Assembly (NCBI GenBank): GCA_947487205.1
Contig: CANKVU010000001.1
Coordinates: forward strand, 1-64,000
Length of the DNA stretch: 64,000 bases
Origin: an uncultured Paracoccaceae bacterium
GTDB lineage: Bacteria > Pseudomonadota > Alphaproteobacteria > Rhodobacterales > Rhodobacteraceae
Reading direction: 5' to 3'
In this document: positions 1 through 64,000 of the stretch, piece after piece
Numbering within the stretch: the first letter of the stretch is position 1
Layout of the letters: each line of letters opens with the position of its first letter
Position numbers and translations under genes: made by a program
The notes under the pieces: model-generated
Database searches by the model: none
Seen by the model: the letters and a program-made list of their open reading frames with translations, nothing else
Told to the model about the DNA's origin: nothing

Positions 1-760
1 GCGGACCTCGTCGCGCTCGCCCGCCGGGACGGGCGTTCCGGCCACCGCCGGATCGCGGTCCGTCTTCGCGAGGCCGGTTGGTCCGTGAACGGGACGCGGG
101 TCGCGCGGACCTGGTGGCGGGAGGTCGGAGGAAAGGCCCCGGTGGGGCGTTTGCCCCGACGAAGCCGAAGCTGCCCGCGAGACACCCGAAGAACGGGCGG
201 CGCCGGCCCGATGACGGGTCCTGCATCCGTCTTCGCCCCGCGCGGCCGAACCACGTCTGCACCTCACGACTGCGTCGAGAGCCGGACGCAAGAGGGGCGG
301 GAGTTCCGAATGCCCGATATCGTCGACGAGTTCACCCGGGAATGACGCGTCATCGCCCGCCGTCAATCCGAGGACGATGGCGCGTGCCATCCGGATCGGC
401 CGCAAGCTGAACGGAACCGCCGTGATCGATGTCCCGACCGGCCTGTTCAGGCCCCACGGGGTGTGCCTGGCCACGTTCGCTCGGACGACGGTCCGGAATT
501 CGTCGCCAAGGCCGTGCGGGACCGGATTGCGGCGGTCGCCGCGAGACAGGCGTCCCGCGAACCGGGGAGCCCCTGGGATTGTCGAGGGCCGGAAAACGGT
601 CCGGTGGACCGTTTTTTCCGAGGCAGGGCCATGGCGAGAGCGTCTCCTCGCTGGCCGCATCCCGCGTCGGGATCGAGGCCTGGCGCCTCCACGACAATAC
701 CGCCAGGCCCCGCTCGTCGCAGGGCTACCGCCCCCCCCGCGCCGGAGGCCCTTCACTGCA
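1..760 (+). pseudogene. IS3-family transposase (orfB) remnant, frameshifted
   Basis: This is a broken copy of the second ORF (DDE integrase part) of an IS3-type insertion sequence. Frame 1 from the window edge reads the HTH-like stretch ARRDGRSGHRRIAVRLREAG and continues to VDEFTRE near 343. The match then moves to frame 2 (GRKLNGTAVIDV, about 395-440), back to frame 1 (HVRSDDGPEFVAKAVRD, about 470-520), and to frame 3 for the terminal NTARPRSSQGYRPP near 700-740. These blocks fall in the order expected of an intact IS3 orfB, where DNGPEF carries the second catalytic Asp. At least three frame changes and many substitutions make it non-functional. The 5' end lies outside the window and no orfA or terminal inverted repeat was seen. 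Family is recognised from motif order; the subgroup is not certain. Confidence 0.75.
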
Positions 761-1779
761 GCCGCGACGGCGGATCACCCCCGCCTCAGGCATCCGCCCT
801 GGTACCGAGACCCGTCACGCACCGAGATCGAATCAGGACCACCCGATAGGGGCAGGCCCGAGGTGGTGGTGAACCTCATGTTCTCCAGGCTCGTTCGCTA
901 CGAGACGAGGTTCTGGCGGAAGGTGGGTCGCGGAACACGCCCTGGCAAAGACCTGTTCGGGCCCGGCCAACCGCAGAGCGGGTTCCGGATCTTCGACGTG
1001 TGCGGGAACCTGAAGTTCTTCGGCTCGAATCCGCAGCTGTCGACACGGTCAGCACCGAACTCCCTCACCGAAAAGCTGATCGAAGCGTCCGGAGTTCGCC
1101 CGAAGACTCGATCAGATGATCCCGCCCGAGGGCGGATCATCCATCTCCGTCATTCCGCCTGAGGAAAAAGAAAAATGAGGCCGGCACCGGGTTGATCGAG
1201 GAGCTGCACGAAGTCAGAGCTGGGCTCATGGGCGACGTGCGCAACCTCCTGACGGGCCAGATGTATCCTCCCTCGTCATGTGCGGACCGTCGAGACGTGG
1301 CAATCCGACGGCGCGCCCTGGGACCATCTCGCGGATACCGCCGTCGACGACTTGTCGGAGATCGCCGGCATCCCGAGTGCGGCCGAGCTGGGCGGGGAAA
1401 AGGTCGAAAGATTCGACCTTCCTATGTTCGAACTCCAGCCCTGTTTCATGGGCCGGTCGACCGAGCTGGAGGTCTGTCGCCGCAAGGCCATCGCAATCGC
1501 CACCCCTCGTCCACGAAACTCAAGATTCCCGCGAGCGCACGGCATTACGTCTTCATCGAAGTGATGCTGGGGGACGAATGCTGGAAGGGGCTGATGGCGC
1601 CGAATGCAGAGCGCGAACCTGCGGTTTCAAGATGCCGTCCATCTCGTCGAACGGGTGTCGCGGACGATCTTCTACGTCTACTTGCTGAGTTAGCTCGACG
1701 CGGCCACGGGCGACGTGCTGGGCCTACGGCGGATTTCACCGCGTTCAGAAAGACGCCTCTAGCACTCCCGGCGCGGAAC
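761..1779. other. Decayed region without a recognisable gene
   Basis: About 1 kb in which several overlapping frames stay open, because of high GC, but none resembles a known family or has a convincing ribosome site. Short stretches such as the one starting near 1280 (MRTVETWQSDGAPWDHLAD) look protein-like but break up quickly in other frames. It lies between the IS3 remnant and the left end of the integrated element and is best read as debris of older insertions. Confidence 0.4.
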
Positions 1780-2292
1780 GAAAACGATACGGCGCTTCCC
1801 AAATGGAAATCTCGGAAGACATTGGGCGAAGTGGACATTTCTGACCCGGAAAAGATGCTAATCGTAGCGGAGAAGGGAGCGCCGGAGCTCGTAAAGGCCA
1901 AGCGCAGGACAGAAATTGTTCAGGTCCGCGGGCTGGAAGTGTTCCTCCGCTTTTTCGAGGGCCCGGATAAGGCCTCCGCCCAGAAGCATTCTCCGAGTTC
2001 GCCTACGACAACGCTCTGCCGATCAGATCGAGTTCGTGGGGATGGTCGTCGAACACGGGACTGAGAATTACGTCACGGGCTTGGCGTCTTCCACGAGGCG
2101 CCGTCTAACGATCGGTCGCCGGACAGGCCGGAGGGGGCGTTCGAGGACGTCCAAGTCGGAAAGTTGGTCGGGAAAGAACCCTTCACAAACGAAAGCGCCG
2201 TGGCCGTGGCCGCTCCCGCGGCGACAATAGCCGATACGCTTTGCGTGGGGCTGAAAACCGATCCGCAATGTCGCATTGACCTAGAGGGATAA
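1780..2292 (+). pseudogene. Frameshifted reading frame of unknown function
   Basis: A protein-like reading can be followed only by changing frame. DPEKMLIVAEKGAPELVKAK with RGLEVFLRFFEGPDKA lies in one frame up to about 1980. EFVGMVVEHGTENYVTGL follows in a second frame at about 2030-2085, and VFHEAPSNDRSPDRPEGAF through CRIDLEG with a stop at 2290-2292 in a third. Composition is protein-like across the joins, which suggests a formerly continuous gene broken by two or more indels. I do not recognise the family. The stop lies two bases before the left attachment repeat, so the fragment belongs to sequence outside the integrated element. Confidence 0.35.
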
Positions 2293-2294
2293 GA

Positions 2295-2308
2295 TGGCGG
2301 AGCCGGTG
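2295..2308. repeat. attL: 14-bp direct repeat of tRNA-Ser 3' end
   Basis: TGGCGGAGCCGGTG is identical to bases 9701-9714, the 3' end of the tRNA-Ser gene including the CCA complement. Identity stops on both sides (a/t before, t/g after). The integrase gene begins about 120 bases to its right. A repeat of a tRNA 3' end next to an integrase is the usual signature of the distal attachment site of a tRNA-targeting element. Confidence 0.85.
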
Positions 2309-2428
2309 TCCGCCGACCTGTGTTCTCATCAGATCCGAAGAAGCATCCAAGTCAAATGCTTACAAGCCCGACCAGTCTTGTATGTTCCAGCAACGTCCCC
2401 CATATTCCCGCTAAGGATGGGGGACGGA

Positions 2429-3658
2429 ATGGCGGACGCTCAAACCAAGGCAGCCATGCGAAAGAGTGGACAGCATCCAGAGAAGGCGCTTTCCGCTGCC
2501 TTCGTTCGCTCCGTGAAAGACCCCGGCAAATACTTCGACGGGCATGGTCTCTTTCTGAAGGTCGAAGCTAGCGGGGCGAAGCGGTGGGTGCAGCGCATCG
2601 TGATTCGCGGCAAGCGCCGGGAAATCGGCTTAGGGCCGGTATCGCTCACGCCGCTTGCGGAGGCACGCGCAGCCGCCCTGGAGAACCGCAAGCAAGCGCG
2701 GAGCGGTGGCGACCCCCTAAGCGACAAGCGCGCCGCGAACGCCATCCTGACCTTCGAGGAAGCCGCGCGGAAGGTACATGAGATACACCGCCCGTCATGG
2801 CGGAACCCGAAGCATGCGGCGCAGTTCATCACCACGCTCGAAACCTACGCCTTCGCGCGTATTGGTCGCTTTAGGGTGTCAGAAATCACGACGGCTGACG
2901 TTCTGGCGGTCCTAACCCCGATCTGGCTGACAAAGCCGGAAACCGCCCGTCGTGTGCGGCAGCGCATTGGAACCGTAATGAAATGGGCGGTGGCGCAAGG
3001 GTGGCGGCAGGACGATCCCGCCGACGCCATATCAGCCGCCCTGCCCCGCCAAGAGAAGGGTCAAGAGCCGCGTAAGTCCCTGCCTTATGCCGACCTGCCG
3101 CGCTTTATGGCGGACCTACGCGCCGCCAAGGCAGGTGAGCTCACGAAACTTGCCCTAGAACTGGCTATTTTAACCGCCTGCAGGTCGGGCGAGGTACGGC
3201 TGGCGCGCTGGGAAGAAATCGACCTTGATCGTGCCGAGTGGTCCATCCCGGCGGAACGCATGAAAGCAAAGAAGCCCCACCGCGTTCCGCTATCCGCTCG
3301 CGCTGTAGAGCTACTCTTAAAAGCAAAGGTGTCGGGCGCTCAGATGGGCGACACAAGCGGGCTTGTCTTTCCGGGAACCAAGGCTGGCAAGCCGATCTCT
3401 GACATGACCTTGACCAAACTTGTCAAGGCGATGGGCTACGACGTGCACGTTCACGGCTTCCGCTCGACCTTCAAGGTATGGGCACAAGAGCGGACGAACA
3501 TGCCGCGCGAAGTGACTGAGGCGGTGCTGGCGCATACTATTCAGAACAAGGCGGAAGCAGCTTATGCACGCTCTGACCTGTTTGAGAAGCGACGGCGACT
3601 TATGGCCAGCTGGGCCGAAGTCGCAATGTCGCGAAACACGGTTACTAGGATTGCCTGA
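2429..3658 (+). CDS. P4-type tyrosine integrase
   Basis: Site-specific recombinase of 409 aa expected to join the element to the tRNA-Ser 3' end. An N-terminal DUF4102-type arm-binding region (KYFDGHGLFLKVEASGAKRW) is followed by a SAM-like core-binding domain (about residues 100-190) and the catalytic domain. The catalytic residues can be read: Arg in TACRSGEVRLARW, Lys in MKAKKPHRVPLS, His-x-x-Arg in HGFRSTF, His in LAHTIQNKAE and Tyr in AYARSD. The frame is open back to an ATG at 2294 that overlaps the attachment repeat, but the extra 45 residues do not look like the family, so the ATG at 2429 is preferred; 2417 is an alternative. The stop overlaps the next start (TGATG), implying cotranscription. 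It looks intact. Confidence 0.93.
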   Translation: MADAQTKAAMRKSGQHPEKALSAAFVRSVKDPGKYFDGHGLFLKVEASGAKRWVQRIVIRGKRREIGLGPVSLTPLAEARAAALENRKQARSGGDPLSDKRAANAILTFEEAARKVHEIHRPSWRNPKHAAQFITTLETYAFARIGRFRVSEITTADVLAVLTPIWLTKPETARRVRQRIGTVMKWAVAQGWRQDDPADAISAALPRQEKGQEPRKSLPYADLPRFMADLRAAKAGELTKLALELAILTACRSGEVRLARWEEIDLDRAEWSIPAERMKAKKPHRVPLSARAVELLLKAKVSGAQMGDTSGLVFPGTKAGKPISDMTLTKLVKAMGYDVHVHGFRSTFKVWAQERTNMPREVTEAVLAHTIQNKAEAAYARSDLFEKRRRLMASWAEVAMSRNTVTRIA

Positions 3659-4446
3659 TGTTTTACCCCGAGGGCTACGTGCCATTCTCCGACCTCATGG
3701 ATTACGCCGAATCTGCCTCAACCGAAATTTTCGCGGCTAACTCATTTAAAGAGTACCGCGAGGAAAACGTGGCAAACGACCTGGCGCGTTATCGCTTCCT
3801 AGAGCGGGAAGTGCTCTTCGCATGGCTTCTGTGTCATGGGCTGACAAATTATCGTCCAATCGCCTGTTCTCCATCTGGCATACGGGTCGGCATCAGCCAC
3901 CCGCTGACACATCATGAGGATAATCTGTATTGGTATCGCTATAGCTGGCCTGCATTAGACGACGACGAACTCGGTGGAATAATGCGCCGTGTCGAGGAAG
4001 GGAAGCCTTCTACTCACCCATTAAATCGCTTTCGGTTCATAGATTTTGCAACTGGAACGATTTGTGTGGAGCGAAGAATGCACCTTATCCGAATTTTCGC
4101 GCACGAAGCGGAAGAGAATATTGATTCTCAAGTTGCAACGGCAACAAATTTTGACGGCTGGGCTGTTTGTTTCCATGCCTCCGACTTCCCAAACACAATT
4201 GAGCGTTTTCTTGAGGATGCCGGGCTGGAAGAGCCGCGTATTGCCTTCGCGTCCGAGAATCCGCAAATTGAGCGGTCAAGGGGTGGTCGCCCATCCAAAC
4301 GGTTTGTCGCTAGGCAGATATATTGGCAAATTTACCCCAATGGTCATGCCGACGAAAATTGGAAGACAGTCGCTCGCAAAGTTTCAGATGCCGCTGGAAT
4401 CGGTGTGGCCCCACGGACAATACAGCGCGCCATTCAGGAGGAATAG
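3658..4446 (+). CDS. Element protein of unknown function with C-terminal HTH-like region
   Basis: A 262-aa protein whose start overlaps the integrase stop by one base. I do not recognise the family. The first 200 residues are acidic and aromatic-rich without obvious motifs or membrane spans. The last 55 begin with a basic stretch (RSRGGRPSKRFVARQIYWQI) and end in a helix-turn-helix-like segment (WKTVARKVSDAAGIGVAPRTIQRAIQ), so DNA binding is plausible. Base composition is more AT-rich than in the integrase or the chromosome, suggesting a separate origin. It could act as an excision or replication accessory factor or be cargo. The 100 bases after it hold an 18-codon reading frame with a good ribosome site (ATG at 4450), which may be chance. 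Confidence 0.7.
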   Translation: MFYPEGYVPFSDLMDYAESASTEIFAANSFKEYREENVANDLARYRFLEREVLFAWLLCHGLTNYRPIACSPSGIRVGISHPLTHHEDNLYWYRYSWPALDDDELGGIMRRVEEGKPSTHPLNRFRFIDFATGTICVERRMHLIRIFAHEAEENIDSQVATATNFDGWAVCFHASDFPNTIERFLEDAGLEEPRIAFASENPQIERSRGGRPSKRFVARQIYWQIYPNGHADENWKTVARKVSDAAGIGVAPRTIQRAIQEE

Positions 4447-4548
4447 GGCATGTCTAAACCGTCACAACCTATGCCATATGCTGTGCTGCCGTTTTGTCGG
4501 ATTTGACCGCATTCCATAACGCCCCCCGGTGAAACAAATTCCGGCAAG

Positions 4549-4761
4549 ATGCACCCAATGCCAAGAGGTTCCGTCTTGCCCGAACGTCACTATCGCCGCA
4601 GCGCCGTGGAAGAACTCACAGGCCTGAGCCGCAGTACAATTTACGCCCTCATGGATCGCGGAGATTTTCCGCGTCCTGTGAAGCTGAGCGCGCGCATTGT
4701 CGCCTGGCCGGAAAGCCGCATCGAAGCTTGGCTGGCCCAGCGGGCCAATTCTGAAACCTAA
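4549..4761 (+). CDS. AlpA-family transcriptional regulator / excisionase-like
   Basis: A 70-aa MerR-like winged-helix protein of the AlpA type, the small regulators that in P4-like elements control integrase expression and excision. The typical pattern is present: RRSAVEELTGLSRSTIYALMDRGDFPRPVKLSARIVAWPESRIEAWL, with a helix-turn-helix followed by the FPRPVKLS wing and the terminal W-x-E-x-x-I-x-x-W helix. The ATG at 4549 is used; 4558 is an alternative giving 67 aa. Its position between integrase and replication-type genes fits a regulatory role for the element. Confidence 0.88.
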   Translation: MHPMPRGSVLPERHYRRSAVEELTGLSRSTIYALMDRGDFPRPVKLSARIVAWPESRIEAWLAQRANSET

Positions 4762-4863
4762 ACCCGCACCCCGGATCGGGCGCGGGACGGATGCTCTATG
4801 CGGCGTAGGACACCGCAGGGATTAGCCCATCGCGTGCCGTCCGGCAATACAGGACGCACGACA

Positions 4864-5151
4864 ATGATTGAACAAGACCGCTGGTTTTCAGGCCAGACGC
4901 AAGTCTATTGGTGCTGTAAGGCGCTGACCGAGCGCCGATCCATCAGCCATAAGACCGAAATACGCGAGGTACGCGGGTGGCGTCTGGCCGCAATCTGCGA
5001 ACGCCTACGCAAGCAGTATGGCTGGCCCATCCTGACTGAGTACCGGGGGCCGGAGAACACAGCATATTACCGCCTTGCCCCCGGGACCGATCCGGCGAAG
5101 CTGCGCTTCCCTGCTTCTGCCCGTTCGCTGGTGGATGGGGTGGTTCGATGA
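4864..5151 (+). CDS. Small winged-helix-like protein
   Basis: About 95 aa from the ATG at 4864. An in-frame upstream ATG at 4798 would add 22 residues of low-complexity arginine-rich sequence and is less likely. The segment SHKTEIREVRGWRLAAICERLRKQYGWPI followed by TEYRGPENTAYYRL resembles the helix-turn-helix modules found in phage and plasmid proteins that decide between alternative residues on a DNA recognition helix. The stop overlaps the next start (ATGA). Function is inferred only as DNA binding. Confidence 0.65.
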   Translation: MIEQDRWFSGQTQVYWCCKALTERRSISHKTEIREVRGWRLAAICERLRKQYGWPILTEYRGPENTAYYRLAPGTDPAKLRFPASARSLVDGVVR

Positions 5152-5252
5152 ACGGCCTTCAGATTGCCCGATTGTGCCGCCGTTACGGTGTCTCAGAGAC
5201 GCTGGCGCGGTCCCTTGCCGCCCTCGCCTACGGAGGCGACCATGGCCGCTAG
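5148..5252 (+). CDS. 34-aa ORF in overlapping chain
   Basis: A short frame reading MNGLQIARLCRRYGVSETLA and ending GGDHGR. Its start overlaps the previous stop (ATGA) and its own stop lies inside the next gene. The sequence LCRRYGVSETLARSLAALAYGG has the shape of a helix-turn-helix half. The translational coupling on both sides is the main support for its being expressed. It is too short to assign to a family. Confidence 0.5.
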   Translation: MNGLQIARLCRRYGVSETLARSLAALAYGGDHGR

Positions 5253-5415
5253 GGGATACCGCTTGGACGCTGTAGGGCCGGAATATCGGCTTTACCTCCT
5301 GACCATCGCTGACAGCGCCCAGGAGGCCGCCACACTGGCGCTGGGCACCTGCCGCAGCCCGAGCATAGCTACCGCCCTGTTGGCCGCCCTGATGGCGCAG
5401 GAGCGCGAGAGATGA
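5242..5415 (+). CDS. 57-aa protein of unknown function
   Basis: Begins MAARGYRLDAVGPEYRLYLL and ends LLAALMAQERER. It starts inside the end of the 34-aa frame and its stop overlaps the ATG of the following HTH gene (ATGA), so it is part of a coupled chain. The pattern is a short beta hairpin followed by an alanine-rich helix. I cannot assign a function. Confidence 0.5.
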   Translation: MAARGYRLDAVGPEYRLYLLTIADSAQEAATLALGTCRSPSIATALLAALMAQERER

Positions 5416-5882
5416 GAAGTCGCGACAAACGGCGCAGCAAGGGCGGTAAGTTTGTCCGGCTCGATGAGTGGTTCCAGGCGCAACCCGCCTGGGCCACTTT
5501 GAAGCCGGGGCCGCGTGCGCTCTACATGGAACTGAAGCGACGGTACAACGGCGGGAACAACGGTCGCATCCCGATGGCCGCGCGCGAGGCGGCGGTTCTC
5601 TTAAATGTCCATCGTAACACGGTGTCCGGTTACTTCGAGGACTTGGAAGAACGCAGGCTGATACGCGCGACGAAGCGCGGCCACTTGGGCGAAGGGGGGC
5701 ATGGGATTGCCTCCCTTTGGCTGCTCTGCGAACTGCCAAGCCACGATGGCAAACCGCCCGATCTGGGCTTTCAAAAGTGGAAGCCGGGCGAAAAGCCCGT
5801 CACAAAAACCGGGCGTCCCTGTCACGATAATTGTGCACCGGGCCGGGATTTCCACTCCGAAACGCGGGGGCCGTCACAATGA
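5412..5882 (+). CDS. Helix-turn-helix protein, replication/regulation type
   Basis: A 156-aa protein with the order FVRLDEWFQAQPAWATLKPG, YMELKRRYNGGNNGRIPM and a winged helix (AAREAAVLLNVHRNTVSGYFEDLEERRLIRATKRG), then GFQKWKPGEKPVTKTG. This arrangement is common in phage and integrative-element proteins that sit where a replication initiator or its regulator would be. The last 28 residues are read through DNA that contains the palindromic site cluster. The alternative frame there encodes repeated PVT-type segments, so the C-terminus may have been altered by a frameshift. The DNA sites at its 3' end are natural candidates for its own target. Confidence 0.7.
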   Translation: MRSRDKRRSKGGKFVRLDEWFQAQPAWATLKPGPRALYMELKRRYNGGNNGRIPMAAREAAVLLNVHRNTVSGYFEDLEERRLIRATKRGHLGEGGHGIASLWLLCELPSHDGKPPDLGFQKWKPGEKPVTKTGRPCHDNCAPGRDFHSETRGPSQ

Positions 5883-5925
5883 TTGTGCCATGCACGAGCC
5901 GCCGCCCGTCACAATTCCTGTGCCA
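5821..5925. repeat. Three 18-bp palindromic sites (iteron- or operator-like)
   Basis: GTCACGATAATTGTGCAC at 5821, GTCACAATGATTGTGCCA at 5873 and GTCACAATTCCTGTGCCA at 5908 share the pattern GTCACAAT-N-ATTGTGCCA. The core of the second, CACAAT-G-ATTGTG, is a perfect inverted repeat. A weaker half site GTCACAAAAACC lies at 5799. They straddle the end of the HTH gene and the gap before the next gene, so they could be binding sites for that HTH protein, an origin, or operators for the 5995 gene. Confidence 0.6.
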
Positions 5926-5994
5926 TTCTATACATCTAGCCAGGGGCAGGTGCGACGGATGCAAGGGCATGGGCCAACTGGAAAGGTGAAGCCA

Positions 5995-6543
5995 ATGACA
6001 AGGAAACGGGGCACGGACTTGGAGCCGGTCACGCCACACGAGGACCGGAAACCGCCCAGCGCGAAGCTGGAGGTGGCAGAGGGAAACACGCTCAGCGTTC
6101 GCACTACCGGCGCATGGGGCCGCATAGAGCGGGCGTCCTTCAACAAGACCGTCTCCGCTGGCCTGACGGCTCAAATGGCTATGCTTGGCTCACACGGCAA
6201 ACCTGTGGACGCACAGGCAACCGACTTCGCGCTGGGCTTCGTGGATGCGATGGAACCCAGGGACGCGGCGGAAGCGCTATTGCTGACGCAGATGGCCGCG
6301 ACACACCAAGCGACCATGATGCTGGCCCGGCGATTGAACCACGTTCAGAACCTCCCGCAACAGGACGCCGCCGAACGAGCGATGAACAAGACGGCCCGGA
6401 CCTACGCGGCGCAGATGGATACGCTCAAGCGGTATCGGTCGAAGGGGAAACAGGTGGTCCGGGTGGAGCGCGTCACTGTAGCGGACGGCGGCCAAGCCAT
6501 TGTCGGGAATGTGGAAGGAGGGAGGGGAACTGATGAAACGTGA
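5995..6543 (+). CDS. Mobile-element protein of unknown function (upstream partner of HGG protein)
   Basis: About 182 aa from the ATG at 5995, preceded by GGAAAGG; the frame is open further upstream with ATGs at 5959 and 5890. It is helix-rich, with the conserved-looking C-terminal part MLARRLNHVQNLPQQDAAERAMNKTARTYAAQMDTLKRYRSKGKQVVRVERVTVADGGQAIVG. Similar pairs, a protein ending in a V-x-V-x-x-GGQAIVG segment followed by a Cys/His-rich HGG protein, are familiar from integrated elements of alphaproteobacteria, but the role is unknown. The next gene starts inside its last codons. The final two-thirds is duplicated at 8510. Confidence 0.65.
   Translation: MTRKRGTDLEPVTPHEDRKPPSAKLEVAEGNTLSVRTTGAWGRIERASFNKTVSAGLTAQMAMLGSHGKPVDAQATDFALGFVDAMEPRDAAEALLLTQMAATHQATMMLARRLNHVQNLPQQDAAERAMNKTARTYAAQMDTLKRYRSKGKQVVRVERVTVADGGQAIVGNVEGGRGTDET
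6308..6507 (+). repeat. Direct repeat, first copy (coding)
   Basis: About 200 bases nearly identical to 8504-8703, from GCGACCATGATGCTGGCCCG to the GGCCAAGCCAT region. It marks the start of a tandem duplication whose units continue, more diverged, through the HGG gene and the small membrane gene. Most differences in this stretch are synonymous changes, which argues that both copies were under selection for some time. Confidence 0.85.
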
Positions 6544-6889
6544 CGGCGATACCAGCGACAACCGATTTGCCTGTTACTCGCACCCATCCTCAATCCAGAA
6601 GTTTGAGGGGAGGGCCGCCGAGAAACGGCACGGCGACCCCTTGCACGCGGCCAACGCTGCCCCCCGGTGTGGGGCGAAATCAAAGCGGACGGGGTGGCCA
6701 TGCCGCGCCCCTGCGGTTCGCGGATGGAGGGTATGTCGCATGCATGGATCGGGCGGTGGTGCCCGTCCAGGGTCAGCGAATCCAAACTGGAAGCACGGCG
6801 GACGAAGCAAAGAGTTGGTCGCAATTCGGAAGCTTGCGAACGAATTAGGTCGAAGTTTTGGCCTACTCGACTTGCGGGACAAAACTTGA
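6533..6889 (+). CDS. HGGxSTG-type Cys/His-rich protein, copy 1
   Basis: A 118-aa protein starting at the ATG at 6533, inside the end of the previous gene. The central motif PRCGAKSKRTGWPCRAPAVRGWRVCRMHGSGG, followed by NPNWKHGGRSKE, has the four Cys/His positions and terminal HGG pattern of a family common in phages and genomic islands, likely a small zinc-binding domain. Function is not established. It forms a translationally coupled pair with its upstream partner and ends convergently with the VPLPA-CTERM gene, with a hairpin between them. Confidence 0.75.
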   Translation: MKRDGDTSDNRFACYSHPSSIQKFEGRAAEKRHGDPLHAANAAPRCGAKSKRTGWPCRAPAVRGWRVCRMHGSGGGARPGSANPNWKHGGRSKELVAIRKLANELGRSFGLLDLRDKT

Positions 6890-6919
6890 TGCAGAGAAAT
6901 CCGCTCTTTCCGAAGGAAT

Positions 6920-6943
6920 GGGTGGCGCTTCGGCGCGCCACCC
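6920..6943. terminator. Bidirectional hairpin between convergent genes
   Basis: GGGTGGCGC pairs with GCGCCACCC (9 bp, 6-base loop) between the end of the HGG gene and the end of the VPLPA-CTERM gene. There is no long T tract on either side. The convergent position supports a terminator role. Confidence 0.6.
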
Positions 6944-6949
6944 TACGCA

Positions 6950-7801
6950 TCAAGCTCGACGGCCGCGCGCCCAACCGAGTGCAACAAGGCCCATCGCGAT
7001 TAGCGGGGCCGTTGCGGGCAAGGGCACAGGGGCGACTTCGTCAGTCACAGTTATAGATCGCAGAGAAAAATAACTTGCATCGTTCCGGGGGAAAAAGAGC
7101 GCGGTTGTCCCCGTTTCAAAACGGAAATCGGAATCCAAGCTTCCGCAAGGTCCAAATAGCGAAAAGAACGGGTCTACTCTAACCAAATTCTGCGGCAAGC
7201 ACTCAACGGGATCGTTAGGAAAGCCGTTACTCCTAAAAGTGAGGGAAACGAGGTCAGTGAAGTCGCCATCCAAATTGCTTGCTTCAATACGGGCCCCACG
7301 GAAGAATGGACCGAATTGATCGCCATACAAATCCTCGGTTCTTGCTGGAATGGCAGACGTGCGGAACGTATCACCAAATCGGTTAGTAGCTTCTAGATCA
7401 ACGATATCAAAAATTGTGCGTACGGAATCACTCCGAAGAAAATTTCCGTCAGCATCTGACGCGAAGTATTCAGTTAAGTTTCCGGTATAAAAGCCGCCTA
7501 CATCAAAAGACTCTAGATTGAACGTTTTGCCGTCACTGCGCGAGAGGGTAAGGCTTTGAACGCTAGTATCGGCACCAGTTTGTCCACTGCTGATCCTATT
7601 GATCGCTGCAAGCAATCCCTCTTCTTCACTAAGATATTCGTCTGTTTGAGCGGAGAGAGTGAAATTTTCTTGCGGAAACCCACCGTCTAGTCCCAAACTA
7701 TTCGGTAAAATTTCCAAATTATCAAAGTCGAGATTGGTTGTTGATCCAGAACTTGCCGAACCTGCAAAAATCATGATGACAGCAAAATAAGATGCTCGCA
7801 C
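6950..7801 (-). CDS. VPLPA-CTERM sorting-domain surface protein (island cargo)
   Basis: An exported protein of about 283 aa. The GTG at 7801 is chosen because GGGAAGG stands at the right distance and a signal peptide follows (MRASYFAVIMIFAGSASSGS); the frame is open back to a TTG at 7852. The body is acidic and beta-rich with few Cys. It ends in VPLPATAPLIAMGLVALGWARGRRA-type sequence: the VPLPA motif, a hydrophobic span and a basic tail, which is the sorting signal processed by exosortase-type enzymes in rhodobacters. No exosortase is in the window, so processing must rely on one elsewhere. The gene and its upstream region are visibly more AT-rich than all neighbours. It lies inside the first duplicated unit and is absent from the second, consistent with later acquisition. 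Confidence 0.8.
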   Translation of the reverse strand: MRASYFAVIMIFAGSASSGSTTNLDFDNLEILPNSLGLDGGFPQENFTLSAQTDEYLSEEEGLLAAINRISSGQTGADTSVQSLTLSRSDGKTFNLESFDVGGFYTGNLTEYFASDADGNFLRSDSVRTIFDIVDLEATNRFGDTFRTSAIPARTEDLYGDQFGPFFRGARIEASNLDGDFTDLVSLTFRSNGFPNDPVECLPQNLVRVDPFFSLFGPCGSLDSDFRFETGTTALFFPRNDASYFSLRSITVTDEVAPVPLPATAPLIAMGLVALGWARGRRA

Positions 7802-7976
7802 GAGTGAATCCTTCCCTGATGAGCTTTTCGATAGCGAACTTCCAGCAATCAAGCGCAGATTTACAGCAAAATTGAATCAATAAGGCTCATCGCCGAGAAG
7901 CCATCTAATGCGTACAGTTACTCCCATCTGAACGTCCACCACAGTAGGGACCTAAAAGGAGGTGTCATCGGGGGTA

Positions 7977-8162
7977 TCAAACGAACATGAAGAGTACATA
8001 TAAGGAACTTACGTGTGGTAATTTCAGTCTTGCTATTTGTACGTCACGCCAACCGAGGTTCTTTACGGCGCTCCTGCTGGCGTCCGGTTTGCCCGCTTCC
8101 AGTCCTCGGTAAAGGCGCTTTAGCGCTGTGATGTCTTCTGTGGTCAGGATGTAAAAGAGCAT
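7977..8162 (-). CDS. Possible 61-aa protein
   Basis: A short minus-strand frame, MLFYILTTEDITALKRLYRGLEAG to HVSSLYVLFMFV, in the 380-base gap upstream of the VPLPA-CTERM gene. It has ordinary protein composition but no clear ribosome site and no recognised family. The rest of the gap (7802-7976 and 8163-8229) shows no other gene and may hold the promoter of the surface-protein gene. Confidence 0.3.
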   Translation of the reverse strand: MLFYILTTEDITALKRLYRGLEAGKPDASRSAVKNLGWRDVQIARLKLPHVSSLYVLFMFV

Positions 8163-8229
8163 GGGTTGAAGGCTTCAGCAATGCCTGGGCTCCAACGCGC
8201 AGAGTAAAACACAAAGGGGGTCTGCTGAA

Positions 8230-8406
8230 CTATCTGGAAGGGGACATGCTCGCAGCCAAACCTACGACTAGCCCAATTGAGCCGAGTCCGACCCATAGCA
8301 GCATCCAAGCCATGCGGGTTCAACTGCTTTCACTCGACAGAGTGTTCGCAAGAAGGCCCGATACGATCCAGATCGCGATGATGAAGCCCAAGCTGCTATA
8401 CGACAT
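8230..8406 (-). pseudogene. Small membrane protein, copy 1, nonsense-mutated
   Basis: Reading from the ATG at 8406 gives MSYSSLGFIIAIWIVSGLLANTLSSESS, a TGA stop at 8320-8322, then TRMAWMLLWVGLGSIGLVVGLAASM and a stop at 8230-8232. It aligns end to end with the intact 54-aa protein at 9342-9506 (MSYSILGYAIATWIISDLLA and TRMARMPLWIGLGLFGLILV). At the premature stop the intact copy has CGA (Arg), so a single C-to-T change explains the break. The two transmembrane segments are separated by the stop. Confidence 0.75.
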
Positions 8407-8503
8407 GCTCGTCGATTGGATGATTGTCGATTGGCGCAGGCATCTGGGCACATGAGGCCCGCACTTCGGCGACATCGTGAGGGATAGTGACTGTTTGCCC
8501 TAA

Positions 8504-8703
8504 GCGACCATGATGCTGGCCCGGCAATTGAACCACGTTCAAAATCTCCCGCAACAGGACGCCGCCGAACGCGCGTTGAACAAGACGGCGCGGACCTACG
8601 CGGCGCAGATGGACACGCTCAAGCGGTATCGCTCAGAGGGGAAACAGGTGGTCCGGGTGGAGCGCGTCACTGTGGCGGACGGCGGGCAGGCTATCGTGGG
8701 GGC
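8504..8703 (+). repeat. Direct repeat, second copy (coding)
   Basis: Second copy of the roughly 200-base sequence at 6308. Diverged similarity continues to the right through the HGG gene, and the small membrane gene at 9342 matches the pseudogene at 8230. The second unit therefore runs from 8504 to about 9575 and lacks the VPLPA-CTERM gene. Confidence 0.85.
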
Positions 8704-8734
8704 GGTGAACGGCAGGGGGGTGAGCAAAAGTTGA
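8510..8734 (+). pseudogene. 5'-truncated second copy of the 5995 gene
   Basis: 74 codons matching the C-terminal part of the protein at 5995 (MMLARQLNHVQNLPQQDAAERALNKTARTYAAQMDTLKRYRSEGKQVVRVERVTVADGGQAIVG). The homology begins abruptly at about 8504, so the first 100 residues are missing. The downstream coupling to an HGG gene is kept. It may still be translated from the ATG at 8510 or 8513, but compared with the full copy it is a fragment. Confidence 0.7.
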
Positions 8735-9084
8735 GGCCAAAACGATCAGCAACCGACGCCCCCGCCACTCACGCGCATCCCCAATCCAGAACTTTGGGGG
8801 GAGAGGCTCGTCGCGAAAATGACGGCAACCCCATGCACGCGGCCAACACCGCGCCCCGCTGCGGTGCGAAATCAAAGCGAACCGGCCTTCCCTGCCGCGC
8901 CCCTGCGGTTTGTGGTTGGCGCGTATGCCGGATGCATGGCGCACGCGGCGGTGCTCGCATAGGGCCACACAATCCGAATTGGAAGCACGGTGGACGAAGC
9001 AAGGAAACCGTACTGGCGAGGCGGCTGGCGAACGCGTTGACTCGTCAGTCTCAAACATTGGTCGCCATGTTCGATGATTCTTAG
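8731..9084 (+). CDS. HGGxSTG-type Cys/His-rich protein, copy 2
   Basis: A 117-aa paralogue of the protein at 6533. The motif is intact: PRCGAKSKRTGLPCRAPAVCGWRVCRMHGARGG and NPNWKHGGRSKE. The frame opens at a TTG that overlaps the stop of the upstream fragment (TTGA); an internal ATG at 8833 begins just before the motif and is another possible start. The N- and C-terminal parts have diverged much more than the Cys/His core, as expected if only the core is constrained. Confidence 0.65.
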   Translation: MRPKRSATDAPATHAHPQSRTLGGEARRENDGNPMHAANTAPRCGAKSKRTGLPCRAPAVCGWRVCRMHGARGGARIGPHNPNWKHGGRSKETVLARRLANALTRQSQTLVAMFDDS

Positions 9085-9187
9085 ACCGCCAAGGCGTTTC
9101 CGATTCAGACAGTCCGCAAACATCCCTCAAGCAATCCGTTGACCTAAGGGAGCCCCCTGTTTGCTAGCAGAGCTGCGACCGCCGCCA

Positions 9188-9204
9188 CCCCCCCCAAAAA
9201 AAAA
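9188..9204. other. C8-A9 homopolymer tract
   Basis: Eight C followed directly by nine A, in the gap after the second HGG gene. No supported gene spans it, so an effect on coding is not indicated. It is the longest homopolymer pair I noticed in the window and is prone to slippage or to sequencing error. Confidence 0.7.
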
Positions 9205-9205
9205 G

Positions 9206-9246
9206 GCACCCCCGCCGATGGCGAGACCTGCGGCGGTGCTTCGTTT
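9206..9246 (+). terminator. Probable terminator after second HGG gene
   Basis: GCA and CCGCCG pair with CGGCGG and TGC, with a small C bulge, and TTCGTTTT follows. The T-rich end is on the plus strand and it lies about 120 bases after the HGG gene. Confidence 0.5.
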
Positions 9247-9341
9247 TCGCTGCGACCGTTCGAGAAACAAGGGTAGGAGTTCGCTGACGCACAGCACTCC
9301 GGACGAGTGGACACCATTCGCTAGCCCGGTCAACGGCGGCG

Positions 9342-9506
9342 CTAGAAGCAAATGACGCTCACGAGGATAAGCCCAAACAAACCGAGACCGATCCATAGCG
9401 GCATCCGCGCCATGCGAGTTCGACCGCTATCGACCGCCAGAGCGTTCGCTAGAAGGTCCGAAATGATCCAAGTTGCGATGGCGTAGCCCAGGATGCTGTA
9501 TGACAT
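9342..9506 (-). CDS. Small two-span membrane protein, copy 2 (intact)
   Basis: A 54-aa protein, MSYSILGYAIATWIISDLLA to PLWIGLGLFGLILVSVICF, predicted to cross the membrane twice with a short polar loop (DSGRTRMAR) between. The frame is open far upstream, but homology with the pseudogene at 8230 begins exactly at this ATG, which fixes the start. Function is unknown. Being carried twice, once broken, it is probably element cargo rather than a structural necessity. Confidence 0.6.
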   Translation of the reverse strand: MSYSILGYAIATWIISDLLANALAVDSGRTRMARMPLWIGLGLFGLILVSVICF

Positions 9507-9700
9507 GCCCGCCGCTTGACGCAGGCATATGGACACACGGGGACGGTAGTGCGGCGTTGTCATGCAGGGTGATGAAAGCGTGCTGACTTCCTGCCTCCGC
9601 AAAGGAAGCCATCCGATCATCAAATGGCGGACCAAATGGGGGACGATCCACCTAACTGGACCTGCAAGTATCTGTTTTTCTGTTATAAATTTGCGTATTT

Positions 9701-9714
9701 TGGCGGAGCCGGTG
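9701..9714. repeat. attR: tRNA-Ser 3' end, 14-bp direct repeat
   Basis: TGGCGGAGCCGGTG, identical to 2295-2308. It covers the CCA complement and the 3' acceptor strand of tRNA-Ser, the classic crossover region for tRNA-targeting integrases. Confidence 0.85.
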
Positions 9715-9790
9715 GGATTCGAACCCACGGAACCCGTGAAGGCTCAACGGATTTCAAATCCGCCGCATTCGACCACTCTGCCACGGCTCC
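9701..9790 (-). tRNA. tRNA-Ser(UGA)
   Basis: The minus strand folds as a class II tRNA. The acceptor stem is GGAGCCG with CGGCTCC, the anticodon stem GCGGA/TCCGT carries loop TTTGAAA (anticodon TGA), a long variable arm follows, the T-loop is GTTCGAATC, and the discriminator G is followed by an encoded CCA. The CCA and the last acceptor bases form the right attachment repeat of the element, so the tRNA is kept whole after integration. Confidence 0.97.
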
Positions 9791-9895
9791 ACCTTGCCGG
9801 CTATCCGCCGGAGGGGGATTTTGCAAGCGCGGCGCTGGACCTCCGCCCACGGGCCGTGGCACATCGGGGTCGGGCCGAGCCGGGGGAGGGACGGA

Positions 9896-10798
9896 GTGCA
9901 GCGATTCTTGGCGATCGGCGAATGCATGGTCGAAATGGCGCCGGCCGATGACGGCCGCTATATCATGGGGTTCGCCGGCGACACGTTCAACACCGCCTGG
10001 TACATGCGGCGGCTGGCCGGGCCGGGAACCGAGGTCGCGTATCTCTCCGCCATCGGCGACGACGCCATCTCGGCGCGCATGGAGGACTTCATGCGCACGG
10101 CCGGCATCGTTCCGGAACTGAGCGTCCGGCCCGGCCGGACGGTGGGCCTCTACCTCATCTCGCTGGAGAACGGGGAGCGCAGTTTCTCCTACTGGCGGAA
10201 CAGCTCCGCGGCGCGGAGCCTGGCCGAGGATCTCGGCCCCCTGCCGGGGGTCGGCGAGGCCGATATCGCCTTCTTCTCGGGGATCACCATGGCGATCCTG
10301 CCCGATGCCGGGCGCCGGCGGCTTCTCGACCGGCTCGCCGAGGCCCGGGAGCGGGGCGTGCGCGTCGTCTTCGATCCGAACCTGCGCCCGCGGCTCTGGT
10401 CGGACGGAGAAGAAATGCGGCACTGGATCACGCAGGCCGCGCGGGTGGGCGACATCGTCCTGCCGTCCTTCGACGACGAGGCGGGGCATTTCGGCGACGC
10501 CGATCCGGCCGCCACCGCGGCGCGCTACGCGGATCTGGGGGCGGGGCTCGTCGTGGTGAAGAACGGCGACGGTCCGGCCCTGGTCCGGGAGGGGGAAGAG
10601 ACGGTCGAGATCGCCCCGCACCGGGTCGACACGGTCGTCGACACGACTGCCGCGGGCGACAGCTTCAACGCCGGGTTCCTGAATGCGCTGGCCGGCGGCG
10701 AGGACGCGCCGGCGGCCGCCCGGGCGGGATGCGCGCTGTCGGCCCGGGTCATCCGGAACCGGGGGGCCCTGGTCGATCCCGCCACGCCCGGGGCGTGA
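9896..10798 (+). CDS. kdgK: 2-keto-3-deoxygluconate kinase (PfkB family)
   Basis: A 300-aa cytoplasmic sugar kinase that phosphorylates 2-keto-3-deoxygluconate before KDPG aldolase in the Entner-Doudoroff branch for uronates. The GTG at 9896 is chosen because GGGGGAGGGA precedes it and the protein then begins with the family pattern FLAIGECMVEMAP; the longer frame upstream runs towards the tRNA gene. The substrate-binding GFAGDTFNTAWYMRRL segment and the PfkB signature DTTAAGDSFNAGFLNAL, with the catalytic Asp in the GD pair, are both present. Related fructokinase-like substrates cannot be excluded from sequence. It is the first chromosomal gene after the element and stands alone. Confidence 0.85.
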   Translation: MQRFLAIGECMVEMAPADDGRYIMGFAGDTFNTAWYMRRLAGPGTEVAYLSAIGDDAISARMEDFMRTAGIVPELSVRPGRTVGLYLISLENGERSFSYWRNSSAARSLAEDLGPLPGVGEADIAFFSGITMAILPDAGRRRLLDRLAEARERGVRVVFDPNLRPRLWSDGEEMRHWITQAARVGDIVLPSFDDEAGHFGDADPAATAARYADLGAGLVVVKNGDGPALVREGEETVEIAPHRVDTVVDTTAAGDSFNAGFLNALAGGEDAPAAARAGCALSARVIRNRGALVDPATPGA

Positions 10799-10810
10799 CG
10801 GGACTGCGGA

Positions 10811-10837
10811 TCGGCCCGGCGCGACCGGCCGGGCCGA
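10811..10837. terminator. Hairpin between convergent kdgK and degP
   Basis: TCGGCCCGG pairs with CCGGGCCGA (9 bp) in the 42-base gap between two convergent genes. It has no T tract. It probably serves both directions. Confidence 0.55.
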
Positions 10838-10840
10838 CGC

Positions 10841-12289
10841 TCATTCGTCGGTCGGCAGCGCGACGAAGCGCGGCTCGCCCTCGCGCCGGATGAGGAGCAG
10901 GATCGACTGGCGTCCGGCCTCCCGCGCGGAGGCGATCCTGTCGCGCAGGTCGGAGACGCTCGCGATCTTTTCCTGGCCGGCCTCGGTGATCACGTCGCCC
11001 GACCGGATCCCCTTCTCGTAGGCTTCGCTGTCGCCCGCGACATCGGTGACGGCGAGTCCCTGCACATCATCGGACAGCCCCAGTTGCTGGCGCATCTCCT
11101 CGGACAGCGGTTGGACGTTGATGCCCAGGACCTCGCTCTCGCCCTCGTCGGGCATCTCGCGATCGACGGAGGCCGGGACCGCCTCGGCTTCCTCGCGCCG
11201 GCCGAGCGTCACCGACAATTCCTCGGTCTCGCCGTCGCGCCAGACCGTCACCGGCACCGTCGCGCCCACCTCGGCGTCGCCCACCCGGCGCACCAGCCCG
11301 CGCGTATCCTCGACCTCCTGGCCGTTGAAGCTGACGATCACGTCGCCCGACTGCATCCCGGCCTCGGCCGCGGGACCCTCGGGAACGTCGGTGACGAGGG
11401 CGCCCGCCGCCTGCTCCAGGCCGATGCTCTCGGCGATGTCGTCGGTCACGTCCTGGATGCGGACGCCCAGCCAGCCGCGCCGGGTCTCGCCGTAATCGCG
11501 CAACTGGTCGACGACCTTCTGCACCACGTTCGACGACATCGCGAAACCGATGCCGATGGAGCCGCCGGTGGGCGACAGGATCGCCGTGTTCACGCCGACG
11601 ACCTCGCCCTCCATGTTGAAGAGCGGGCCGCCCGAATTGCCCCGGTTGATCGCCGCATCGGTCTGGATGTAATCGTCATAGGTTCCCGACAGCGCCCGGT
11701 TGCGGGCCGAGACGATGCCCGCCGACACGGAGAAGCCCTGCCCCAGCGGGTTGCCCATCGCCATGACCCAGTCGCCCACCGCGGCCGCGTCGGAATTGCC
11801 GAAGGGGACGGGTTTCAGCGGCGCGTCGCTCTCGACCTTCAGAAGCGCGATATCGGTCTGGTCGTCGGTGCCGACCACCTCGGCGGGCAGGCTCTCGCCG
11901 TTGAAGAATTCCACCTCGATCTCGTCGGCGCCGTCGATGACGTGGTTGTTGGTGACGATGTAGCCGTCATCGGAGATCACGAACCCCGATCCCAGGGCCT
12001 GGCTGCGCCGGGGCTGCTGCTCGCCCTGGTTGCGGTCCATGAAGTCCCGGAAGAAATCCTCGAACGGGCTGCCTTCGGGCACCTGCGGCATCGGCCCGGT
12101 GGGCGTCGAGACGGTGGAGGAGGTCGTGATGTTCACTACCGAATCGCTGATCTTCTCGGCCAGGGGCGCGAAGGTCTCGGGCGTCGCCTGCGCGTCGAAC
12201 GCCGGCGTCACCACCAGCGCGGTACCGAGCATCAGGGCGCCCGCCAGCCGGCGGACCACCGGTGCGGGGGGATGAAATGCGTGGGTCAC
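10841..12289 (-). CDS. degP: Periplasmic serine protease, DegP/HtrA family
   Basis: A 482-aa Do-like protease/chaperone for misfolded envelope proteins. A signal peptide (RRLAGALMLGTALVVTPAFDAQA) is followed by the trypsin-like domain with the triad His in TNNHVIDGADE, Asp in DDQTDIALLKV and Ser in RGNSGGPLFN. Two PDZ domains follow (about 275-365 with RRGWLGVRIQDV; about 390-475 with LGINVQPLSEEMRQQLG). The length is usual for the family. Transcribed in the same direction after hflK-hflC-DUF2065, forming an envelope-proteolysis cluster that is typical of alphaproteobacteria; about 160 bases separate it from DUF2065, so it may have its own promoter. Confidence 0.94.
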   Translation of the reverse strand: MTHAFHPPAPVVRRLAGALMLGTALVVTPAFDAQATPETFAPLAEKISDSVVNITTSSTVSTPTGPMPQVPEGSPFEDFFRDFMDRNQGEQQPRRSQALGSGFVISDDGYIVTNNHVIDGADEIEVEFFNGESLPAEVVGTDDQTDIALLKVESDAPLKPVPFGNSDAAAVGDWVMAMGNPLGQGFSVSAGIVSARNRALSGTYDDYIQTDAAINRGNSGGPLFNMEGEVVGVNTAILSPTGGSIGIGFAMSSNVVQKVVDQLRDYGETRRGWLGVRIQDVTDDIAESIGLEQAAGALVTDVPEGPAAEAGMQSGDVIVSFNGQEVEDTRGLVRRVGDAEVGATVPVTVWRDGETEELSVTLGRREEAEAVPASVDREMPDEGESEVLGINVQPLSEEMRQQLGLSDDVQGLAVTDVAGDSEAYEKGIRSGDVITEAGQEKIASVSDLRDRIASAREAGRQSILLLIRREGEPRFVALPTDE

Positions 12290-12452
12290 TCTCGTGCTCT
12301 CCTCAATACGGTGAGACTCGTCGGATCTGCCGGCCCCGGATCAGAATGCGACGGGCTCCGCAAACGACGTAAAATATAAGGTTCGACGCCCACAACACAA
12401 CGAACGGTCGCGGCGGCTCAACAGGGCGTGACAAACGGAAACAGCGCCCGCC

Positions 12453-12650
12453 TCAGGCGCCGATCCCGCGCGCCGCGACGACCAGCCCGACACCCATCAC
12501 CAGAGCGAGAAGGCCCGCCAGACGGCGGGCCTCGACCGGCATGGCGCGCAGGGCGTCGAGAAGGCTTTCGAGCCGCGCAGGCGCCAGGGCCAGGATCAGC
12601 CCCTCCGCGCAGAGGACGAGGCCGAGTGCCAGAAGCGCGGTCGCGATCAA
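12453..12650 (-). CDS. DUF2065 membrane protein (YjeT-like)
   Basis: A 65-aa protein with two hydrophobic helices (MIATALLALGLVLCAEGLIL and RRLAGLLALVMGVGLVVAARG). Proteins of this family follow hflC in many proteobacteria, including yjeT in Escherichia coli, and no molecular role is known. The TTG start overlaps the hflC stop (TTGA), indicating translational coupling. Confidence 0.8.
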   Translation of the reverse strand: MIATALLALGLVLCAEGLILALAPARLESLLDALRAMPVEARRLAGLLALVMGVGLVVAARGIGA

Positions 12651-13630
12651 TTCGTCGCGGCTGAGTCGGAGTCCGGCTCTTCACCGACCTCCGCCGCCTG
12701 CTCGTCGGTCTGGGCCTGCGAGCCCGACGAGGGGCCGCCCTGCGGAGCGGACGAGCCGCCGGGCGTGTCGGTCTTGAGGTAATCGAAGAACTCGCTGTCG
12801 GGCGACAGGATCATGGTGGAATTGGCACCCTGCAGGGCTTCGTCGTAGGCGGCGAGCGACCGGTAGAAGGCGAAGAAGTCGCGATCCGCGCCGAACGCCT
12901 CCGCATAGATGCCGGAGCGCCGCGCATCGGCCTCGCCTCGGGTGATCTCGGCCTCGCGCTCCGCCTCGGAGACCAGCTCGACCACCGTACGGTCGGCCTG
13001 AGCGCGGACGCGCTGGGCGGCTTCCTCGCCGCGGGCGCGTTCGTCGGTGGCCTCCCGCTCGCGCTCGGCCCGCATCCGCTCGAAGGTGGCCGCCAGGTTC
13101 TGGTCGGGCAACGCCGTCTGCTTCAGCCGCACGTCGATCACCTCCAACCCAAGGGCCTCGGCCCTCTGACGGGCCTGGTCGCGGATGCGCGTCATCAGCT
13201 CGGACCGGTCCTCTGACAGGATCGTGTTCGAGGTCACGCCGTCGGAACCCAGCACCGCCCGCGTCTGGGAGATCAGGATCGCCGTCAGACGCCCCTCGGC
13301 CGACGCGATGCCGCCGGTACCAACCGCACGGCGGAACTGCTCGACATCCAGGATGCGATAGCGCGCGAAGGCATCGACGATCAGGCGCCGGTCGTCGGAG
13401 GGCGTCACCTCGATCGGGTCGGTGTCGAGCGCCAGGATCCGGTCGTCGTAGCGGACGACATCCTGGATGAAGGGGATCTTGAAGGCGAGGCCCGGTTCCT
13501 CCTTCACGCGCTGGATCTGACCGAACTGGAGGACCAGCGCCTTCTCGCGCTCGTCGACCACGAAGATCGAGGACAACAACAGGACCACCGCGATCGCGAC
13601 GGCACCGATCAGGACATAGGCTTTGCGCAT
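12647..13630 (-). CDS. hflC: FtsH protease modulator HflC
   Basis: A 327-aa SPFH/band-7 protein that with HflK forms a membrane cage around FtsH and limits degradation of membrane substrates. One N-terminal span (VLIGAVAIAVVLLLSSIFVV), then the SPFH domain (DEREKALVLQFGQIQRVKEEPGL) and a long charged coiled coil (about 185-250) rich in Ala, Glu and Arg. The C-terminus is extended by an acidic Ser/Gly/Gln tail. Its start overlaps the hflK stop (TGATG). Confidence 0.95.
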   Translation of the reverse strand: MRKAYVLIGAVAIAVVLLLSSIFVVDEREKALVLQFGQIQRVKEEPGLAFKIPFIQDVVRYDDRILALDTDPIEVTPSDDRRLIVDAFARYRILDVEQFRRAVGTGGIASAEGRLTAILISQTRAVLGSDGVTSNTILSEDRSELMTRIRDQARQRAEALGLEVIDVRLKQTALPDQNLAATFERMRAEREREATDERARGEEAAQRVRAQADRTVVELVSEAEREAEITRGEADARRSGIYAEAFGADRDFFAFYRSLAAYDEALQGANSTMILSPDSEFFDYLKTDTPGGSSAPQGGPSSGSQAQTDEQAAEVGEEPDSDSAATN

Positions 13631-14799
13631 CAGTTCGTTGCTCCGTTCGCCGTGGTCTGGGCGTTCCCGCCGGCGCCCTGGCCGCCGGACCGGCCGCTGC
13701 GCAATTCGTTGATCGGAAGGTACGGCACGACGCCTTGGCCGCCGGCCCCGCCCTGCTCGTCCAGGATCACCTTGTCGACCCGGCCGAGGACCTGCTCCAT
13801 CGTCTCGAGGTACAGGCGCTTGCGCGTCACCTCGGGCGCCTTCTGGTACTCGGTCAGGACGGCGGAAAAGCGCGAGGCCTCACCGGTCGCCTCGTTGACG
13901 ACGCGGGCGCGATAGGCTTCCGCATCCTCAAGGATCTCTGCCGCCTGACCGCGCGCACCGGCCAGAACCCGGTTCGCATAGGCGTCGGCCTGCCGTTCCA
14001 GCCGGTCCCGCTCCTGCTCGGCGGCCTGCACGTCGCGGAACGCGTCGATCACCTCAGCCGGCGGATCGGCCTGGTCGAGGTTGAGGCGGATGATGTTCAC
14101 GCCGGCATTGTAGCTGTCCAGCGTCTGCTGGATCAGTTCCTGCGTGTCGGAGGCGATCTCGCCCCGATCGGTGTTCAGGATCGGCGACAGCTCGGATCTG
14201 GCGACCACCTCGCGCATGGCCGATTCGCTGACCGACCGGATCGTGTCCTGCGGCTCGGCCAGGTTGAACAGGTACTGGGCGGGGTCGACGATGTTCCAGA
14301 CCACCTCGAACTCGATGTCGACGATATTGGCATCCGTGGTCAGCATCAGGCCGTTGTCGAGCTCGGTATCCCGCCCCGTGCCCAGCGATTCGGTCTGTTC
14401 CCGCGTCACCGGCAGGACCTCGTGGGTCATGACCGGCCAGGGGGCGAAGTTCAGGCCCGGCTCGCCGATGGAACTGAAATCCCCGAGAAACAGTTCGACC
14501 GACCGTTCCTCCGGCCGCACGGTGTAGACGCTGGCAAAGAGCCACAGCCCGACGAGCACGATCCCGGCCAGCACGAACGTCCCCCGGTTCACGCCGGGCC
14601 CGCCCGACGGGCCGCCGGTGCGATTGCCCTTGCCGCCCATGAGCACGCGCAGACGATCCTGCCCCTTGCGCATCAGATCGTCGATGTCGGGTGAAGGTCT
14701 GCCGCCCTGCCCCGGACGCTGGCCCGTCGGACGGCGACCGCCTTCGTCGCCTCCGCCCCGGTTGCCGCCGCCCCATGGGCCGCCGTTGTTGCTCGCCAT
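13630..14799 (-). CDS. hflK: FtsH protease modulator HflK
   Basis: A 389-aa partner of HflC. It has a glycine-rich cytoplasmic N-terminus (WGGGNRGGGDEGGRRP), one membrane span (about 74-92, FVLAGIVLVGLWLFASVYTV) and the SPFH domain with VRPEERSVELFLGDF. A coiled coil follows (QAAEQERDRLERQADAYANR), then a Gly/Gln-rich tail. It is the first gene of hflK-hflC-DUF2065; 67 bases separate it from gor, which reads in the same direction. Confidence 0.95.
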   Translation of the reverse strand: MASNNGGPWGGGNRGGGDEGGRRPTGQRPGQGGRPSPDIDDLMRKGQDRLRVLMGGKGNRTGGPSGGPGVNRGTFVLAGIVLVGLWLFASVYTVRPEERSVELFLGDFSSIGEPGLNFAPWPVMTHEVLPVTREQTESLGTGRDTELDNGLMLTTDANIVDIEFEVVWNIVDPAQYLFNLAEPQDTIRSVSESAMREVVARSELSPILNTDRGEIASDTQELIQQTLDSYNAGVNIIRLNLDQADPPAEVIDAFRDVQAAEQERDRLERQADAYANRVLAGARGQAAEILEDAEAYRARVVNEATGEASRFSAVLTEYQKAPEVTRKRLYLETMEQVLGRVDKVILDEQGGAGGQGVVPYLPINELRSGRSGGQGAGGNAQTTANGATN

Positions 14800-14866
14800 G
14801 CCTGGTGAGTCCCCTTTCTCAATCGTCGCCGTATGGTGGCCTAGATGGTCGTCGCGCGAAACCCGT

Positions 14867-16354
14867 TCAACCCGACCTCGCCGGCTGCGACATGGTGACG
14901 AGCTCTTCCATCATCGTCGGATGGACCGCGCAGGTGGCGTCGAACTGCTCCTTCGTCAGCTTGTTCTTCACCGCGATGCCGATCAGCTGGATCATCTCGC
15001 CGGCGTCGTCGGCGACGATATGCGCCCCCATCACCACGCGCGTCTCGCGGTTCACGACCAGCTTCAGCAGCGTCCGCCCGGGCCGCCCGATGAAGGCCGA
15101 ATGCATGGGTCGGAACGCGGCGCAGTAGACGTCGATCTCGCACCTGGTCCGCGCCTCCTCCTCGGTCAGGCCGACGGTCCCGAGCTGCGGCTGGGTGAAG
15201 ACGGCCGAGGGGATCAGGTCGTGATCCACCGGGCAATCCTCGCCCTGGAACACCGTGCGGGTGAACGCCATGCCCTCCCGGATCGCCACCGGCGTCAGCG
15301 CGACGCGGTCGGTCACGTCCCCGATCGCGTAGATCGAGGGAACGGAGCTTTGCGAATAGGCGTCCACGACGACCTCGCCCGAGCGGCCGAGTTCCACGCC
15401 GGCGGCGTCGAGCCCCAGATCCCCGGTATTGGGCGCCCGCCCCGTGGCGAAAAGGACGTGGTCGTAGACCGCTTCGCGCCCCGTGGTCGATTGCACCCAG
15501 AGCGGGCAACCGGCCTCGGCGCCGGTCTCGCTCTTGGGATTGCCCTCCAGAGCGGGGTCCGGCGCGGCGCGGGGGCCGACCGGCGCCCCGGTGGCGGCAT
15601 CCGATCCGGCCCCGACCGGGCGCACGTCTTCGTGATCCCCGGACGGGCCCATCGCGACGATGGACGTGCCCGTGTGGATGTCGATCCCGCGTTCGTGCAT
15701 CATCTCGGCCACCAGGCCGCGGCACTCGTCGTCGAACCCGTTCAGGATCTGGCCGCCGCGCAGGAACATCGTCACGTCGACGCCAAGCCCGGCCATGATG
15801 CAGGCGAATTCGCAGCCGATATAGCCGCCGCCCACGATCAGGAGCGAGGCCGGCAGCCGGTCCAGCAGGAACATGTCGTTGGAGACGAGGCCCAGATCCG
15901 CGTGTTCCAGCGCGGGGCGCACCGGCGAGCCGCCGGTGGCGATCAGGATATGCTTCGCCGAGACCGAGCCGCCCTCGGCCAGCGCGACCTCGTGGGGCCC
16001 GGTCAGCCGGGCGCGGGTGTCGAAGATCCGGACCTCGGACCGCTCGAGCATGGCGCGGTACACGCCTTCCAGCCGATCCAGTTCGCCGTGCAGGCGGTGG
16101 CGGAACCGTGTCCAGTCGAAGCCGCCGAGCTGCGCGTCCCAGCCGTAATCGCGCGCGGCCTCGACCGTGTCGGCGAACTCGCTGGCATACACCATCAGCT
16201 TTTTCGGGACGCAGCCGCGGATCACGCACGTTCCGCCCAGCCGGCTCTCCTCGGCCAAGGCCACCCGGGCACCCGTCGCCGCGGCCGTCCGGGCCGCGCG
16301 GACGCCGCCCGACCCGCCGCCGATCACGAACAGGTCGTAGTCGAATTCGGACAT
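14867..16354 (-). CDS. gor: Glutathione-disulfide reductase with an internal insertion
   Basis: A cytosolic FAD/NADPH enzyme reducing GSSG to GSH. It has the FAD-binding GGGSGGVRAARTAA, the redox-active pair in GGTCVIRGCVPKKL, the NADPH-binding GGGYIGCEFACIMAGLG, ATGRAPNT, and the interface region LTPVAIREGMAFTRTVF. It is 495 aa, about 45 longer than usual. The excess lies at residues 237-289, between the NADPH domain and ATGR, as a low-complexity segment (GPSGDHEDVRP to PKSETGAEAGCPLW). The expected C-terminal catalytic HP(T) motif, VHPTMMEELV, is present. So the enzyme is probably active with a surface loop added. Confidence 0.9.
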   Translation of the reverse strand: MSEFDYDLFVIGGGSGGVRAARTAAATGARVALAEESRLGGTCVIRGCVPKKLMVYASEFADTVEAARDYGWDAQLGGFDWTRFRHRLHGELDRLEGVYRAMLERSEVRIFDTRARLTGPHEVALAEGGSVSAKHILIATGGSPVRPALEHADLGLVSNDMFLLDRLPASLLIVGGGYIGCEFACIMAGLGVDVTMFLRGGQILNGFDDECRGLVAEMMHERGIDIHTGTSIVAMGPSGDHEDVRPVGAGSDAATGAPVGPRAAPDPALEGNPKSETGAEAGCPLWVQSTTGREAVYDHVLFATGRAPNTGDLGLDAAGVELGRSGEVVVDAYSQSSVPSIYAIGDVTDRVALTPVAIREGMAFTRTVFQGEDCPVDHDLIPSAVFTQPQLGTVGLTEEEARTRCEIDVYCAAFRPMHSAFIGRPGRTLLKLVVNRETRVVMGAHIVADDAGEMIQLIGIAVKNKLTKEQFDATCAVHPTMMEELVTMSQPARSG

Positions 16355-16435
16355 GGTGCCCCCTTGCTGGCCGACGGCCCCCGGTATTTCACGGGGCGGG
16401 CCGGAAGGCCAGACGCGCCGGGGCGGCGCGGACCA

Positions 16436-16464
16436 GGAAGCGGGCGCCGAGGCGCCCGCCTTCC
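16436..16464 (-). terminator. Hairpin after csbD-like gene
   Basis: GGAAG-CGGGCGCC pairs with GGCGCCCG-CTTCC with one bulge, immediately after the csbD-like stop. Strong stem, no clear T tract. Confidence 0.5.
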
Positions 16465-16465
16465 C

Positions 16466-16693
16466 TCATTTCTTCGTGTCGTCGGTATGATGGTGATGGT
16501 GGTGATGTTCCTCGGTCTTGTCGGGCGTGACCGCGTCCTGAACCTTGCCGGCGGTTTCCTGGGTCTTGCCCTCGACCCTATCGGCCTTGCCCTCGGCCTG
16601 CATCTTCTCGTTACCCAGAAGGTCGCCGACGGCTTCCTTCACCTTGCCCATCAGATCCTTGGACTTGCCCTTGGTTTCGTTCTCGTTCGTCAT
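16466..16693 (-). CDS. CsbD family stress protein with C-terminal seven-His run
   Basis: A 75-aa hydrophilic helical protein of the CsbD family, small stress-induced proteins of unclear function. KDLMGKVKEAVGDLLGNEKMQAEGKADRVEGKTQETAGKVQDA is the typical repeat of amphipathic helices. The start is set by AGGAGG eight bases before the ATG at 16693; the frame opens further up at 16726. The C-terminus is unusual: TEEHHHHHHHTDDTKK, seven consecutive histidines that could bind divalent metal. Monocistronic between pyrG and gor, all on the minus strand. Confidence 0.85.
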   Translation of the reverse strand: MTNENETKGKSKDLMGKVKEAVGDLLGNEKMQAEGKADRVEGKTQETAGKVQDAVTPDKTEEHHHHHHHTDDTKK

Positions 16694-16792
16694 GGCGCAT
16701 ACCTCCTGCAGCATCACGCTGATCAATGCGCGGCGTTCGCGGATGTTCCGTAGGGCCCCCGCCGAGGGGGCCCCGCTCCGCCCGCGCGCCGG

Positions 16793-18436
16793 TCAGACCA
16801 GCCGCGACACCGCCTTCGCGGCGCGGACGAAATCGGCAAAGAGCGGGTGCGGCGCGAAGGGCTTGGATTTCAGCTCGGGGTGGAACTGCACGCCGATGAA
16901 CCACGGATGCCCCTCGACCTCGACGATCTCGGGCAGGCGCCCGTCCGGGGACATGCCCGAGAAGCTCAGGCCCTGCGCCTCCAGCGCCTCGCGATAGCGG
17001 ATGTCGACCTCGTAGCGATGCCGGTGTCGTTCCTCGATCCGGTGCGCGCCATAGACCTCGGCGACCTTGGAACCTTCCTTCAGGTGCGCGGTATAGGCCC
17101 CCAGGCGCATGGTGCCGCCCTTGTCGTCCAGCACGTCGCGGGCGATGGTCTGGTTGTCCTTCACCCATTCCCTGAGATGGAAGATCACCGGCTCGAAGCG
17201 CTTCTCCCCCGCCTCGTGGTCGAATTCCTGGCTCCCCGCGCGCTCCATGCCGGCCAGGTTCCGCGCCGCCTCGACCACGGCCATCTGCATGCCGAGGCAG
17301 ATGCCCAGATAGGGCACCTTGCGTTCGCGCGCGAATTGCGCGGCCTTGATCTTGCCTTCCGTGCCGCGCTCGCCGAAACCGCCCGGCACCAGGATCGCGT
17401 CGTAGGGCTCGAGATGCGGCGCCGGGTCCTCGCGGTCGAAGAGTTCCGCATCGACCCATTCGATACGGACCTTCACCCGGTTGGCCATGCCGCCATGGCT
17501 CAGCGCCTCGGCGATGGACTTGTAGGCATCCTCGAGCTGGGTGTACTTGCCCACGATGGCGATCCGCACCTCCCCCTCGGGGTTGAAGATCCGGTCGGCC
17601 ACATCGTCCCAGCGTGCCAGGTTCGGCTTCGGCGCGGGGTGGATACCGAAAGCGTCGAGCACCGCCTGGTCCAGCCCCTCGCGGTGATAGGCGAGCGGCG
17701 CCTCGTAGATCGACTTGAGGTCGTAGGCGGCGATCACGCTGTCGGGCCGGACGTTGCAGAACAGCGCCAGCTTCTCCCGCTCCTTCTCGGGGATCGTGCG
17801 CTCCGAGCGGCAGACGAGCACGTCGGGCGCGATGCCGATGGAACGCAATTCCTTGACCGAGTGCTGGGTGGGCTTGGTCTTCAGCTCGCCGCTCGCCGCG
17901 ATCCAGGGCAGCAGCGTGAGGTGCATGAAGATGCACTGGCCGCGCGGGCGCTCCTGGCCGAACTGGCGGATCGCCTCGAAGAAGGGCAGCCCCTCGATGT
18001 CGCCCACGGTGCCGCCGATCTCGCAGAGCATGAAATCGACCTCGTCCGCGCCGACGGTGAGGAAGTCCTTGATCTCGTTGGTGACGTGGGGAATGACCTG
18101 GATGGTCTTGCCGAGGTAGTCGCCGCGGCGCTCCTTCTCCAGGACCGACGAATAGATCCGCCCCGAGGACACCGAATCCGTCGCGCGGGCGGCGACGCCC
18201 GTGAAGCGCTCGTAATGGCCGAGGTCGAGATCCGTCTCGGCGCCGTCATCGGTGACGAAGACCTCGCCATGCTCGAACGGGCTCATCGTGCCCGGATCGA
18301 CGTTGAGATAGGGATCGAGCTTCCTGAGCCGGACCGAGAAGCCGCGCGCCTGCAGGAGCGCGCCGAGCGCGGCCGAGGCCAGGCCCTTGCCCAGCGACGA
18401 CACCACGCCACCGGTGATGAAGACGTAACGCGCCAT
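16793..18436 (-). CDS. pyrG: CTP synthase
   Basis: A 547-aa enzyme converting UTP to CTP with ATP and glutamine. The N-terminal synthetase domain begins [20 protein letters not shown] with the P-loop, followed by the Mg-binding [13 protein letters not shown]. The C-terminal class I glutaminase has [11 protein letters not shown], the nucleophile Cys in [14 protein letters not shown], and the His/Glu pair in VQFHPELKS. The length is standard. It follows secG on the same strand with about 110 bases between, an order common in alphaproteobacteria. Confidence 0.97.
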
Positions 18437-18549
18437 GGGTCTGGATCCCCCCGTGAACAGGATTGCGGCAGCTTCGGGACGGCGGGCGATCCGCGCCCGT
18501 CACGGGAGGTCCGACTACTCCGGTCCGGCGCCCCCCGCAACCGGGGGCG

Positions 18550-18948
18550 TCACTCGGCCCGGGGCGGCAGGAACGGCTGGTCGGAGCCGCCCTCGGGCGC
18601 GGCCTCGCCCTCGGCGGCGGGCGGGGGCAGCAGGTCGCCGCCCAGATCCGGCGTCGACGGCGACTGGTCGCCCTCCTGCACCGGCGCGCCCTCGGTCCCC
18701 AGCCGGTCGAGGATCGAGCTGTCCGAGGTGTTCTGCGCCGCGATCACCGTCAGCCAGATCGACGTGGCGATGAAGCAGGCGGCCAGCCCCCAGGTCATCT
18801 TGCCGAGGGCGGTGGCCGCGCCGCGGGCCGACATCGCCCCGCCGCCCCCGCCCATGCCGAGGCCGCCGCCCTCGGAACGCTGCAGCAGGACCACCCCGAT
18901 CAGGCACAGGGCGAGGATCAGGTGGACGGTGAGGACGATCGTTTGCAT
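18550..18948 (-). CDS. secG: Preprotein translocase subunit SecG
   Basis: A 132-aa inner-membrane component of the SecYEG channel. Two membrane spans (VLTVHLILALCLIGVVLLQ and ALGKMTWGLAACFIATSIWL) flank the conserved cytoplasmic loop RSEGGGLGMGGGGGAMSARG. The ATG at 18948 gives the canonical start MQTIVLTVHLI, 15 codons into a longer frame. The C-terminal 60 residues form a Pro/Glu/Gly-rich tail as in other alphaproteobacterial SecG proteins. Confidence 0.93.
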   Translation of the reverse strand: MQTIVLTVHLILALCLIGVVLLQRSEGGGLGMGGGGGAMSARGAATALGKMTWGLAACFIATSIWLTVIAAQNTSDSSILDRLGTEGAPVQEGDQSPSTPDLGGDLLPPPAAEGEAAPEGGSDQPFLPPRAE

Positions 18949-19040
18949 GGGCGGCGAAATCCGTCTGTCGTGACCGGGACCGTCTAGTCCCATCCCGCGA
19001 TCCGCGCAACCCGATGGACCCCGCCCGATCGGACCGGCCG

Positions 19041-19084
19041 GGGGCGCCGCCCCCGGACCCCCGGGGTATTTGGCAAAGGGTGAC
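19041..19084. repeat. Dispersed intergenic repeat (GGACCCCC...GGGGTATTT type), copy 1
   Basis: CCCCCGGACCCCC-GGGGTATTTGGCAAAGGGTGA, just downstream of the miaB stop on its strand. A close relative lies at 29406-29454 after argD. On the minus strand it reads as CCCTTTGCC then a G/C-rich hairpin, so it may act in transcription termination or mRNA 3'-end protection. Confidence 0.7.
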
Positions 19085-19101
19085 CGGGCCGGACGCGCCC
19101 C

Positions 19102-20418
19102 TCAGGCCAGGGTGCCGGCCAGGGAGTTCGCGGCGCTGCCGGTGATGCGCACGCGGGCGAGCTCGCCGCGGGCGACGGGTGCCTCGACGAAGACCGAGTG
19201 GAGATGGTCGGACTTGCCCACCATCTGCCCGGGCGCGCGGCCCGGCTTCTCGAAGAGGACGCCGACCTCGCGGCCGATCATGCGGTCCTGGACCCGGCGT
19301 TGCTGCCGCCCGAGCAGCGCCTGGAGCCGGTGCAGGCGGTCATCCTTCTCCGCCTCCGCGACCTGGGCGCGCTCGGCGGCCGGGGTGCCGGGGCGGGTGG
19401 AATACTTGAAGGAGTAGCATTGGCCGTACTCGACCGCCTCGACCAGCTCCATCGTGGCGGCGAAATCGGCCTCGGTCTCTTCGGGGAAGCCGACGATGAA
19501 ATCGCCCGAGATCAGGATGTCCGGCCGCGCCGCGCGGATCCGCTCGATGAGCCGGAGGTAGCCCTCGGCGGTGTGCTTGCGGTTCATCGCCTTCAGCACC
19601 CGGTCCGAGCCCGATTGCACCGGCAGGTGCAGATAGGGCATCAGCTTGTCGACCTCGCCATGCGCGGCGATCAGGTCGTCGTCCATGTCGTTGGGATGCG
19701 ACGTGGTGAAGCGGATCCGCTCCAGCCCGTCGATCGCGGCCAGTTCCCGGATCAGGCGGGCGAGGCGCCACTCGCCGTCCGGCGCCGCGCCGTGATAGGC
19801 GTTCACGTTCTGGCCCAGGAGCGTGATCTCGCGCACGCCCCGCGCCACCAGGTCGCGCGCCTCGGCGATCACCCGGGCGGCGGGGCGCGACGCCTCCGCC
19901 CCGCGGGTATAGGGCACGACGCAGAAGGCGCAGAACTTGTCGCAGCCTTCCTGAACGGTCAGGAAGGCGGTCGGTCCGCGCGGGGCCTTGGGCCGCTCGG
20001 CCAGCCGGTCGAACTTGTCCTCCGCGGGAAAGTCGGTGTCGAGCGCGCGCGTGCCGGCGCGGGCCTGCCGTTCCAGTTCGGGCAGGCGGTGATAGCTCTG
20101 CGGTCCGACGACGAGGTCGACCAGCGGCTGGCGGCGCAGGATCTCGGCGCCCTCGGCCTGCGCGACGCAGCCCGCCACGCCGATCTTGAGCTCGGGGTTC
20201 GCCGCCTTGAGGCCGCGGAAGCGACCGAGTTCGGAATAGACCTTCTCGGCCGCTTTTTCGCGAATATGGCAGGTGTTCAGCAGGATCATGTCGGCGTCGT
20301 CGGGCGTGTCGGTGCTGACATAGCCCTGGCCGCCCATGGCCTCGGCCATGCGCTCGCTGTCATAGACGTTCATCTGACAGCCATAGGTCCTGACATAGAG
20401 CTTGCGCTGACGGTCCAT
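19102..20418 (-). CDS. miaB: tRNA-2-methylthio-N6-dimethylallyladenosine synthase
   Basis: A 438-aa radical-SAM methylthiotransferase that adds the 2-methylthio group to i6A37 in tRNAs reading UNN codons. The N-terminal UPF0004 domain has the three auxiliary-cluster cysteines ([20 protein letters not shown]), the radical-SAM cysteines are in [15 protein letters not shown], and a TRAM domain ends the protein. The ATG at 20418 is chosen because the [17 protein letters not shown] start matches the family; the upstream 35 codons are basic and atypical. One of the modified tRNAs would be tRNA-Ser(UGA), whose gene is in this window. Confidence 0.95.
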
Positions 20419-20550
20419 GGCGCCTGTCCTCCGGGAAGCTGCGCGCCCGGCTCTATACCCTTCGTCCCCCGAGACCAAGGGCCGCGCGGACGCGAAACGC
20501 CGGCCGGCAGAGCCGACCGGCATTCCCTACGTGCACGATGCAGACCTGCC

Positions 20551-21198
20551 TCAGGCAGCAGAACGACGACGGCGACGCGCCGCGACGCCCAGACCGCCCA
20601 GACCGGCCAGCAGGAGCGGTGCCGCTGCCGGCAACGGAACCGGCGCCACGTCGTCCACCTCTTCCAGGTCGATCTTGAGCGAGCCCCCGTTCACCTGGTT
20701 TCCGTCGCTGTCGCGGGTCGATTGGAGGCGCAGCGCGAAGCCGGAGAAATCGGCGGCCATCGTGTCGGCCACGGTAAAGGAGGCGGAAGCGACATAATTG
20801 TCCTGCCCGCCACCGTTCGATCCCAGTCGGACGATGTAGTCGAACTCGCTGGCCGATCCGGAGCCGTTGAAGTTGCAGCCCGCGCCGCAGCTCGACACGG
20901 TGCCGGTGCCGGTGCCGAAGAGTGCGAGGGCCGGGCTGATCGAGCGGCCGTTCGACTTGGTCGCCGACAGAAGCGTCAGGTCGGAAGTCTTGATCCCGGC
21001 GGTGCCGGCATAATCGAAGCCGAAGCCGAGGAAATCGCCCGAACCCAGTACGGAGGAGAGATCGAACCGGGTCGCGCTGCCCTCTTGCGTGACGACGACC
21101 TGGTAGGAGGGATCGGTATAGGTGGTGGATTGGTAGGTCGCCGCGGAAGCGGCAGAGGCGGCCATCGTGAAGGCGGCGCCGACGAGCAGTGCTTTCAT
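20551..21198 (-). CDS. VPLPA-CTERM sorting-domain surface protein
   Basis: A 215-aa exported protein. The signal peptide is MKALLVGAAFTMAASAASAA. The body is Ser/Thr/Gly-rich and beta-like with a Cys pair (SSCGAGCNF). The C-terminus is VPLPAAAPLLLAGLGGLGVA followed by RRRRR, the tripartite signal recognised by exosortase-type sorting enzymes in rhodobacters. Function of the mature part is unknown; such proteins are often tied to extracellular polysaccharide or biofilm. It is monocistronic, with a CtrA-like site about 105 bases upstream. Confidence 0.85.
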   Translation of the reverse strand: MKALLVGAAFTMAASAASAATYQSTTYTDPSYQVVVTQEGSATRFDLSSVLGSGDFLGFGFDYAGTAGIKTSDLTLLSATKSNGRSISPALALFGTGTGTVSSCGAGCNFNGSGSASEFDYIVRLGSNGGGQDNYVASASFTVADTMAADFSGFALRLQSTRDSDGNQVNGGSLKIDLEEVDDVAPVPLPAAAPLLLAGLGGLGVAARRRRRSAA

Positions 21199-21303
21199 CT
21201 TTCGAAGCTCCAGAAGCAGAAGGAATCATGCCGGCAGGTCATCGTCGGTTTCGAAGTCCCGCCGGGATGGCGCAGCTTCCCCTGCGCCCTTCGGAAACGG
21301 GCG

Positions 21304-21318
21304 TTAATCAACCGTTAA
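21304..21318. promoter_or_regulatory. CtrA-like box TTAA-N7-TTAA
   Basis: TTAATCAACCGTTAA has the TTAA-N7-TTAA pattern of the alphaproteobacterial CtrA response regulator, in the 259-base gap between the divergent-side neighbour irr and the VPLPA-CTERM gene, 106 bases from the latter's start. The remaining gap shows no gene. Confidence 0.5.
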
Positions 21319-21457
21319 GAGACGATCAAGCGTCGAGAGGGATACCGGCGAAAATCGCCGTGCCAGGCCGGCCGGGAGCAAATCATCAGAGACAATAGAA
21401 GCAATTCAGGGAGATCGTTTCGCGCGACCACCGATCCACGGATGATCCGCGCGTCGG

Positions 21458-21904
21458 CTAAGAATCACTGCGTCGCAAGCGGATGATCACGTCGACGCCG
21501 CTCACGCGCGCGCCATCGGGTGGCGCGGGCAGACGCGCGATCTCAAGCTCGTCGGGAGCGGCATCGACCAAGCGGCCGTCCTCCTCCCACAGAAAATGGG
21601 GGTGGTCCTCGGTCCGGGTGTCGAAGTAGCTCTTGGCGCCCTCGATATGCACCTCTTGTACCAGGCCCGCCCGGCAGAACGCGCGCAGCGTGTTGTAGAC
21701 GGTGGCGAGCGACGTGGTCTCCCCCGCCGCGCGGCTCGCGGCGTGCAGGCTTTCGGCGGTGACGTGGCGCACCTCGCCGTCGCCCACCAGGAGCGCGGCC
21801 AGCGACAGGCGCTGCCGCGTCGGGCGCAAGGTCGCCCGAGACAGCCATTCCGCCCCCCGGGCGAGGCGGTCATCGTCGATATGTGGGTCCAGATCGGCCA
21901 TCAT
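21458..21904 (-). CDS. irr: Iron response regulator, Fur family (Irr)
   Basis: A 148-aa Fur-superfamily repressor that in alphaproteobacteria senses iron through haem. The winged helix is [31 protein letters not shown], and the recognition region [27 protein letters not shown] is canonical. The segment [18 protein letters not shown] replaces the HHDH motif of Fur, matching Irr. The frame is open upstream, but the ATG pair at 21899-21904 fits the family length. Divergent from fabA, a linkage seen repeatedly in rhodobacters, with about 115 bases between them. Confidence 0.85.
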
Positions 21905-22019
21905 TGCGTCATATAGCGCGGGACGGGGAGTGATTTCAACGCGACTTCCTGCCCTTGCGCCTCTTTCCCGCAGGGTGGTACAGGCCGACCGACCCGTCAG
22001 ACGCCGCCAGGAGGGGCCC

Positions 22020-22529
22020 ATGTCCGACCATCCCACATCCTTCGACCGCGAGGATCTGATCCGCTGCGCGAAGGGTGACCTGTTCGGGCCCGGAAACGCG
22101 CAGCTGCCGCTGCCGCCAATGCTGATGATGGATCGCATCACCGACATCTCGGCCGATGGCGGCCCCCACGGCAAGGGCCACGTCGTTGCGGAATTCGACA
22201 TCTACCCCGACCTCTGGTTCTTCGAATGCCACTTCCCGGGCAACCCGATCATGCCCGGCTGCCTCGGCCTCGACGGCCTGTGGCAGCTCACGGGCTTCAA
22301 TCTCGGCTGGCGCGGCTGGCAGGGGCGCGGCTACGCGCTCGGCGTGGGCGAGGTGAAGCTGACCGGCATGGTGCGCCCCGAGCGCAAGATGCTGACCTAC
22401 AACGTGGATTTCACCAAGGCGGTGCAGACCCGCCGGCTGACCATGGGCGTGGCCGACGGCACCGTTCACGCCGACGGCGACCTGATCTATCAGGTGAAGG
22501 ACATGAAGGTCGCCCTCTCGGAAAGCTGA
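22020..22529 (+). CDS. fabA: 3-hydroxydecanoyl-ACP dehydratase/isomerase
   Basis: A 169-aa hot-dog-fold enzyme that dehydrates 3-hydroxydecanoyl-ACP and isomerises trans-2- to cis-3-decenoyl-ACP, starting unsaturated fatty acid synthesis. The catalytic His is in [13 protein letters not shown] and the Asp in [11 protein letters not shown]. The ATG at 22020 is preceded by AGGAGG. First gene of fabA-fabB-fabI. Confidence 0.96.
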
Positions 22530-22551
22530 CCGAAACAACAGGAGGAGAGCG

Positions 22552-23778
22552 ATGCGCCGCGTCGTCGTCACCGGACTGGGCATCGTCTCGCCCATCGGCA
22601 ATTCCGCCCAGGAGGTCGCCCAGTCGCTGAAGGCGGGCCGGTCGGGCATCGAGGCGAGCCCCGAAATGGCCGAGCACGGCTTCCGCAGCCGGATCGCCGG
22701 CACGCTGAAGATCGACACCGCCGAGCACGTCGACAAGCGGACCCTGCGCTTCATGGGGCCCGGGGCGGCCTATGCCCATATCGCCATGCAACAGGCGATC
22801 GCCGATGCGGGCCTGCCCGAACAGGTCGTGTCGAACCCCGCCACGGGGCTTATCGCGGGATCGGGCGGGCCGTCGACCAGCGCCCTCTACGAGGCCCACA
22901 AGATCGTGGAGGAGAAGGGCAGCCCGAAGCGGATCGGCCCCTTCGCGGTGCCCAAGGCGATGTCCTCGACCGTCAGCGCGAACCTGTCCACGGCGTTCAA
23001 GATCAAGGGGATGAACTTCTCCATCACCTCCGCCTGCTCGACCTCGCTGCATTGCATCGGCATGGCCGCCCAGCAGATCCAGCTCGGCACCCAGGACGTG
23101 ATGTTCGCCGGCGGCGGCGAGGAGCTCGACTGGACCCTGTCGTGCCTCTTCGACGCCATGGGCGCCATGTCGACGAAGTTCAACGACACGCCCGAGCGCG
23201 CCTCCCGTGCCTTCGATCGCGACCGCGACGGTTTCGTCATCGCGGGCGGCGGCGGCATGGTGGTGCTCGAAAGCCTCGAGCACGCCCAGGCGCGCGGCGC
23301 CAAGATCTACGCCGAGGTGACGGGGTTCGGCGCGACCTCGGACGGTCACGACATGGTCGCCCCCTCGGGCGAGGGCGGCGAGCGGGCCATGCGGCTCGCC
23401 CTGCAGGAGTTCGATCCGGAGCGGGTGGGCTATATCAACGCGCACGGCACCTCGACGCCGGTGGGCGACGTGGGCGAGGTCGAGGCGGTGCGCCGGGTCT
23501 TCGGCGAGGGCGCGACGCCGCCGATCAGTTCGACCAAGTCGATGACCGGGCACAGCCAGGGCGCCACCGGCGCGCAGGAAGCCGTCTATTGCCTGCTGAT
23601 GCTCGAGCACGACTTCATCGCGCCCTCGATCAACGTCGAGACGCTCGACGAGAAGATCCGCGAGGGCGAGATCGCCACCGATCTGGTCGAGAATGCGGGT
23701 CTCGACACCGTGATGACCAATTCCTTCGGCTTCGGCGGGACGAACGGGTCGATGCTGCTGACGAAGTGGAAGGAATGA
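22552..23778 (+). CDS. fabB: 3-oxoacyl-ACP synthase I
   Basis: A 408-aa condensing enzyme that elongates the cis-3-decenoyl-ACP made by FabA. The active-site Cys is in [14 protein letters not shown], the two His are in [11 protein letters not shown] and [13 protein letters not shown], and the Lys region is [20 protein letters not shown] precedes the ATG. It lies 22 bases after fabA, and its stop overlaps the fabI start, so the three form one operon. Confidence 0.96.
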
Positions 23779-24575
23779 CGATGGCGGGACAGCTCCAGGG
23801 CAAGCGCGGCCTGATCATGGGGGTGGCCAACGACCATTCCATCGCCTGGGGCATCGCGCGCGCCATGCACGAGGCCGGGGCCGAGCTTGCCTTCACCTAC
23901 CAGAACGAGGCGCTGCTGAAGCGGGTGAAGCCGCTCGCCGAGAGCGTCGGCAGCGACATCGTCATTCCCGCCAACGTGGCCGAGGACGCGTCGATGGATG
24001 CGGCCTTCGAGAGGCTGAAGGAGCGCTGGGACAGCCTCGATTTCGTCGTTCACGCCGTCGCCTATTCCGACAAGAACGAATTGAAGGGCCGGTTCGTGAA
24101 CACGACCCGCGCCAATTTCGGGCATACGCTGTCGATCTCGTGCTACTCGCTGATCGACGTGGCGCGCCGCGCCGGCCAGATGATGCCCGATGGCGGCTCC
24201 ATCCTGACGCTGACCTACCAGGGGTCGAACAAGGTGACGCCGTTCTACAACGTCATGGGCGTGGCCAAGGCGGCGCTGGAATCCGCCGTCCGGTACCTTG
24301 CCAACGATCTCGGCCCCGACGGCATCCGCGTCAACGCCCTGTCGCCCGGCCCGATGAAGACGCTGGCCGGCGCCGCCATCACCGGCGCCCGCAAGACCTT
24401 CAAGTTCGCCGAGCAGAACGCGCCGTTGCGCGCCAATGCCACGCTCGACGCGGTCGGCGCGACCGCGGTGCACCTCGCCTCGGACGGCGGCGCCTTCACC
24501 ACCGGCGAAGTGCTCCATATCGACGGCGGCTACCACATCCTGGGCATGCCGCAGATCGACAGCATCCACGTCTGA
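23775..24575 (+). CDS. fabI: Enoyl-ACP reductase (NADH), FabI type
   Basis: A 266-aa short-chain-dehydrogenase-fold enzyme for the last step of the fatty acid cycle. It has the NAD-binding start [19 protein letters not shown] and the FabI-specific catalytic Y-x6-K (YNVMGVAK). The start ATG overlaps the fabB stop (ATGA); a second ATG at 23781 is also possible. The FabI type is the one inhibited by triclosan in characterised bacteria. Confidence 0.95.
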
Positions 24576-24589
24576 TCCGCGCATGAAAA

Positions 24590-24615
24590 GGGCCGCGCCC
24601 GACAAGGCGCGGCCC
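24590..24615. terminator. Terminator hairpin between fabI and FKBP gene
   Basis: GGGCCGCGCC pairs perfectly with GGCGCGGCCC (10 bp, 6-base loop). On the minus strand it is followed by TTTT, so it is an intrinsic terminator for the FKBP gene, and it also lies just after fabI. Confidence 0.8.
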
Positions 24616-24638
24616 GATGGCAGAGAACTGCCGTCGGC

Positions 24639-25067
24639 TTAAACGATTTCGACCAGTTCCACGTCGAAGGTCAGCTTCTGGCCGGCCAGCGGGTGGTTGG
24701 CGTCGAGCGTCACCTCGCTGTCGGTGGCCTCCGCGACGGTCACGGGCAGGGTCTGGCCCTCGGGGGTCTGCATCTGCAGCTGCGTGCCCGGATCGGTCGG
24801 GATGTGGTCGGGGATCTGATCGCGCGGCACCGCCTGGATGCGCGCGGGATCACGGTCGCCGTAGCCGTCGGCCGGCTCGACCACGACCTGCTTGCTCTCT
24901 CCGACCTCCATGCCGGTCATGGCCTGGTCGAGGCCGGGGATGATCTGGCCGCTGCCCAGGATGAATTCCAGCGGCTCGCCGCCTTGGGAGCTGTCGAACT
25001 GCGTCCCGTCGGCAAGGCTGCCGGAATAATGCATGCGGACGGTGTCTCCTGGCTTCGCCTGGCTCAT
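24639..25067 (-). CDS. FKBP-type peptidyl-prolyl isomerase (SlyD-like)
   Basis: A 142-aa cytoplasmic isomerase/chaperone. The FKBP half is MHYSGSLADGTQFDSSQGGEPLEFILGSGQIIPGLDQAMTGM. An insert-in-flap domain of SlyD type follows (GDRDPARIQAVPRDQIPDH to DANHPLAGQKLTFDVELVEI). The His-rich metal-binding tail of enterobacterial SlyD is absent. The ATG at 25067 follows GAGAGGGAAAG; the frame continues upstream without family similarity. The 226-base gap to the divergent hydrolase gene must hold both promoters. Confidence 0.9.
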   Translation of the reverse strand: MSQAKPGDTVRMHYSGSLADGTQFDSSQGGEPLEFILGSGQIIPGLDQAMTGMEVGESKQVVVEPADGYGDRDPARIQAVPRDQIPDHIPTDPGTQLQMQTPEGQTLPVTVAEATDSEVTLDANHPLAGQKLTFDVELVEIV

Positions 25068-25293
25068 CGCTTTCCCTCTCTTTTCGGATTTGACTGGTTT
25101 CGAGGCCGCCAGTCTCGGCGGGTGCTCGTCTCGGATGGCCCCTACGTGGGGCCCGGGGGGCGGCCTGTAAACCGGGGTCCCCCGATTTTGCGCCTGCGCC
25201 CCGCGCCCCGCGTCGCGCGGCCTTGCGGGAACGCGGGGTGCGTGCCACCGTCCCGGCCGCAGCCAGACCCACCCGACCCGGAGGACCCCGCAC

Positions 25294-26112
25294 GTGCCCG
25301 ATTTCACCACATCTGACGGCCTCCGGCTCCATTACGCGGATAGGGGCGAGGGGACGCCCCTGCTCTGCCTGTCCGGACTGACCCGCAACGCGACCGATTT
25401 CGACTATCTGGCGCAGCATCTCGACGGGGTGCGGATGATCGCCCTCGATTATCGCGGCCGGGGCCGGTCGGACTGGGCCGATCCGGCCACCTACACCGTT
25501 CCGGTGGAGGCCCGCGACACCCTGGAACTGCTCGATCACCTGGGCCTGGCCCGCGTGCCGGTCCTCGGCACCTCCCGCGGGGGGCTGATCGCGATGCTCC
25601 TGGCGGCGACAGTGAAGGACCGGCTGGCGGGGGTGTGCCTCAACGATATCGGCCCCGAGATCGACCCCGCGGGCCTTGCCGTGATCGCCGATTACGTCGG
25701 CCGCACCCCGGCCGAACGGACCCATGCCGAGGCGGTCGCCGCCCGCGCCACGCTCATGGCCGGCTTCGTCGGCGTTCCCGAGAGCCGCTGGCGCGAAGAG
25801 GTCGAGAAACATTACACCGAGGGCGATGCGGGCCTTTCGATCAATTACGACCCCGCCCTGCGGCAGGCCGTGGCCGCCGGCGGGGCCGAGCCCGCCCCTG
25901 ACCTCTGGCCCTGGTTCGACGCGCTCGACGGGCTCCCCCTCGCCTGCATCCGCGGCGCGAACAGCGACCTGCTCTCGCCCTCCACGCTGGCCGAGATGCG
26001 CCGGCGCCGACCCGACATGATCGTGGCCGAGGTGGCCGATCGCGGCCATGTGCCGTTCCTCGACGAACCCGAGGCGCTGGAGGCGATCGCGGCCTGGCGG
26101 GCGCAATTGTGA
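25294..26112 (+). CDS. Alpha/beta-fold hydrolase
   Basis: A 272-aa serine hydrolase. The order RLHYADRGEGTPLLCLSGL (oxyanion region), DYRGRGRSDWAD, the nucleophile elbow GTSRGGLIAM (Ser in G-x-S-x-G) and the terminal His in DRGHVPFLDEPEAL is that of the family. The substrate cannot be read from sequence. Its stop overlaps the GTG of the following dehydratase gene (GTGA), so the two are cotranslated and may share a pathway. Confidence 0.85.
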   Translation: MPDFTTSDGLRLHYADRGEGTPLLCLSGLTRNATDFDYLAQHLDGVRMIALDYRGRGRSDWADPATYTVPVEARDTLELLDHLGLARVPVLGTSRGGLIAMLLAATVKDRLAGVCLNDIGPEIDPAGLAVIADYVGRTPAERTHAEAVAARATLMAGFVGVPESRWREEVEKHYTEGDAGLSINYDPALRQAVAAGGAEPAPDLWPWFDALDGLPLACIRGANSDLLSPSTLAEMRRRRPDMIVAEVADRGHVPFLDEPEALEAIAAWRAQL

Positions 26113-27074
26113 CGCCGGACGCGATCGAGGCCGCGGCCCGCCGCCTCGACGATCGCGCCCGGCGCACGCCCCTCCTGTCCTCGCCGTTCCTCGATGCCGC
26201 CGCCGGCCGGCCGGTCCTGGTCAAGGCCGAACCGCTGCAACTGACCGGCAGCTTCAAGTTCCGCGGCGCCTTCTCGGCCGTCTCGGCGCTCGACCCGTCC
26301 GCGCGGCGGCACGGGGTCCTCGCCTATTCCTCGGGCAACCATGCCCAGGGCGTGGCGCTCGCCGCCGACCTCCACGACATTCCCGCGGTGATCGTGATGC
26401 CCCGGGACGCCCCCGCGCTGAAGATCGCCAACACCCGCGACTTGGGCGCCGAGATCGTCCTTTACGACCGCGCCGCCGGCGAAAGCCGCGAGGAGATCGG
26501 CGCCCGCCTGGCCGCGGCGCGCGGCCTGTCTCTGATCGCGCCCTATGACGACGCTGAAGTCATTGCCGGCCAGGGCACGATCGGGCTGGAACTGGCCGAA
26601 CAGCTGCCCGAAGGCGCGACGGGCGACGTGCTCGTCTGCTGCGGCGGCGGCGGGCTGACCTCCGGCATCGCCGTGGCGCTCGCCGCCCGCCGCCCGGCCC
26701 TGCGGGTGCGCCCGGTCGAGCCGGTGGGCTTCGACGACGTGGCCCGGTCGCTCGCCGCCGGACGCCGCCTGTGCAACGACCGGGTATCGGGCTCGATCTG
26801 CGACGCCATCGTCACGCCCAGTCCCGGCGCTCTGACCTTTCCGATCCTGTCCCGGCTCTGCGGGCCCGGACTTGTCGTTTCGGACGACGAGGCGCTCGAC
26901 GCCATGGCGGCGGCGTTCCTGCGGCTCAAGCTCGTTTGCGAACCGGGCGGCGCCGTGGCGCTGGCCGCCGCGCTCTATCGCCGCGACGAACTGGCCGAGG
27001 GGCCGGTGGTCGTCGTGGCCTCGGGCGGGAACGTCGATCCGGCCGTCTTCGCCCGGGCGCTGGCCCGGATCTGA
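26109..27074 (+). CDS. PLP-dependent threonine/serine dehydratase-like protein
   Basis: A 321-aa fold-type II PLP enzyme. The PLP lysine lies in LTGSFKFRGAFSA, the phosphate loop is CCGGGGLTSG, and YSSGNHAQGVALAA binds the substrate. It is of the short catabolic type without an ACT domain, which in characterised members are L-threonine ammonia-lyase, serine racemase or 3-hydroxyaspartate dehydratase. Coupled to the upstream hydrolase by a GTGA overlap. The exact substrate is uncertain. Confidence 0.85.
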   Translation: MTPDAIEAAARRLDDRARRTPLLSSPFLDAAAGRPVLVKAEPLQLTGSFKFRGAFSAVSALDPSARRHGVLAYSSGNHAQGVALAADLHDIPAVIVMPRDAPALKIANTRDLGAEIVLYDRAAGESREEIGARLAAARGLSLIAPYDDAEVIAGQGTIGLELAEQLPEGATGDVLVCCGGGGLTSGIAVALAARRPALRVRPVEPVGFDDVARSLAAGRRLCNDRVSGSICDAIVTPSPGALTFPILSRLCGPGLVVSDDEALDAMAAAFLRLKLVCEPGGAVALAAALYRRDELAEGPVVVVASGGNVDPAVFARALARI

Positions 27075-27179
27075 GCGGGGTTCCGCGACCGAACGTCCCT
27101 CCCGGGGGCCGAAACACCGCCCCTGCGCGTTGACCCGCCTGTCGCCCCCCCCCATACCGGGCAGACCGTCGGAGTTCTC

Positions 27180-28412
27180 ATGCCTGCCCGCCTTCCCCTC
27201 CTGTTCATCCTGACGACGCTGATGATCGATTCCATGGGAATCGGCCTGGTGATCCCGGTGATGCCGCGCCTGATCCAGGAGGTGGAGGCGGTCTCGATCG
27301 CCCAGGCCGCGCTCTGGGGCGGGGTCTTCACGACGGCCTACGCGATCATGCAGTTCCTCTGCGGGCCGCTCCTCGGGGCGCTCAGCGACCGCTACGGACG
27401 ACGGCCGGTCCTGCTCGGCACCCTGACGATCATGGCGCTGGACTACGTGGTGATCGCGCTCGCCGACAATATCTGGATCCTTCTGGTCGGGCGGTTGGTG
27501 GGCGGGATCGCCGCCTCCACCCGGTCGGTGGCGACGGCCTTCATCGCCGACATTTCCAGCTCCGACCAGAAGGCGGCACGATTCGGGCTGGTCGGCGCCG
27601 CCTTCGGGCTGGGCTTCGTGCTCGGCCCGCTCGTCGGGGGCGTGCTGGCCGAATTCGGCACCCGGGCGCCGTTCTGGGCAGCGGCGGGGCTGTCGGCGGC
27701 GAACCTCGCCCTCGGCGTGTTCATCCTGCCCGAGACCGTGACCGACCGCATCCGCCGCCCCTTCGCATGGGTGCGGGCCAACCCGCTCGGGGCGCTGCTC
27801 GACCTCGGCCGGCAGGAGCGGGTCGGCCGGCTCACCCTGATGTTCTTCCTCTACCAGACGGCCTTCTTCGTCTATCCGGCGATCTGGGCCTATTTCGCCG
27901 AAGAACGCTTCGGTTGGGGGCCGCGGATGATCGGCATCTCCCTCGGCCTGTTCGGGATCTCGCTCGCCATCGTGCAGGGCGGCCTGATCCGGCTGGTGCT
28001 GAAATGGCTGGGCGACCGGGGGACCGTGATCTACGGGCTGGCCTTCAATGCCTGCGCCTTCCTCGCCCTGGCCTTCGTCCAGTCGGGCACCGTGGCATTG
28101 CTGCTTGCGCCGCTGACGGCGCTCGGCGCGGTGGTCACGCCGGCGCTCCAGGCGATGATGTCGCGCGCCATCCCCGACAATGCCCAGGGCGGCCTGCAGG
28201 GGCTGCTGACCAGCGCCGGCGCGCTCGCCATGGTCGTCTCTCCGGCCCTAATGAGCCAGGTGTTCTGGTTCTCGACCGCCGAATCCACGGGCTTCTACCT
28301 GCCCGGCGCGCCGTTCCTCGTGTCGATGGCGCTGATGGGGGTCTGCGCCGTCGTGTTCCTGGGGCGCAAGCGCATGCCGCGGCCGCAGGAGAGCCCCTCC
28401 CCCGGGGAGTGA
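27180..28412 (+). CDS. MFS transporter, TetA/TCR-like
   Basis: A 410-aa 12-span major facilitator antiporter. Span 1 has the DSMGIGLVIPVMPRL pattern typical of the tetracycline-resistance-like group. The cytoplasmic loop 2-3 motif is GALSDRYGRRPVLL, and motif C-like GLGFVLGPLVGG lies in span 5. Chromosomal members of this group in rhodobacters export unknown compounds; tetracycline export cannot be inferred. It stands alone, in its own transcription unit. Confidence 0.85.
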   Translation: MPARLPLLFILTTLMIDSMGIGLVIPVMPRLIQEVEAVSIAQAALWGGVFTTAYAIMQFLCGPLLGALSDRYGRRPVLLGTLTIMALDYVVIALADNIWILLVGRLVGGIAASTRSVATAFIADISSSDQKAARFGLVGAAFGLGFVLGPLVGGVLAEFGTRAPFWAAAGLSAANLALGVFILPETVTDRIRRPFAWVRANPLGALLDLGRQERVGRLTLMFFLYQTAFFVYPAIWAYFAEERFGWGPRMIGISLGLFGISLAIVQGGLIRLVLKWLGDRGTVIYGLAFNACAFLALAFVQSGTVALLLAPLTALGAVVTPALQAMMSRAIPDNAQGGLQGLLTSAGALAMVVSPALMSQVFWFSTAESTGFYLPGAPFLVSMALMGVCAVVFLGRKRMPRPQESPSPGE

Positions 28413-28471
28413 CGGCTTCCCTCCGGAAATCCGGCGGGGGGGCCGGTCCTTCCTGATGCCCGTCGGCCGGC

Positions 28472-29377
28472 TCAGACCCCCAGGCAGTGCCGCATGATCG
28501 CCTTCTGCGCGTGAAGGCGGTTCTCGGCCTCGTCCCAGATCACCGAATGCGGGCCGTCCATGATCTCGGACGTGACCTCGTCCTCGCGGTGCGCGGGCAG
28601 GCAATGCATGAAGAGCGCGTCCGGCTTCGCCCGCTCCATCAGCCGCGCGTTCACCTGATAGCCGCGCAGCTGGTTGTGGCGCCGTTCCTTGGCCGATTGC
28701 GGATCGTGCATCGACACCCAGGTGTCGGTGACGACCAGGTCGGCCCCCTCCACCGCCTTCAGCGGATCGCGCTCGATGGTGATCCAGTCCCGCACCGCGG
28801 GGTCCGGATCGAGCGGTTCGGGGCCCGTGAAGACGAGGTCGAAATCGAGCTGCTTCGCGGCATGGGCGAAGGAGGCGAAGACGTTGTTGCCGTCCCCGGA
28901 CCAGACCGCCTTGCGCCCCTTGATGGGGCCCCGATGCTCCTCGTAGGTCATCACGTCGGCCATGATCTGGCAGGGATGGCTGCGGTTCGTCAGGCCGTTG
29001 ATGACCGGCACCTCGGCGTAATCGGCCATCTCCAGCAGGGTGGCCTCCTCGAAGGTGCGGATCATGATCAGGTCGACGTAGCGCGACAGCACCCGCGCGG
29101 TGTCGGCGATGGTCTCGCCGTGGCCGAGCTGCATGTCGGCGCCCGACAGCACCATCGTCTGGCCGCCCATCTGCCGCGCGCCCACGTCGAACGACACCCG
29201 GGTGCGGGTCGAGGGCTTCTCGAAGATCAGCGCCACCATCGCCCCGGCCAGGGGCTGGGCGTCGTCCGGGGCGCCGCGGGGCCGGCCCGCCCGGCCGTCC
29301 TTCATCGCGCGTCCGCAATCGAGGATGCGGCGCAGGTCGGCGGGATCGGTCCTGTGGATGTCGAGGAAATGGGTCAT
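28472..29377 (-). CDS. argF: Ornithine carbamoyltransferase
   Basis: A 301-aa enzyme making citrulline from ornithine and carbamoyl phosphate in arginine synthesis. The carbamoyl-phosphate motif STRTR is in [13 protein letters not shown], the ornithine-side loop HCLPAH is in [12 protein letters not shown], and [11 protein letters not shown] is also present. The ATG at 29377 gives the family start [15 protein letters not shown]; the frame continues upstream without similarity. Downstream of argD on the same strand. Confidence 0.95.
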
Positions 29378-29405
29378 CGGTCGGAATCCGTGGGACGGTC
29401 GGACC

Positions 29406-29454
29406 GGGGGTGTCACACCCCCGGACCCCCGTGGGGTATTTCGGAAAGGGTGAC
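29406..29454. repeat. Dispersed intergenic repeat (GGACCCCC...GGGGTATTT type), copy 2
   Basis: ACACCCCCGGACCCCCGTGGGGTATTTCGGAAAGGGTGA lies in the 82-base gap between argD and argF, directly after the argD stop. It matches the copy at 19041 in sequence, orientation and position relative to the upstream gene's 3' end. Confidence 0.7.
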
Positions 29455-29459
29455 GGGCA

Positions 29460-30635
29460 TCACGCCGCCCTGGCGATCGCGGCGGCCGCGGCATCGAGGC
29501 GGCCGAGCGCCTCGTCCACCTCGGCGTCGCCGATGACGAGGGGGGGCAGCAGACGCACCACGTTGTCGCCGGCGGGGACGGTGAGCAGGTGCTGCGCATA
29601 GGCCCGCGACACGATCTCGGTGTTGGGGGCGCGCGCCTTGAGGCCCAGCATGAGGCCGCGCCCCCGGACCTCTCCGAAGACCTGCGGATGGGCGGAGGAC
29701 AGGGTTTCCAGCCCCGCGCGGAAGCGGGCCGCGACCGCGTTCACCCGATCGAGGAACCCTTCGGCGGTGATCACCTCCATGACCCGCGCGCCGACGGCGC
29801 AGGCCAGCGGGTTGCCGCCATAGGTCGATCCGTGGGTCCCCGCGGTCATCCCGGCGGCGGCGGCCTCGCGGGCCAGGACCGCGCCCAGAGGAAAGCCGCC
29901 GCCGATCCCCTTGGCCACCATCATGATGTCGGGGACGATCCCGGCCCATTCATGGGCGAAGAGCCGCCCGGTGCGTCCCATGCCGCACTGGACCTCGTCG
30001 AGGATGAGGAGCGCGCCGTGCCGGTCCGCCAGGTCGCGCAGACCCCGCAGGCAGGCCTCGGGGAGCGCGCGGATTCCGCCCTCGCCCTGCACCGGCTCGA
30101 CCAGGATGGCGGCCACGTCGTCGGCCATCGTCGCCGCGAGCGCATCGTGATCGCCCCAGCGGATCTGGGTGAAGCCCGGCAGGAGCGGGCCGAACCCCTC
30201 CGTCATCTTCGGCGCGCCGGCCGCCGAGATCGCGGCGATGGACCGGCCGTGAAAGGCGCCCTCGACGGTGACGATCCGGTGCCGGTCCGCGCCGCGCGCG
30301 GCGAAGTGCTTGCGCGCCATCTTGACCGCCAGCTCGAGCGCCTCGGTGCCGGAATTGGTGAAGAAGCAGGTATCGGCGAAGGTATGCTCCACCAGCATCC
30401 CGGCGAGGCGGCGCTGGTGGGGGATGTCGTAGAGGTTGGAGACGTGCCAGAGCCGCCCGGCCTGATCGGTCAGCGCCTCGACCAGGGCGGGATGGGCATG
30501 ACCGAGCGCATTGACCGCGATGCCGGCGCCCATGTCGAGATAGCGGGTGCCGTCCTCGGTCCAGAGCCAGGCACCCTCCCCCCTTTCGAAGGACAGCGGC
30601 GCGCGATTGTAGGTCGGCAGGATCGCGGGGATCAT
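29460..30635 (-). CDS. argD: Acetylornithine/succinyldiaminopimelate aminotransferase
   Basis: A 391-aa class III PLP aminotransferase of arginine synthesis. [25 protein letters not shown] is the usual start. PLP contacts are [24 protein letters not shown] and the Schiff-base Lys in [13 protein letters not shown]. It precedes argF on the same strand, a conserved argD-argF pair in this group. Confidence 0.95.
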
Positions 30636-30767
30636 GGCAGGGGTCCTTCGGAGACGAGAGGCCCAGAGGTGCCAAAGGGGCGGGGGGGTGTCAATTGCCC
30701 CGGCGCGCCGTCGGGGCCCCCGCCCGGACGCGATGGGGCAGCCCGCCCCACCGGGCCGCCCGGTCGC

Positions 30768-31622
30768 TCAGTCGGCGACGACCCGGCGATAGAGGTGCCA
30801 GGTGGCGTGGCCCAGGACGGGAAAGACGACGATCAGCCCCAGCAGCGCGGGGATCGAGGCGATGGCGAGGCCGAAGGCCACGACGAGGCCCCAGACCGCC
30901 ACCGGACCCGGGCTCGCCGCCGCCGCCCGGACGGAGGTGACGATGGCCGGCACGAGGCCGACATCGCGGTCGACGAGCAGCGGCAGGGACACGAAGCTGA
31001 TGCTGAGCGCGACGGAGGCGAAGACCGCCCCCACGGCGAAACCGATCACGATCATTGCCCACCCGGCCCCCGTGGTCACGGACCGGGTGACGAGGTCGAT
31101 CGGCCCCTCGGGCAGCGCCGGACCGAGCGTCGCGGCGTAGATCAGCGCGGCCGCCCCGATCCACAGGAGGAAGAGCAGCAGCAGGATCGCCCCCATCAGC
31201 GCGATCGGGCCGGTCGAGGGATGCGACAGGAGAGCCAGCCCGTCCGACCATTGGGCGGAGCGCCCTTCTGCCCGCCGGCGGCTCATCTCGTAAAGGCCCA
31301 CAGCCCCGATCGGACCGAGGATCGTGAACCCCGCCAGGAGCGGGAAGAGAAGCGGCAGCAGGTCGCGCTGATAGGTGACCCAGGCCAGCAGGATCCCGAC
31401 GGCCGGATAGATCACGCAGACGAAGACCACGTCGCTGCGAAAGGCACCGAGATCGTCGATCCCGGCCCTGAGCGCGGCCTTCAGATCGCTCAGGGTGATG
31501 GGCCGGACGGCGGGGGCGGCATCGTGTCCGCCGACCCGCCGCAGCATCCGGGGCACGACGCCGAAGATGTCGCCCAGCGTGGCGATGGCGAAGGTGGCGG
31601 GATCTCGGATCGTCTTGGCCAT
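30768..31622 (-). CDS. DUF2189 membrane protein
   Basis: A 284-aa integral membrane protein of the DUF2189 family. After a polar N-terminus (RPITLSDLKAALRAGIDDLGAFRSDVVF) it has about six hydrophobic segments, with the FPLLAGFTILGPIGAVGLYEMSRRR motif typical of the family. No function is known. The ATG at 31622 is preferred to an upstream one that adds 11 arginine-rich residues. Monocistronic. Confidence 0.8.
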   Translation of the reverse strand: MAKTIRDPATFAIATLGDIFGVVPRMLRRVGGHDAAPAVRPITLSDLKAALRAGIDDLGAFRSDVVFVCVIYPAVGILLAWVTYQRDLLPLLFPLLAGFTILGPIGAVGLYEMSRRRAEGRSAQWSDGLALLSHPSTGPIALMGAILLLLFLLWIGAAALIYAATLGPALPEGPIDLVTRSVTTGAGWAMIVIGFAVGAVFASVALSISFVSLPLLVDRDVGLVPAIVTSVRAAAASPGPVAVWGLVVAFGLAIASIPALLGLIVVFPVLGHATWHLYRRVVAD

Positions 31623-31696
31623 GGCATGCGCCCTCCGTCGCCGGAAGGGTCGCACCGTCGGCCAGGTGACGCAAGGTCACCGACGCGTCCCGCCGA

Positions 31697-32506
31697 TCAC
31701 GTTTTGAGGCGATACCCCCTGGCGAACCAGCGCCAGGCCAGGGCGGAGAGCGCCGCCGTGGTGGCCAGGCAGACGGCGAGGCCCAGCACCGGGGAGGCAT
31801 CCGAGACGCCCAGCACGCCGTAGCGGGCCCCGTCGATGAGGTAGAAGAACGGGTTGAGGTGCGAGGCCGCCGTCAGGGCCGGCGGCAGCGCCTCGATCGA
31901 GTAGAACGTGCCCGACAGGAACGACAGCGGCGTGATGATGAAGTTCGTGATCGCCGACATCTGGTCGAACTTCGACGCGTAGATCCCCGCGAGGATGCCC
32001 AACGCCCCCATCATCGCCGCGCCCAGGACGATGAAGAGGAGCGCGACGACGGGATGGGCGAGCCCGGTGCCGAGGACCACGACCATCACCGCGCCGATCA
32101 CCACGGCGACCAGCGCGCCCCGGGCCACGCCCCCGGCAAGGTAGCCCAGCAGCATCTCGGCCGGGCTGAGCGGCGGCATCAGGGTGTCGACGATGTTGCC
32201 CTGGACCTTGGCGGCGAGCAGCGACGAGGACGTGTTGGCGAAGCTGTTCTGGATCACCGTCATCATCATCAGCCCCGGGGCGATGAAATCGACGTAGCGC
32301 ACGCCCATCACGTCGCCGCGCGTCGGCCCGATCGCGATGGCGAAGACGGCGAGGAACAGCCCGGCATTGATGAGCGGCCCCATCACCGTCTGCGCCCAGA
32401 TCGACAGGAAGCGGCGGCATTCCCGTTCGGCCAGGGTATAGAGCCCCATCCAGTTCCAGCGGCCGAAGCGGCGGACGCCCATCTGGTGCGACGTGCTCTG
32501 AGTCAT
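31697..32506 (-). CDS. ABC-2 type transporter permease
   Basis: A 269-aa membrane subunit with six spans and the ABC-2 pattern YVDFIAPGLMMMTVIQNSFANTSSSLLAAKVQGNIVDTL near the N-terminal half and the terminal LNPFFYLIDGARYGVLG signature. This type exports drugs or surface polysaccharide precursors. No ATPase gene adjoins it, so the partner must be encoded elsewhere, as often found for this single-gene permease in rhodobacters. The start at 32506 (MTQSTSHQMGVRRFG) removes four upstream codons. Confidence 0.8.
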   Translation of the reverse strand: MTQSTSHQMGVRRFGRWNWMGLYTLAERECRRFLSIWAQTVMGPLINAGLFLAVFAIAIGPTRGDVMGVRYVDFIAPGLMMMTVIQNSFANTSSSLLAAKVQGNIVDTLMPPLSPAEMLLGYLAGGVARGALVAVVIGAVMVVVLGTGLAHPVVALLFIVLGAAMMGALGILAGIYASKFDQMSAITNFIITPLSFLSGTFYSIEALPPALTAASHLNPFFYLIDGARYGVLGVSDASPVLGLAVCLATTAALSALAWRWFARGYRLKT

Positions 32507-32619
32507 GCGGGGTCCCAACCTTGTGTCGAACGAACGGGTGACTAGAATAGGGAGTTCACGGCAGATACCAAGCGGATCCGCCCCCGCGGCCGCCTCATTT
32601 CCGATTGCGAGGAACCTGG

Positions 32620-33201
32620 ATGTCCTGGACCGACGAACGCGTCGAGAAGCTGACGAAGATGTGGAACGAGGGGCAATCGGCCAGCGCCATCGCCAAGGAG
32701 CTGGGCGGCGTGACCCGCAACGCGGTGATCGGCAAGGTGCACCGGCTGGGCCTGTCCAACCGCGCCGGCGGCGCGCCCGTCGGCGGCGAGCCCGTCCCCG
32801 AGGCCCCGGCGGAGCCCGCCCCGGCCGAGCCCGCCGCGGCCGCCCCCCAGCCCGAGGCGCCCGCGCCCGCCCCGGAGCCCGAGGCCGCCGAGGAAGAGCC
32901 GGAGGCCGCGCCCGCGCCCTTGCGCCAGATCGTGCCGGCGGGCCAGCCGCTGCCGCCCCAGCCCTCGGCCAACGAGATCAGCGCCGAGGCGCTGGAAACG
33001 GTGCGCGAGGTCGAGAAGCGCTCGAAGAAGCTGTCGCTGATGGAACTGACCGAGCGGACCTGCAAATGGCCGATCGGCGATCCGGCGAGCGACAATTTCT
33101 GGTTCTGCGGCCTGCCGGTGCAGGCGGGCAAGCCCTATTGCGAGGCGCATGTGGGCGTCGCGTTCCAGCCGATGTCGTCGCGCCGCGATCGCCGGCGCTG
33201 A
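32620..33201 (+). CDS. gcrA: GcrA cell cycle regulator
   Basis: A 193-aa sigma-70 cofactor that in Caulobacter activates cell-cycle genes at methylated GANTC promoters. The N-terminal DNA-binding domain is canonical: MSWTDERVEKLTKMWNEGQSASAIAKELGGVTRNAVIGKVHRLGLSNR. A long Pro/Ala/Glu linker (about 52-110) leads to the C-terminal RNA-polymerase-binding part with ERTCKWPIGDPASDNFWFCG and CEAHVGVAFQ. GAGGAA stands before the ATG at 32620. Convergent with the histidine kinase. Confidence 0.95.
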   Translation: MSWTDERVEKLTKMWNEGQSASAIAKELGGVTRNAVIGKVHRLGLSNRAGGAPVGGEPVPEAPAEPAPAEPAAAAPQPEAPAPAPEPEAAEEEPEAAPAPLRQIVPAGQPLPPQPSANEISAEALETVREVEKRSKKLSLMELTERTCKWPIGDPASDNFWFCGLPVQAGKPYCEAHVGVAFQPMSSRRDRRR

Positions 33202-33210
33202 GGCGGGACG

Positions 33211-33240
33211 CCCGCCCACCCCGCGAGAGGGGGGGGCGGG
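33211..33240. terminator. Hairpin between convergent gcrA and HWE kinase
   Basis: CCCGCCC-A-CCCC pairs with GGGG-GGGCGGG around a short loop, filling the 39-base gap between the two gene ends. No T tract. Confidence 0.55.
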
Positions 33241-35109
33241 CTATCGCGACCGGCCACCGACGATCGCGAGCGGCAGCCGGAAGCGGCAATGGAGCCCGCC
33301 CTCCAGCCAGTCGCGCGTGACCTCGCCGCGCAGCTGGCTCTCGGCGACCATCCCGATCAGCGTCGTGCCGAAGCCCGCCCTCTCGGGGACGGGCCGCGCC
33401 GGGGCGCCGCGCTCCACCCAGTCGATGACCAGGATCGGCCCGTCCACTGCCCATGTGACGCGCAGCACCCCGTCGGGGACGGACAGGGCGCCGTGCTTGG
33501 CGGCGTTCGTCGCCATTTCGTGGAACAGGAGCGCCATGTTGGTGGCCGCCGACGCGGCCAGCATCACCGAGGGCCCCTCGAACATGACGGTGTCGGATTC
33601 GAAGGTCAGGTGCGGCGACAGGATCGTCGAGGCCAGCGCCGAGACCGACACGTCGCCCGAGCTTGCGTCCGGGTCCGCGCCGGCCACGGGCCGGATCATG
33701 TCGTGCGCGCGGCTCAGGGCCTGAATGCGGTCGCGCAGGGACCGGCCCATCTCGGCCGGGGTGGCCGAAGCGCGCGCGGTCATGCCGACCATGCCGGACA
33801 CGATGGCGAAGAGGTTCTTCACCCGATGGTTGAGCTCCTGGGTCAGAAGCTGCTGGCCCTCCGCCAGGCGGCGCTCTTCGGTGACATCGCGCAGCACCAT
33901 CAGGACCGATCCGTCGGTATCGGGCACCACCCGCACGTCGAGGTGACGCCCTTCGGCCGTCTCATGGCGATAGCATTGCATCTCGCCGCTGCAGCGCGCG
34001 AGCGACAGCGGCCGCCCCAGCCCCTGCGTCACCTCGATCTCGAGGCTCTGGATCGGATCGCCGATCAGGGGATCGGCGTCGCAGATTCCGCGCAGGCGCG
34101 CGAGATCCTCGCGCACGCGGCCGTTCAGCGACAGGATACGGTCGTCCGCGCCGATCTCGATGATGCCCTCGCCGGTGGTCTGGTGGAACCGCGACAGGCG
34201 CCGGTCGCGCTGGGCGAGCGCCTCGGCGGCCGCGAGCTTCTCGGTCACGTCGACGAAGCTCGCCACGGCGAGCGGCGGATGGGTGGCGATCCGGCGGGAC
34301 GAGACGTGCAGTTGGCGGACCTCTCCGCTCTCCCGGCGATAGTGCATGGCCTCGTTCTCGATCGCCTCGCCGGCGACGGCGCTGCGGACCAGGGGGTAGT
34401 CGCCGGCGCGGTAGCGGCGGCCATCGGCATGCCGCGCCCCGAGCCGGGCATATTCCGCCACCTCGCCGATCTGCAGGTCGTCGCCCAGGATCGCCCCGGC
34501 ATTCTGGTTCGCCAGGGCCAGCCGCCCGCCGGGAACCTCGGCCACCACGACCCCCACGGGCAATTCGTCGAGCACCGCGCGAAAGGTCTCGCGCTGGTTC
34601 TTCTCGGCCTGCGCCAGGGCGCGGAGCGCGATCTCGCTCTCGATCCCGGCGGCGATGTCGGTCAGGTTGGCAAGGTCGTCGTCGGTCCAGGCCCGCGGCG
34701 CATCGCTGATCGCGCAGAAGGACCCGAGGACATGGCCGTCCCGGTCGCGGACCGGCACGCCCATATAGGCCACGATGTTCAATTCCTCGACGGCGGGATT
34801 GGAGGCGAACAGGGGCTCGCGGCGCGCGTCCTCGATCCGCAGCGGCGCGCCGCTCGCCACGACATGGCGGCAGAACGAATGGCTGAGCGGCGTTCCGCAT
34901 TCCCGCGCGGCCCATCCCCCGAGCCCGATCTGGGCCTTGAAGTCCTGGCGATCGGCGCCCACGGCGGACAGCACGCTGACCGGCACGCCGAGCACCCGGG
35001 TCGCCAGGCGCGCCGCCCGGTCGAAGGGCTCTTCGGACCGGTGATCGGCAAGCCCGGAACGGGTCAATGCGGCGAGACGGTCGGGTGAGCCGATAGCGGA
35101 CGCGGCCAT
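33241..35109 (-). CDS. GAF-PAS sensor histidine kinase, HWE family
   Basis: A 622-aa soluble sensor kinase. The GAF domain (about 20-170) has the VLGVPVSVLSAVGADRQDFKAQIG pattern seen in oxygen- or light-related GAF sensors. Two PAS regions follow (about 185-300 and 305-420), then the HWE/HisKA_2 module with the phosphoacceptor His in LNHRVKNLFAIVSGMV and the ATP lid region NMALLFHEMATNAAKHGAL. There are no membrane spans, so it acts in the cytoplasm. HWE kinases in this group feed the general stress response or light responses, but no response regulator gene adjoins it, so the partner is unknown. Confidence 0.88.
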   Translation of the reverse strand: MAASAIGSPDRLAALTRSGLADHRSEEPFDRAARLATRVLGVPVSVLSAVGADRQDFKAQIGLGGWAARECGTPLSHSFCRHVVASGAPLRIEDARREPLFASNPAVEELNIVAYMGVPVRDRDGHVLGSFCAISDAPRAWTDDDLANLTDIAAGIESEIALRALAQAEKNQRETFRAVLDELPVGVVVAEVPGGRLALANQNAGAILGDDLQIGEVAEYARLGARHADGRRYRAGDYPLVRSAVAGEAIENEAMHYRRESGEVRQLHVSSRRIATHPPLAVASFVDVTEKLAAAEALAQRDRRLSRFHQTTGEGIIEIGADDRILSLNGRVREDLARLRGICDADPLIGDPIQSLEIEVTQGLGRPLSLARCSGEMQCYRHETAEGRHLDVRVVPDTDGSVLMVLRDVTEERRLAEGQQLLTQELNHRVKNLFAIVSGMVGMTARASATPAEMGRSLRDRIQALSRAHDMIRPVAGADPDASSGDVSVSALASTILSPHLTFESDTVMFEGPSVMLAASAATNMALLFHEMATNAAKHGALSVPDGVLRVTWAVDGPILVIDWVERGAPARPVPERAGFGTTLIGMVAESQLRGEVTRDWLEGGLHCRFRLPLAIVGGRSR

Positions 35110-35403
35110 AGTCCTCCTCGGATGCGCGAGATGCGGGGCCGCCGATGCGGCCGTCCTCTCACGTCGGAGCCCCTATTTGTCCGGGAGCGCTTTGGAAACA
35201 GATTAAATGGGCGGGCGCCCGCGAAAGGAACGCCCGTCCGCGGATCCGGCCTCCGGACGACCGGCGTTCGATCCAGGGCGCGCGGCCGAAACATCCGGGC
35301 CGCGTCGGGCGCGTCGGCGCAAACGCCGGTTCCGGGGGCCGCGCGCGATCGGGGCTTGTCTCCGCGCCGCGATTGGCCACATCCGTCCCGGACCGCCAAG
35401 GAG

Positions 35404-36345
35404 ATGATCATGACCGCCACCATGCGCTACGCGCTGCCGCTCGTCGCGGGCCTTCTGACGACCACCGCCGCCGCCGCCCAGCAGGCCCCGCTCGGTCCGC
35501 TGGTCTCGGCCGAGGAGTTGCGCTCCGCGCTCGGCACCGTCGAGGTGATCGACATCCGGACCGAAGGGTACGACCAGGGCCATATCGATGGCGCGGTGAG
35601 CGCCCCCTACCCGCTCTTCCGCGGCCCCGAGGACAATCCCGGCCAGGTTCCCTCAGTGGAGGAACTGAACGAGACCCTGAGGCAGCTGGGCCTTGTGCCC
35701 GACGAATCGGTGGTGATCGCCTATGCGGGGTCCGACATCTCCGATTTCGGCGCCGCCGCCCGGGTCTACTGGACGCTGAAGTCGAGCGGGTTTGAGGATA
35801 TCTCGATCCTGAACGGCGGTCTCGCCGCCTGGTCCGAGGCCGGGCAGGACCTGTCCGACGCCTCCGTCGACCCCGAACCGACCGATCCGGGGATCCGCTG
35901 GAACGACCAATGGACCGCGACCGCGGAGCAGGTGCGCGGCATCCTCGACGGCGAGGGCGAGGCGCTTCTTCTCGATGCCCGGCCCGAAAGCTTCTGGAAC
36001 GGCGAGGAGGCCCATCCGGCGGCCGCGCGTCCCGGCACGATCCCGCAATCGCAATATTTCGAGCATTCGGGCTGGTTCTCGGACGGTCCCGCGATCATCG
36101 ATGCCGAAGCGGCGCGGCGCCTCGCCGAAGAGCAGGACTTCACCGCGGCCGAGGCGATCATCTCGTTCTGCAATACCGGCCACTGGGCGGCCACGAACTG
36201 GTTCGCCCTGTCCGAACTGGCCGGGATCGACAACGTGAAGCTCTACCCCGAAAGCGTGGTGGGCTGGTCCAATGCCGGCTACGACATGGTCAACGTGCCG
36301 GGGCCGATCCGCACGCTCTGGAACCAGGTCAAGTCGGTCTTCTGA
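35404..36345 (+). CDS. Periplasmic two-domain rhodanese (sulfurtransferase)
   Basis: A 313-aa exported sulfurtransferase. The signal peptide is MRYALPLVAGLLTTTAAAAQQ (start at 35404, with ATGs at 35410 and 35422 also possible). Domain 1 (about 35-145) has the rhodanese fold but no cysteine at the active loop position (AYAGSDISDFG). Domain 2 (about 165-300) carries the active Cys in SFCNTGHWAATNWF. This inactive-active pairing is normal for tandem rhodaneses. It is followed after 21 bases by a YeeE/YedE transporter, so it probably handles thiosulfate or sulfane sulfur in the periplasm. The 294-base gap upstream shows no gene. Confidence 0.88.
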   Translation: MIMTATMRYALPLVAGLLTTTAAAAQQAPLGPLVSAEELRSALGTVEVIDIRTEGYDQGHIDGAVSAPYPLFRGPEDNPGQVPSVEELNETLRQLGLVPDESVVIAYAGSDISDFGAAARVYWTLKSSGFEDISILNGGLAAWSEAGQDLSDASVDPEPTDPGIRWNDQWTATAEQVRGILDGEGEALLLDARPESFWNGEEAHPAAARPGTIPQSQYFEHSGWFSDGPAIIDAEAARRLAEEQDFTAAEAIISFCNTGHWAATNWFALSELAGIDNVKLYPESVVGWSNAGYDMVNVPGPIRTLWNQVKSVF

Positions 36346-36366
36346 TCGCCACCAGGGAGGTCTGCC

Positions 36367-37494
36367 TTGTCCAGTTCCGCCATCGCCGCGCCGCCCGAGG
36401 GCCGCGCCTCCTCGACCGTCACGCGGGCCGTCCTGATCGGGGCGGCCCTGGCCTTCGCCCTGGCCGTTGCCCTGTTCGTGGGGGTGCGCTACGGGCTGCT
36501 AATCCTGATCGGGCTGGGCTTCGGCATCACGCTCGAAGGGTTCCGCTTCGGCTTCGCCGGCCCGTGGCGGCGGATGATCACCGAGCGCGACCCGGGCGGC
36601 CTCCTCGGGCACCTGCTGGCGATCGCGCTGGTCGCGATCGTGGCGTTTCCGCTCCTCGCGGCGGCGGGGCCGGAACTGGTGGGCGCCCACGCCCCGGTCG
36701 GCATCGCCATGATCGGCGGCGCCTTCGTGTTCGGGCTGGCGATGCAGCTGGTCATGGGCTGCGGGTCGGGATCGCTCGTCAATGCGGGGTCCGGCAACCC
36801 GGTCGGTGTGGTCGCCCTGCCCTTCTTCGCCATCGGGTCGTTCCTGGGGGCCTACAACCTCGTCTGGTGGAGCTCGTTCGGCGCGCTGCCGCTCCTCGTC
36901 CTGGACGGGTTGGACGGGCTGGCGATCACGCTCGCGGCGCTGGCCGCGGTCGCCGCCTTCGTCCTGTGGCTCGCGCCCGCCGAATCGCGCCGCGTGCCCC
37001 GCCGCTATGTCTGGGCCTCGCTCTTCCTCGCGGTGTTCGCGATCCTCAACATCGTCGTGGCGGGGCAGCCCTGGGGCGTGGTCTATGGCCTGGGCCTCTG
37101 GGCGGCGAAGGGCGCGACCGCGATCGGCGTGCCGACCGATCCCTCGGCGTTCTGGAGCCTGCCCTCCAACCAGGAGCGCATCGCCCAGAGCCTCCTGACC
37201 GATGTCACGTCGCTGACCAATCTGGGACTGATCGGCGGCGCGCTCCTCGTGACGGTCTGGCGGGGCGACACGCGCAAGGCGCTGCCCCGGATGCCGGCGA
37301 GGGCCTGGGTCACCACGGTCGTGGCGGGCCTTCTCCTGGGCTATTCCTCGCGGATCGCCTTCGGGTGCAACGTGGGCGCCTTCTTCTCGGGCATCTCGAC
37401 CGGATCGCTGCACGGATGGGCGTGGTTCGCGGCGGGCTTCGCCGGGTCGGCGGTGGGCGTGCGCCTGCGTCCGAAACTGGGATTGGGGGGCTGA
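36367..37494 (+). CDS. YeeE/YedE family sulfur transporter
   Basis: A 375-aa membrane protein with about nine spans. The conserved cysteine loops of the family are present: LVMGCGSGSLVNAGSGNPVGV and SSRIAFGCNVGAFFSGISTGSLHGWAW, which in characterised YeeE guide thiosulfate through the membrane. The start is a TTG at 36367 with GGGAGG before it. The partner rhodanese upstream suggests import of thiosulfate or a related sulfur compound. A 56-aa gene follows two bases downstream. Confidence 0.88.
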   Translation: MSSSAIAAPPEGRASSTVTRAVLIGAALAFALAVALFVGVRYGLLILIGLGFGITLEGFRFGFAGPWRRMITERDPGGLLGHLLAIALVAIVAFPLLAAAGPELVGAHAPVGIAMIGGAFVFGLAMQLVMGCGSGSLVNAGSGNPVGVVALPFFAIGSFLGAYNLVWWSSFGALPLLVLDGLDGLAITLAALAAVAAFVLWLAPAESRRVPRRYVWASLFLAVFAILNIVVAGQPWGVVYGLGLWAAKGATAIGVPTDPSAFWSLPSNQERIAQSLLTDVTSLTNLGLIGGALLVTVWRGDTRKALPRMPARAWVTTVVAGLLLGYSSRIAFGCNVGAFFSGISTGSLHGWAWFAAGFAGSAVGVRLRPKLGLGG

Positions 37495-37496
37495 GG

Positions 37497-37667
37497 ATGA
37501 CGCGCCGTCTGACCGCCGCCACCGTCGCCGCCTTCGTGGCGGGGCTTCTGGCCTTCGACCTCGCGGCCTCCGAGCCGCCCGACATCTACGATCAGCCGCC
37601 CGTCATCGCGCTCGGCTCAGGCGGTGTCGCGGCAGGCGCGCATTGTGCGTCCCTGCCCACGCAATAG
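37497..37667 (+). CDS. Small exported protein in sulfur locus
   Basis: A 56-aa protein MTRRLTAATVAAFVAGLLAF to AHCASLPTQ, with an N-terminal signal-like helix followed by a short Pro-rich segment and one cysteine. The ATG lies two bases after the YeeE stop with GGGGGG upstream, so it is cotranscribed. It is too short to assign; a periplasmic accessory to the transporter is plausible. Confidence 0.55.
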   Translation: MTRRLTAATVAAFVAGLLAFDLAASEPPDIYDQPPVIALGSGGVAAGAHCASLPTQ

Positions 37668-37780
37668 GCGTCGCGACCCGTCACGCCGTTCCCGGCCGCT
37701 GCGCTGTCCGGGACAGCGTGATTTCCCGACGCATTCCCCTACGTCAGATCGACAACGACAAGAATCGAACGGGGGATGCA

Positions 37781-39190
37781 ATGTCTGACGAAGCGACGTT
37801 TCAGCGGGTGTTGGGGCGCTGGGATATCCTGGCCCTCGCCTTCGGGGCGATGGTGGGCTGGGGATGGGTGGTGCTCGCGGGCACCCAGATCCGCGCGGGC
37901 GGCACGCTCGGCGCGGTGCTCGCCTTCGCGGCGGGGGGCTTCGCGATCTTCCTCATCTCGCTCACCTATGCCGAACTGTGCTCGGCCATGCCCAAGACCG
38001 GCGGAGAGCATATCTACTCCTATCGCGCGCTGGGATTGGCGGGCTCCTTCATCTGCACCTGGGCGGTCGTCCTGGGCTACGTCGCCGTGACGGCGTTCGA
38101 GGCGGTCGCCCTGCCCACGGTGCTGGAATACCTGGCGCCCAATTATCAATGGGGGCGGCTCTGGACCGTCGCGGGCTGGGACGTGACCCTGACCTGGGCG
38201 CTGACGGGATCGGTGGGCGCGATCTTCATGACGTGGATCAACTACCGCGGCATCTCGTTCTCGGCCGCCTTGCAGAAGATCTTCGTCTTCGCCCTGGGGA
38301 TCGTGGGCCTCGCGCTCATCATCGGCAGCTTCTTCGCCGGCGAGGTCGCCAACACGTCTCCGCAATTCGTCGACGGCTTCGGCGGCTGGATGTCGGTGCT
38401 GGTGATGACGCCCTTCCTCCTGGTCGGGTTCGACGTGATCCCGCAGGCCGCGGAAGAGATCGACCTGCCCCACCGCGCCATCGGCAAGGTGCTGCTGCTG
38501 TCGGTCGCCATGGCGACGGTGTGGTACATCCTCATCATCGTGGCGGTCTCGCTGATGCTGGACGGCACCGCGCTGGAAGAGACGGAGCTGGCCCCCGCCG
38601 ACGCGCTGGCCGCGGTGGTGGGCGCCGGGTGGGGCGGGCAATTCCTGGTCTTCGCCGGGCTTTGCGGCATCCTGACCAGCTGGAACGCCTTCTTCATCGG
38701 CGGCAGCCGGGCGATCTACGCCATGGCGCGGTCGGGCATGCTGCCCGCGTTCCTGGCGCGCATGCACCCGGTCCACCGCACGCCGGTGAACGCGATCCTG
38801 CTGATCGGCGCGCTGGCCACCATCGCGCCGTTCCTGGGCCGTTCGGCGCTCGTCTGGTTCGTCGATGCCGGCGGCTTCGGCATCGTCATCGCCTATGTGC
38901 TGGTGGCCGTCTCCTTCCTCGTGCTGAGGCGGCGGGAACCCGACATGCCGCGCCCCTACCGCGTCCCGCAGGGCGAGCGGATCGGCTGGGCGGCGGTGAT
39001 CCTGGGCGGGGCATTGGCGGTGCTGTACCTGCCCGGCATGCCCTCGGCGCTGATCTGGCCGGCCGAATGGCTGATCGTCGGATTGTGGTCGCTGGCCGGT
39101 CTGGGGCTGTGGTCGATGGGCAAGGCCCAGGTCGGCACCGCCCGACAGACCGAGATCATGGAGGAGGAGGTGATGCGCGCCGAGCGCTGA
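37781..39190 (+). CDS. APC family amino acid/polyamine permease
   Basis: A 469-aa permease of the amino acid-polyamine-organocation superfamily with 12 spans. The N-terminal signature FGAMVGWGWVVLAG lies in span 1, LTYAELCSAMPKTGGEHIYSYRALG in spans 2-3, and PFLLVGFDVIPQAAEEIDLP in span 6. The ATG at 37781 follows GGGGGA; the frame extends upstream over poorly coding sequence. The substrate is not certain. It is the nearest permease to the decarboxylase/amidase locus at 41-50 kb, but phospholipid genes lie between, so a link is speculative. Confidence 0.82.
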   Translation: MSDEATFQRVLGRWDILALAFGAMVGWGWVVLAGTQIRAGGTLGAVLAFAAGGFAIFLISLTYAELCSAMPKTGGEHIYSYRALGLAGSFICTWAVVLGYVAVTAFEAVALPTVLEYLAPNYQWGRLWTVAGWDVTLTWALTGSVGAIFMTWINYRGISFSAALQKIFVFALGIVGLALIIGSFFAGEVANTSPQFVDGFGGWMSVLVMTPFLLVGFDVIPQAAEEIDLPHRAIGKVLLLSVAMATVWYILIIVAVSLMLDGTALEETELAPADALAAVVGAGWGGQFLVFAGLCGILTSWNAFFIGGSRAIYAMARSGMLPAFLARMHPVHRTPVNAILLIGALATIAPFLGRSALVWFVDAGGFGIVIAYVLVAVSFLVLRRREPDMPRPYRVPQGERIGWAAVILGGALAVLYLPGMPSALIWPAEWLIVGLWSLAGLGLWSMGKAQVGTARQTEIMEEEVMRAER

Positions 39191-39194
39191 GGCG

Positions 39195-39812
39195 TCAGAC
39201 CTTCCGCAGCCGCAGGAAGGTCATCATGCCGAAGGGCGGCGCGGCGCGCCGCTCCACCAGGCTCAGGCGCGCCGCCCCCGTCACCGTCTCGATCGGGAAG
39301 TCGGAATGCCAGCCCAGAAGGTCGGCGAACGGGGCCACCGCGCGTTCCAGCCGGGCGAGGGCCCCGCTCTCGCGCGCGAAGTGGTTGGTGATGACGAGGT
39401 GTCCGCCGGGGCGCAGGACGCGCACCATCTCGCCCATGACGCGATCGGGCTCGGGCACGACCGAGATCATGTGCATCGCCACCACCGCGTCGAAACTGCC
39501 ATCGGCGAAATCGAGGCTGCGGGCGTCCATCTCGCGCAGGGACACGACGTGGTCGAGCCGCTCGCGCGCCACCCGCGCGCGCGCCTTGGACAGCATATCG
39601 GAGGAGAAGTCGATGCCCGTGACCCGGGCCCGGCCGTCGTAATAGGGCAAGGCCAGCCCGGTGCCCACGCCCACCTCGAGCACCGCCTGCGCGTCGAGCG
39701 CGTTGACGCGCCGCACGGTGTCCCCGCGCGCCCCCGCGGTCGCCGCCCCGAAGGTCCGGTCATAGATCGGCGCCCAGCGGGCATAGGATTTGGTGACGGC
39801 ATTGCTGTCCAT
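39195..39812 (-). CDS. pmtA: Phosphatidylethanolamine N-methyltransferase (Rhodobacter PmtA type)
   Basis: A 205-aa SAM-dependent methyltransferase. The start SYARWAPIYDRTFG is that of the Rhodobacter-type PmtA. The SAM site is VLEVGVGTGLALPYYDG with GIDFSSDML, and HMISVVPEPDRVMGEMVRVLRPGGHLVI follows. It would convert phosphatidylethanolamine to phosphatidylcholine by three methylations. The call is supported by position: psd and pssA lie immediately upstream on the same strand, so one cluster holds the PS-PE-PC route. Ubiquinone-type methyltransferases share the fold and are the alternative. Confidence 0.82.
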   Translation of the reverse strand: MDSNAVTKSYARWAPIYDRTFGAATAGARGDTVRRVNALDAQAVLEVGVGTGLALPYYDGRARVTGIDFSSDMLSKARARVARERLDHVVSLREMDARSLDFADGSFDAVVAMHMISVVPEPDRVMGEMVRVLRPGGHLVITNHFARESGALARLERAVAPFADLLGWHSDFPIETVTGAARLSLVERRAAPPFGMMTFLRLRKV

Positions 39813-39818
39813 GGGGGA

Positions 39819-40577
39819 TCACTCCTTGTCGGCCGGGCGCCACAGGGCGCGGATCGAACCGACCAGCCCCAAGACATAGAGGCCGGTCAGCGCAATGAGC
39901 GTGGCCCAAGTGTAGATGAGGAGCGCGGTGACCACGAGAACCGCGCCCAACATGACGTAGGGCACCTGCGCGCGCGAGATGCGGACGTTCTTGAACGACC
40001 GCGTCGGCAGGCGGCTGATCATCAGGAACCCCACCAGCGCGGTATAGGCGGCCAGCGCCCCCGCGGGCAGGACCGGCGGCACCGAAAGGTGGAGCGACAC
40101 GACGAGCGGCAGCAGCACGAGGATCGCGCCCGCCGGCGAGGGGACGCCCACGAAATGGTCCGCCGGCCCGCCCTCGCCCTGTACCTTCGCGTCGACGTTG
40201 AACCGGGCCAGGCGCATCAGGCAGCAAAGCGCGAAGCCCAGGCAGGCGAGCCAGCCCAGGCCCCCGATCGCCTCGAGCGACCACGCATAGAGGATGAGGC
40301 CGGGCGCGACCCCGAAATTCAGGAAATCGGCCAGCGAATCGAGTTCCGCCCCAAGGAGCGACTTGGCCCTGAGGAGCCGCGCCAGCCGGCCGTCGAGCGT
40401 GTCGAGAACCACCGCGACCAGGATCAGCCGCACCGCCCAGCCGTATTCCCCCTGGAAGCCGAACCGGATCGCGGTCATCCCCGCGCAGACCGCCGCCAGC
40501 GTCAGGAGGTTCGGCAGGAGCGAGACCAGGGGCAGGCTCGGCCGGTCCTCGTCGGGGCGCGCGGGGGGGGATGCCAT
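39819..40577 (-). CDS. pssA: Phosphatidylserine synthase (CDP-diacylglycerol-serine)
   Basis: A 252-aa membrane enzyme making phosphatidylserine from CDP-diacylglycerol and serine. The CDP-alcohol phosphotransferase signature with its Asp residues is complete in DTLDGRLARLLRAKSLLGAELDSLAD. About eight hydrophobic segments follow. The ATG at 40577 overlaps the psd stop (TGATG). The gap to pmtA is 6 bases. Confidence 0.94.
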   Translation of the reverse strand: MASPPARPDEDRPSLPLVSLLPNLLTLAAVCAGMTAIRFGFQGEYGWAVRLILVAVVLDTLDGRLARLLRAKSLLGAELDSLADFLNFGVAPGLILYAWSLEAIGGLGWLACLGFALCCLMRLARFNVDAKVQGEGGPADHFVGVPSPAGAILVLLPLVVSLHLSVPPVLPAGALAAYTALVGFLMISRLPTRSFKNVRISRAQVPYVMLGAVLVVTALLIYTWATLIALTGLYVLGLVGSIRALWRPADKE

Positions 40578-41254
40578 CAGCCCTCCGATCCCGGAACGGT
40601 CAGGTCGGCGATCACCGTCTCGCCGGCGATGGCGGTCTGGCCCACGGCGACCGCCGGTTCGACCCCCGGCGGCAGATACACGTCGAGCCGCGAGCCGAAC
40701 CGGATCAGGCCGAACCGCTGCCCGGTTTCCAGCCGGTCGCCCTGGGCCGCGAAGCACAGGATCCGCCGGGCGACCAGGCCCGCGATCTGGACCACCGCGA
40801 GCCGCGCGCCGGACTCGGTCTTGATCGCCAGGGCGTTGCGCTCGTTGTCCTCGCTAGCCTTGTCGAGCGAGGCGTTGACGAAGGTGCCGGGGCGATAGGC
40901 GATGGCGGTGATCCGCCCCGCGACCGGCATCCGGTTCACGTGGCAATCGAACACCGACATGAAGACGCTGACCCGCGTCAGCGGCACCGCCTCGAACCCC
41001 AGTTCGGCCGGCGGCACGGCCGGCCCGACATGCGACACGATCCCGTCCGCGGGACTGACGACCAGACCGGGCCGGGCCGGAGTGACACGTTCGGGATCAC
41101 GGAAGAAGTAGTAGCACCAGATCGTCAGGAGGACGCCGATCCAGCCCAGCGGCGCGGCGATCACGAAGAGCGCCAGCGTCACGGCGGCGAAGATCGCCAC
41201 GAAGCGGCGGCCGTCGGGATGCATCGGCTTCAGCACGACATCGCGCATGCGCAT
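40577..41254 (-). CDS. psd: Phosphatidylserine decarboxylase, short type
   Basis: A 225-aa pyruvoyl enzyme that turns phosphatidylserine into phosphatidylethanolamine. An N-terminal hydrophobic region ([22 protein letters not shown]) anchors it; the [12 protein letters not shown] and [16 protein letters not shown] motifs are conserved. The self-cleavage site is the Gly-Ser of RFGSRLDV near the C-terminus, the form found in the short alphaproteobacterial enzymes rather than LGST. Coupled to pssA by a TGATG overlap. Confidence 0.94.
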
Positions 41255-41327
41255 GGATCAGGGATCTCCAACCAAGGTTGCGGCCACTCCTAGGCCGCGG
41301 GGCGCGCCCGGTGCAAGCGGGCAGGCG

Positions 41328-42314
41328 TCAGGCCGCCTGTCCCTCGGTGGCCAGCCGCACGGTCAGGTCCCAGTGCGGCGACTCGTCGAGCAGCACGCGG
41401 CGCGACAGGCCCGGCCAGTTCACGGTCATCGCCCGCTCCGCCGGCCGGTAGGCGGCGGTATAGAGCGTGCCGAAGCCGCGGACGAACCCGGGCACCCGCA
41501 GGGGGGGCGCCAGGAACCGCTCCACCAGGTCCCCGCCCGGATCGGGCCGCGCGATCAGGTGCTCCAGACAGGCCAGGCGTTCCCGCGTGCGCGTCAGGCG
41601 CGCGTGATCGGGCCATTCGGGGTCGGCGCGCTGGTGGTTCGTGGCGACCCCCTTGCTCCGCAGTTCCGGGGCGCGGTCGGGCGCGACCACCACCGTCGCG
41701 ATCCGCCCCGCCGCATCGACGGCGGTGACGTTGTAGCTCATGTGCGTGGGTACCCGCCGCAGGATCCGCACCGCCTCCTCGGTGGTGGTCGCGACCTGCA
41801 GCACGTAGCGCAGGATCAGGGGGATGCCGAACCCCTGCCCGACCTGCCGGCGGCCGCCGAAGGCGAGCGACAGGCACAGCCCCGCGTCGTTCATCCCGTC
41901 GAGCAATCCCCAGAGCCCGTCGCTCACGCCGACCACCCGCCGCCCGAGCCAGTCGGTCCGCAGGAGCAGGCAGTCGAACGCGTCCGCCCCGTAATCGTAG
42001 TTCCGGACCAGAACCGGGTCCGCCCCCCCCACCGCCGCCTGCGAGCAGGCCTTGATGTAGGCGGGCGGCGACCAGAAGCTGAGGAACCGCGCCTGATCGT
42101 CGCTGGCGCCCGCGCAAAGCCGCTCCCACAGGGGCAGCAGCGCGTGCATGTGCCGGTCGATCGCCGCGCGGCAGAGGTCGAGCGGCGCCCGCGCCTCGGG
42201 CCCGTCCTGGAACCACCAGGATCGATAGGCGGGCCAGGCGTGGTCGAGAAGCGCGGGCCACTCCGCGAGGCGGTCGTCGAAGGACCGCGCGCTCCATACG
42301 AACTCCGCCGTCAT
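41328..42314 (-). CDS. C45-family autoproteolytic acyltransferase/amidohydrolase
   Basis: A 328-aa Ntn-type enzyme of the acyl-CoA:isopenicillin N acyltransferase / linear amide C-N hydrolase group. The expected processing cysteine is in YIKACSQAAVGGADPVLVRNYDYG, where CS opens the mature beta chain and RNYDYG matches the usual NWD-type strand. SDGLWGLLDGMNDAGLCLSLAF, RYVLQVATTTEEAVRIL and MSYNVTAVDAAG follow in family order, and VATNHQRAD is the later conserved His/Asn region. The substrate is unknown: members cleave or form amide bonds of acylated amino compounds. The start is 7 bases after the ATP-grasp stop, so a ligase and an amide-acting enzyme are made together. Confidence 0.82.
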   Translation of the reverse strand: MTAEFVWSARSFDDRLAEWPALLDHAWPAYRSWWFQDGPEARAPLDLCRAAIDRHMHALLPLWERLCAGASDDQARFLSFWSPPAYIKACSQAAVGGADPVLVRNYDYGADAFDCLLLRTDWLGRRVVGVSDGLWGLLDGMNDAGLCLSLAFGGRRQVGQGFGIPLILRYVLQVATTTEEAVRILRRVPTHMSYNVTAVDAAGRIATVVVAPDRAPELRSKGVATNHQRADPEWPDHARLTRTRERLACLEHLIARPDPGGDLVERFLAPPLRVPGFVRGFGTLYTAAYRPAERAMTVNWPGLSRRVLLDESPHWDLTVRLATEGQAA

Positions 42315-42321
42315 CGTCTCC

Positions 42322-43770
42322 TCAGCCGAGCTTGAACCGGGGATAGGGAACGGCTTGCGCCACCGTCTCGCCCGCGGTGAAGAGCGCCTTCATGCCGGCC
42401 GCCCATTTCTCGGCATGCTCGGTCAGCTTGAAATCGTCGTCCATCATCCGCCCCCGCACCACCAGGATGCCCAGATCGGCGCCCTCGTAGCGGTGATCGC
42501 CCGCCTTCAGGATGCGAAGGAAGAAGGCTTCGTCGTCGCCCTCCACCGCCCGCCGGTGGTAGTCGAACCGGTCATAGGCCACCGTGCCGTCGGCATCCAT
42601 CCGGTAGATGCCGGTATAGGGTGCCGCGGTCAGGATGTCCGTATCCTCGCCGGTATACTTGATCACCATCTGCGACCAGTCGTCGATCATCTCGGCATCG
42701 GCCCAGCGGGCGTTGAGTTCGTCGATGTCGATGTCGAAGGTCGCATCCGAGAATTCCAGCAGGTGGAACAGGAACAGCGGCGCGTCCGCATGGGCGAAGG
42801 CGGCGTGGTTGGTCATCGAGGTCGTGCCGGCGATGCGCGGGTTCAGTTCGCCCAGCCAGACCTCCTCGGTCTCCTTGTCGATCAGGAAGTCGAGCTCGAA
42901 ATAGCCGCGATAGCCGTTCCGCCGCAGCTGCTCGCCGAACTTGAACGTGTACTCGCGCGCCTTCTGACGGATCTCCTCCGAGAAGGCGGTGGAGAAGACC
43001 TCGTTCCCGCACCAGCCCCCCTTGTGGGGCGTCAGTTGCGGAAAGCCCACGAGTTCGGTCATCAGCGGCCCCACCACGGTGCCCGAGGCGGTGGTGCAGG
43101 CCTCGATCGCCGAGCCGCGGCAATCGATCATCTTCATGACCTTGACCTCGCCCTGGCCGACGATGCCCTCCTTCTCCTCCTCGAATTCTTCCTCGGAGGT
43201 GATGAAATAGGTCGTCTCGCCGCTGTCGCCGAAGGCCGACTGCACCACGAGGCGATCGCCCAGCCCGTTCTCCTTGGCGATGCGGCACAGGTCGTTCCAG
43301 TCCTTCACCTCGGACAGGACGTTCGGCACCGAGGGCACGCCGGCCTCGTTGCCGATGCGGACCGTCTTGATCTTGTCGTCGCAGCTCTCGCGCAGCTCGG
43401 CCTTCGGGAACCAGATCTCGCCGCCCAGCTCCTTCACCAGCCGCTCGGTCTCCTCGTCGAACATCAGGAAGACGAAGACCGGATCACCGCCGCGCCCCTT
43501 CACGAACTCGATCACCTCGGGGTGCTGCAGGAGGTAATTGTTGATGTCCTCGATCGACTCGAAGATCCCGTGCTCGCGGGGGCCGGGCACGAAGGTGTTC
43601 GGGTGCCGCCCGTCATAGCAGTCGATATAGCTGATGTTCTTGAAGTTCCTCACCCATTCGTCGATGCCGAGAAGGTTGTAGTTGGTCCCCGAGACGAAGT
43701 AGATCGGCCGCTCGTTGCGGTGGAAAAACCGCCGGATCTCCGAGATGTTCTTGAGGTGCGTGGCGCTCAT
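42322..43770 (-). CDS. ATP-grasp ligase (biotin-carboxylase-like)
   Basis: A 482-aa ATP-grasp enzyme. The lysine/glutamate ATP site reads FPKAELRESCDDKIKTVRIGNEAGVPSVPN and LVVQSAFGDSGETTYFI. The metal-binding Glu/Asn lies in GYFELDFLIDKETEEVWLGELNPRIAG. No biotin-acceptor partner is nearby and the length differs from biotin carboxylase, so an amide or peptide ligase acting on a carboxylate and an amine is the better inference. The ATG at 43770 gives MSATHLKNISEIRRFF; 18 upstream basic codons are discarded. Flanked by the decarboxylase (79 bases upstream) and the C45 enzyme (7 bases downstream). Confidence 0.8.
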   Translation of the reverse strand: MSATHLKNISEIRRFFHRNERPIYFVSGTNYNLLGIDEWVRNFKNISYIDCYDGRHPNTFVPGPREHGIFESIEDINNYLLQHPEVIEFVKGRGGDPVFVFLMFDEETERLVKELGGEIWFPKAELRESCDDKIKTVRIGNEAGVPSVPNVLSEVKDWNDLCRIAKENGLGDRLVVQSAFGDSGETTYFITSEEEFEEEKEGIVGQGEVKVMKMIDCRGSAIEACTTASGTVVGPLMTELVGFPQLTPHKGGWCGNEVFSTAFSEEIRQKAREYTFKFGEQLRRNGYRGYFELDFLIDKETEEVWLGELNPRIAGTTSMTNHAAFAHADAPLFLFHLLEFSDATFDIDIDELNARWADAEMIDDWSQMVIKYTGEDTDILTAAPYTGIYRMDADGTVAYDRFDYHRRAVEGDDEAFFLRILKAGDHRYEGADLGILVVRGRMMDDDFKLTEHAEKWAAGMKALFTAGETVAQAVPYPRFKLG

Positions 43771-43849
43771 GTCCGGGACTCCCCTGCTGGGTCCTGTCAC
43801 GCGGCGTCTACGGCCGCTTGGCACTCGTCACGAAACCGGAAAGCGGTGG

Positions 43850-46642
43850 CTACCGCGTCATTTCGCTGGGGGCGGCGAGCTGCGCCTCCAGCGCCTCGGG
43901 GGTAAAGATCCTCAACCCCAGATCGGGGCGATAGCCGTGGATTTCGCTCACGTCGAGCGCCCGCATGAAGTCGATCACCTGCCGGTCGATGACCTGGCCC
44001 GGAACCAGGATCGGGAAGCCCGGCGGATAGGGGGTTATGAACGAGGCCGAGACCAGTTCCTCGCCCTTGTTCAGACGCCGCAGGAGCGCCCCGTCCAGAC
44101 CCACATAATCGCAATTCTCCGAGGCGTAGGCCGCGAAGAAGGCGCGCCGGATGTCCCCCGCCTGGGTCGACTCGTCCCGGAACGCCGCGTGGAAGCACGA
44201 GAAGTCCGGCAACGGCGGTACCTCCTCCATCAGCCCGCGGACGCGGTTCTCCATCGACTTGCGCTCCATCTTGGAGGCGTTCTCGCTCGTCTCGTCGAGA
44301 CTGCGGGCGAAATCGACGAGGATCTCCAGAAGGTAGGCCACCGAGGACCGGGTGGTGCCGATATTGGTCAGGAACAGCACCGTGTTGCGCGAGGTCTTGT
44401 TCACCTGGATCCCGTAGCGCTTCATCAGGATCTCGGTCTTGAACGTATCCCCGTCATGCCCGGTGCGCCCGACCAGCAGCGTGATCTTGGTGGGGTCGAG
44501 CACGAATTCGTCGCGCCCCCAGATTTGCAGCGCGTCGGTCCATCCCTTGCCCCTGCCGTGATAGACCTCGACGCCGCTCTCGCGATGCGCCTCGGGGATC
44601 AGGTCGGCGGGTGTCAGGATCTTGAAATAGCGCTGCAGGATCGGGTGGTTGGAGATCGCCTGCCGGATCGACATGGCGCATTCGATCTGGTTCTGGACGA
44701 ACTCGAACCCTTCCAGTTCCACCTGCCGCCGGCCCACGTCGAGCGAGGCGATGATCTGGTAATTGGGCGAGGTCGAGGTGTGGGTCATGTAGGCCTCGTG
44801 AAAGGCCTGCTCGGTCTCGCCCCGGTAATCCTGGTCGTAGACGTGGATCATCGACCCCTGCCTGAGGGAGGTCAGGGTCTTGTGCGTCGATTGCGTGGAA
44901 TAGACGCGCACCCGCGCGTCCGGCGGCGCCTTCAGGCGGGTGTCGAGCCACGCCTCGTCGCCGGCGTCCTGCAGGGCCACGCATTGCTCGTCCCACGCCG
45001 TGGCCCGCTCGGGCGTGTCCAGCCGTTCCTTCAGGACGCGGGCGCATTGCATCGCGGTGCGCTGGCGGTAGGCCGGGTTGAACCGGGCGAAGCCGAACCA
45101 GGCCTCGTCCCACAGGAACACCAGGTCCTTCTTGATGGCGAGGCATTCCTCCATCACCCGGTCGACGTTGTAGACCAGCCCGTCGAAGGTGCAGTTGGTC
45201 AGCAGCACCATCCGCACCCGGTCGAGCTGCCCCGCGGCACGCAGCCGCAAGAGGTGGCCCTTGATCTCCCGCAGCGGCACGGCGCCGTACATCGAGAACT
45301 TGTCGAGCGGATAGCTGTCCATGTAGACGACATGCGCCCCGGCCAGGACCATGCCGTAATGGTGGGACTTGTGGCAGTCGCGGTCCACCAGAACGATGTC
45401 GCCGGGCCGGATCAGCGCCTGCACGACGATCTTGTTCGAGGTCGAGGTGCCGTTGGTGACGAAGAAGCTGTGCTGGGAGCCGAAGGCGCGCGCGGCCAGT
45501 TCCTGCGCCTGCTTGATCGGCCCCTTCGGCTCCAGCAGGCTGTCGAGCCCGCCGCTCGTCGCCGAGGTTTCGGCGAGGAAGATGTTCGGACCGTAGAACG
45601 CGCCCATGTCCTGGATCCAGTGACTGCGCGAGATCGACTTGCCCCGGCTGATCGGCATGGCGTGGAACACGCCGGTGGGCTGGCGGGAATATTTTTTCAG
45701 CGCGGTGAAGAACGGCGTCTCGAAGCGGTGGTTGACCCCCCGCAGGATGTTGAGGTGCAGCTCGAAGAAGTCTTCCTGGTTGTAGAACACCCGCTGCAGG
45801 CCGCGCAGGTCGGCGCCGGCGATCTCCTCCACCGAGCGGTCGGTGACGAGGTAGAGGTCCAGTTCGGGGCGGATCTTGCCGATCAGGTTGCAGGTCTCGG
45901 GCGCGTACTGGACCGGGCGCAGGTTGTCGATCTCGGCCAGCCCGCGGATGCGGTCGAGGTAGGTGCGCAGCATCGCCCGGTCGGCATTGGTGTACAGGGT
46001 CAGCCCGTTGCGGACCACCGCGGCCTGAATGTTGTGGTTGAACAGGATCGCGATCAGCGCATCCTCGAGCGAGGGGACGACCACCACCTCGTAGGTGAAC
46101 GGGTCCTCCGCCCGGCGCACCTTGCGCAGGTTCGCCCGCAGGGCGGCGGTCTGCTGCTCGGTCAGGTTGTCGACGATCAGGACCTCGAAATACGGCCGCC
46201 CCAGGCTCGCCTCGTCCGACGGCAAGAGCGTCGCGTCCTCGAAGATCTCGGGATCCTCCGCCTCGCCGAAGAGCGGGATCATCCGCTTGCGGTAGGCCCC
46301 CGAACTGAGCGCGCGCGCCACCCGCCGCACGGCATTGGAGAAATCGACGACATCGTTCTGCTTCAGCAGCCGCCGGATCCGCTCGAAGGCGTCGAAGCCG
46401 GGAAAGGCCCAGTAGATCTCCACCGGCGCGAGCAGGTCGAAGATCTCGTGCGCCTCGGCGGCGCGGGCGGCCTTCCGCCGGTCGGTCAGACTGTTCTGGG
46501 CCAGATCCTCGGCGATCTCTCGCAACGCGTTCCACCGGTCGGCCCTGAGCTGAAAGGCCGAATAGGCATCCCCCACGAGGGGGCGGTTCCTGTCCTCCCC
46601 CGGGGATTGTCCGGTGGCGACCACCGATGAGATCTCGTCCAT
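43850..46642 (-). CDS. Orn/Lys/Arg decarboxylase family PLP enzyme, extended
   Basis: A 930-aa fold-type I PLP enzyme. The PLP Lys is in STQSTHKTLTSLRQGSMIH, the cofactor Asp in FLWDEAWFGFARFNPAY, and TSATSGGLDSLLEPKGPIKQAQELAARAFG with NGTSTSNKIV is the canonical start of the major domain. A C-terminal domain of the family follows (about 760-930). It is about 200 residues longer than the usual inducible Orn, Lys or Arg decarboxylases (710-760 aa), the excess lying in the N-terminal 200 before the receiver-like wing domain. GGAGGG precedes the ATG at 46642. Whether it acts on ornithine, lysine, arginine or a modified amino acid cannot be read. Confidence 0.85.
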   Translation of the reverse strand: MDEISSVVATGQSPGEDRNRPLVGDAYSAFQLRADRWNALREIAEDLAQNSLTDRRKAARAAEAHEIFDLLAPVEIYWAFPGFDAFERIRRLLKQNDVVDFSNAVRRVARALSSGAYRKRMIPLFGEAEDPEIFEDATLLPSDEASLGRPYFEVLIVDNLTEQQTAALRANLRKVRRAEDPFTYEVVVVPSLEDALIAILFNHNIQAAVVRNGLTLYTNADRAMLRTYLDRIRGLAEIDNLRPVQYAPETCNLIGKIRPELDLYLVTDRSVEEIAGADLRGLQRVFYNQEDFFELHLNILRGVNHRFETPFFTALKKYSRQPTGVFHAMPISRGKSISRSHWIQDMGAFYGPNIFLAETSATSGGLDSLLEPKGPIKQAQELAARAFGSQHSFFVTNGTSTSNKIVVQALIRPGDIVLVDRDCHKSHHYGMVLAGAHVVYMDSYPLDKFSMYGAVPLREIKGHLLRLRAAGQLDRVRMVLLTNCTFDGLVYNVDRVMEECLAIKKDLVFLWDEAWFGFARFNPAYRQRTAMQCARVLKERLDTPERATAWDEQCVALQDAGDEAWLDTRLKAPPDARVRVYSTQSTHKTLTSLRQGSMIHVYDQDYRGETEQAFHEAYMTHTSTSPNYQIIASLDVGRRQVELEGFEFVQNQIECAMSIRQAISNHPILQRYFKILTPADLIPEAHRESGVEVYHGRGKGWTDALQIWGRDEFVLDPTKITLLVGRTGHDGDTFKTEILMKRYGIQVNKTSRNTVLFLTNIGTTRSSVAYLLEILVDFARSLDETSENASKMERKSMENRVRGLMEEVPPLPDFSCFHAAFRDESTQAGDIRRAFFAAYASENCDYVGLDGALLRRLNKGEELVSASFITPYPPGFPILVPGQVIDRQVIDFMRALDVSEIHGYRPDLGLRIFTPEALEAQLAAPSEMTR

Positions 46643-46664
46643 AAGCCCTCCCTGTTTCAGTGGA

Positions 46665-47678
46665 TCAGTTAGACCCAGATCCTTCCGCGACAAAAGTCCG
46701 AATTTGCGGCGCCGTGTCCGGAGCGGCGGTCGCCTCCGTGCCGGGAATGCCCTCGGGCATGGGAACGTCGCTCTTTCCGGCCAGCTTTCGCCGCGGAGAG
46801 GGTTCGCCAAGGCCGCCCGTCGCCCCCTGGCCCGGCATCGACAGCGGGCCCAGCGTGTGCAGATAGGCATCCGCCCCGCTCTGGCGGTCGTAGACGGGGA
46901 AGCGCGCCTCGCGGTCGCGGAAGCTCTTGAGCACCTGGCCCAGCCCCTTCATGCCGGTCTCGCGCTGGCGCCGCACCACGTCGAGGTCGATCTCGATGGG
47001 AAAGATGTCCTCTTGCCCGGCGGATTGGTGCAGGACCGTCGCCGAGGGATCGACCACCAGCGACCGGCCGTTGCCGCCCGCGCCGAGCCCGTTCACGTCG
47101 AAGACGTAGCACTGGAACTGCGCCGCGGTCGCCCGCGCGATGGCGAGTTCCGCATCCCTGTCCGAGGTCCCCGTCAGCACCGGGTGCAGCAGCACTTCGA
47201 CCCCTTGCGCGGTCAGGTGGCGCGTCGTTTCCGGGAACCAGATGTCATAGCAGATCGACAGGCCGAACCGTCCGACCCCGGGCACGTCGAAGATGCAGAA
47301 ATCGGTGCCGGCCGCGACCCCGGCCTCGTAGGGCCGGAACGGGAACATCTTGGAATAGCGCGACACGACCTGCCCGTCGGGATCGATCACGACCGAGGTG
47401 TTCAGGATCCGCCCGTCGGCGGTCTTCTCGAACATCGAGCCCGGGATCAGCCAGATGCCGTGCTCGACGGCCTTGGCCTGGAACCGGCCGATCGTCTCGT
47501 TCGGGAACGGCTGGGCGAAATGGTCGAGCGGGCCGAACGGCGACAATTCGCTGAAAAGCGCCATCTGCGTCCAGGGAAACCGCGCCATGGTCACGTCGAC
47601 CTTGTGCAGCATCGCATCCACGTTGGACCGGGTCGCGTCCACATTCATCTGGATGCCGGCAATGGCGAAGGGGGTCAT
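46665..47678 (-). CDS. Carbon-nitrogen hydrolase (nitrilase superfamily)
   Basis: A 337-aa amidase. The catalytic Glu is in LFSELSPFGPLDHF, Lys in RYSKMFPFRPYEAG and Cys in LSICYDIWFPETTRHL. It could be an N-carbamoylputrescine-amidase-like, omega-amidase-like or other aliphatic amidase; the last 60 residues (after HTLGPLSMPGQG) are a low-complexity extension with no family match. It is the first gene of the four-gene minus-strand set, 22 bases before the decarboxylase. The 176-base gap upstream separates it from the regulator, which reads the same way. Confidence 0.85.
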   Translation of the reverse strand: MTPFAIAGIQMNVDATRSNVDAMLHKVDVTMARFPWTQMALFSELSPFGPLDHFAQPFPNETIGRFQAKAVEHGIWLIPGSMFEKTADGRILNTSVVIDPDGQVVSRYSKMFPFRPYEAGVAAGTDFCIFDVPGVGRFGLSICYDIWFPETTRHLTAQGVEVLLHPVLTGTSDRDAELAIARATAAQFQCYVFDVNGLGAGGNGRSLVVDPSATVLHQSAGQEDIFPIEIDLDVVRRQRETGMKGLGQVLKSFRDREARFPVYDRQSGADAYLHTLGPLSMPGQGATGGLGEPSPRRKLAGKSDVPMPEGIPGTEATAAPDTAPQIRTFVAEGSGSN

Positions 47679-47854
47679 CTGATCGTCTCCTAACCGGGCC
47701 GTGATCCGTCATCCGGGGGGCCCATCGTTCGTCCTGCGGCCGGACCCGGCCGGGTCCGTCCGCATCTTGTCCGGTCTCGGGGGCACGTCTCCGCGCCGCC
47801 CCCGGGCCTCCCTCACCTAGTGACGCAAGGGGAGGCGATTGAACCACCGCGGGC

Positions 47855-48415
47855 TCAGAAAGTCGGCGGCGTACACGCGCTGACCACGACGCAGGCGGTA
47901 TTGCCGATGTTGCGGAACCTGTGGGGCAGCCGCGAATCGAACAGGTAACCGTCGCCGGGATTCAGGACCCGGCTCTGCTCGCCCACCGTCACCTCGATCA
48001 CGCCCGAGATGACGATGCCCGCCTCCTCGGCGGCGTGGCGCAGCATGTCGGGGCCGGTATCGCCGCCGGGGTGATAGACCTCGCGCAGCATCTGGATCGA
48101 ATGCCGCGACGCGTCCCCCACCTGCCGCAGCGAGACCTGGGCGTCGGGATTGGCCGGCGACAATTCGGTGAACTCCGTCGCGGCGTAGAAATAGCGTGCC
48201 GGGCCGTCCTCCTCGAGGCCGGAGAAGAACTCGCTCAGGCTCATGGGGAGGGCGTCGAGCAGGCTCTTCAGCGACGCCACCGAGGGACTCGTCTTGTTCC
48301 CCTCGATCAGCGACACGGCGCTGGACGTAAGGCCGGATCGGGCGGCAAGCTGGCGCTGGGACAGGCCGCGATCCTCTCGGACCTTCCTGAGCCGGGCGCC
48401 GATGTCGAACTCCAT
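47855..48415 (-). CDS. XRE-cupin transcriptional regulator (PuuR-like)
   Basis: A 186-aa repressor-type protein. The XRE helix-turn-helix (about 8-62: ARLRKVREDRGLSQRQLAARSGLTSSAVSLIEGNKTSPSVASL) is followed by a C-terminal cupin (about 110-184) with HAAEEAGIVISGVIEVTVG and LNPGDGYLFDSRLPHRFRN. This architecture is that of PuuR, which represses putrescine catabolism and senses putrescine through the cupin. It lies between the amidase-decarboxylase set and the divergent aminotransferase gene and probably controls both. The ATG at 48415 is preferred over one 17 codons upstream. Confidence 0.88.
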   Translation of the reverse strand: MEFDIGARLRKVREDRGLSQRQLAARSGLTSSAVSLIEGNKTSPSVASLKSLLDALPMSLSEFFSGLEEDGPARYFYAATEFTELSPANPDAQVSLRQVGDASRHSIQMLREVYHPGGDTGPDMLRHAAEEAGIVISGVIEVTVGEQSRVLNPGDGYLFDSRLPHRFRNIGNTACVVVSACTPPTF

Positions 48416-48429
48416 GCGGATCCTCTTGG

Positions 48430-48600
48430 CGGGTGATGTAAAATACTCAACAGTGCCCACCCGCAACGGTCAAGGTCGCCCGGGGTTCACATTACCGGAC
48501 CGCTTCTTACGTAGAGGAAGATACGGGGGATGCCCAGCACCCCCTGCCGGATTGACAATAAAACTCAATCGACGCACGTAATACTTGCAACAGACAATGC
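48430..48600. promoter_or_regulatory. Divergent promoter region with repeated AATACT..CAACA motif
   Basis: The 197-base gap between the regulator and the aminotransferase is AT-rich for this genome. AAATACTCAACA at 48441 and AATACTTGCAACA at 48580, one near each gene start, plus the related AATAAAACTCAATC at 48557, may be operators of the XRE-cupin protein. A TTGACA at 48552 is a possible -35 element towards the aminotransferase gene; no clear -10 at ideal spacing was found. Confidence 0.45.
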
Positions 48601-48612
48601 GAGGAGCCTTCC

Positions 48613-50091
48613 ATGGCCGGCAGCACCACACCGACCCGTTCGACCCGGTCCACCCGCTCTGAGACGCAGGCGACCGGCGTCACGGATGACGCCGCGATCG
48701 CCACCTCCCCGCGTCCGGCCGGCGCGGCGGGGGCCCACACCCCCGCGCCCGAGACGGTGACGCCCTCCGTCGCCGGTGACGCCGCGCGGCCTGCGGGCGG
48801 ATCGAACGCGGCGCTGCTGCAGCGGCGCGAGGCGGCGGTCCCCCGCGGCGTGGCCTCCGCCCACCCGATCTTCGCCGAACGGGCCGAGAACGCCGAGGTC
48901 TGGGATGTCGAGGGGCGCCGCTTCATCGATTTCGCCGGCGGCATCGCGGTGCTGAACACCGGCCATCGCCACCCCAAGGTGGTCGAGGCCGCCAAGGCGC
49001 AGGAGGACAGGTTCACCCACACGTCCTTCCAGGTCCTGCCCTACGAGCCCTACATCGCCCTGGCGGAGAAGCTGAACTCCCTGGCCCCCGGCGAGGGCGC
49101 CAAGAAATCGCTCCTCGTCACCACCGGTGCCGAGGCGGTGGAGAACGCGGTCAAGATCGCCCGCGCCGCCACCGGGCGCCCGGGCGTCATCGCCTTCACC
49201 GGCGGCTATCACGGCCGCACGATGATGACGCTGGGCATGACCGGCAAGGTGTCGCCCTACAAGAAGGATATCGGCCCCTTCCCCACCGACATCTACCGCG
49301 CGCCGTTCCCCGATGCCCGTGCCGGCATCACCGTGGAGGACGCGATCAAGGGGCTCGAGACGCTGTTCCTGACCGACGCCGATCCCGCGCGCGTCGCCGC
49401 GATCATCATCGAGCCGGTGCTCGGCGAGGGCGGCTACACGCCGGTGCCCGTCGAGATGATGCAGGCCCTGCGGCGGATCTGCGACGAGCACGGCATCCTC
49501 TTGATCGCCGACGAGATCCAGGCCGGGTTCGGCCGCACCGGCACCTGGTTCGCCATCGAGCATTCGGGCGTGGTCCCCGACCTCATCACCGTGGCGAAGT
49601 CGATGGCCGGCGGGTATCCGGTCGCGGGCGTGATCGGCCGGGCCGACGTGATGGACGCGATGGGCCCCGGCGGCCTCGGCGGCACCTATGGCGGCAACCC
49701 GGTCGCCTGCGCGGCGGCCCTCGCCGCCATCGAGGCGATCGAGAGCGAGGGGCTCCTGGCCCGGTCGACCGCCCTGGGCGAGACGTTCCGCCGCCGCTTC
49801 GCCGAGATCGGCGCCCGCACCGCGCCCTGGCGGATGTGGGACATCCGCGGCCTCGGCGCCATGCTCGCGGTGGAGTTCGTCACCGATTTCGACACCGCCG
49901 CGCCCGATGCCGCGCTGACCAAGGCGGTGGTGCAGCACGCCCGCGAGCGCGGCCTGATCCTGCTGCCCTGCGGCATGCACGGCAACGCGGTGCGGATCAT
50001 GGTGCCGCTGACCGCGTCCGACGCGGTGATCGAGGAAGGCCTGCAGATCTTCGAGGCCGCCCTCGCCGAGGCCATGGCCGCGACCGCCTGA
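48613..50091 (+). CDS. GABA-type class III aminotransferase
   Basis: A 492-aa PLP aminotransferase of the 4-aminobutyrate-2-oxoglutarate group. TTGAEAVENAVKIARAATGRPG, FTGGYHGRTMMTLGMTGK, IADEIQAGFGRTGTWFAIEHSGVVPDL and the Schiff-base Lys in VAKSMAGGYPVAGV are conserved. The first 65 residues are a Ser/Thr/Ala/Pro-rich extension not usual in GabT. Being divergent from a PuuR-like regulator, it may transaminate GABA or a diamine-derived product. Substrate among GABA, 5-aminovalerate and putrescine is not settled by sequence. Confidence 0.87.
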   Translation: MAGSTTPTRSTRSTRSETQATGVTDDAAIATSPRPAGAAGAHTPAPETVTPSVAGDAARPAGGSNAALLQRREAAVPRGVASAHPIFAERAENAEVWDVEGRRFIDFAGGIAVLNTGHRHPKVVEAAKAQEDRFTHTSFQVLPYEPYIALAEKLNSLAPGEGAKKSLLVTTGAEAVENAVKIARAATGRPGVIAFTGGYHGRTMMTLGMTGKVSPYKKDIGPFPTDIYRAPFPDARAGITVEDAIKGLETLFLTDADPARVAAIIIEPVLGEGGYTPVPVEMMQALRRICDEHGILLIADEIQAGFGRTGTWFAIEHSGVVPDLITVAKSMAGGYPVAGVIGRADVMDAMGPGGLGGTYGGNPVACAAALAAIEAIESEGLLARSTALGETFRRRFAEIGARTAPWRMWDIRGLGAMLAVEFVTDFDTAAPDAALTKAVVQHARERGLILLPCGMHGNAVRIMVPLTASDAVIEEGLQIFEAALAEAMAATA

Positions 50092-50147
50092 TCCAGCGGC
50101 CCGGGGGCGCGCCGCTCTCCGCCCAGGCGCGGCGGCGGCGCGCGCCC

Positions 50148-50930
50148 TCAGCCGCCGCCCCCGCCCGACAGGTCGCGGAAGGACCGCACGGAGGCGTCCG
50201 CCGCCCCGGCCAGCAGCGCGGCGTCCCCCGAGATCGTCACCAGGTCATAGCCCCAGCCGACCGCGCGCGCGGCATAGCCGGGCGTTCCGCAATGGAGCGC
50301 GGCGCGGATACCGGCCTTGCGGCAGGCCTCGAGAATGGTCTCCAGCAGCCGGATCATCTCGGGCTCCTCCCGGTCGAAACCGGGGGCGAGCCGTCCCTCC
50401 TGGGTCCCGAGGGTCAAATCGATCGGCCCCACATAGATCCCGTCGAGCCCCGGCGTGGCGGCGATCGCATCGAGGTTCCGCACCGCCTCGGCCGTTTCCA
50501 CCATGGCGAAGGCCAGCACCTCGTCGTCCATCTCGGTGCCGTAGCCGCCCATCGCCACGGCGGCGCGGGTCGGGCCATAGCTGCGCTGCCCCTGCGGCGG
50601 ATAGCGCATGTAGCTCACGAATTCGGCGGCCTCGCGGGCGGTGTTCACCATCGGGCAGATCACCCCCATGGCCCCGGCATCCAGCGCCTTCATCACATGG
50701 GCCGGGTCGCGCCACGGCACCCGCACCATGGGGACCGGGGACGATCCCCCCATCGCCTGCAGCATCGGCAGGGCGGCCGCGTAGTCGAGCGCGCCGTGCT
50801 GCATGTCGACGGTCAGGCTGTCATAGCCTTGCGCGGCCATGATCTCGGCGGCGAACGGGTCGCCGATCATCAGCCATCCGTTCAGGACCGGACGTCCCTC
50901 CGCCCAGATTTCCCTCAACCGGTTCTTCAT
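50148..50930 (-). CDS. HpcH/HpaI aldolase family protein
   Basis: A 260-aa class II pyruvate aldolase of the 4-hydroxy-2-oxoheptanedioate aldolase group. It has the phosphoenolpyruvate-like TIM-barrel motifs LTVDMQHGALDYAAALPML, MGVICPMVNTAREAAEFV, and YVGPIDLTLGTQEGRLAPG. The catalytic Arg is in VRVPWRDPAHVMKAL. Members cleave 2-keto-3-deoxy sugars or related aldol products; no specific substrate is implied. The start at 50930 gives MKNRLREIWAEGRPVLNGWLM; the longer frame is arginine-rich. Downstream of the DUF3772 channel on the same strand. Confidence 0.85.
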   Translation of the reverse strand: MKNRLREIWAEGRPVLNGWLMIGDPFAAEIMAAQGYDSLTVDMQHGALDYAAALPMLQAMGGSSPVPMVRVPWRDPAHVMKALDAGAMGVICPMVNTAREAAEFVSYMRYPPQGQRSYGPTRAAVAMGGYGTEMDDEVLAFAMVETAEAVRNLDAIAATPGLDGIYVGPIDLTLGTQEGRLAPGFDREEPEMIRLLETILEACRKAGIRAALHCGTPGYAARAVGWGYDLVTISGDAALLAGAADASVRSFRDLSGGGGG

Positions 50931-50955
50931 CGCGGGTCCCTCCCTTCGCGTGTCC

Positions 50956-53349
50956 CTACCTGCCGTCGCCGCCCGCCTCGCCGGCGGCGTCCGCGTCCAG
51001 CTCCGGGCCTTGCGGCCGGACGGGCATGCGGCGGGCGGGGTGGCGCTCCTCCCCGCCGGCGCGGGCGCCGGGCCGCCCGGTGCCGCGCAGCCAGACATCC
51101 TGCTGCGCCATCGGGATCTCGATCTCGGCTTCTGCGAAGCGCCGCACGATCTCGTGGTTCATGTCGGTCTGCACGTTCAGGACGAAGTTGATGTCGCGCA
51201 GGATCGCGCGGATCTCGAAATTCATCCCGTTCGGCCCGAAGCCCGCGAAATAGATGAAGGGCTCGGGGTTCAGCGACACCATCGGATGGTCGCGCGCGAT
51301 ATCCGTCAGGATGTCTTCCACCTGCCGGGTGTCGTTGCCGAAGGCCACGGTGACCGGAACGATCACCCGGCCGACATTGTTGCCGCGCGTCCAGTTCGTC
51401 ACCGTCCCCGAGATCAGGTCGGCGTTGGGCACGATCACGTCGGTCCGGTCGAAGGTCTCGATCCGGGTGGAGCGGACCGAGATGTCGCGCACGTATCCGG
51501 TCTCGCCGTTCACCTCGATCCAGTCGCCCTGGCTGATCGGCCGCTCGATCAGCAGGATGATGCCAGAGACGAAGTTCGAGACCACGTTCTGCAAGCCGAA
51601 ACCGATGCCGACCGACAGGGCACCGGCGACGATGGCAAGGCTCGACAGGTCGATCCCGGCCGAGGTCACGGCGACGATCATCGCCGTGAAGATGCCCACA
51701 TATCCCAGCCCCGAGGCGATCGCGTTGCGCCCCCCCACGTCCAGCCGCGTCTTGGGCAAAACGGAATTGCGCAGCGTGGCCTGGATGAACCGCGTGACCG
51801 CGTAGCCGACGAAGAACACCAGGAGGAAGGTGAGGAAATCCGCCGGCGAGATCCGCGTCTCGCCGAAGCTGTACCCGGCGCGGACGCTCGACCACAATTC
51901 GGTCAGGTCCGCCACCCGCGCCCCCCAGATCAGCGCATAGATCGGCAGCGCCGCCAGAGTCAGGGCGAACCCGATCAGGACCGGGGCCAGGGCGTCGCTC
52001 GACCCTTCGGCGGTATCGGTCACCAGGGCGTAGAAATCGTAGACGAGGCGCTGCATGACCAGGACGAAGCCGGTGAGCGCGATCGTCTCGACCGCCGGGA
52101 TCAGCAGGAACTCGGTCGCGTTCGCATAGCCCGCCGTCGCCAGGATCGCCGCGCCCAGCGCCGCCAGGATCAGGAGCCGCCCGAGAAGGCGGGTGAAGGA
52201 GCCCGTCAGGGTCCGCTCGTCGTCGTCATTGAGTTCGTTCGCGCGCCGTGCCCGCAGCAGCAGCAGGCCGATCCGGTAAAGGAGGAACGCCAGCAGCAGG
52301 CGCGGCACATAGAGGAGCACGGAGATGGCGATGTCGGAGCGATCCGTCAGGTCCGCCAGGGTCTCGATCGCGATCACCAGCGCCGTGACCGACGACACCG
52401 CGCGCCCGTAGCGGCGCAGCCGGTTGCTCATCGCATCGTCGAGAAAGAGCGGCCCCGGCCGGTCCGAGGGAAACAGCGCCTTGGACAGCCACAATCCCAG
52501 CACCAGGGGCGCCACCACGCTCAAGAGCGACTGCGCCGCCTCGAGCGTCGCCGGCCCGGCGATGTCGCTGACCTCGGCCGAGACGGCGACCAGCACGACC
52601 CCGAGCAGTGGCAGCACCATCTGCCCCAGCGAGACGAGGAACCCGACCACGCCGCGGCCGCGCCGCGTATGGCCGAGCACCCAGGTCTGGAACAGGTCGA
52701 TCCACCAGCTGGAGCGGAACAGCAGCAGAAGGCCGATCACCAGGAGCGGCAGCGACAGCGGCAGGGACCGCATCGCCGCCGCCCGCAGGTCGGCGTTGCG
52801 CCAGTTCGCCTGCCATTCCTCCCACAGGATCAGCGCGGTATCGGTGACGGCCGACACCGCGCCCGGCCAGTAGAGCGGGTTGAGCGGCGTCGGATCGCGC
52901 GCCAGAAGCTGTTCGGCGTAGCGGTCGCGGATGCGGCGGTCGATGGCCGCGACCAGGCTGTCGGCCTCGGTATAGGCCTCCTCGGCGCGGCGCACGGGCT
53001 GGCGCAGTTCCTCGAGCTGGTCGGTCAGGGTGGCGCGGCGGTCCGAGATCTGCTCGCTCTCGGGCGGCTCCCCCTCGGCCGGCGGAGAGCCCAGCGCGTC
53101 GAGCTGTCCCTGCACCGTCTCGATCCGGGCGGAATTCACGTCCTGCGCCTGCAGGAAGGTGCCGCGCCGCTGCGCCACCGCGGCGCGCAGCTCTTCCAGC
53201 GCGCCGATATTCGTATCGCTCTCGAGGGCCCCCTGCACCTCCTGCGACAGGCCAGCCCACGCGTCGTAATCGGGCTGCGGGATCTCCTGCGCCAGGCTCG
53301 CCAGTGCCAGGCAAAGCCAGACGGCGACCGCGGCGGCAGCCCGGATCAT
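50956..53349 (-). CDS. DUF3772 mechanosensitive channel (MscS family)
   Basis: A 797-aa inner-membrane channel. The signal or first span (AAVAVWLCLALASLA) leads to the DUF3772 periplasmic coiled region (about 25-180, rich in Glu and Arg), followed by about nine spans. The MscS pore and beta domain (about 585-760: LSSLAIVAGALSVGIGFGLQNVVSNFVSGIILLIERPISQGDWIEV) is typical, and it ends in a charged Gly/Arg tail. It protects against hypo-osmotic shock. Its start overlaps the cysK stop by four bases (ATGA). Confidence 0.9.
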   Translation of the reverse strand: MIRAAAAVAVWLCLALASLAQEIPQPDYDAWAGLSQEVQGALESDTNIGALEELRAAVAQRRGTFLQAQDVNSARIETVQGQLDALGSPPAEGEPPESEQISDRRATLTDQLEELRQPVRRAEEAYTEADSLVAAIDRRIRDRYAEQLLARDPTPLNPLYWPGAVSAVTDTALILWEEWQANWRNADLRAAAMRSLPLSLPLLVIGLLLLFRSSWWIDLFQTWVLGHTRRGRGVVGFLVSLGQMVLPLLGVVLVAVSAEVSDIAGPATLEAAQSLLSVVAPLVLGLWLSKALFPSDRPGPLFLDDAMSNRLRRYGRAVSSVTALVIAIETLADLTDRSDIAISVLLYVPRLLLAFLLYRIGLLLLRARRANELNDDDERTLTGSFTRLLGRLLILAALGAAILATAGYANATEFLLIPAVETIALTGFVLVMQRLVYDFYALVTDTAEGSSDALAPVLIGFALTLAALPIYALIWGARVADLTELWSSVRAGYSFGETRISPADFLTFLLVFFVGYAVTRFIQATLRNSVLPKTRLDVGGRNAIASGLGYVGIFTAMIVAVTSAGIDLSSLAIVAGALSVGIGFGLQNVVSNFVSGIILLIERPISQGDWIEVNGETGYVRDISVRSTRIETFDRTDVIVPNADLISGTVTNWTRGNNVGRVIVPVTVAFGNDTRQVEDILTDIARDHPMVSLNPEPFIYFAGFGPNGMNFEIRAILRDINFVLNVQTDMNHEIVRRFAEAEIEIPMAQQDVWLRGTGRPGARAGGEERHPARRMPVRPQGPELDADAAGEAGGDGR

Positions 53350-54377
53350 GCGTCTTCGAAGACCGTCGGCAGCGTCCGTGCCTGCCCGTCGACCAGCCAT
53401 TGCGGAACCGGAAGCCCCTTCTCACGAAGGAAATCGGGGTTGTAGACCTTGGATTGATAGCGGTTCCCGAAATCGCACAGGATGGTCACGATCGTATGCC
53501 CGGGGCCCAGGTCGCGCGCCATCCGGATCGCGCCGGCGACGTTCGTGCCCGTCGATCCCCCCATGCAGAGCCCTTCGTCCTGCAACAGGTCGAAGATGAC
53601 GGGAAGCGCCTCCGCATCCGGGATGCGGTAACAGAAATCGGGCGTGAACCCGTCGAGATTGCCGGTGACGCGGCCCTGCCCGATCCCTTCCGTGATGGAA
53701 TTTCCCTCGTTCTCCCGCCCGGTATAGATCTGGTACATCCCCGACCCTTCGGGATCGGCCAGCCCGATCTTGACGCCCCGGTGCTGCAGCGCCTCGGCGA
53801 CGCCGGCGATGGTGCCGCCCGTGCCGATCGAGCAGATGAACCCGTCGACGCGGCCTCCGGTCTGCTCCCAGATTTCCGGGCCCGTCGTCTCGACATGGGC
53901 GCGCCGGTTGGCGACGTTGTCGAACTGGTTCGCCCAGATCGCGCCGTGCTCTTCCGTGGCCGCCAGCCGTTCGGCCAGCCGGCCGGAATACCTCACGTAA
54001 TTGTTCGGGTTCTTGTAGGGGACCGCCGGCACCTGGACCAGGTCGGCCCCCGCCAGGCGCAGCATGTCCTTCTTCTCCTGGCTCTGGGTCTCGGGGATCA
54101 CGATCACCGAGCGGAACCCCATCGAGGCGCCGACCAGGCTCAGGCCGATGCCGGTATTGCCGGCGGTGCCCTCGACGATGGTGCCGCCGGGCTCCAGGAC
54201 ACCCCGCTCCACCGCGTCCTTGATGATGTAGAGCGCCGCGCGGTCCTTGACCGACTGGCCCGGATTCATGAACTCCGCCTTGCCCAGGATCTCGCAGCCC
54301 GTGGCCTCCGAAGGTCCCTTCAGCCGCAGGAGCGGCGTGTTCCCGACCGCCGCGGCCAGATCGCTGTGGATGGTCAT
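53346..54377 (-). CDS. cysK: Cysteine synthase (O-acetylserine sulfhydrylase-like)
   Basis: A 343-aa fold-type II PLP enzyme. The PLP Lys is in NPGQSVKDRAALYII, the substrate loop in EGTAGNTGIGLSLVGASMG, and SIGTGGTIAGVAEAL binds phosphate. The Ser-rich loop GSTGTN replaces the usual SSGAA, as in a branch that includes other beta-replacement enzymes, so O-acetylserine is likely but not certain. Coupled to the downstream DUF3772 gene by an ATGA overlap. Confidence 0.88.
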   Translation of the reverse strand: MTIHSDLAAAVGNTPLLRLKGPSEATGCEILGKAEFMNPGQSVKDRAALYIIKDAVERGVLEPGGTIVEGTAGNTGIGLSLVGASMGFRSVIVIPETQSQEKKDMLRLAGADLVQVPAVPYKNPNNYVRYSGRLAERLAATEEHGAIWANQFDNVANRRAHVETTGPEIWEQTGGRVDGFICSIGTGGTIAGVAEALQHRGVKIGLADPEGSGMYQIYTGRENEGNSITEGIGQGRVTGNLDGFTPDFCYRIPDAEALPVIFDLLQDEGLCMGGSTGTNVAGAIRMARDLGPGHTIVTILCDFGNRYQSKVYNPDFLREKGLPVPQWLVDGQARTLPTVFEDA

Positions 54378-54435
54378 GTGGGCGTCCTCCTCGGCTGCCG
54401 GTCGCGGCCATGACTAGGCCGCGAGGTGGGCGAAC

Positions 54436-55557
54436 TCAAGCCAGGGCGCTGCGGTTCCGGGCGCTCTCCAGCCACAGGATCGAGAGCAGGAGCGGCGCGG
54501 TGTCGACCTCTCCGCTCGCGAGCAGGTCGCGCGCCCGGTCGAAGGGCACGACATGGGCGCGGATATCCTCGTTCTCGGAGGCCAGCCCGCCCAGCCCCTC
54601 CGCCCGGTCGGGCAGGTCGGCGATGCCGACGAAGCTCTCGATGTATTCGCTGACACCCCCGGGGCTCGGATAATAGCTGCCGATCCGGTGAAGCGTGCCG
54701 ATCTCGACCTGCGCCTCCTCCAGCGCCTCGCGCCGCGCGGTCGCCTCGGCCGCCTCGCCGGGATCGATGCGCCCGGCGATCGGCTCCAGCACCCAGGGGC
54801 GCGGATCGCCCCTGAGCCACGGGCCGTACCGGAATTGTTCGACCATCAGCACCCGGTCGCGGACGGGATCGTAGGGCAGGACCGTGACCGCGTCGGTCAT
54901 CTGGAGGCCCGCGCGCTCGACGATGTCGCTGTGTCCGCCGCCGAACAGCGGGTGGCGCAGCCGCGTCTCGCCCACGGCGAAATAATGGCAATAGGGCTGG
55001 CGGTGGCCCAGCACCTCCACCGTGTCGCGGCCCATCGGCGAGCGCAGGTCCGCGGGCGTCAGGTCCCGCTCGGCGCGCAGGCGCGCATCCGCCCGGGCGC
55101 GGATCATCGGCATGCGGAACCCGATCTCGCCCGGCGGCACGCGCTGGAACATGGCCATGGCCGCCTCGGCCGTGCGCCGCGCCAGCGGTCCCGCCGCCGC
55201 CTGCCACCCGGCCAGAGCCCAGTCGCGGCCCCCGGCCCCGTCGCCGGTGGTGGCGGCGGCGCGGTAGAGCGTGGCCGCCACCGTTGCGGCCCCGCTCTGC
55301 ACCGCGACCCGGTCGGCGGCGTGGCCGCATCCCGCGGCGTAGAACGCCGCCCGCGCGGCCGCCTCCGGCGACAGGGTGACCAGCACGCCCTCGGCGGCCT
55401 GCCCCGGACGCGCGACCAGGATCGGGCCGTCCCCGTCTTCGGCGCGCTCCACGGCGTGATCGGCCAGGCGCGCCGCCTGCCCTGCCGCCGCGCGTCCCAG
55501 GACGATCCGGCGCAGGTCCGGGTCGAGCAGCGTCCCGAAAAGGAAGATCCGCGTCAT
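54436..55557 (-). CDS. Nudix hydrolase with N-terminal GGCT-like domain
   Basis: A 373-aa two-domain protein. The N-terminal part (MTRIFLFGTLLDPDLRRIVLG, then EGVLVTLSPEAAARAAFYAAGCGH) resembles gamma-glutamylcyclotransferase-like folds. The C-terminal part (about 195-373) is a Nudix hydrolase of ADP-ribose pyrophosphatase type, with the box GRIDPGEAAEATARREALEEAQVEIG in which the last conserved Gly-equivalent position is Gln-Val. ADP-ribose or related nucleotide-sugar hydrolysis is the likely activity. Such fusions occur in rhodobacters. Same direction as cysK with a 58-base gap. Confidence 0.85.
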   Translation of the reverse strand: MTRIFLFGTLLDPDLRRIVLGRAAAGQAARLADHAVERAEDGDGPILVARPGQAAEGVLVTLSPEAAARAAFYAAGCGHAADRVAVQSGAATVAATLYRAAATTGDGAGGRDWALAGWQAAAGPLARRTAEAAMAMFQRVPPGEIGFRMPMIRARADARLRAERDLTPADLRSPMGRDTVEVLGHRQPYCHYFAVGETRLRHPLFGGGHSDIVERAGLQMTDAVTVLPYDPVRDRVLMVEQFRYGPWLRGDPRPWVLEPIAGRIDPGEAAEATARREALEEAQVEIGTLHRIGSYYPSPGGVSEYIESFVGIADLPDRAEGLGGLASENEDIRAHVVPFDRARDLLASGEVDTAPLLLSILWLESARNRSALA

Positions 55558-55701
55558 TGGTCTCGTCGCTCCACCGTCAGGTCCGGCGGCGATCCGGCCC
55601 CATGCCCCGACCGCGCCGCGTCATCCGGCACAGCCTCGCCCATGGGCCCCGCGAAGTCGATGCATCCTGCCCGGCCGCAATGGCGATCCGCGCCGGGGGG
55701 A

Positions 55702-56919
55702 TCAGGCGGGATGCGTGACGGTGATCTGGGTCACGTCGCAATTGCCGCTGCGGAACGTCGCGGCGCAGGCGGTGAGGTAGAAGGTCCACATCCGCCGGAA
55801 CCGCTCGTCGAAGCCCATGGCCGCGATCTCGTCCCATTGCGCGTTGAAGCTGTCGTGCCAGCGCCGCAGCGTCTGGCTGTAGCTGTCGCCGAACTCGATC
55901 GAGCGCACGACCCCCAGGCCGGCGCGCCGGATCTCCGCCCGGAGCGCGCCGGGCGACGGCAGCATCCCGCCGGGAAAGATGTATTTCTGGATGAAGTCCG
56001 GCGCCCGCCGGTACACCTCCCACCGGGCGTCCTGGACGGTGATGATCTGCAGCGTCGCGTTGCGGCCCGGTCGCAGCCGGCGGCGCAGCGTGTCGAAATA
56101 GACCGGCCAGTAGCGTTCGCCCACCGCCTCGAACATCTCGATCGAGGCGATGCCGTCGAAGGCCCCTTCGGTGTCGCGGTAATCCTGCATCCGGATCTCC
56201 ACCCGGTCCGAAAGGCCGGCCGCGGCGATGCGGCGGGTGGCGTAGTCGTGCTGCGCGCGGCTGATCGTCAGCCCGGTCACGCGCAGCCCCCGCTCCCGGG
56301 CGGCATATTCGGCGAAGCCCCCCCATCCGCAGCCGATCTCCAGCACGTGATCGCCCGGGCGGGCGCCCATCTGGTCCACCATCGAGGCGTACTTGGCCTC
56401 CTGCGCCGCCTCGAGGCTCTCCTGCCCGGTCTCGAACCGGGCCGAGGAATAGGTCATCGTCTCGTCCAGCCACAACCCGTAGAACTCGTTGCCCAGGTCG
56501 TAATGGGCGGCGATGTTGCGCCGCGCCTGCCGTTTGGAATTGCGGTTCATCCAGAACCGGAACCGCTCGAAGGCCCGCACGAGGCCCATGGCGGGAAAGC
56601 CGTCGTACATGTCGTCCCCGGCAACGTGCACGAGATCCATGAAGGCCTGCAGGTCCGGGGTGGTCCAGCCGCCCTCCACATAGGCCTCGCAGAACCCCAT
56701 GTCGCCGTCCCGCACCAGCCGGGCGAACAGGTCGGGGTCCCGCACCCCGATCTCGGCCACGGGCCCCGGCGCGCGGCCCTCGGCGCGAAAGCGCCGGCCG
56801 TCGGGCAGGATCATGTCCAGGCGTCCCGCTTCCATGCCCTGCGCCATGGAAAAGACGCGGGAAAAGTAGCGCGGCAGGTTCCCCTGCCCCTCTGTCGTCG
56901 TCAGCGCGGTCATCGTCAC
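55702..56919 (-). CDS. cfa: Cyclopropane-fatty-acyl-phospholipid synthase family methyltransferase
   Basis: A 405-aa SAM-dependent enzyme that methylenates unsaturated acyl chains of membrane phospholipids. It has the SAM motif VLEIGCGWGGFAEYAARER, HYDLGNEFYGLWLDETMTYS at the start of the catalytic core, and IEMFEAVGERYWPVYFDTL. The C-terminal Cys-bearing ACAATFRSGNCDVTQITVTH is typical of the rhodobacter branch. It acts on FabA/FabB-derived unsaturated chains, also made in this window. Related branches of this family make other modified lipids, so the exact product is not settled. Confidence 0.85.
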   Translation of the reverse strand: MTMTALTTTEGQGNLPRYFSRVFSMAQGMEAGRLDMILPDGRRFRAEGRAPGPVAEIGVRDPDLFARLVRDGDMGFCEAYVEGGWTTPDLQAFMDLVHVAGDDMYDGFPAMGLVRAFERFRFWMNRNSKRQARRNIAAHYDLGNEFYGLWLDETMTYSSARFETGQESLEAAQEAKYASMVDQMGARPGDHVLEIGCGWGGFAEYAARERGLRVTGLTISRAQHDYATRRIAAAGLSDRVEIRMQDYRDTEGAFDGIASIEMFEAVGERYWPVYFDTLRRRLRPGRNATLQIITVQDARWEVYRRAPDFIQKYIFPGGMLPSPGALRAEIRRAGLGVVRSIEFGDSYSQTLRRWHDSFNAQWDEIAAMGFDERFRRMWTFYLTACAATFRSGNCDVTQITVTHPA

Positions 56920-57014
56920 TCCCCGTTTCGGCGAAGCTAGACGCCGAAGGCGCCGGGTTCCAAGCGGAAACCGGCGCCGCGGGCTGCGTCACGTCGCACC
57001 GGCGCGGGCGCCGC

Positions 57015-57731
57015 CTAATAGATGGTCGCGAATTTCGCCGGGCGGGCGGAGCGGAGGACCCGCACCGGGGCACCGTCCCGGCGTCGCTCGAACAGGTCGA
57101 TCACGTCCTGATCGAGCATCCGGATGCATCCCGACGACACCGCCTTGCCCAGGTATTGCGGCTCGCAGCCCCCGTGGATGCGGTACAGCGTGTCCTGCCC
57201 GTTCTCGAACAGGTACATCGCCCGGGCGCCCAGGGGGTTTCCCGGCCCCGGATCCATGCCCCCCATCGACACCGTGTAGGGGGCGAGCTCGGGCTGCCGT
57301 TCGGCCATCTCGTCGGGGACCTTCCAGCGCGGCCATTCGCGGCCGTACTGGATCACCGCGTCACCCGCCCAGCCGAAACCGGCCCGCCCGACGCTGATCC
57401 CGTAGCGCAGCGCCCGGCCATCCGCCTCCACGAGGTGCAGATAGGCGTCGTCGGGATCGACCACGATGCCGCCCGGCGGCATCTGCGGATAGGGGTTGGC
57501 CACCTCCTGCCGCCACAATTCGGGCGGCACGATCCCGTCGGGAACGGCCGGGATCGCGAAGGGCTCGTCCGTGATCGCCCCGTACCGGGCGGGCATCGGC
57601 GGCGGCGGGGGCGGCGGCGGGAGGTCCGGCGGAGCCTCGCGGCTCACCTCCTGCAGATGCGGCGGCGACGCGCAGGCCGAAAGCGCCGCGGCGGCGCCGG
57701 TCGAAAGCAGGATGCGTCGGGAAATCGGCAT
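57015..57731 (-). CDS. L,D-transpeptidase (YkuD domain) lipoprotein
   Basis: A 238-aa exported enzyme that forms 3-3 cross-links in peptidoglycan or anchors proteins. The N-terminus MPISRRILLSTGAAAALSACASPP has a twin-arginine-like start and a lipobox (LSAC). A Pro-rich linker (PPPPPPPPMPARY) leads to the YkuD catalytic domain with YRIHGGCEPQYLGKAVSSGCIRM, including catalytic His and Cys (SSGCIRM). The length is normal for the alphaproteobacterial type. Confidence 0.93.
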   Translation of the reverse strand: MPISRRILLSTGAAAALSACASPPHLQEVSREAPPDLPPPPPPPPMPARYGAITDEPFAIPAVPDGIVPPELWRQEVANPYPQMPPGGIVVDPDDAYLHLVEADGRALRYGISVGRAGFGWAGDAVIQYGREWPRWKVPDEMAERQPELAPYTVSMGGMDPGPGNPLGARAMYLFENGQDTLYRIHGGCEPQYLGKAVSSGCIRMLDQDVIDLFERRRDGAPVRVLRSARPAKFATIY

Positions 57732-57787
57732 GATCTGTGTCCTGTGTCCAAGGGGGACCGGGGCCGCGAACGGCCCGGCGATATCGC

Positions 57788-58096
57788 TCAGGCAGATCGC
57801 GGCGGATCGAGCATCGCCGCCGGCGTCTCGCCCGCAGGCAGCGGTGCCTCCCGCGGGGCCGGCGCCGCGCCGGCGACCGCCGCCGGGACCGGCGGAGCGG
57901 CGGGCAACATCAGATCGGGGCCGCAGGACGATCCGGCGAGGGCCTTCCCCGGACAGCGGACAGGCACGGCGATGGCGGCACCGTCGATTTCCGCGCCGCC
58001 TTGAGATGCCGCGTCACCGATACCGGCGGCCGGGGCCGGATGTGGCAGGACCATCCCGATCGCAACAATTAGAAGTAGAAAACGCAGCGCGGCCAT
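57788..58096 (-). CDS. Small exported protein of unknown function
   Basis: A 102-aa protein with a signal peptide (RFLLLIVAIGMVLPHPAPAAG) and an Ala/Pro-rich remainder containing two Cys (VRCPGKALAGSSCGPDL). No family was recognised. It lies 56 bases upstream of the L,D-transpeptidase on the same strand, so cotranscription is possible. Confidence 0.5.
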   Translation of the reverse strand: MAALRFLLLIVAIGMVLPHPAPAAGIGDAASQGGAEIDGAAIAVPVRCPGKALAGSSCGPDLMLPAAPPVPAAVAGAAPAPREAPLPAGETPAAMLDPPRSA

Positions 58097-58174
58097 ACCC
58101 CGTCAATACAGATCGGCCGGGCCGTGTCGATCAGTCCGGGCTCACGTTCGCGCGCGCCGCCCCGCCTCCGATGC

Positions 58175-59602
58175 TCAGAAGTCGCGGTTGTTGTACGCCT
58201 CCAGGGCCCGCTCCCGGCCTTCCTTCGGCCCGACGATGGGGGTGTCGGGATAGGCGTCGTTCCTTGCCATCGGCCAGGTGCTCGGGATCGCGTCGTAGAA
58301 CGAAAGCGCCTCCGCGGACGGGTCGTCACTCAACTCGGCGATGAACCGCGTGACATAGGCGCGGTCCTTGTCGAACTTGTCGAGCTGCGTCACCGGATTG
58401 AAGACCCGGAAATAGGGCGTCGCGTCCGGCCCCGGCCCGCTCGCCCATTGCCAGCCCAGGGAATTCGAGGCCGGATCCCAGTCGACCAGCGTGTCCTCGA
58501 ACCAGCGCATGCCGATCTTCCAGTGGCTCATCAGGTTCTTGGTGAGGTAGTTCGCCACCACCATCCGGGCGCGATTGTGCATCCGCCCCGTCACCCACAA
58601 TTCCCGCATCGCCGCATCGACGAGCCGGATGCCGGTGCGGCCCTGCTTCCAGGCCTTTACCTCGGCGGCGCGCTCGTCCTCGTTCCAGGGAAAGCTGTCC
58701 CATTTCTCCCGCCAATTGCCGGTCATTAGCCGCGGCGTGTGATAGACGAGGTGATAGGCGAAGTCGCGCCAGACCAGTTCCTGCAGCCAGGTGGCCGCGC
58801 CGTCCTTGCCCTGGTCCAGCGCCCGCTGCCCCGCATGCCAGCACGACCGGATCGAGATCTCGCCATAGGTGAGGTTCTCGGACAGGCCGGATGTCCCGTC
58901 GATGCCGGGGAAGTCGCGCCGTTTCCCATAGGTCTCGACGCGGTCGCGCATGAAGGTGGCGAGCCGGGTCTGCGCCGCCTCCTCGCCGACCGTGACGTGG
59001 CGCGCCACGATCTCGGCGCCGCGATCCATCGCCGCGCCCATCGCCCAGTCCGAGAGCGCTTCGCTGTCGGGCCAGCGATCGGGCGCCGGCAGTTCGGAGG
59101 GGGCGGTCAGCGGCTCGGCCACGCCACGATCCTTCACCGCCCGCCAGAACGGGGTGTAGACCTTGTAATACTCGCCCGATTTCGTCTCGACCGTCCAAGG
59201 CTCGAACAGGACGTGGCCGGAATGGCTGCCGGCCTCGATTCCCATCTCGGTCAGGGCCGACTTGACCCCCCGGTCGCGCTCGATCGAGAACGGGTCGTAG
59301 GCCCGCGTCCACCACACGGTCCCCGCGCAGGTCTCCTCGGCCAGCGCCGTCAGCACCTCGGCGGCGCGGCCGCGCCGCAGGATCAGGCGCGAGCCGAGGC
59401 CCTCCAGCCGCCGCGCGAAGCTGTCCACCCCGAGTCCCAGGCGCCATTTTGGCGCCGCGCCGTGGCCCTCCACCACCTCGTCGAGGACGAAGAGCGGGAT
59501 CACCGGGCGCCCGCTCGACGCCGCGGCGTCGAGCGCGGGATGGTCCGTCAGCCGCAGGTCGCGGCGGAACCACAGGATGATGGGGGATCGGTCGTCGCTC
59601 AT
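58175..59602 (-). CDS. phrB: Deoxyribodipyrimidine photolyase (class I)
   Basis: A 475-aa flavoprotein that repairs cyclobutane pyrimidine dimers with blue light. The N-terminal antenna domain begins PIILWFRRDLRLTDHPALDAA. The FAD domain has TWLQELVWRDFAYHLVYH, MRELWVTGRMHNRARMVVANYLTKNLM and SNSLGWQWASGPGPDATPYFRVFNPVTQ, the last including the conserved tryptophans. Full length and motif order indicate an active repair enzyme rather than a cryptochrome. Confidence 0.94.
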   Translation of the reverse strand: MSDDRSPIILWFRRDLRLTDHPALDAAASSGRPVIPLFVLDEVVEGHGAAPKWRLGLGVDSFARRLEGLGSRLILRRGRAAEVLTALAEETCAGTVWWTRAYDPFSIERDRGVKSALTEMGIEAGSHSGHVLFEPWTVETKSGEYYKVYTPFWRAVKDRGVAEPLTAPSELPAPDRWPDSEALSDWAMGAAMDRGAEIVARHVTVGEEAAQTRLATFMRDRVETYGKRRDFPGIDGTSGLSENLTYGEISIRSCWHAGQRALDQGKDGAATWLQELVWRDFAYHLVYHTPRLMTGNWREKWDSFPWNEDERAAEVKAWKQGRTGIRLVDAAMRELWVTGRMHNRARMVVANYLTKNLMSHWKIGMRWFEDTLVDWDPASNSLGWQWASGPGPDATPYFRVFNPVTQLDKFDKDRAYVTRFIAELSDDPSAEALSFYDAIPSTWPMARNDAYPDTPIVGPKEGRERALEAYNNRDF

Positions 59603-59637
59603 GCGGGCCGAGCTAGGGCCCGGTCCCGGATCGAAAA

Positions 59638-59666
59638 GCGCCGGCCCGGGTGTCCCGGACCGGCGC
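59638..59666 (-). terminator. Intrinsic terminator after BCCT gene
   Basis: GCGCCGG-C-CCGGG pairs with CCCGG-A-CCGGCGC (one mismatch, 3-base loop). On the minus strand it is followed by CTTTTCG, 30 bases after the BCCT stop. Confidence 0.75.
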
Positions 59667-59693
59667 GATGTCGCAGGGGGTGGGTGGCGGCGC

Positions 59694-61331
59694 TCAGCGC
59701 GGTTCGCTCTTCAACCCCTTGTAGGTGGCGTAGCACAGGAACAGCAGCACGAAGGAGAAGATGATCCCCGTCGCGTTCACCATCGCCTGCAGCGCCGTCA
59801 GGCCGCCGCCGATCAGCAGCACGATCGCCACGATGCCCTCGGTGGTCGCCCAGAACACCCGCTGCGCGGTGGGCGCCTCGGTCTTGCCGCCGGCGGTGAT
59901 CGTGTCGATCACCAGCGAGCCGGAATCGGACGAGGTGATGAAGAACACCAGCACCAGGATGATCCCGAGCGTCGAGGTGATCGCCGTCAGCGGCATGTCC
60001 CCGAACATCGCGAACATGGCGATCGCGTCGTTGTAATTGGCGATGACGTTCTCGTAGACGCCCGATTCCTGGCTCATCCGGATCGCCTGGTCGATCGCGG
60101 TGCCGCCGAACACGGCCATCCAGAACACCGACACCAGCGTGGGGATCAGCATCACGCAGATGATGAACTCCCGCACCGAGCGGCCGCGGCTGACGCGGGC
60201 GATGAACATGCCGACGAAGGGCGACCAGGAAATCCACCACGCCCAGTAGAACGAGGTCCAGCCCTGGCGGAAGCTGTCGTCGTCACGCCCGATCGGGTTC
60301 GACAGGGGCACGATGTCGCGCACATAGGTGACGAGGCCGATGCCGGCATCCTTCAGGATGGTCAGGGTCGGCCCGGCGATGAAGACGAAGAGCAGCAGCA
60401 GGAAGGCCAATGCCATGTTGACGTTCGACAGGAGCTTCACGCCGCCGTCGATGCCCCGGATCACGGAGATCAGCGCCACGCCCGTGACGCAGGCGATCAC
60501 GATGATCTGCGTGTTGATCGTGTTCGGCACGCCGAAGACGTAGTTCATGCCGGCCGTCGCCTGCTGCGCGCCCAGACCCAGCGACGTGGTCAGCCCGAAG
60601 AGCGTGGCGAAGACGGCGATGATGTCGATCACGTGGCCCGGCCAGCCCCAGACCCGGTCGCCCAGGAGCGTGTAGAAGGCCGAGCGGAGCGACAGCGGAA
60701 GCTGCTTGTTGTAGGTGAACAGCGCCAGCGCCAGCGCCACCACCGCATAGATCGCCCAGGGATGCAGGCCCCAGTGGAAGATCGTCGCGGCCAGGCCATG
60801 CGCCCGGGCCGCCGCCACTTGGTCCTGGTTCAGCGTGCCGTCCTCGAACGGTCCCTGCAGGCCCAGCGGGTTCGACACCTGCATGTGGTAGACCGGCTCC
60901 AGAACGCCGAAGAACATGAGGCCGATGCCCATGCCGGCGGCGAAGAGCATCGCGAACCACGACAAGTATCCGTAGTCGGGCGTCGCGTTGGCGCCGCCCA
61001 GCCGCACCCGCCCCAGGGGCGAGAAGCAGATGGCCAGGCAGAAGACCACGAAGATGTTCGCGACCGTCAGGAACAGCCAGTCGAAGGTCGTCGTGACGAA
61101 GGTGAACAGCCAGTTGAAGATTGCCGACGCCTGATCCTGGAAGATCAGCGTCACGAGAACGAAGGCGACCGTGGTCAGGGACGAGACCAGGAAGACCGGA
61201 TTGTGGATGTCGAAGCTCAGGGGCCCGAGGCTGCCCTGAACGTTGTCGTCCCCGACCGTGTAGGACGTGTCGATCGTGTTGACCGCCCCGTCGGGACTGG
61301 GAATATCCATCCCTGGGGATGAATCGCTCAT
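59694..61331 (-). CDS. BCCT family betaine/choline/DMSP-type transporter
   Basis: A 545-aa sodium-coupled carrier with 12 spans. The family signature is WTSFYWAWWISWSPFVGMFIARVSRGRSVREF. The substrate-pocket glycine stretch is FAAGMGIGLMFFGVLEPVYHM, and the TSSDSGSLVIDTITAGGK loop is conserved. Characterised members import glycine betaine, choline, carnitine or dimethylsulfoniopropionate (DMSP). The adjacent acrylyl-CoA reductase gene, on the same strand 99 bases upstream, makes DMSP an attractive guess. Confidence 0.9.
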   Translation of the reverse strand: MSDSSPGMDIPSPDGAVNTIDTSYTVGDDNVQGSLGPLSFDIHNPVFLVSSLTTVAFVLVTLIFQDQASAIFNWLFTFVTTTFDWLFLTVANIFVVFCLAICFSPLGRVRLGGANATPDYGYLSWFAMLFAAGMGIGLMFFGVLEPVYHMQVSNPLGLQGPFEDGTLNQDQVAAARAHGLAATIFHWGLHPWAIYAVVALALALFTYNKQLPLSLRSAFYTLLGDRVWGWPGHVIDIIAVFATLFGLTTSLGLGAQQATAGMNYVFGVPNTINTQIIVIACVTGVALISVIRGIDGGVKLLSNVNMALAFLLLLFVFIAGPTLTILKDAGIGLVTYVRDIVPLSNPIGRDDDSFRQGWTSFYWAWWISWSPFVGMFIARVSRGRSVREFIICVMLIPTLVSVFWMAVFGGTAIDQAIRMSQESGVYENVIANYNDAIAMFAMFGDMPLTAITSTLGIILVLVFFITSSDSGSLVIDTITAGGKTEAPTAQRVFWATTEGIVAIVLLIGGGLTALQAMVNATGIIFSFVLLFLCYATYKGLKSEPR

Positions 61332-61430
61332 CTGGTTCTCCTCGTTTTGGGTCGTACCCGCAAAAACGGGTCTCTTGCCGACGAACGCCGGAGGGTGTCA
61401 GCGGAAATCTTACGAAACGCAGACAACCTC

Positions 61431-62429
61431 TCACATCCCTCCGCGGATGTCGACAAGGACGCGCCCCTTGACCCGGCCCTTCAGGATCTCCGCCCCGAGG
61501 CGCGGCAGATCGTCGAGCCGCACTGTCTCGATCATCGCGTCGAGCGCGCCCATCGGCAGGTCGGTCGCGATCCGCCGCCAGGCGCGCTGCCGGTTCTCGT
61601 AGGGCTGCATCACGCTGTCGATGCCCAGCAGGTTCACGCCGCGCAGCAGGAAGGGGATGTTCTTCGCCGGCAGGTCCGATCCCCCCGCCAGGCCCACGGC
61701 GGCGACCGACCCGCCATAGGCGATCTGCCCCAGGACGCGCGCCAGCATCGGGCCGCCCACCGCGTCGATGCAGCCCGACCAGCGCTCGGATTCGAGCGGC
61801 CGCTTCACCGTCTCGGCAAGATCCTCGCGGGGGACGATCTGGGTGGCGCCCAGATCCGTCAGGTAATCGGCGTTCTCGGGACGACCGGTCACCGCCGCGA
61901 CCTCGTATCCCAGATGGGCCAGGATCGCGACCGCAACCGATCCCACGCCGCCCGAGGCGCCGGTCACCAGAACCGGCTTGCCGGCGTCGGGGGTCAGGCC
62001 GTGATCCTCCAGCGCCTGCACCGCCAGCATCGCGGTGAAGCCGGCGGTGCCCACCGCCATCGCCTGGCGCGTCGTCAATCCCTCGGGCAGCGGCACCAGC
62101 CATTCCGCCTTGACACGGGCCTTCTCGGCATGGCCGCCCCAATAGGCCTCGCCCACCCGCCAGCCGGTCAGCACGACCTTGTCGCCCGGCGCATAGCAAT
62201 CGTGCGCCGAGGCCTCGACCGTGCCGGCGAGGTCGATGCCCGGCACATGGGGATAGTCGCGCACCAATCCCCCGCCCGGCCCGATGCACAGGCCGTCCTT
62301 GTAGTTCAGGGTGGAATATTCGACGGCCACGGTCACGTCCCGATCGGGCAGGCGGCTCTCGTCCAGCTCCTGCACGCCCGCATGCGTCTCTCCGTTCTCG
62401 TCCTTCTCGACCACGAGCGCCTTGAACAT
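61431..62429 (-). CDS. acuI: Acrylyl-CoA reductase (AcuI family MDR)
   Basis: A 332-aa NADPH-dependent medium-chain reductase without structural zinc. It has the AcuI/YhdH-type start MFKALVVEKDENGETHAGVQELDE, VPGIDLAGTV, the NADP-binding VLVTGASGGVGSVAVAILAHLGY, and QIAYGGSVAAVGLAGGSDLPAKNIPFLLRGVNLLGIDSV. It detoxifies acrylyl-CoA formed during DMSP or 3-hydroxypropionate metabolism. The ATG at 62429 is the family start; the frame extends 46 codons upstream. Divergent from the SDR gene. Confidence 0.9.
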   Translation of the reverse strand: MFKALVVEKDENGETHAGVQELDESRLPDRDVTVAVEYSTLNYKDGLCIGPGGGLVRDYPHVPGIDLAGTVEASAHDCYAPGDKVVLTGWRVGEAYWGGHAEKARVKAEWLVPLPEGLTTRQAMAVGTAGFTAMLAVQALEDHGLTPDAGKPVLVTGASGGVGSVAVAILAHLGYEVAAVTGRPENADYLTDLGATQIVPREDLAETVKRPLESERWSGCIDAVGGPMLARVLGQIAYGGSVAAVGLAGGSDLPAKNIPFLLRGVNLLGIDSVMQPYENRQRAWRRIATDLPMGALDAMIETVRLDDLPRLGAEILKGRVKGRVLVDIRGGM

Positions 62430-62545
62430 CCGCCTGTCTCCTCCTGATGGCTGATCCGGAGGGTAGAGCGGCCATGCGCCGCGCATCAACCGGGGAACAC
62501 GCCGCCCCCCTGCCCGTTGCCCGCCGGAAACGGATGGAGACCTCG

Positions 62546-63307
62546 ATGAATTTCGACGGCAAGACAATCATCGTCACCGGCGCGTCCTCGGGCATCGGCG
62601 AGGGGATCGCCCGCGATCTCGGCGCCCGCGGCGCCAATGTCGTGCTGGCCGCGCGCCGCGCCGACCGGCTCGAGGCCATCGCGCAGGAGATCGGCCCCGA
62701 CCGCGCCCTGTCCGTGGCCACCGACATCACGAACCCCGACGAGGTCGCGGCGCTCGTCGCCCGCGCGACCGACCGATTCGGCGCGCTTCACGGCCTCGTC
62801 GCCAATGCCGGCACCGCCGCCATGGGCCGGATGGAGGATCTCGACCCCGCGGATTTCCGCAAGCTCCTCGATATCAACGTCGAAGGGACCTACACCACCA
62901 TCCGCGCCGCCTGGGGCCTGCTCAAGGCGAGCGGCGGTGCGGTGGTGGCCACCTCCTCGGTTTCCGGGCTCGGCGGCGATTGGGGCGCCTTCGCCTACAA
63001 CGCCTCCAAGGGCGCGATCAGCCTGATGGTACAGGGCCTGGCGCTGGACGCCCACGCCTCGGGGATCCGGGTGAACGCCGTGGCGCCCTCCTTCACCCTG
63101 TCGGAGCTGACCGAGGGGATGACCGACGACAAGGCGCTGATGGACGCCTTCAAGACCCGCATCCCGCTCGGCCGGCCGGCCGATCCCGCCGACATCGCCG
63201 GGCCGGTGGCGTTCCTGCTGTCGCCCGAGGCGCGGTTCGTGAACGGGGTGATCCTGCCGGTCGATGGCGGCCTCAACGCCTCGAACGGACAGCCGCCGCT
63301 CGGCTGA
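62546..63307 (+). CDS. SDR family oxidoreductase
   Basis: A 253-aa short-chain dehydrogenase. The cofactor motif is VTGASSGIGEGIARDLG with the ARRADRL second strand (NADP-type Arg pair), then NAGTAAMG and the catalytic Ser in SSVSGLG with YNASKGAI (Y-x3-K). The terminal GVILPVDGGLNASNG is typical. The ATG at 62546 follows GGAGA; 62534 is an alternative. Substrate unknown. Divergent from acuI over a gap of about 115 bases. Confidence 0.9.
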   Translation: MNFDGKTIIVTGASSGIGEGIARDLGARGANVVLAARRADRLEAIAQEIGPDRALSVATDITNPDEVAALVARATDRFGALHGLVANAGTAAMGRMEDLDPADFRKLLDINVEGTYTTIRAAWGLLKASGGAVVATSSVSGLGGDWGAFAYNASKGAISLMVQGLALDAHASGIRVNAVAPSFTLSELTEGMTDDKALMDAFKTRIPLGRPADPADIAGPVAFLLSPEARFVNGVILPVDGGLNASNGQPPLG

Positions 63308-63364
63308 CATCCGCCCGCCGGGACGCCTCCCGGCAGGCCACCCGTCCATGACCGGAGATCCCCC

Positions 63365-63718
63365 ATGATCGATATCCTCAACGTCCTCATCGCCCTCCTC
63401 TCGATCGGCTTCGGCCTGATCGGCTGGGTGGCGCCCCGCTACACGATGGGGGTGCTGGACCTCGCGCCGGCCGGCGGGTCGACCATGGGGCTCGGCGAGA
63501 TGCGCGCCGCATCGGGGGCGCTCTTCGTGGGGCTGGGCGCCGGTGCCCTGCTGATCGGCACCCCCACCGCCTTCGCGATGATCGGCTGCGCTTGGGGCGG
63601 GGCCGCGATCGGGCGCCTCACCTCGATCCTGCTCGACGGGGCCTCCCGGCCGAAATGGATCTTCTTCGCGGTGGAGATCGCGGTGGGCGTCGTCGCCATC
63701 GTCATCAACCACCTCTGA
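63365..63718 (+). CDS. DUF4345 membrane protein
   Basis: A 117-aa four-span protein (NVLIALLSIGFGLIGWVAP, LFVGLGAGALLIG, FAMIGCAWGGAAIG, FAVEIAVGVVAIVI) with the GLGEMRAASGALFVGLG motif of the DUF4345 family. No function is known. It follows the SDR gene on the same strand by 57 bases and may share its transcript. Confidence 0.75.
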   Translation: MIDILNVLIALLSIGFGLIGWVAPRYTMGVLDLAPAGGSTMGLGEMRAASGALFVGLGAGALLIGTPTAFAMIGCAWGGAAIGRLTSILLDGASRPKWIFFAVEIAVGVVAIVINHL

Positions 63719-63722
63719 GCCC

Positions 63723-63751
63723 TTGAAATGCGGCCCGGTCCGGAGCATATT
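63723..63751 (+). promoter_or_regulatory. Probable ssrA promoter
   Basis: TTGAAA and CATATT are separated by 17 bases, the spacing of a housekeeping sigma-factor promoter. The predicted start near 63757 coincides with the expected 5' end of the tmRNA acceptor piece. Confidence 0.55.
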
Positions 63752-63756
63752 CGGGA

Positions 63757-64000
63757 TGTCCCCGTCAGGGGAATATGGACATAAACGCGCACGTAATAAG
63801 CGGATCGGACCCGGGGGCGGTACCCGGCGGCTCCACCAAACATCCGATTGTTGGCGGATCATGGGGCCGAAACAGGATCGACGGACGTCTAAAGGTGTAG
63901 CTTTGTCTCGGTGAGGTACCACCGTTATCGGTCCGTAAAGCATAGTTGCCAACAACAATCATGCTCCGGTTGCGGTTGCCGCCTAAGCGGTAATCAAGAC
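63757..64000 (+). ncRNA. ssrA: Circularly permuted two-piece tmRNA (3' end may pass window edge)
   Basis: The order is that of alphaproteobacterial ssrA. The acceptor piece comes first (about 63757-63838), with a T-arm CCGGG-GGCGGTA-CCCGG and the end CGGCTCCACCA. An excised loop follows, with the hairpin ATCCG/CGGAT (63839-63862). The coding piece starts GGGGCCGAAACAGGATCGACGG at 63863, where GGGGCCG pairs with CGGCTCC of the other piece. The resume codon GCC at 63948 opens the tag ANNNHAPVAVAA, ending in TAA at 63984-63986. The product tags stalled nascent proteins for proteolysis with SmpB. The last bases are probably cut off by the window. Confidence 0.93.

What the first reader, a model, noticed from the sequence alone, without database searches (positions are those of the whole stretch)
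41328..50091. Candidate undescribed pathway: amidase, extended decarboxylase, ATP-grasp ligase and C45 amidohydrolase under a PuuR-like regulator
Four enzymes on one strand (gaps 22, 79 and 7 bases), an XRE-cupin regulator and a divergent GABA-type aminotransferase form a coherent set. Known: in the gamma-glutamyl-putrescine pathway a ligase protects the amine, a hydrolase frees the product, and a PuuR repressor plus a GABA aminotransferase complete it. Here a ligase of a different fold (ATP-grasp), two amide-acting enzymes of other folds and an amino-acid decarboxylase would make an analogous protect-convert-deprotect route. No PuuB/PuuC oxidoreductase is present, so the chemistry must differ. 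Substrates are not deducible.
Basis: partly seen in the sequence, partly recalled or inferred. Interest (0 to 1): 0.8.

Follow-up and report, generated by a model that had tools for sequence, protein, structure and literature searches.

The report
Conserved GABA-linked amide enzyme cassette
Four neighbouring enzyme genes that would make and break amide bonds and remove a carboxyl group travel together in several groups of bacteria, often beside genes that make or use the amino acid GABA, so this looks like a real metabolic pathway for which no description was found, although its exact chemicals are still unknown.

Summary
In detail: nitrilase-fold amidase (NIT), extended fold-I decarboxylase (DEC), ATP-grasp enzyme (ATPG) and C45 Ntn-hydrolase (C45) lie on one strand with gaps 22, 79 and 7, beside an XRE-cupin regulator and a GABA transaminase. 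The set is conserved: in the 80 best loci around ATPG relatives, DEC lies nearby in 80, C45 in 79, NIT in 77. It is sporadic: ATPG in 11 of 398 genomes of the phylum. A putative operator, ATWTTAAACR, recurs in relatives at the regulator, the transaminase, a glutamate-synthase-like gene and a TRAP transporter; the window has only a weak site. In a second cassette type DEC is absent and NIT-ATPG-C45 sits with genes for arginine/ornithine to GABA. DEC belongs to the solved but functionally unassigned Rv2531c family and has an invariant Asn where the compared lysine and arginine decarboxylases have Glu; six relatives without ATPG lie by AspT-type antiporters. ATPG is annotated 'biotin carboxylase' but lacks the QVEH motif. 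I infer a GABA-centred amide module: GABA supply, ATP-dependent amide formation, hydrolysis or transfer, return of GABA to central metabolism.

The parts
46665..47678 (-). NIT: nitrilase-fold carbon-nitrogen hydrolase (amidase), 337 aa, triad Glu44-Lys110-Cys143
   Evidence: PF00795 1.5e-28; no NCBIfam model above cut-off; triad in 95 of 95 aligned sequences
43850..46642 (-). DEC: extended fold-type-I PLP decarboxylase, 930 aa, full-length relative of M. tuberculosis Rv2531c (PDB 9n0n)
   Evidence: PF01276 4.5e-79; 9n0n E 3.9e-246 over residues 31-924; Asn748 in 116 of 116, Arg752 in 114 of 116
42322..43770 (-). ATPG: ATP-grasp enzyme of the 'PRK06524 biotin carboxylase' family
   Evidence: NF005096 714.6 bits, cut-off 684; model pLDDT 87.6, nearest folds biotin carboxylase and PurK; no QVEH motif
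41328..42314 (-). C45: autoproteolytic-type Ntn-hydrolase/acyltransferase, 328 aa, Cys90
   Evidence: NF040521 142.4 bits, cut-off 85; model pLDDT 92.7, nearest fold isopenicillin N acyltransferase
47855..48415 (-). REG: XRE-cupin regulator, PuuR-like
   Evidence: PF01381 and PF07883; NF007408 135.5 bits, below cut-off 211
48613..50091 (+). GABT: 4-aminobutyrate--2-oxoglutarate transaminase, divergent from REG
   Evidence: TIGR00700 559.9 bits, cut-off 506.65; below the PRK08088 and PRK07495 cut-offs
48443..48452 (+). weak operator-like site ATACTCAACA in the REG/GABT gap; a similar core lies at 48560 (AAAACTCAAT) right after TTGACA at 48552
   Evidence: 7.3 bits of a maximum 19.5 with the matrix built from relatives; second core read by eye
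37778..39190 (+). APC-family amino-acid permease, 2.1 kb from the cassette; membership uncertain
   Evidence: PF13520 6.4e-40

Best explanation
The genes form one metabolic module centred on GABA (or a very similar omega-amino acid). SHOWN: NIT, DEC, ATPG and C45 are conserved together. SUPPORTED in relatives: they share a putative regulon with a GABA transaminase, a glutamate-synthase-like enzyme and a TRAP transporter; and GABA is the hub, because one cassette type couples NIT-ATPG-C45 to a gene set that reads as arginine/ornithine to GABA, while the other has in its place the single enzyme DEC, most simply decarboxylating glutamate to GABA. INFERRED: ATPG spends ATP to join the omega-amino acid to a partner through an amide bond; C45, an IAT-like cysteine Ntn enzyme, hydrolyses that amide or passes the acyl group to another amine; NIT hydrolyses a simple amide in the same route; GABT then returns GABA to succinic semialdehyde, and a succinic-semialdehyde dehydrogenase elsewhere in the genome finishes the route. 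The partner of GABA, and whether the net flow is synthesis or breakdown, are unknown.
For: Co-occurrence in 80 loci: DEC 80, C45 79, NIT 77; in 105 loci (less 9 short duplicates): DEC 99, C45 101, NIT 91. Type B without DEC: NIT-ATPG-C45 with SpeB, AruI-like decarboxylase, aldehyde dehydrogenase, D-amino-acid dehydrogenase and an ornithine-racemase-like protein, which in Shinella is fused to an arginase domain, in Shinella (L015; L020 is a near copy) and a second, distant genome (L143); the Shinella ATPGs group with rhizobial type A ATPGs (100/100), that of L143 elsewhere, and none of 200 bootstrap trees makes type B one group. GABT passes the GABA-transaminase cut-off. Putative operator at REG 24 of 28, GltS 13 of 18, TRAP 19 of 40, against 39 of 763 other genes. 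DEC: Asn748 in 116 of 116, Arg752 in 114 of 116, Asn aligned to Glu of one arginine and two lysine decarboxylases. AspT-type antiporter near DEC in 6 of 6 ATPG-less loci and in 0 of 114 ATPG loci. SSADH above cut-off in the genome.
Against: No substrate has been measured. The window copies are divergent: ATPG sits on a long branch and no strong operator is found (7.3 of 19.5 bits). A GABT-like gene lies near in only 47 of 80 loci, and at 45% identity or more in 37 of 114. TRAP genes in loci that do have REG show a site in only 3 of 15, and NIT in 8 of 76. Ornithine- or arginine-derived diamines cannot be excluded as DEC products. Why a GABA-amide would need two amidases is unexplained. In two genomes the cassette lies in an ectoine-degradation cluster, which the GABA model does not predict. 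GltS and TRAP genes share divergent gaps, so their operator counts are not independent, and most loci are from one order. The starred branches of the tree alone do not exclude a single origin of type B.
Confidence: 0.4

Rival explanations
1. Protect-convert-deprotect, with the amino acid itself protected: ATPG acylates the side-chain amine of ornithine (or a similar amino acid), DEC (type A) or racemase/dehydrogenase/AruI/ALDH (type B) removes the alpha-carbon functions, an aminotransferase and aldehyde dehydrogenase oxidise the chain end, and C45 or NIT frees GABA.
For: Asn instead of Glu at the position aligned to the EKT glutamate of lysine and arginine decarboxylases, in 116 of 116, fits an amide side chain. 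The nearest fold of C45 is isopenicillin N acyltransferase, which by recall removes an aminoadipyl group, a homologue of gamma-glutamyl. Type B contains ornithine-racemase-like, keto-acid decarboxylase and ALDH proteins, whose free-amine intermediates would cyclise (recalled chemistry). Aminotransferase genes follow C45 in several loci.
Against: ATPG-less DEC relatives sit with AspT antiporters (6 of 6) and carry the same Asn, so the pocket is not specific to an ATPG product. In type B the free-amine route looks complete without protection; the S. meliloti IlvB1 enzyme accepts free 5-amino-2-oxopentanoate (PMC7268258, passages).
Confidence: 0.25
2. Catabolism of an imported amide or dipeptide-like compound: transporters (TRAP or peptide-type ABC) bring it in, C45 and NIT or another amidase cut it, DEC and GABT degrade the amino-acid part; ATPG activates the substrate or recycles a part.
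For: TAXI-TRAP genes in 40 of 89 loci (one of each identified by model); ABC transporters beside C45 in Roseobacter (annotated as oligopeptide type) and Rhizobium (permease similar to the Roseobacter one), with an annotated amidase and a serine hydrolase in Rhizobium.
Against: A dedicated ATP-consuming enzyme is hard to place in a purely hydrolytic route; the transporters differ between lineages while the enzymes do not.
Confidence: 0.17
3. Biosynthesis of a small secreted amide or compatible solute containing an omega-amino acid.
For: ATP-grasp fold plus IAT-like acyltransferase fold; sporadic distribution; location beside nifHDKEN on a Rhizobium plasmid.
Against: A GABA transaminase in the putative regulon points to breakdown; I recognised no exporter among the recurrent neighbour families that I identified, but several were not identified.
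Confidence: 0.1
4. ATPG is a true biotin carboxylase, as annotated.
For: NF005096 name and score; biotin-carboxylase superfamily fold.
Against: The stretch aligned to NPRIQVEH of a biotin-carboxylase-domain protein of the same genome reads NPRIAGTT in the window (one of two templates aligned); no biotin carrier or carboxyltransferase among the annotated features of six regions.
Confidence: 0.03

Closest known systems
Gamma-glutamyl-putrescine (Puu) pathway of Escherichia coli (features recalled)
   Same: XRE-cupin regulator of the PuuR kind, an ATP-dependent enzyme, an amide hydrolase and a GABA transaminase
   Different: The ATP enzyme is ATP-grasp, not glutamine-synthetase fold; hydrolases are C45 and nitrilase, not PuuD type; no PuuB or PuuC gene in the cassette; a decarboxylase is present; the regulator is below the PuuR cut-off
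Arginine/ornithine transamination network to GABA (S. meliloti CATCH-N, PMC7268258; Pseudomonas AruI/KauB recalled)
   Same: Type B neighbours are the same enzyme kinds and would end in GABA
   Different: ATPG, C45 and NIT are not named in the passages of PMC7268258 that I saw; type A has DEC instead
Rv2531c amino-acid decarboxylase family (PDB 9n0n, 9n0o, 9n0p)
   Same: Full-length homology of DEC and the same Asn-Lys-Thr motif
   Different: Reaction of Rv2531c unassigned (PMC12910592, passages); Arg752 is Ile there
Aspartate/AspT decarboxylation-antiport systems
   Same: Six ATPG-less DEC relatives sit near AspT-type antiporters, one of them also with aspartate 4-decarboxylase
   Different: No AspT gene in 114 loci with ATPG
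Isopenicillin N acyltransferase (C45)
   Same: Nearest solved fold of C45
   Different: 15-16% identity; substrate unknown

Membership tests
PuuR regulator (NF007408) | score over the NCBIfam equivalog cut-off | tested here: not met
   135.5 against 211 bits; XRE plus cupin architecture is present
Puu pathway | glutamine-synthetase-fold ligase PuuA, oxidase PuuB, dehydrogenase PuuC, hydrolase PuuD in the cluster (recalled) | tested here: not met
   None among the six genes. Glutamine-synthetase-fold (2 matches) and PF07722 (7 matches) proteins exist elsewhere in the genome; whether any is PuuA or PuuD was not resolved
Biotin carboxylase | EVNPRxQVEH-type motif with catalytic Glu (role recalled) | tested here: not met
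   hhalign (probability 93.7) with a biotin-carboxylase-domain protein of the same genome pairs NPRIQVEH with NPRIAGTT; the second template gave no alignment
Biotin carboxylase | biotin carrier and carboxyltransferase partners | tested here: inconclusive
   none among annotated features of six regions; many neighbours in other loci were not identified
PRK06524 family (NF005096) | score over the cut-off | tested here: met
   714.6 against 684 bits
Orn/Lys/Arg decarboxylase superfamily | fold-I domain with PLP lysine and aspartate | tested here: met
   PF01276; Lys588 in 115 of 116, Asp512 in 114 of 116, the rest gaps
Orn/Lys/Arg decarboxylase superfamily | Glu of the EKT motif that binds the distal amine (role recalled, not from a call) | tested here: not met
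   Asn in 116 of 116; Glu in the one arginine and two lysine decarboxylases shown
GABA--2-oxoglutarate transaminase (TIGR00700) | score over the equivalog cut-off | tested here: met
   559.9 against 506.65 bits; below the PRK08088 and PRK07495 cut-offs
C45 Ntn-hydrolase/acyltransferase | family score and nucleophile cysteine | tested here: met
   142.4 against 85 bits; Cys90 in 112 of 112
C45 Ntn-hydrolase/acyltransferase | autoproteolysis | not testable with these tools
   needs purified protein; the window has Ala-Cys where most of the 29 aligned relatives have Gly-Cys

The most novel reading that the evidence does not exclude
A new metabolic cycle: DEC is a decarboxylase of an acidic amino acid built on the lysine/arginine-decarboxylase scaffold, ATPG is a new GABA-amide ligase miscalled biotin carboxylase, and C45 moves or releases the GABA group. 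If so, the cassette also gives a functional clue to the Rv2531c decarboxylase family, whose reaction is unassigned.
Probability: 0.2. Interest if true: 0.75.

Novelty: new variant of a known kind. Interest (0 to 1): 0.55.

Why it matters
The ATP-grasp enzyme of the cassette is present in 11 of 385 sampled genomes of the window's class and 10 of 369 of the class of G086 (by its members I take it to be Gammaproteobacteria), in many marine Rhodobacterales and beside nitrogenase genes on a rhizobial plasmid. Yet it is filed as 'biotin carboxylase', and the decarboxylase family has a solved structure with no assigned reaction. The two cassette types, and the AspT-linked relatives, turn a function-unknown problem into a short list of substrates that can be assayed.

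Tried and rejected
Biotin carboxylase reading of ATPG: rejected on the missing QVEH stretch. Urea carboxylation (urea from SpeB, a urea-transporter domain in L123): dropped, since few type A loci show a ureohydrolase nearby (SpeB at 45% identity or more in 6 of 114 loci, three of them type B; SpeB-like at 42-44% also in L161 and L163). Ectoine catabolism as the general role: seen in two loci of one unnamed family (L119, L120), and DoeA or DoeB at 45% identity or more in 0 of 114 other loci. Known S. meliloti decarboxylases SMa0680/SMa0682: papers found (passages), but I did not establish that they are DEC, so they are not used. Literature searches that returned nothing on this set: 0 papers each; one unrelated paper; the library holds only open-licence PMC papers. 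PMC12329521 (Rv2531c structure) is not held; I know it only from passages and the reference list of PMC12910592. PMC8983666 (passages) gave no residue-level substrate contacts, so the role of the EKT glutamate rests on recall. Fold comparison by VIA-align was not available. In the operator test the matrix came from 18 sites beside REG in 13 loci, so the REG and GABT counts are partly circular; the TRAP genes of loci without REG (16 of 25) are the more independent count, and those of loci with REG (3 of 15) speak against it. The tree used 47 chosen ATPG rows; most Rhodobacterales rows were left out. The 29 C45 rows were chosen from 45 listed plus the window.
Full report
OBSERVATION. The six genes are as described. 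The four enzymes read on the minus strand in the order NIT, DEC, ATPG, C45; with starts at 47678, 46642, 43770 and 42314 the gaps are 22, 79 and 7. NIT is a carbon-nitrogen hydrolase with no NCBIfam model above cut-off. DEC matches the Orn/Lys/Arg decarboxylase domain. ATPG passes NF005096 ('biotin carboxylase', PRK06524). C45 passes NF040521. REG is an XRE-cupin protein whose best NCBIfam model is PuuR, below cut-off. GABT passes the GABA transaminase model TIGR00700.

CONSERVATION. Near ATPG, DEC was found in 80, C45 in 79, NIT in 77, a GABT-like gene in 47, REG in 29 and a glutamate-synthase-like gene in 17 of these 80 (protein BLAST, E below 1e-15, flank up to 10 kb). One search examined 114 loci; nine of them (L151-L159) are short copies of the places in L160-L168, which leaves 105: DEC 99, C45 101, NIT 91. 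Several misses are at contig ends (for example L091, L096, L160, L167), and a few loci repeat one organism (L040/L146 and L082/L165 have identical ATPG). The family is sporadic: ATPG at E below 1e-60 in 11 of 398 genomes of the window's phylum, 10 of 369 of the class of G086 (I take it to be Gammaproteobacteria) and 11 of 385 of the window's class; DEC in 16 of 398 of the phylum.

TYPE A NEIGHBOURHOODS. Recurrent upstream genes are a TAXI-type TRAP solute-binding protein and a fused TRAP permease (40 of 89 loci each in the family clustering; one of each identified by models) and a universal stress protein (22 of 89). In Roseobacter ponti the cassette has a cupin regulator, gabT, the glutamate-synthase-like gene and an oligopeptide-type ABC transporter. 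On Rhizobium leguminosarum plasmid L021 it lies beside nifHDKEN. L016, L017 and L021 have an ABC transporter, an amidase and a RpiR regulator as annotated or by similarity, and no NIT. In two genomes of one unnamed family (L119, L120; Halomonas-like by my guess) the order is Lrp-NIT-ATPG-C45-DEC-ALDH-transaminase; in L120, DoeA, DoeB and EutB were confirmed by curated models. In Halomonas elongata doeX lies directly before doeC (PMC3187862, passages), so the cassette is an addition there.

TYPE B NEIGHBOURHOODS. In Shinella (L015), in the near copy L020, and in a distant genome (L143), NIT-ATPG-C45 occurs without DEC, with an APC permease, SpeB, an AruI-type decarboxylase (in L015 NF005712, 737 against 500 bits), an aldehyde dehydrogenase, a D-amino-acid dehydrogenase, and a protein with an ornithine-racemase-like domain (below its cut-off) that in L015 also has an arginase domain (in L143 the protein runs off the fetched stretch). 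The L143 proteins are 53-63% identical to those of Shinella. Read together these turn arginine or ornithine into GABA (inference). The S. meliloti AruI homologue IlvB1 prefers 5-amino-2-oxopentanoate (PMC7268258, passages), which suits a route from ornithine. In a tree of 47 ATPG rows the Shinella rows fall with rhizobial type A rows (100/100) and L143 with two other type A rows; the label test, which counts only the 9 labelled rows, needs two changes for type B, and none of 200 bootstrap trees needs one, although starred branches alone do not exclude one origin. The window's own genome holds a SpeB 71% identical to that of Shinella next to an aldehyde dehydrogenase (39% identical to the Shinella one) and a succinic-semialdehyde dehydrogenase above cut-off.

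PUTATIVE REGULON. In 43 gaps beside REG the best ten-base word with one mismatch occurs in 18, against at most 9 in three shuffles. The sites read ATWTTAAACR, often just after a TGACA and sometimes twice. With a matrix from 18 such sites, the upstream regions of REG (24 of 28), GABT in loci with REG (19 of 27; without REG 4 of 21), the glutamate-synthase-like gene (13 of 18) and the TRAP protein (19 of 40; 16 of 25 in loci without REG but 3 of 15 with it) hold a site at 9 bits or more, against 39 of 763 other genes; NIT 8 of 76, C45 9 of 86, DEC 2 of 85, ATPG 2 of 89. REG and GABT counts are circular in part, divergent neighbours share one gap, and the loci are related. The window has only a weak site (7.3 bits of 19.5) and a second similar core after TTGACA, so the regulon is inferred from relatives.

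DEC. It is a full-length homologue of M. tuberculosis Rv2531c (PDB 9n0n, E 3.9e-246), a structure without an assigned reaction (PMC12910592, passages). The profile alignment pairs Asn748 with the Glu of the EKT/EKS motif in one arginine and two lysine decarboxylases. Asn748 is present in 116 of 116 and Arg752 in 114 of 116 aligned DECs; Rv2531c has the Asn but Ile at the second place. By recall the Glu binds the distal amine of the substrate. The six DEC-bearing genomes without an ATPG match (L128-L133) all carry AspT-type antiporter genes near DEC (66-100% identical to one another's reference in five, 29-33% in L133), one confirmed by model, and L133 also has aspartate 4-decarboxylase; none of the 114 ATPG loci, nor of the ten ATPG loci L118-L127, does. 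I read this as favouring an acidic or neutral substrate; it is not proof.

ATPG, C45, NIT. The ATPG model (pLDDT 87.6) is closest to biotin carboxylases and PurK at 12-16% identity. Aligned to a biotin-carboxylase-domain protein of the same genome it keeps the Glu, Asn and Arg of the ATP-grasp motif but has no QVEH; a second such protein did not align. The C45 model (pLDDT 92.7) is closest to isopenicillin N acyltransferase, then to N-acylethanolamine acid amidase and penicillin V acylase. NIT keeps its triad in 95 of 95.

VERDICT. The set is a real and conserved module for which I found no description (searches; open-licence library only). Its chemistry is best read as GABA-centred amide metabolism (0.4). 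The enzymes are of known folds, so I rate it a new variant of a known kind.

Noticed in passing
L128-L133: DEC relatives without ATPG sit near AspT-type antiporters, a possible separate decarboxylation-antiport system; L133 also has aspartate 4-decarboxylase.
   Followed up: partly
L015:17779-19563: Fusion of an ornithine-racemase-like domain with an arginase-family domain; similar proteins in L020 (full length) and L143 (partial).
   Followed up: partly
L021:9249-16474: Cassette directly beside nifHDKEN on a Rhizobium leguminosarum plasmid.
   Followed up: no
L123:3483-5654: Urea-transporter domain fused to an M23 peptidase domain upstream of DEC-ATPG-C45.
   Followed up: no
L169:6851-9265: In the window's own genome, aldehyde dehydrogenase next to a SpeB 71% identical to the Shinella type B SpeB.
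   Followed up: partly
window 39195-41254: Next to C45 on the minus strand: a PmtA-like methyltransferase (below cut-off) and two reading frames (39819-40757, 40577-41254) that by eye resemble PssA and Psd.
   Followed up: no
window 63719-64000: Alphaproteobacterial permuted tmRNA, cut off by the window end.
   Followed up: no
L025, L040: A second C45 paralogue in the same locus.
   Followed up: no
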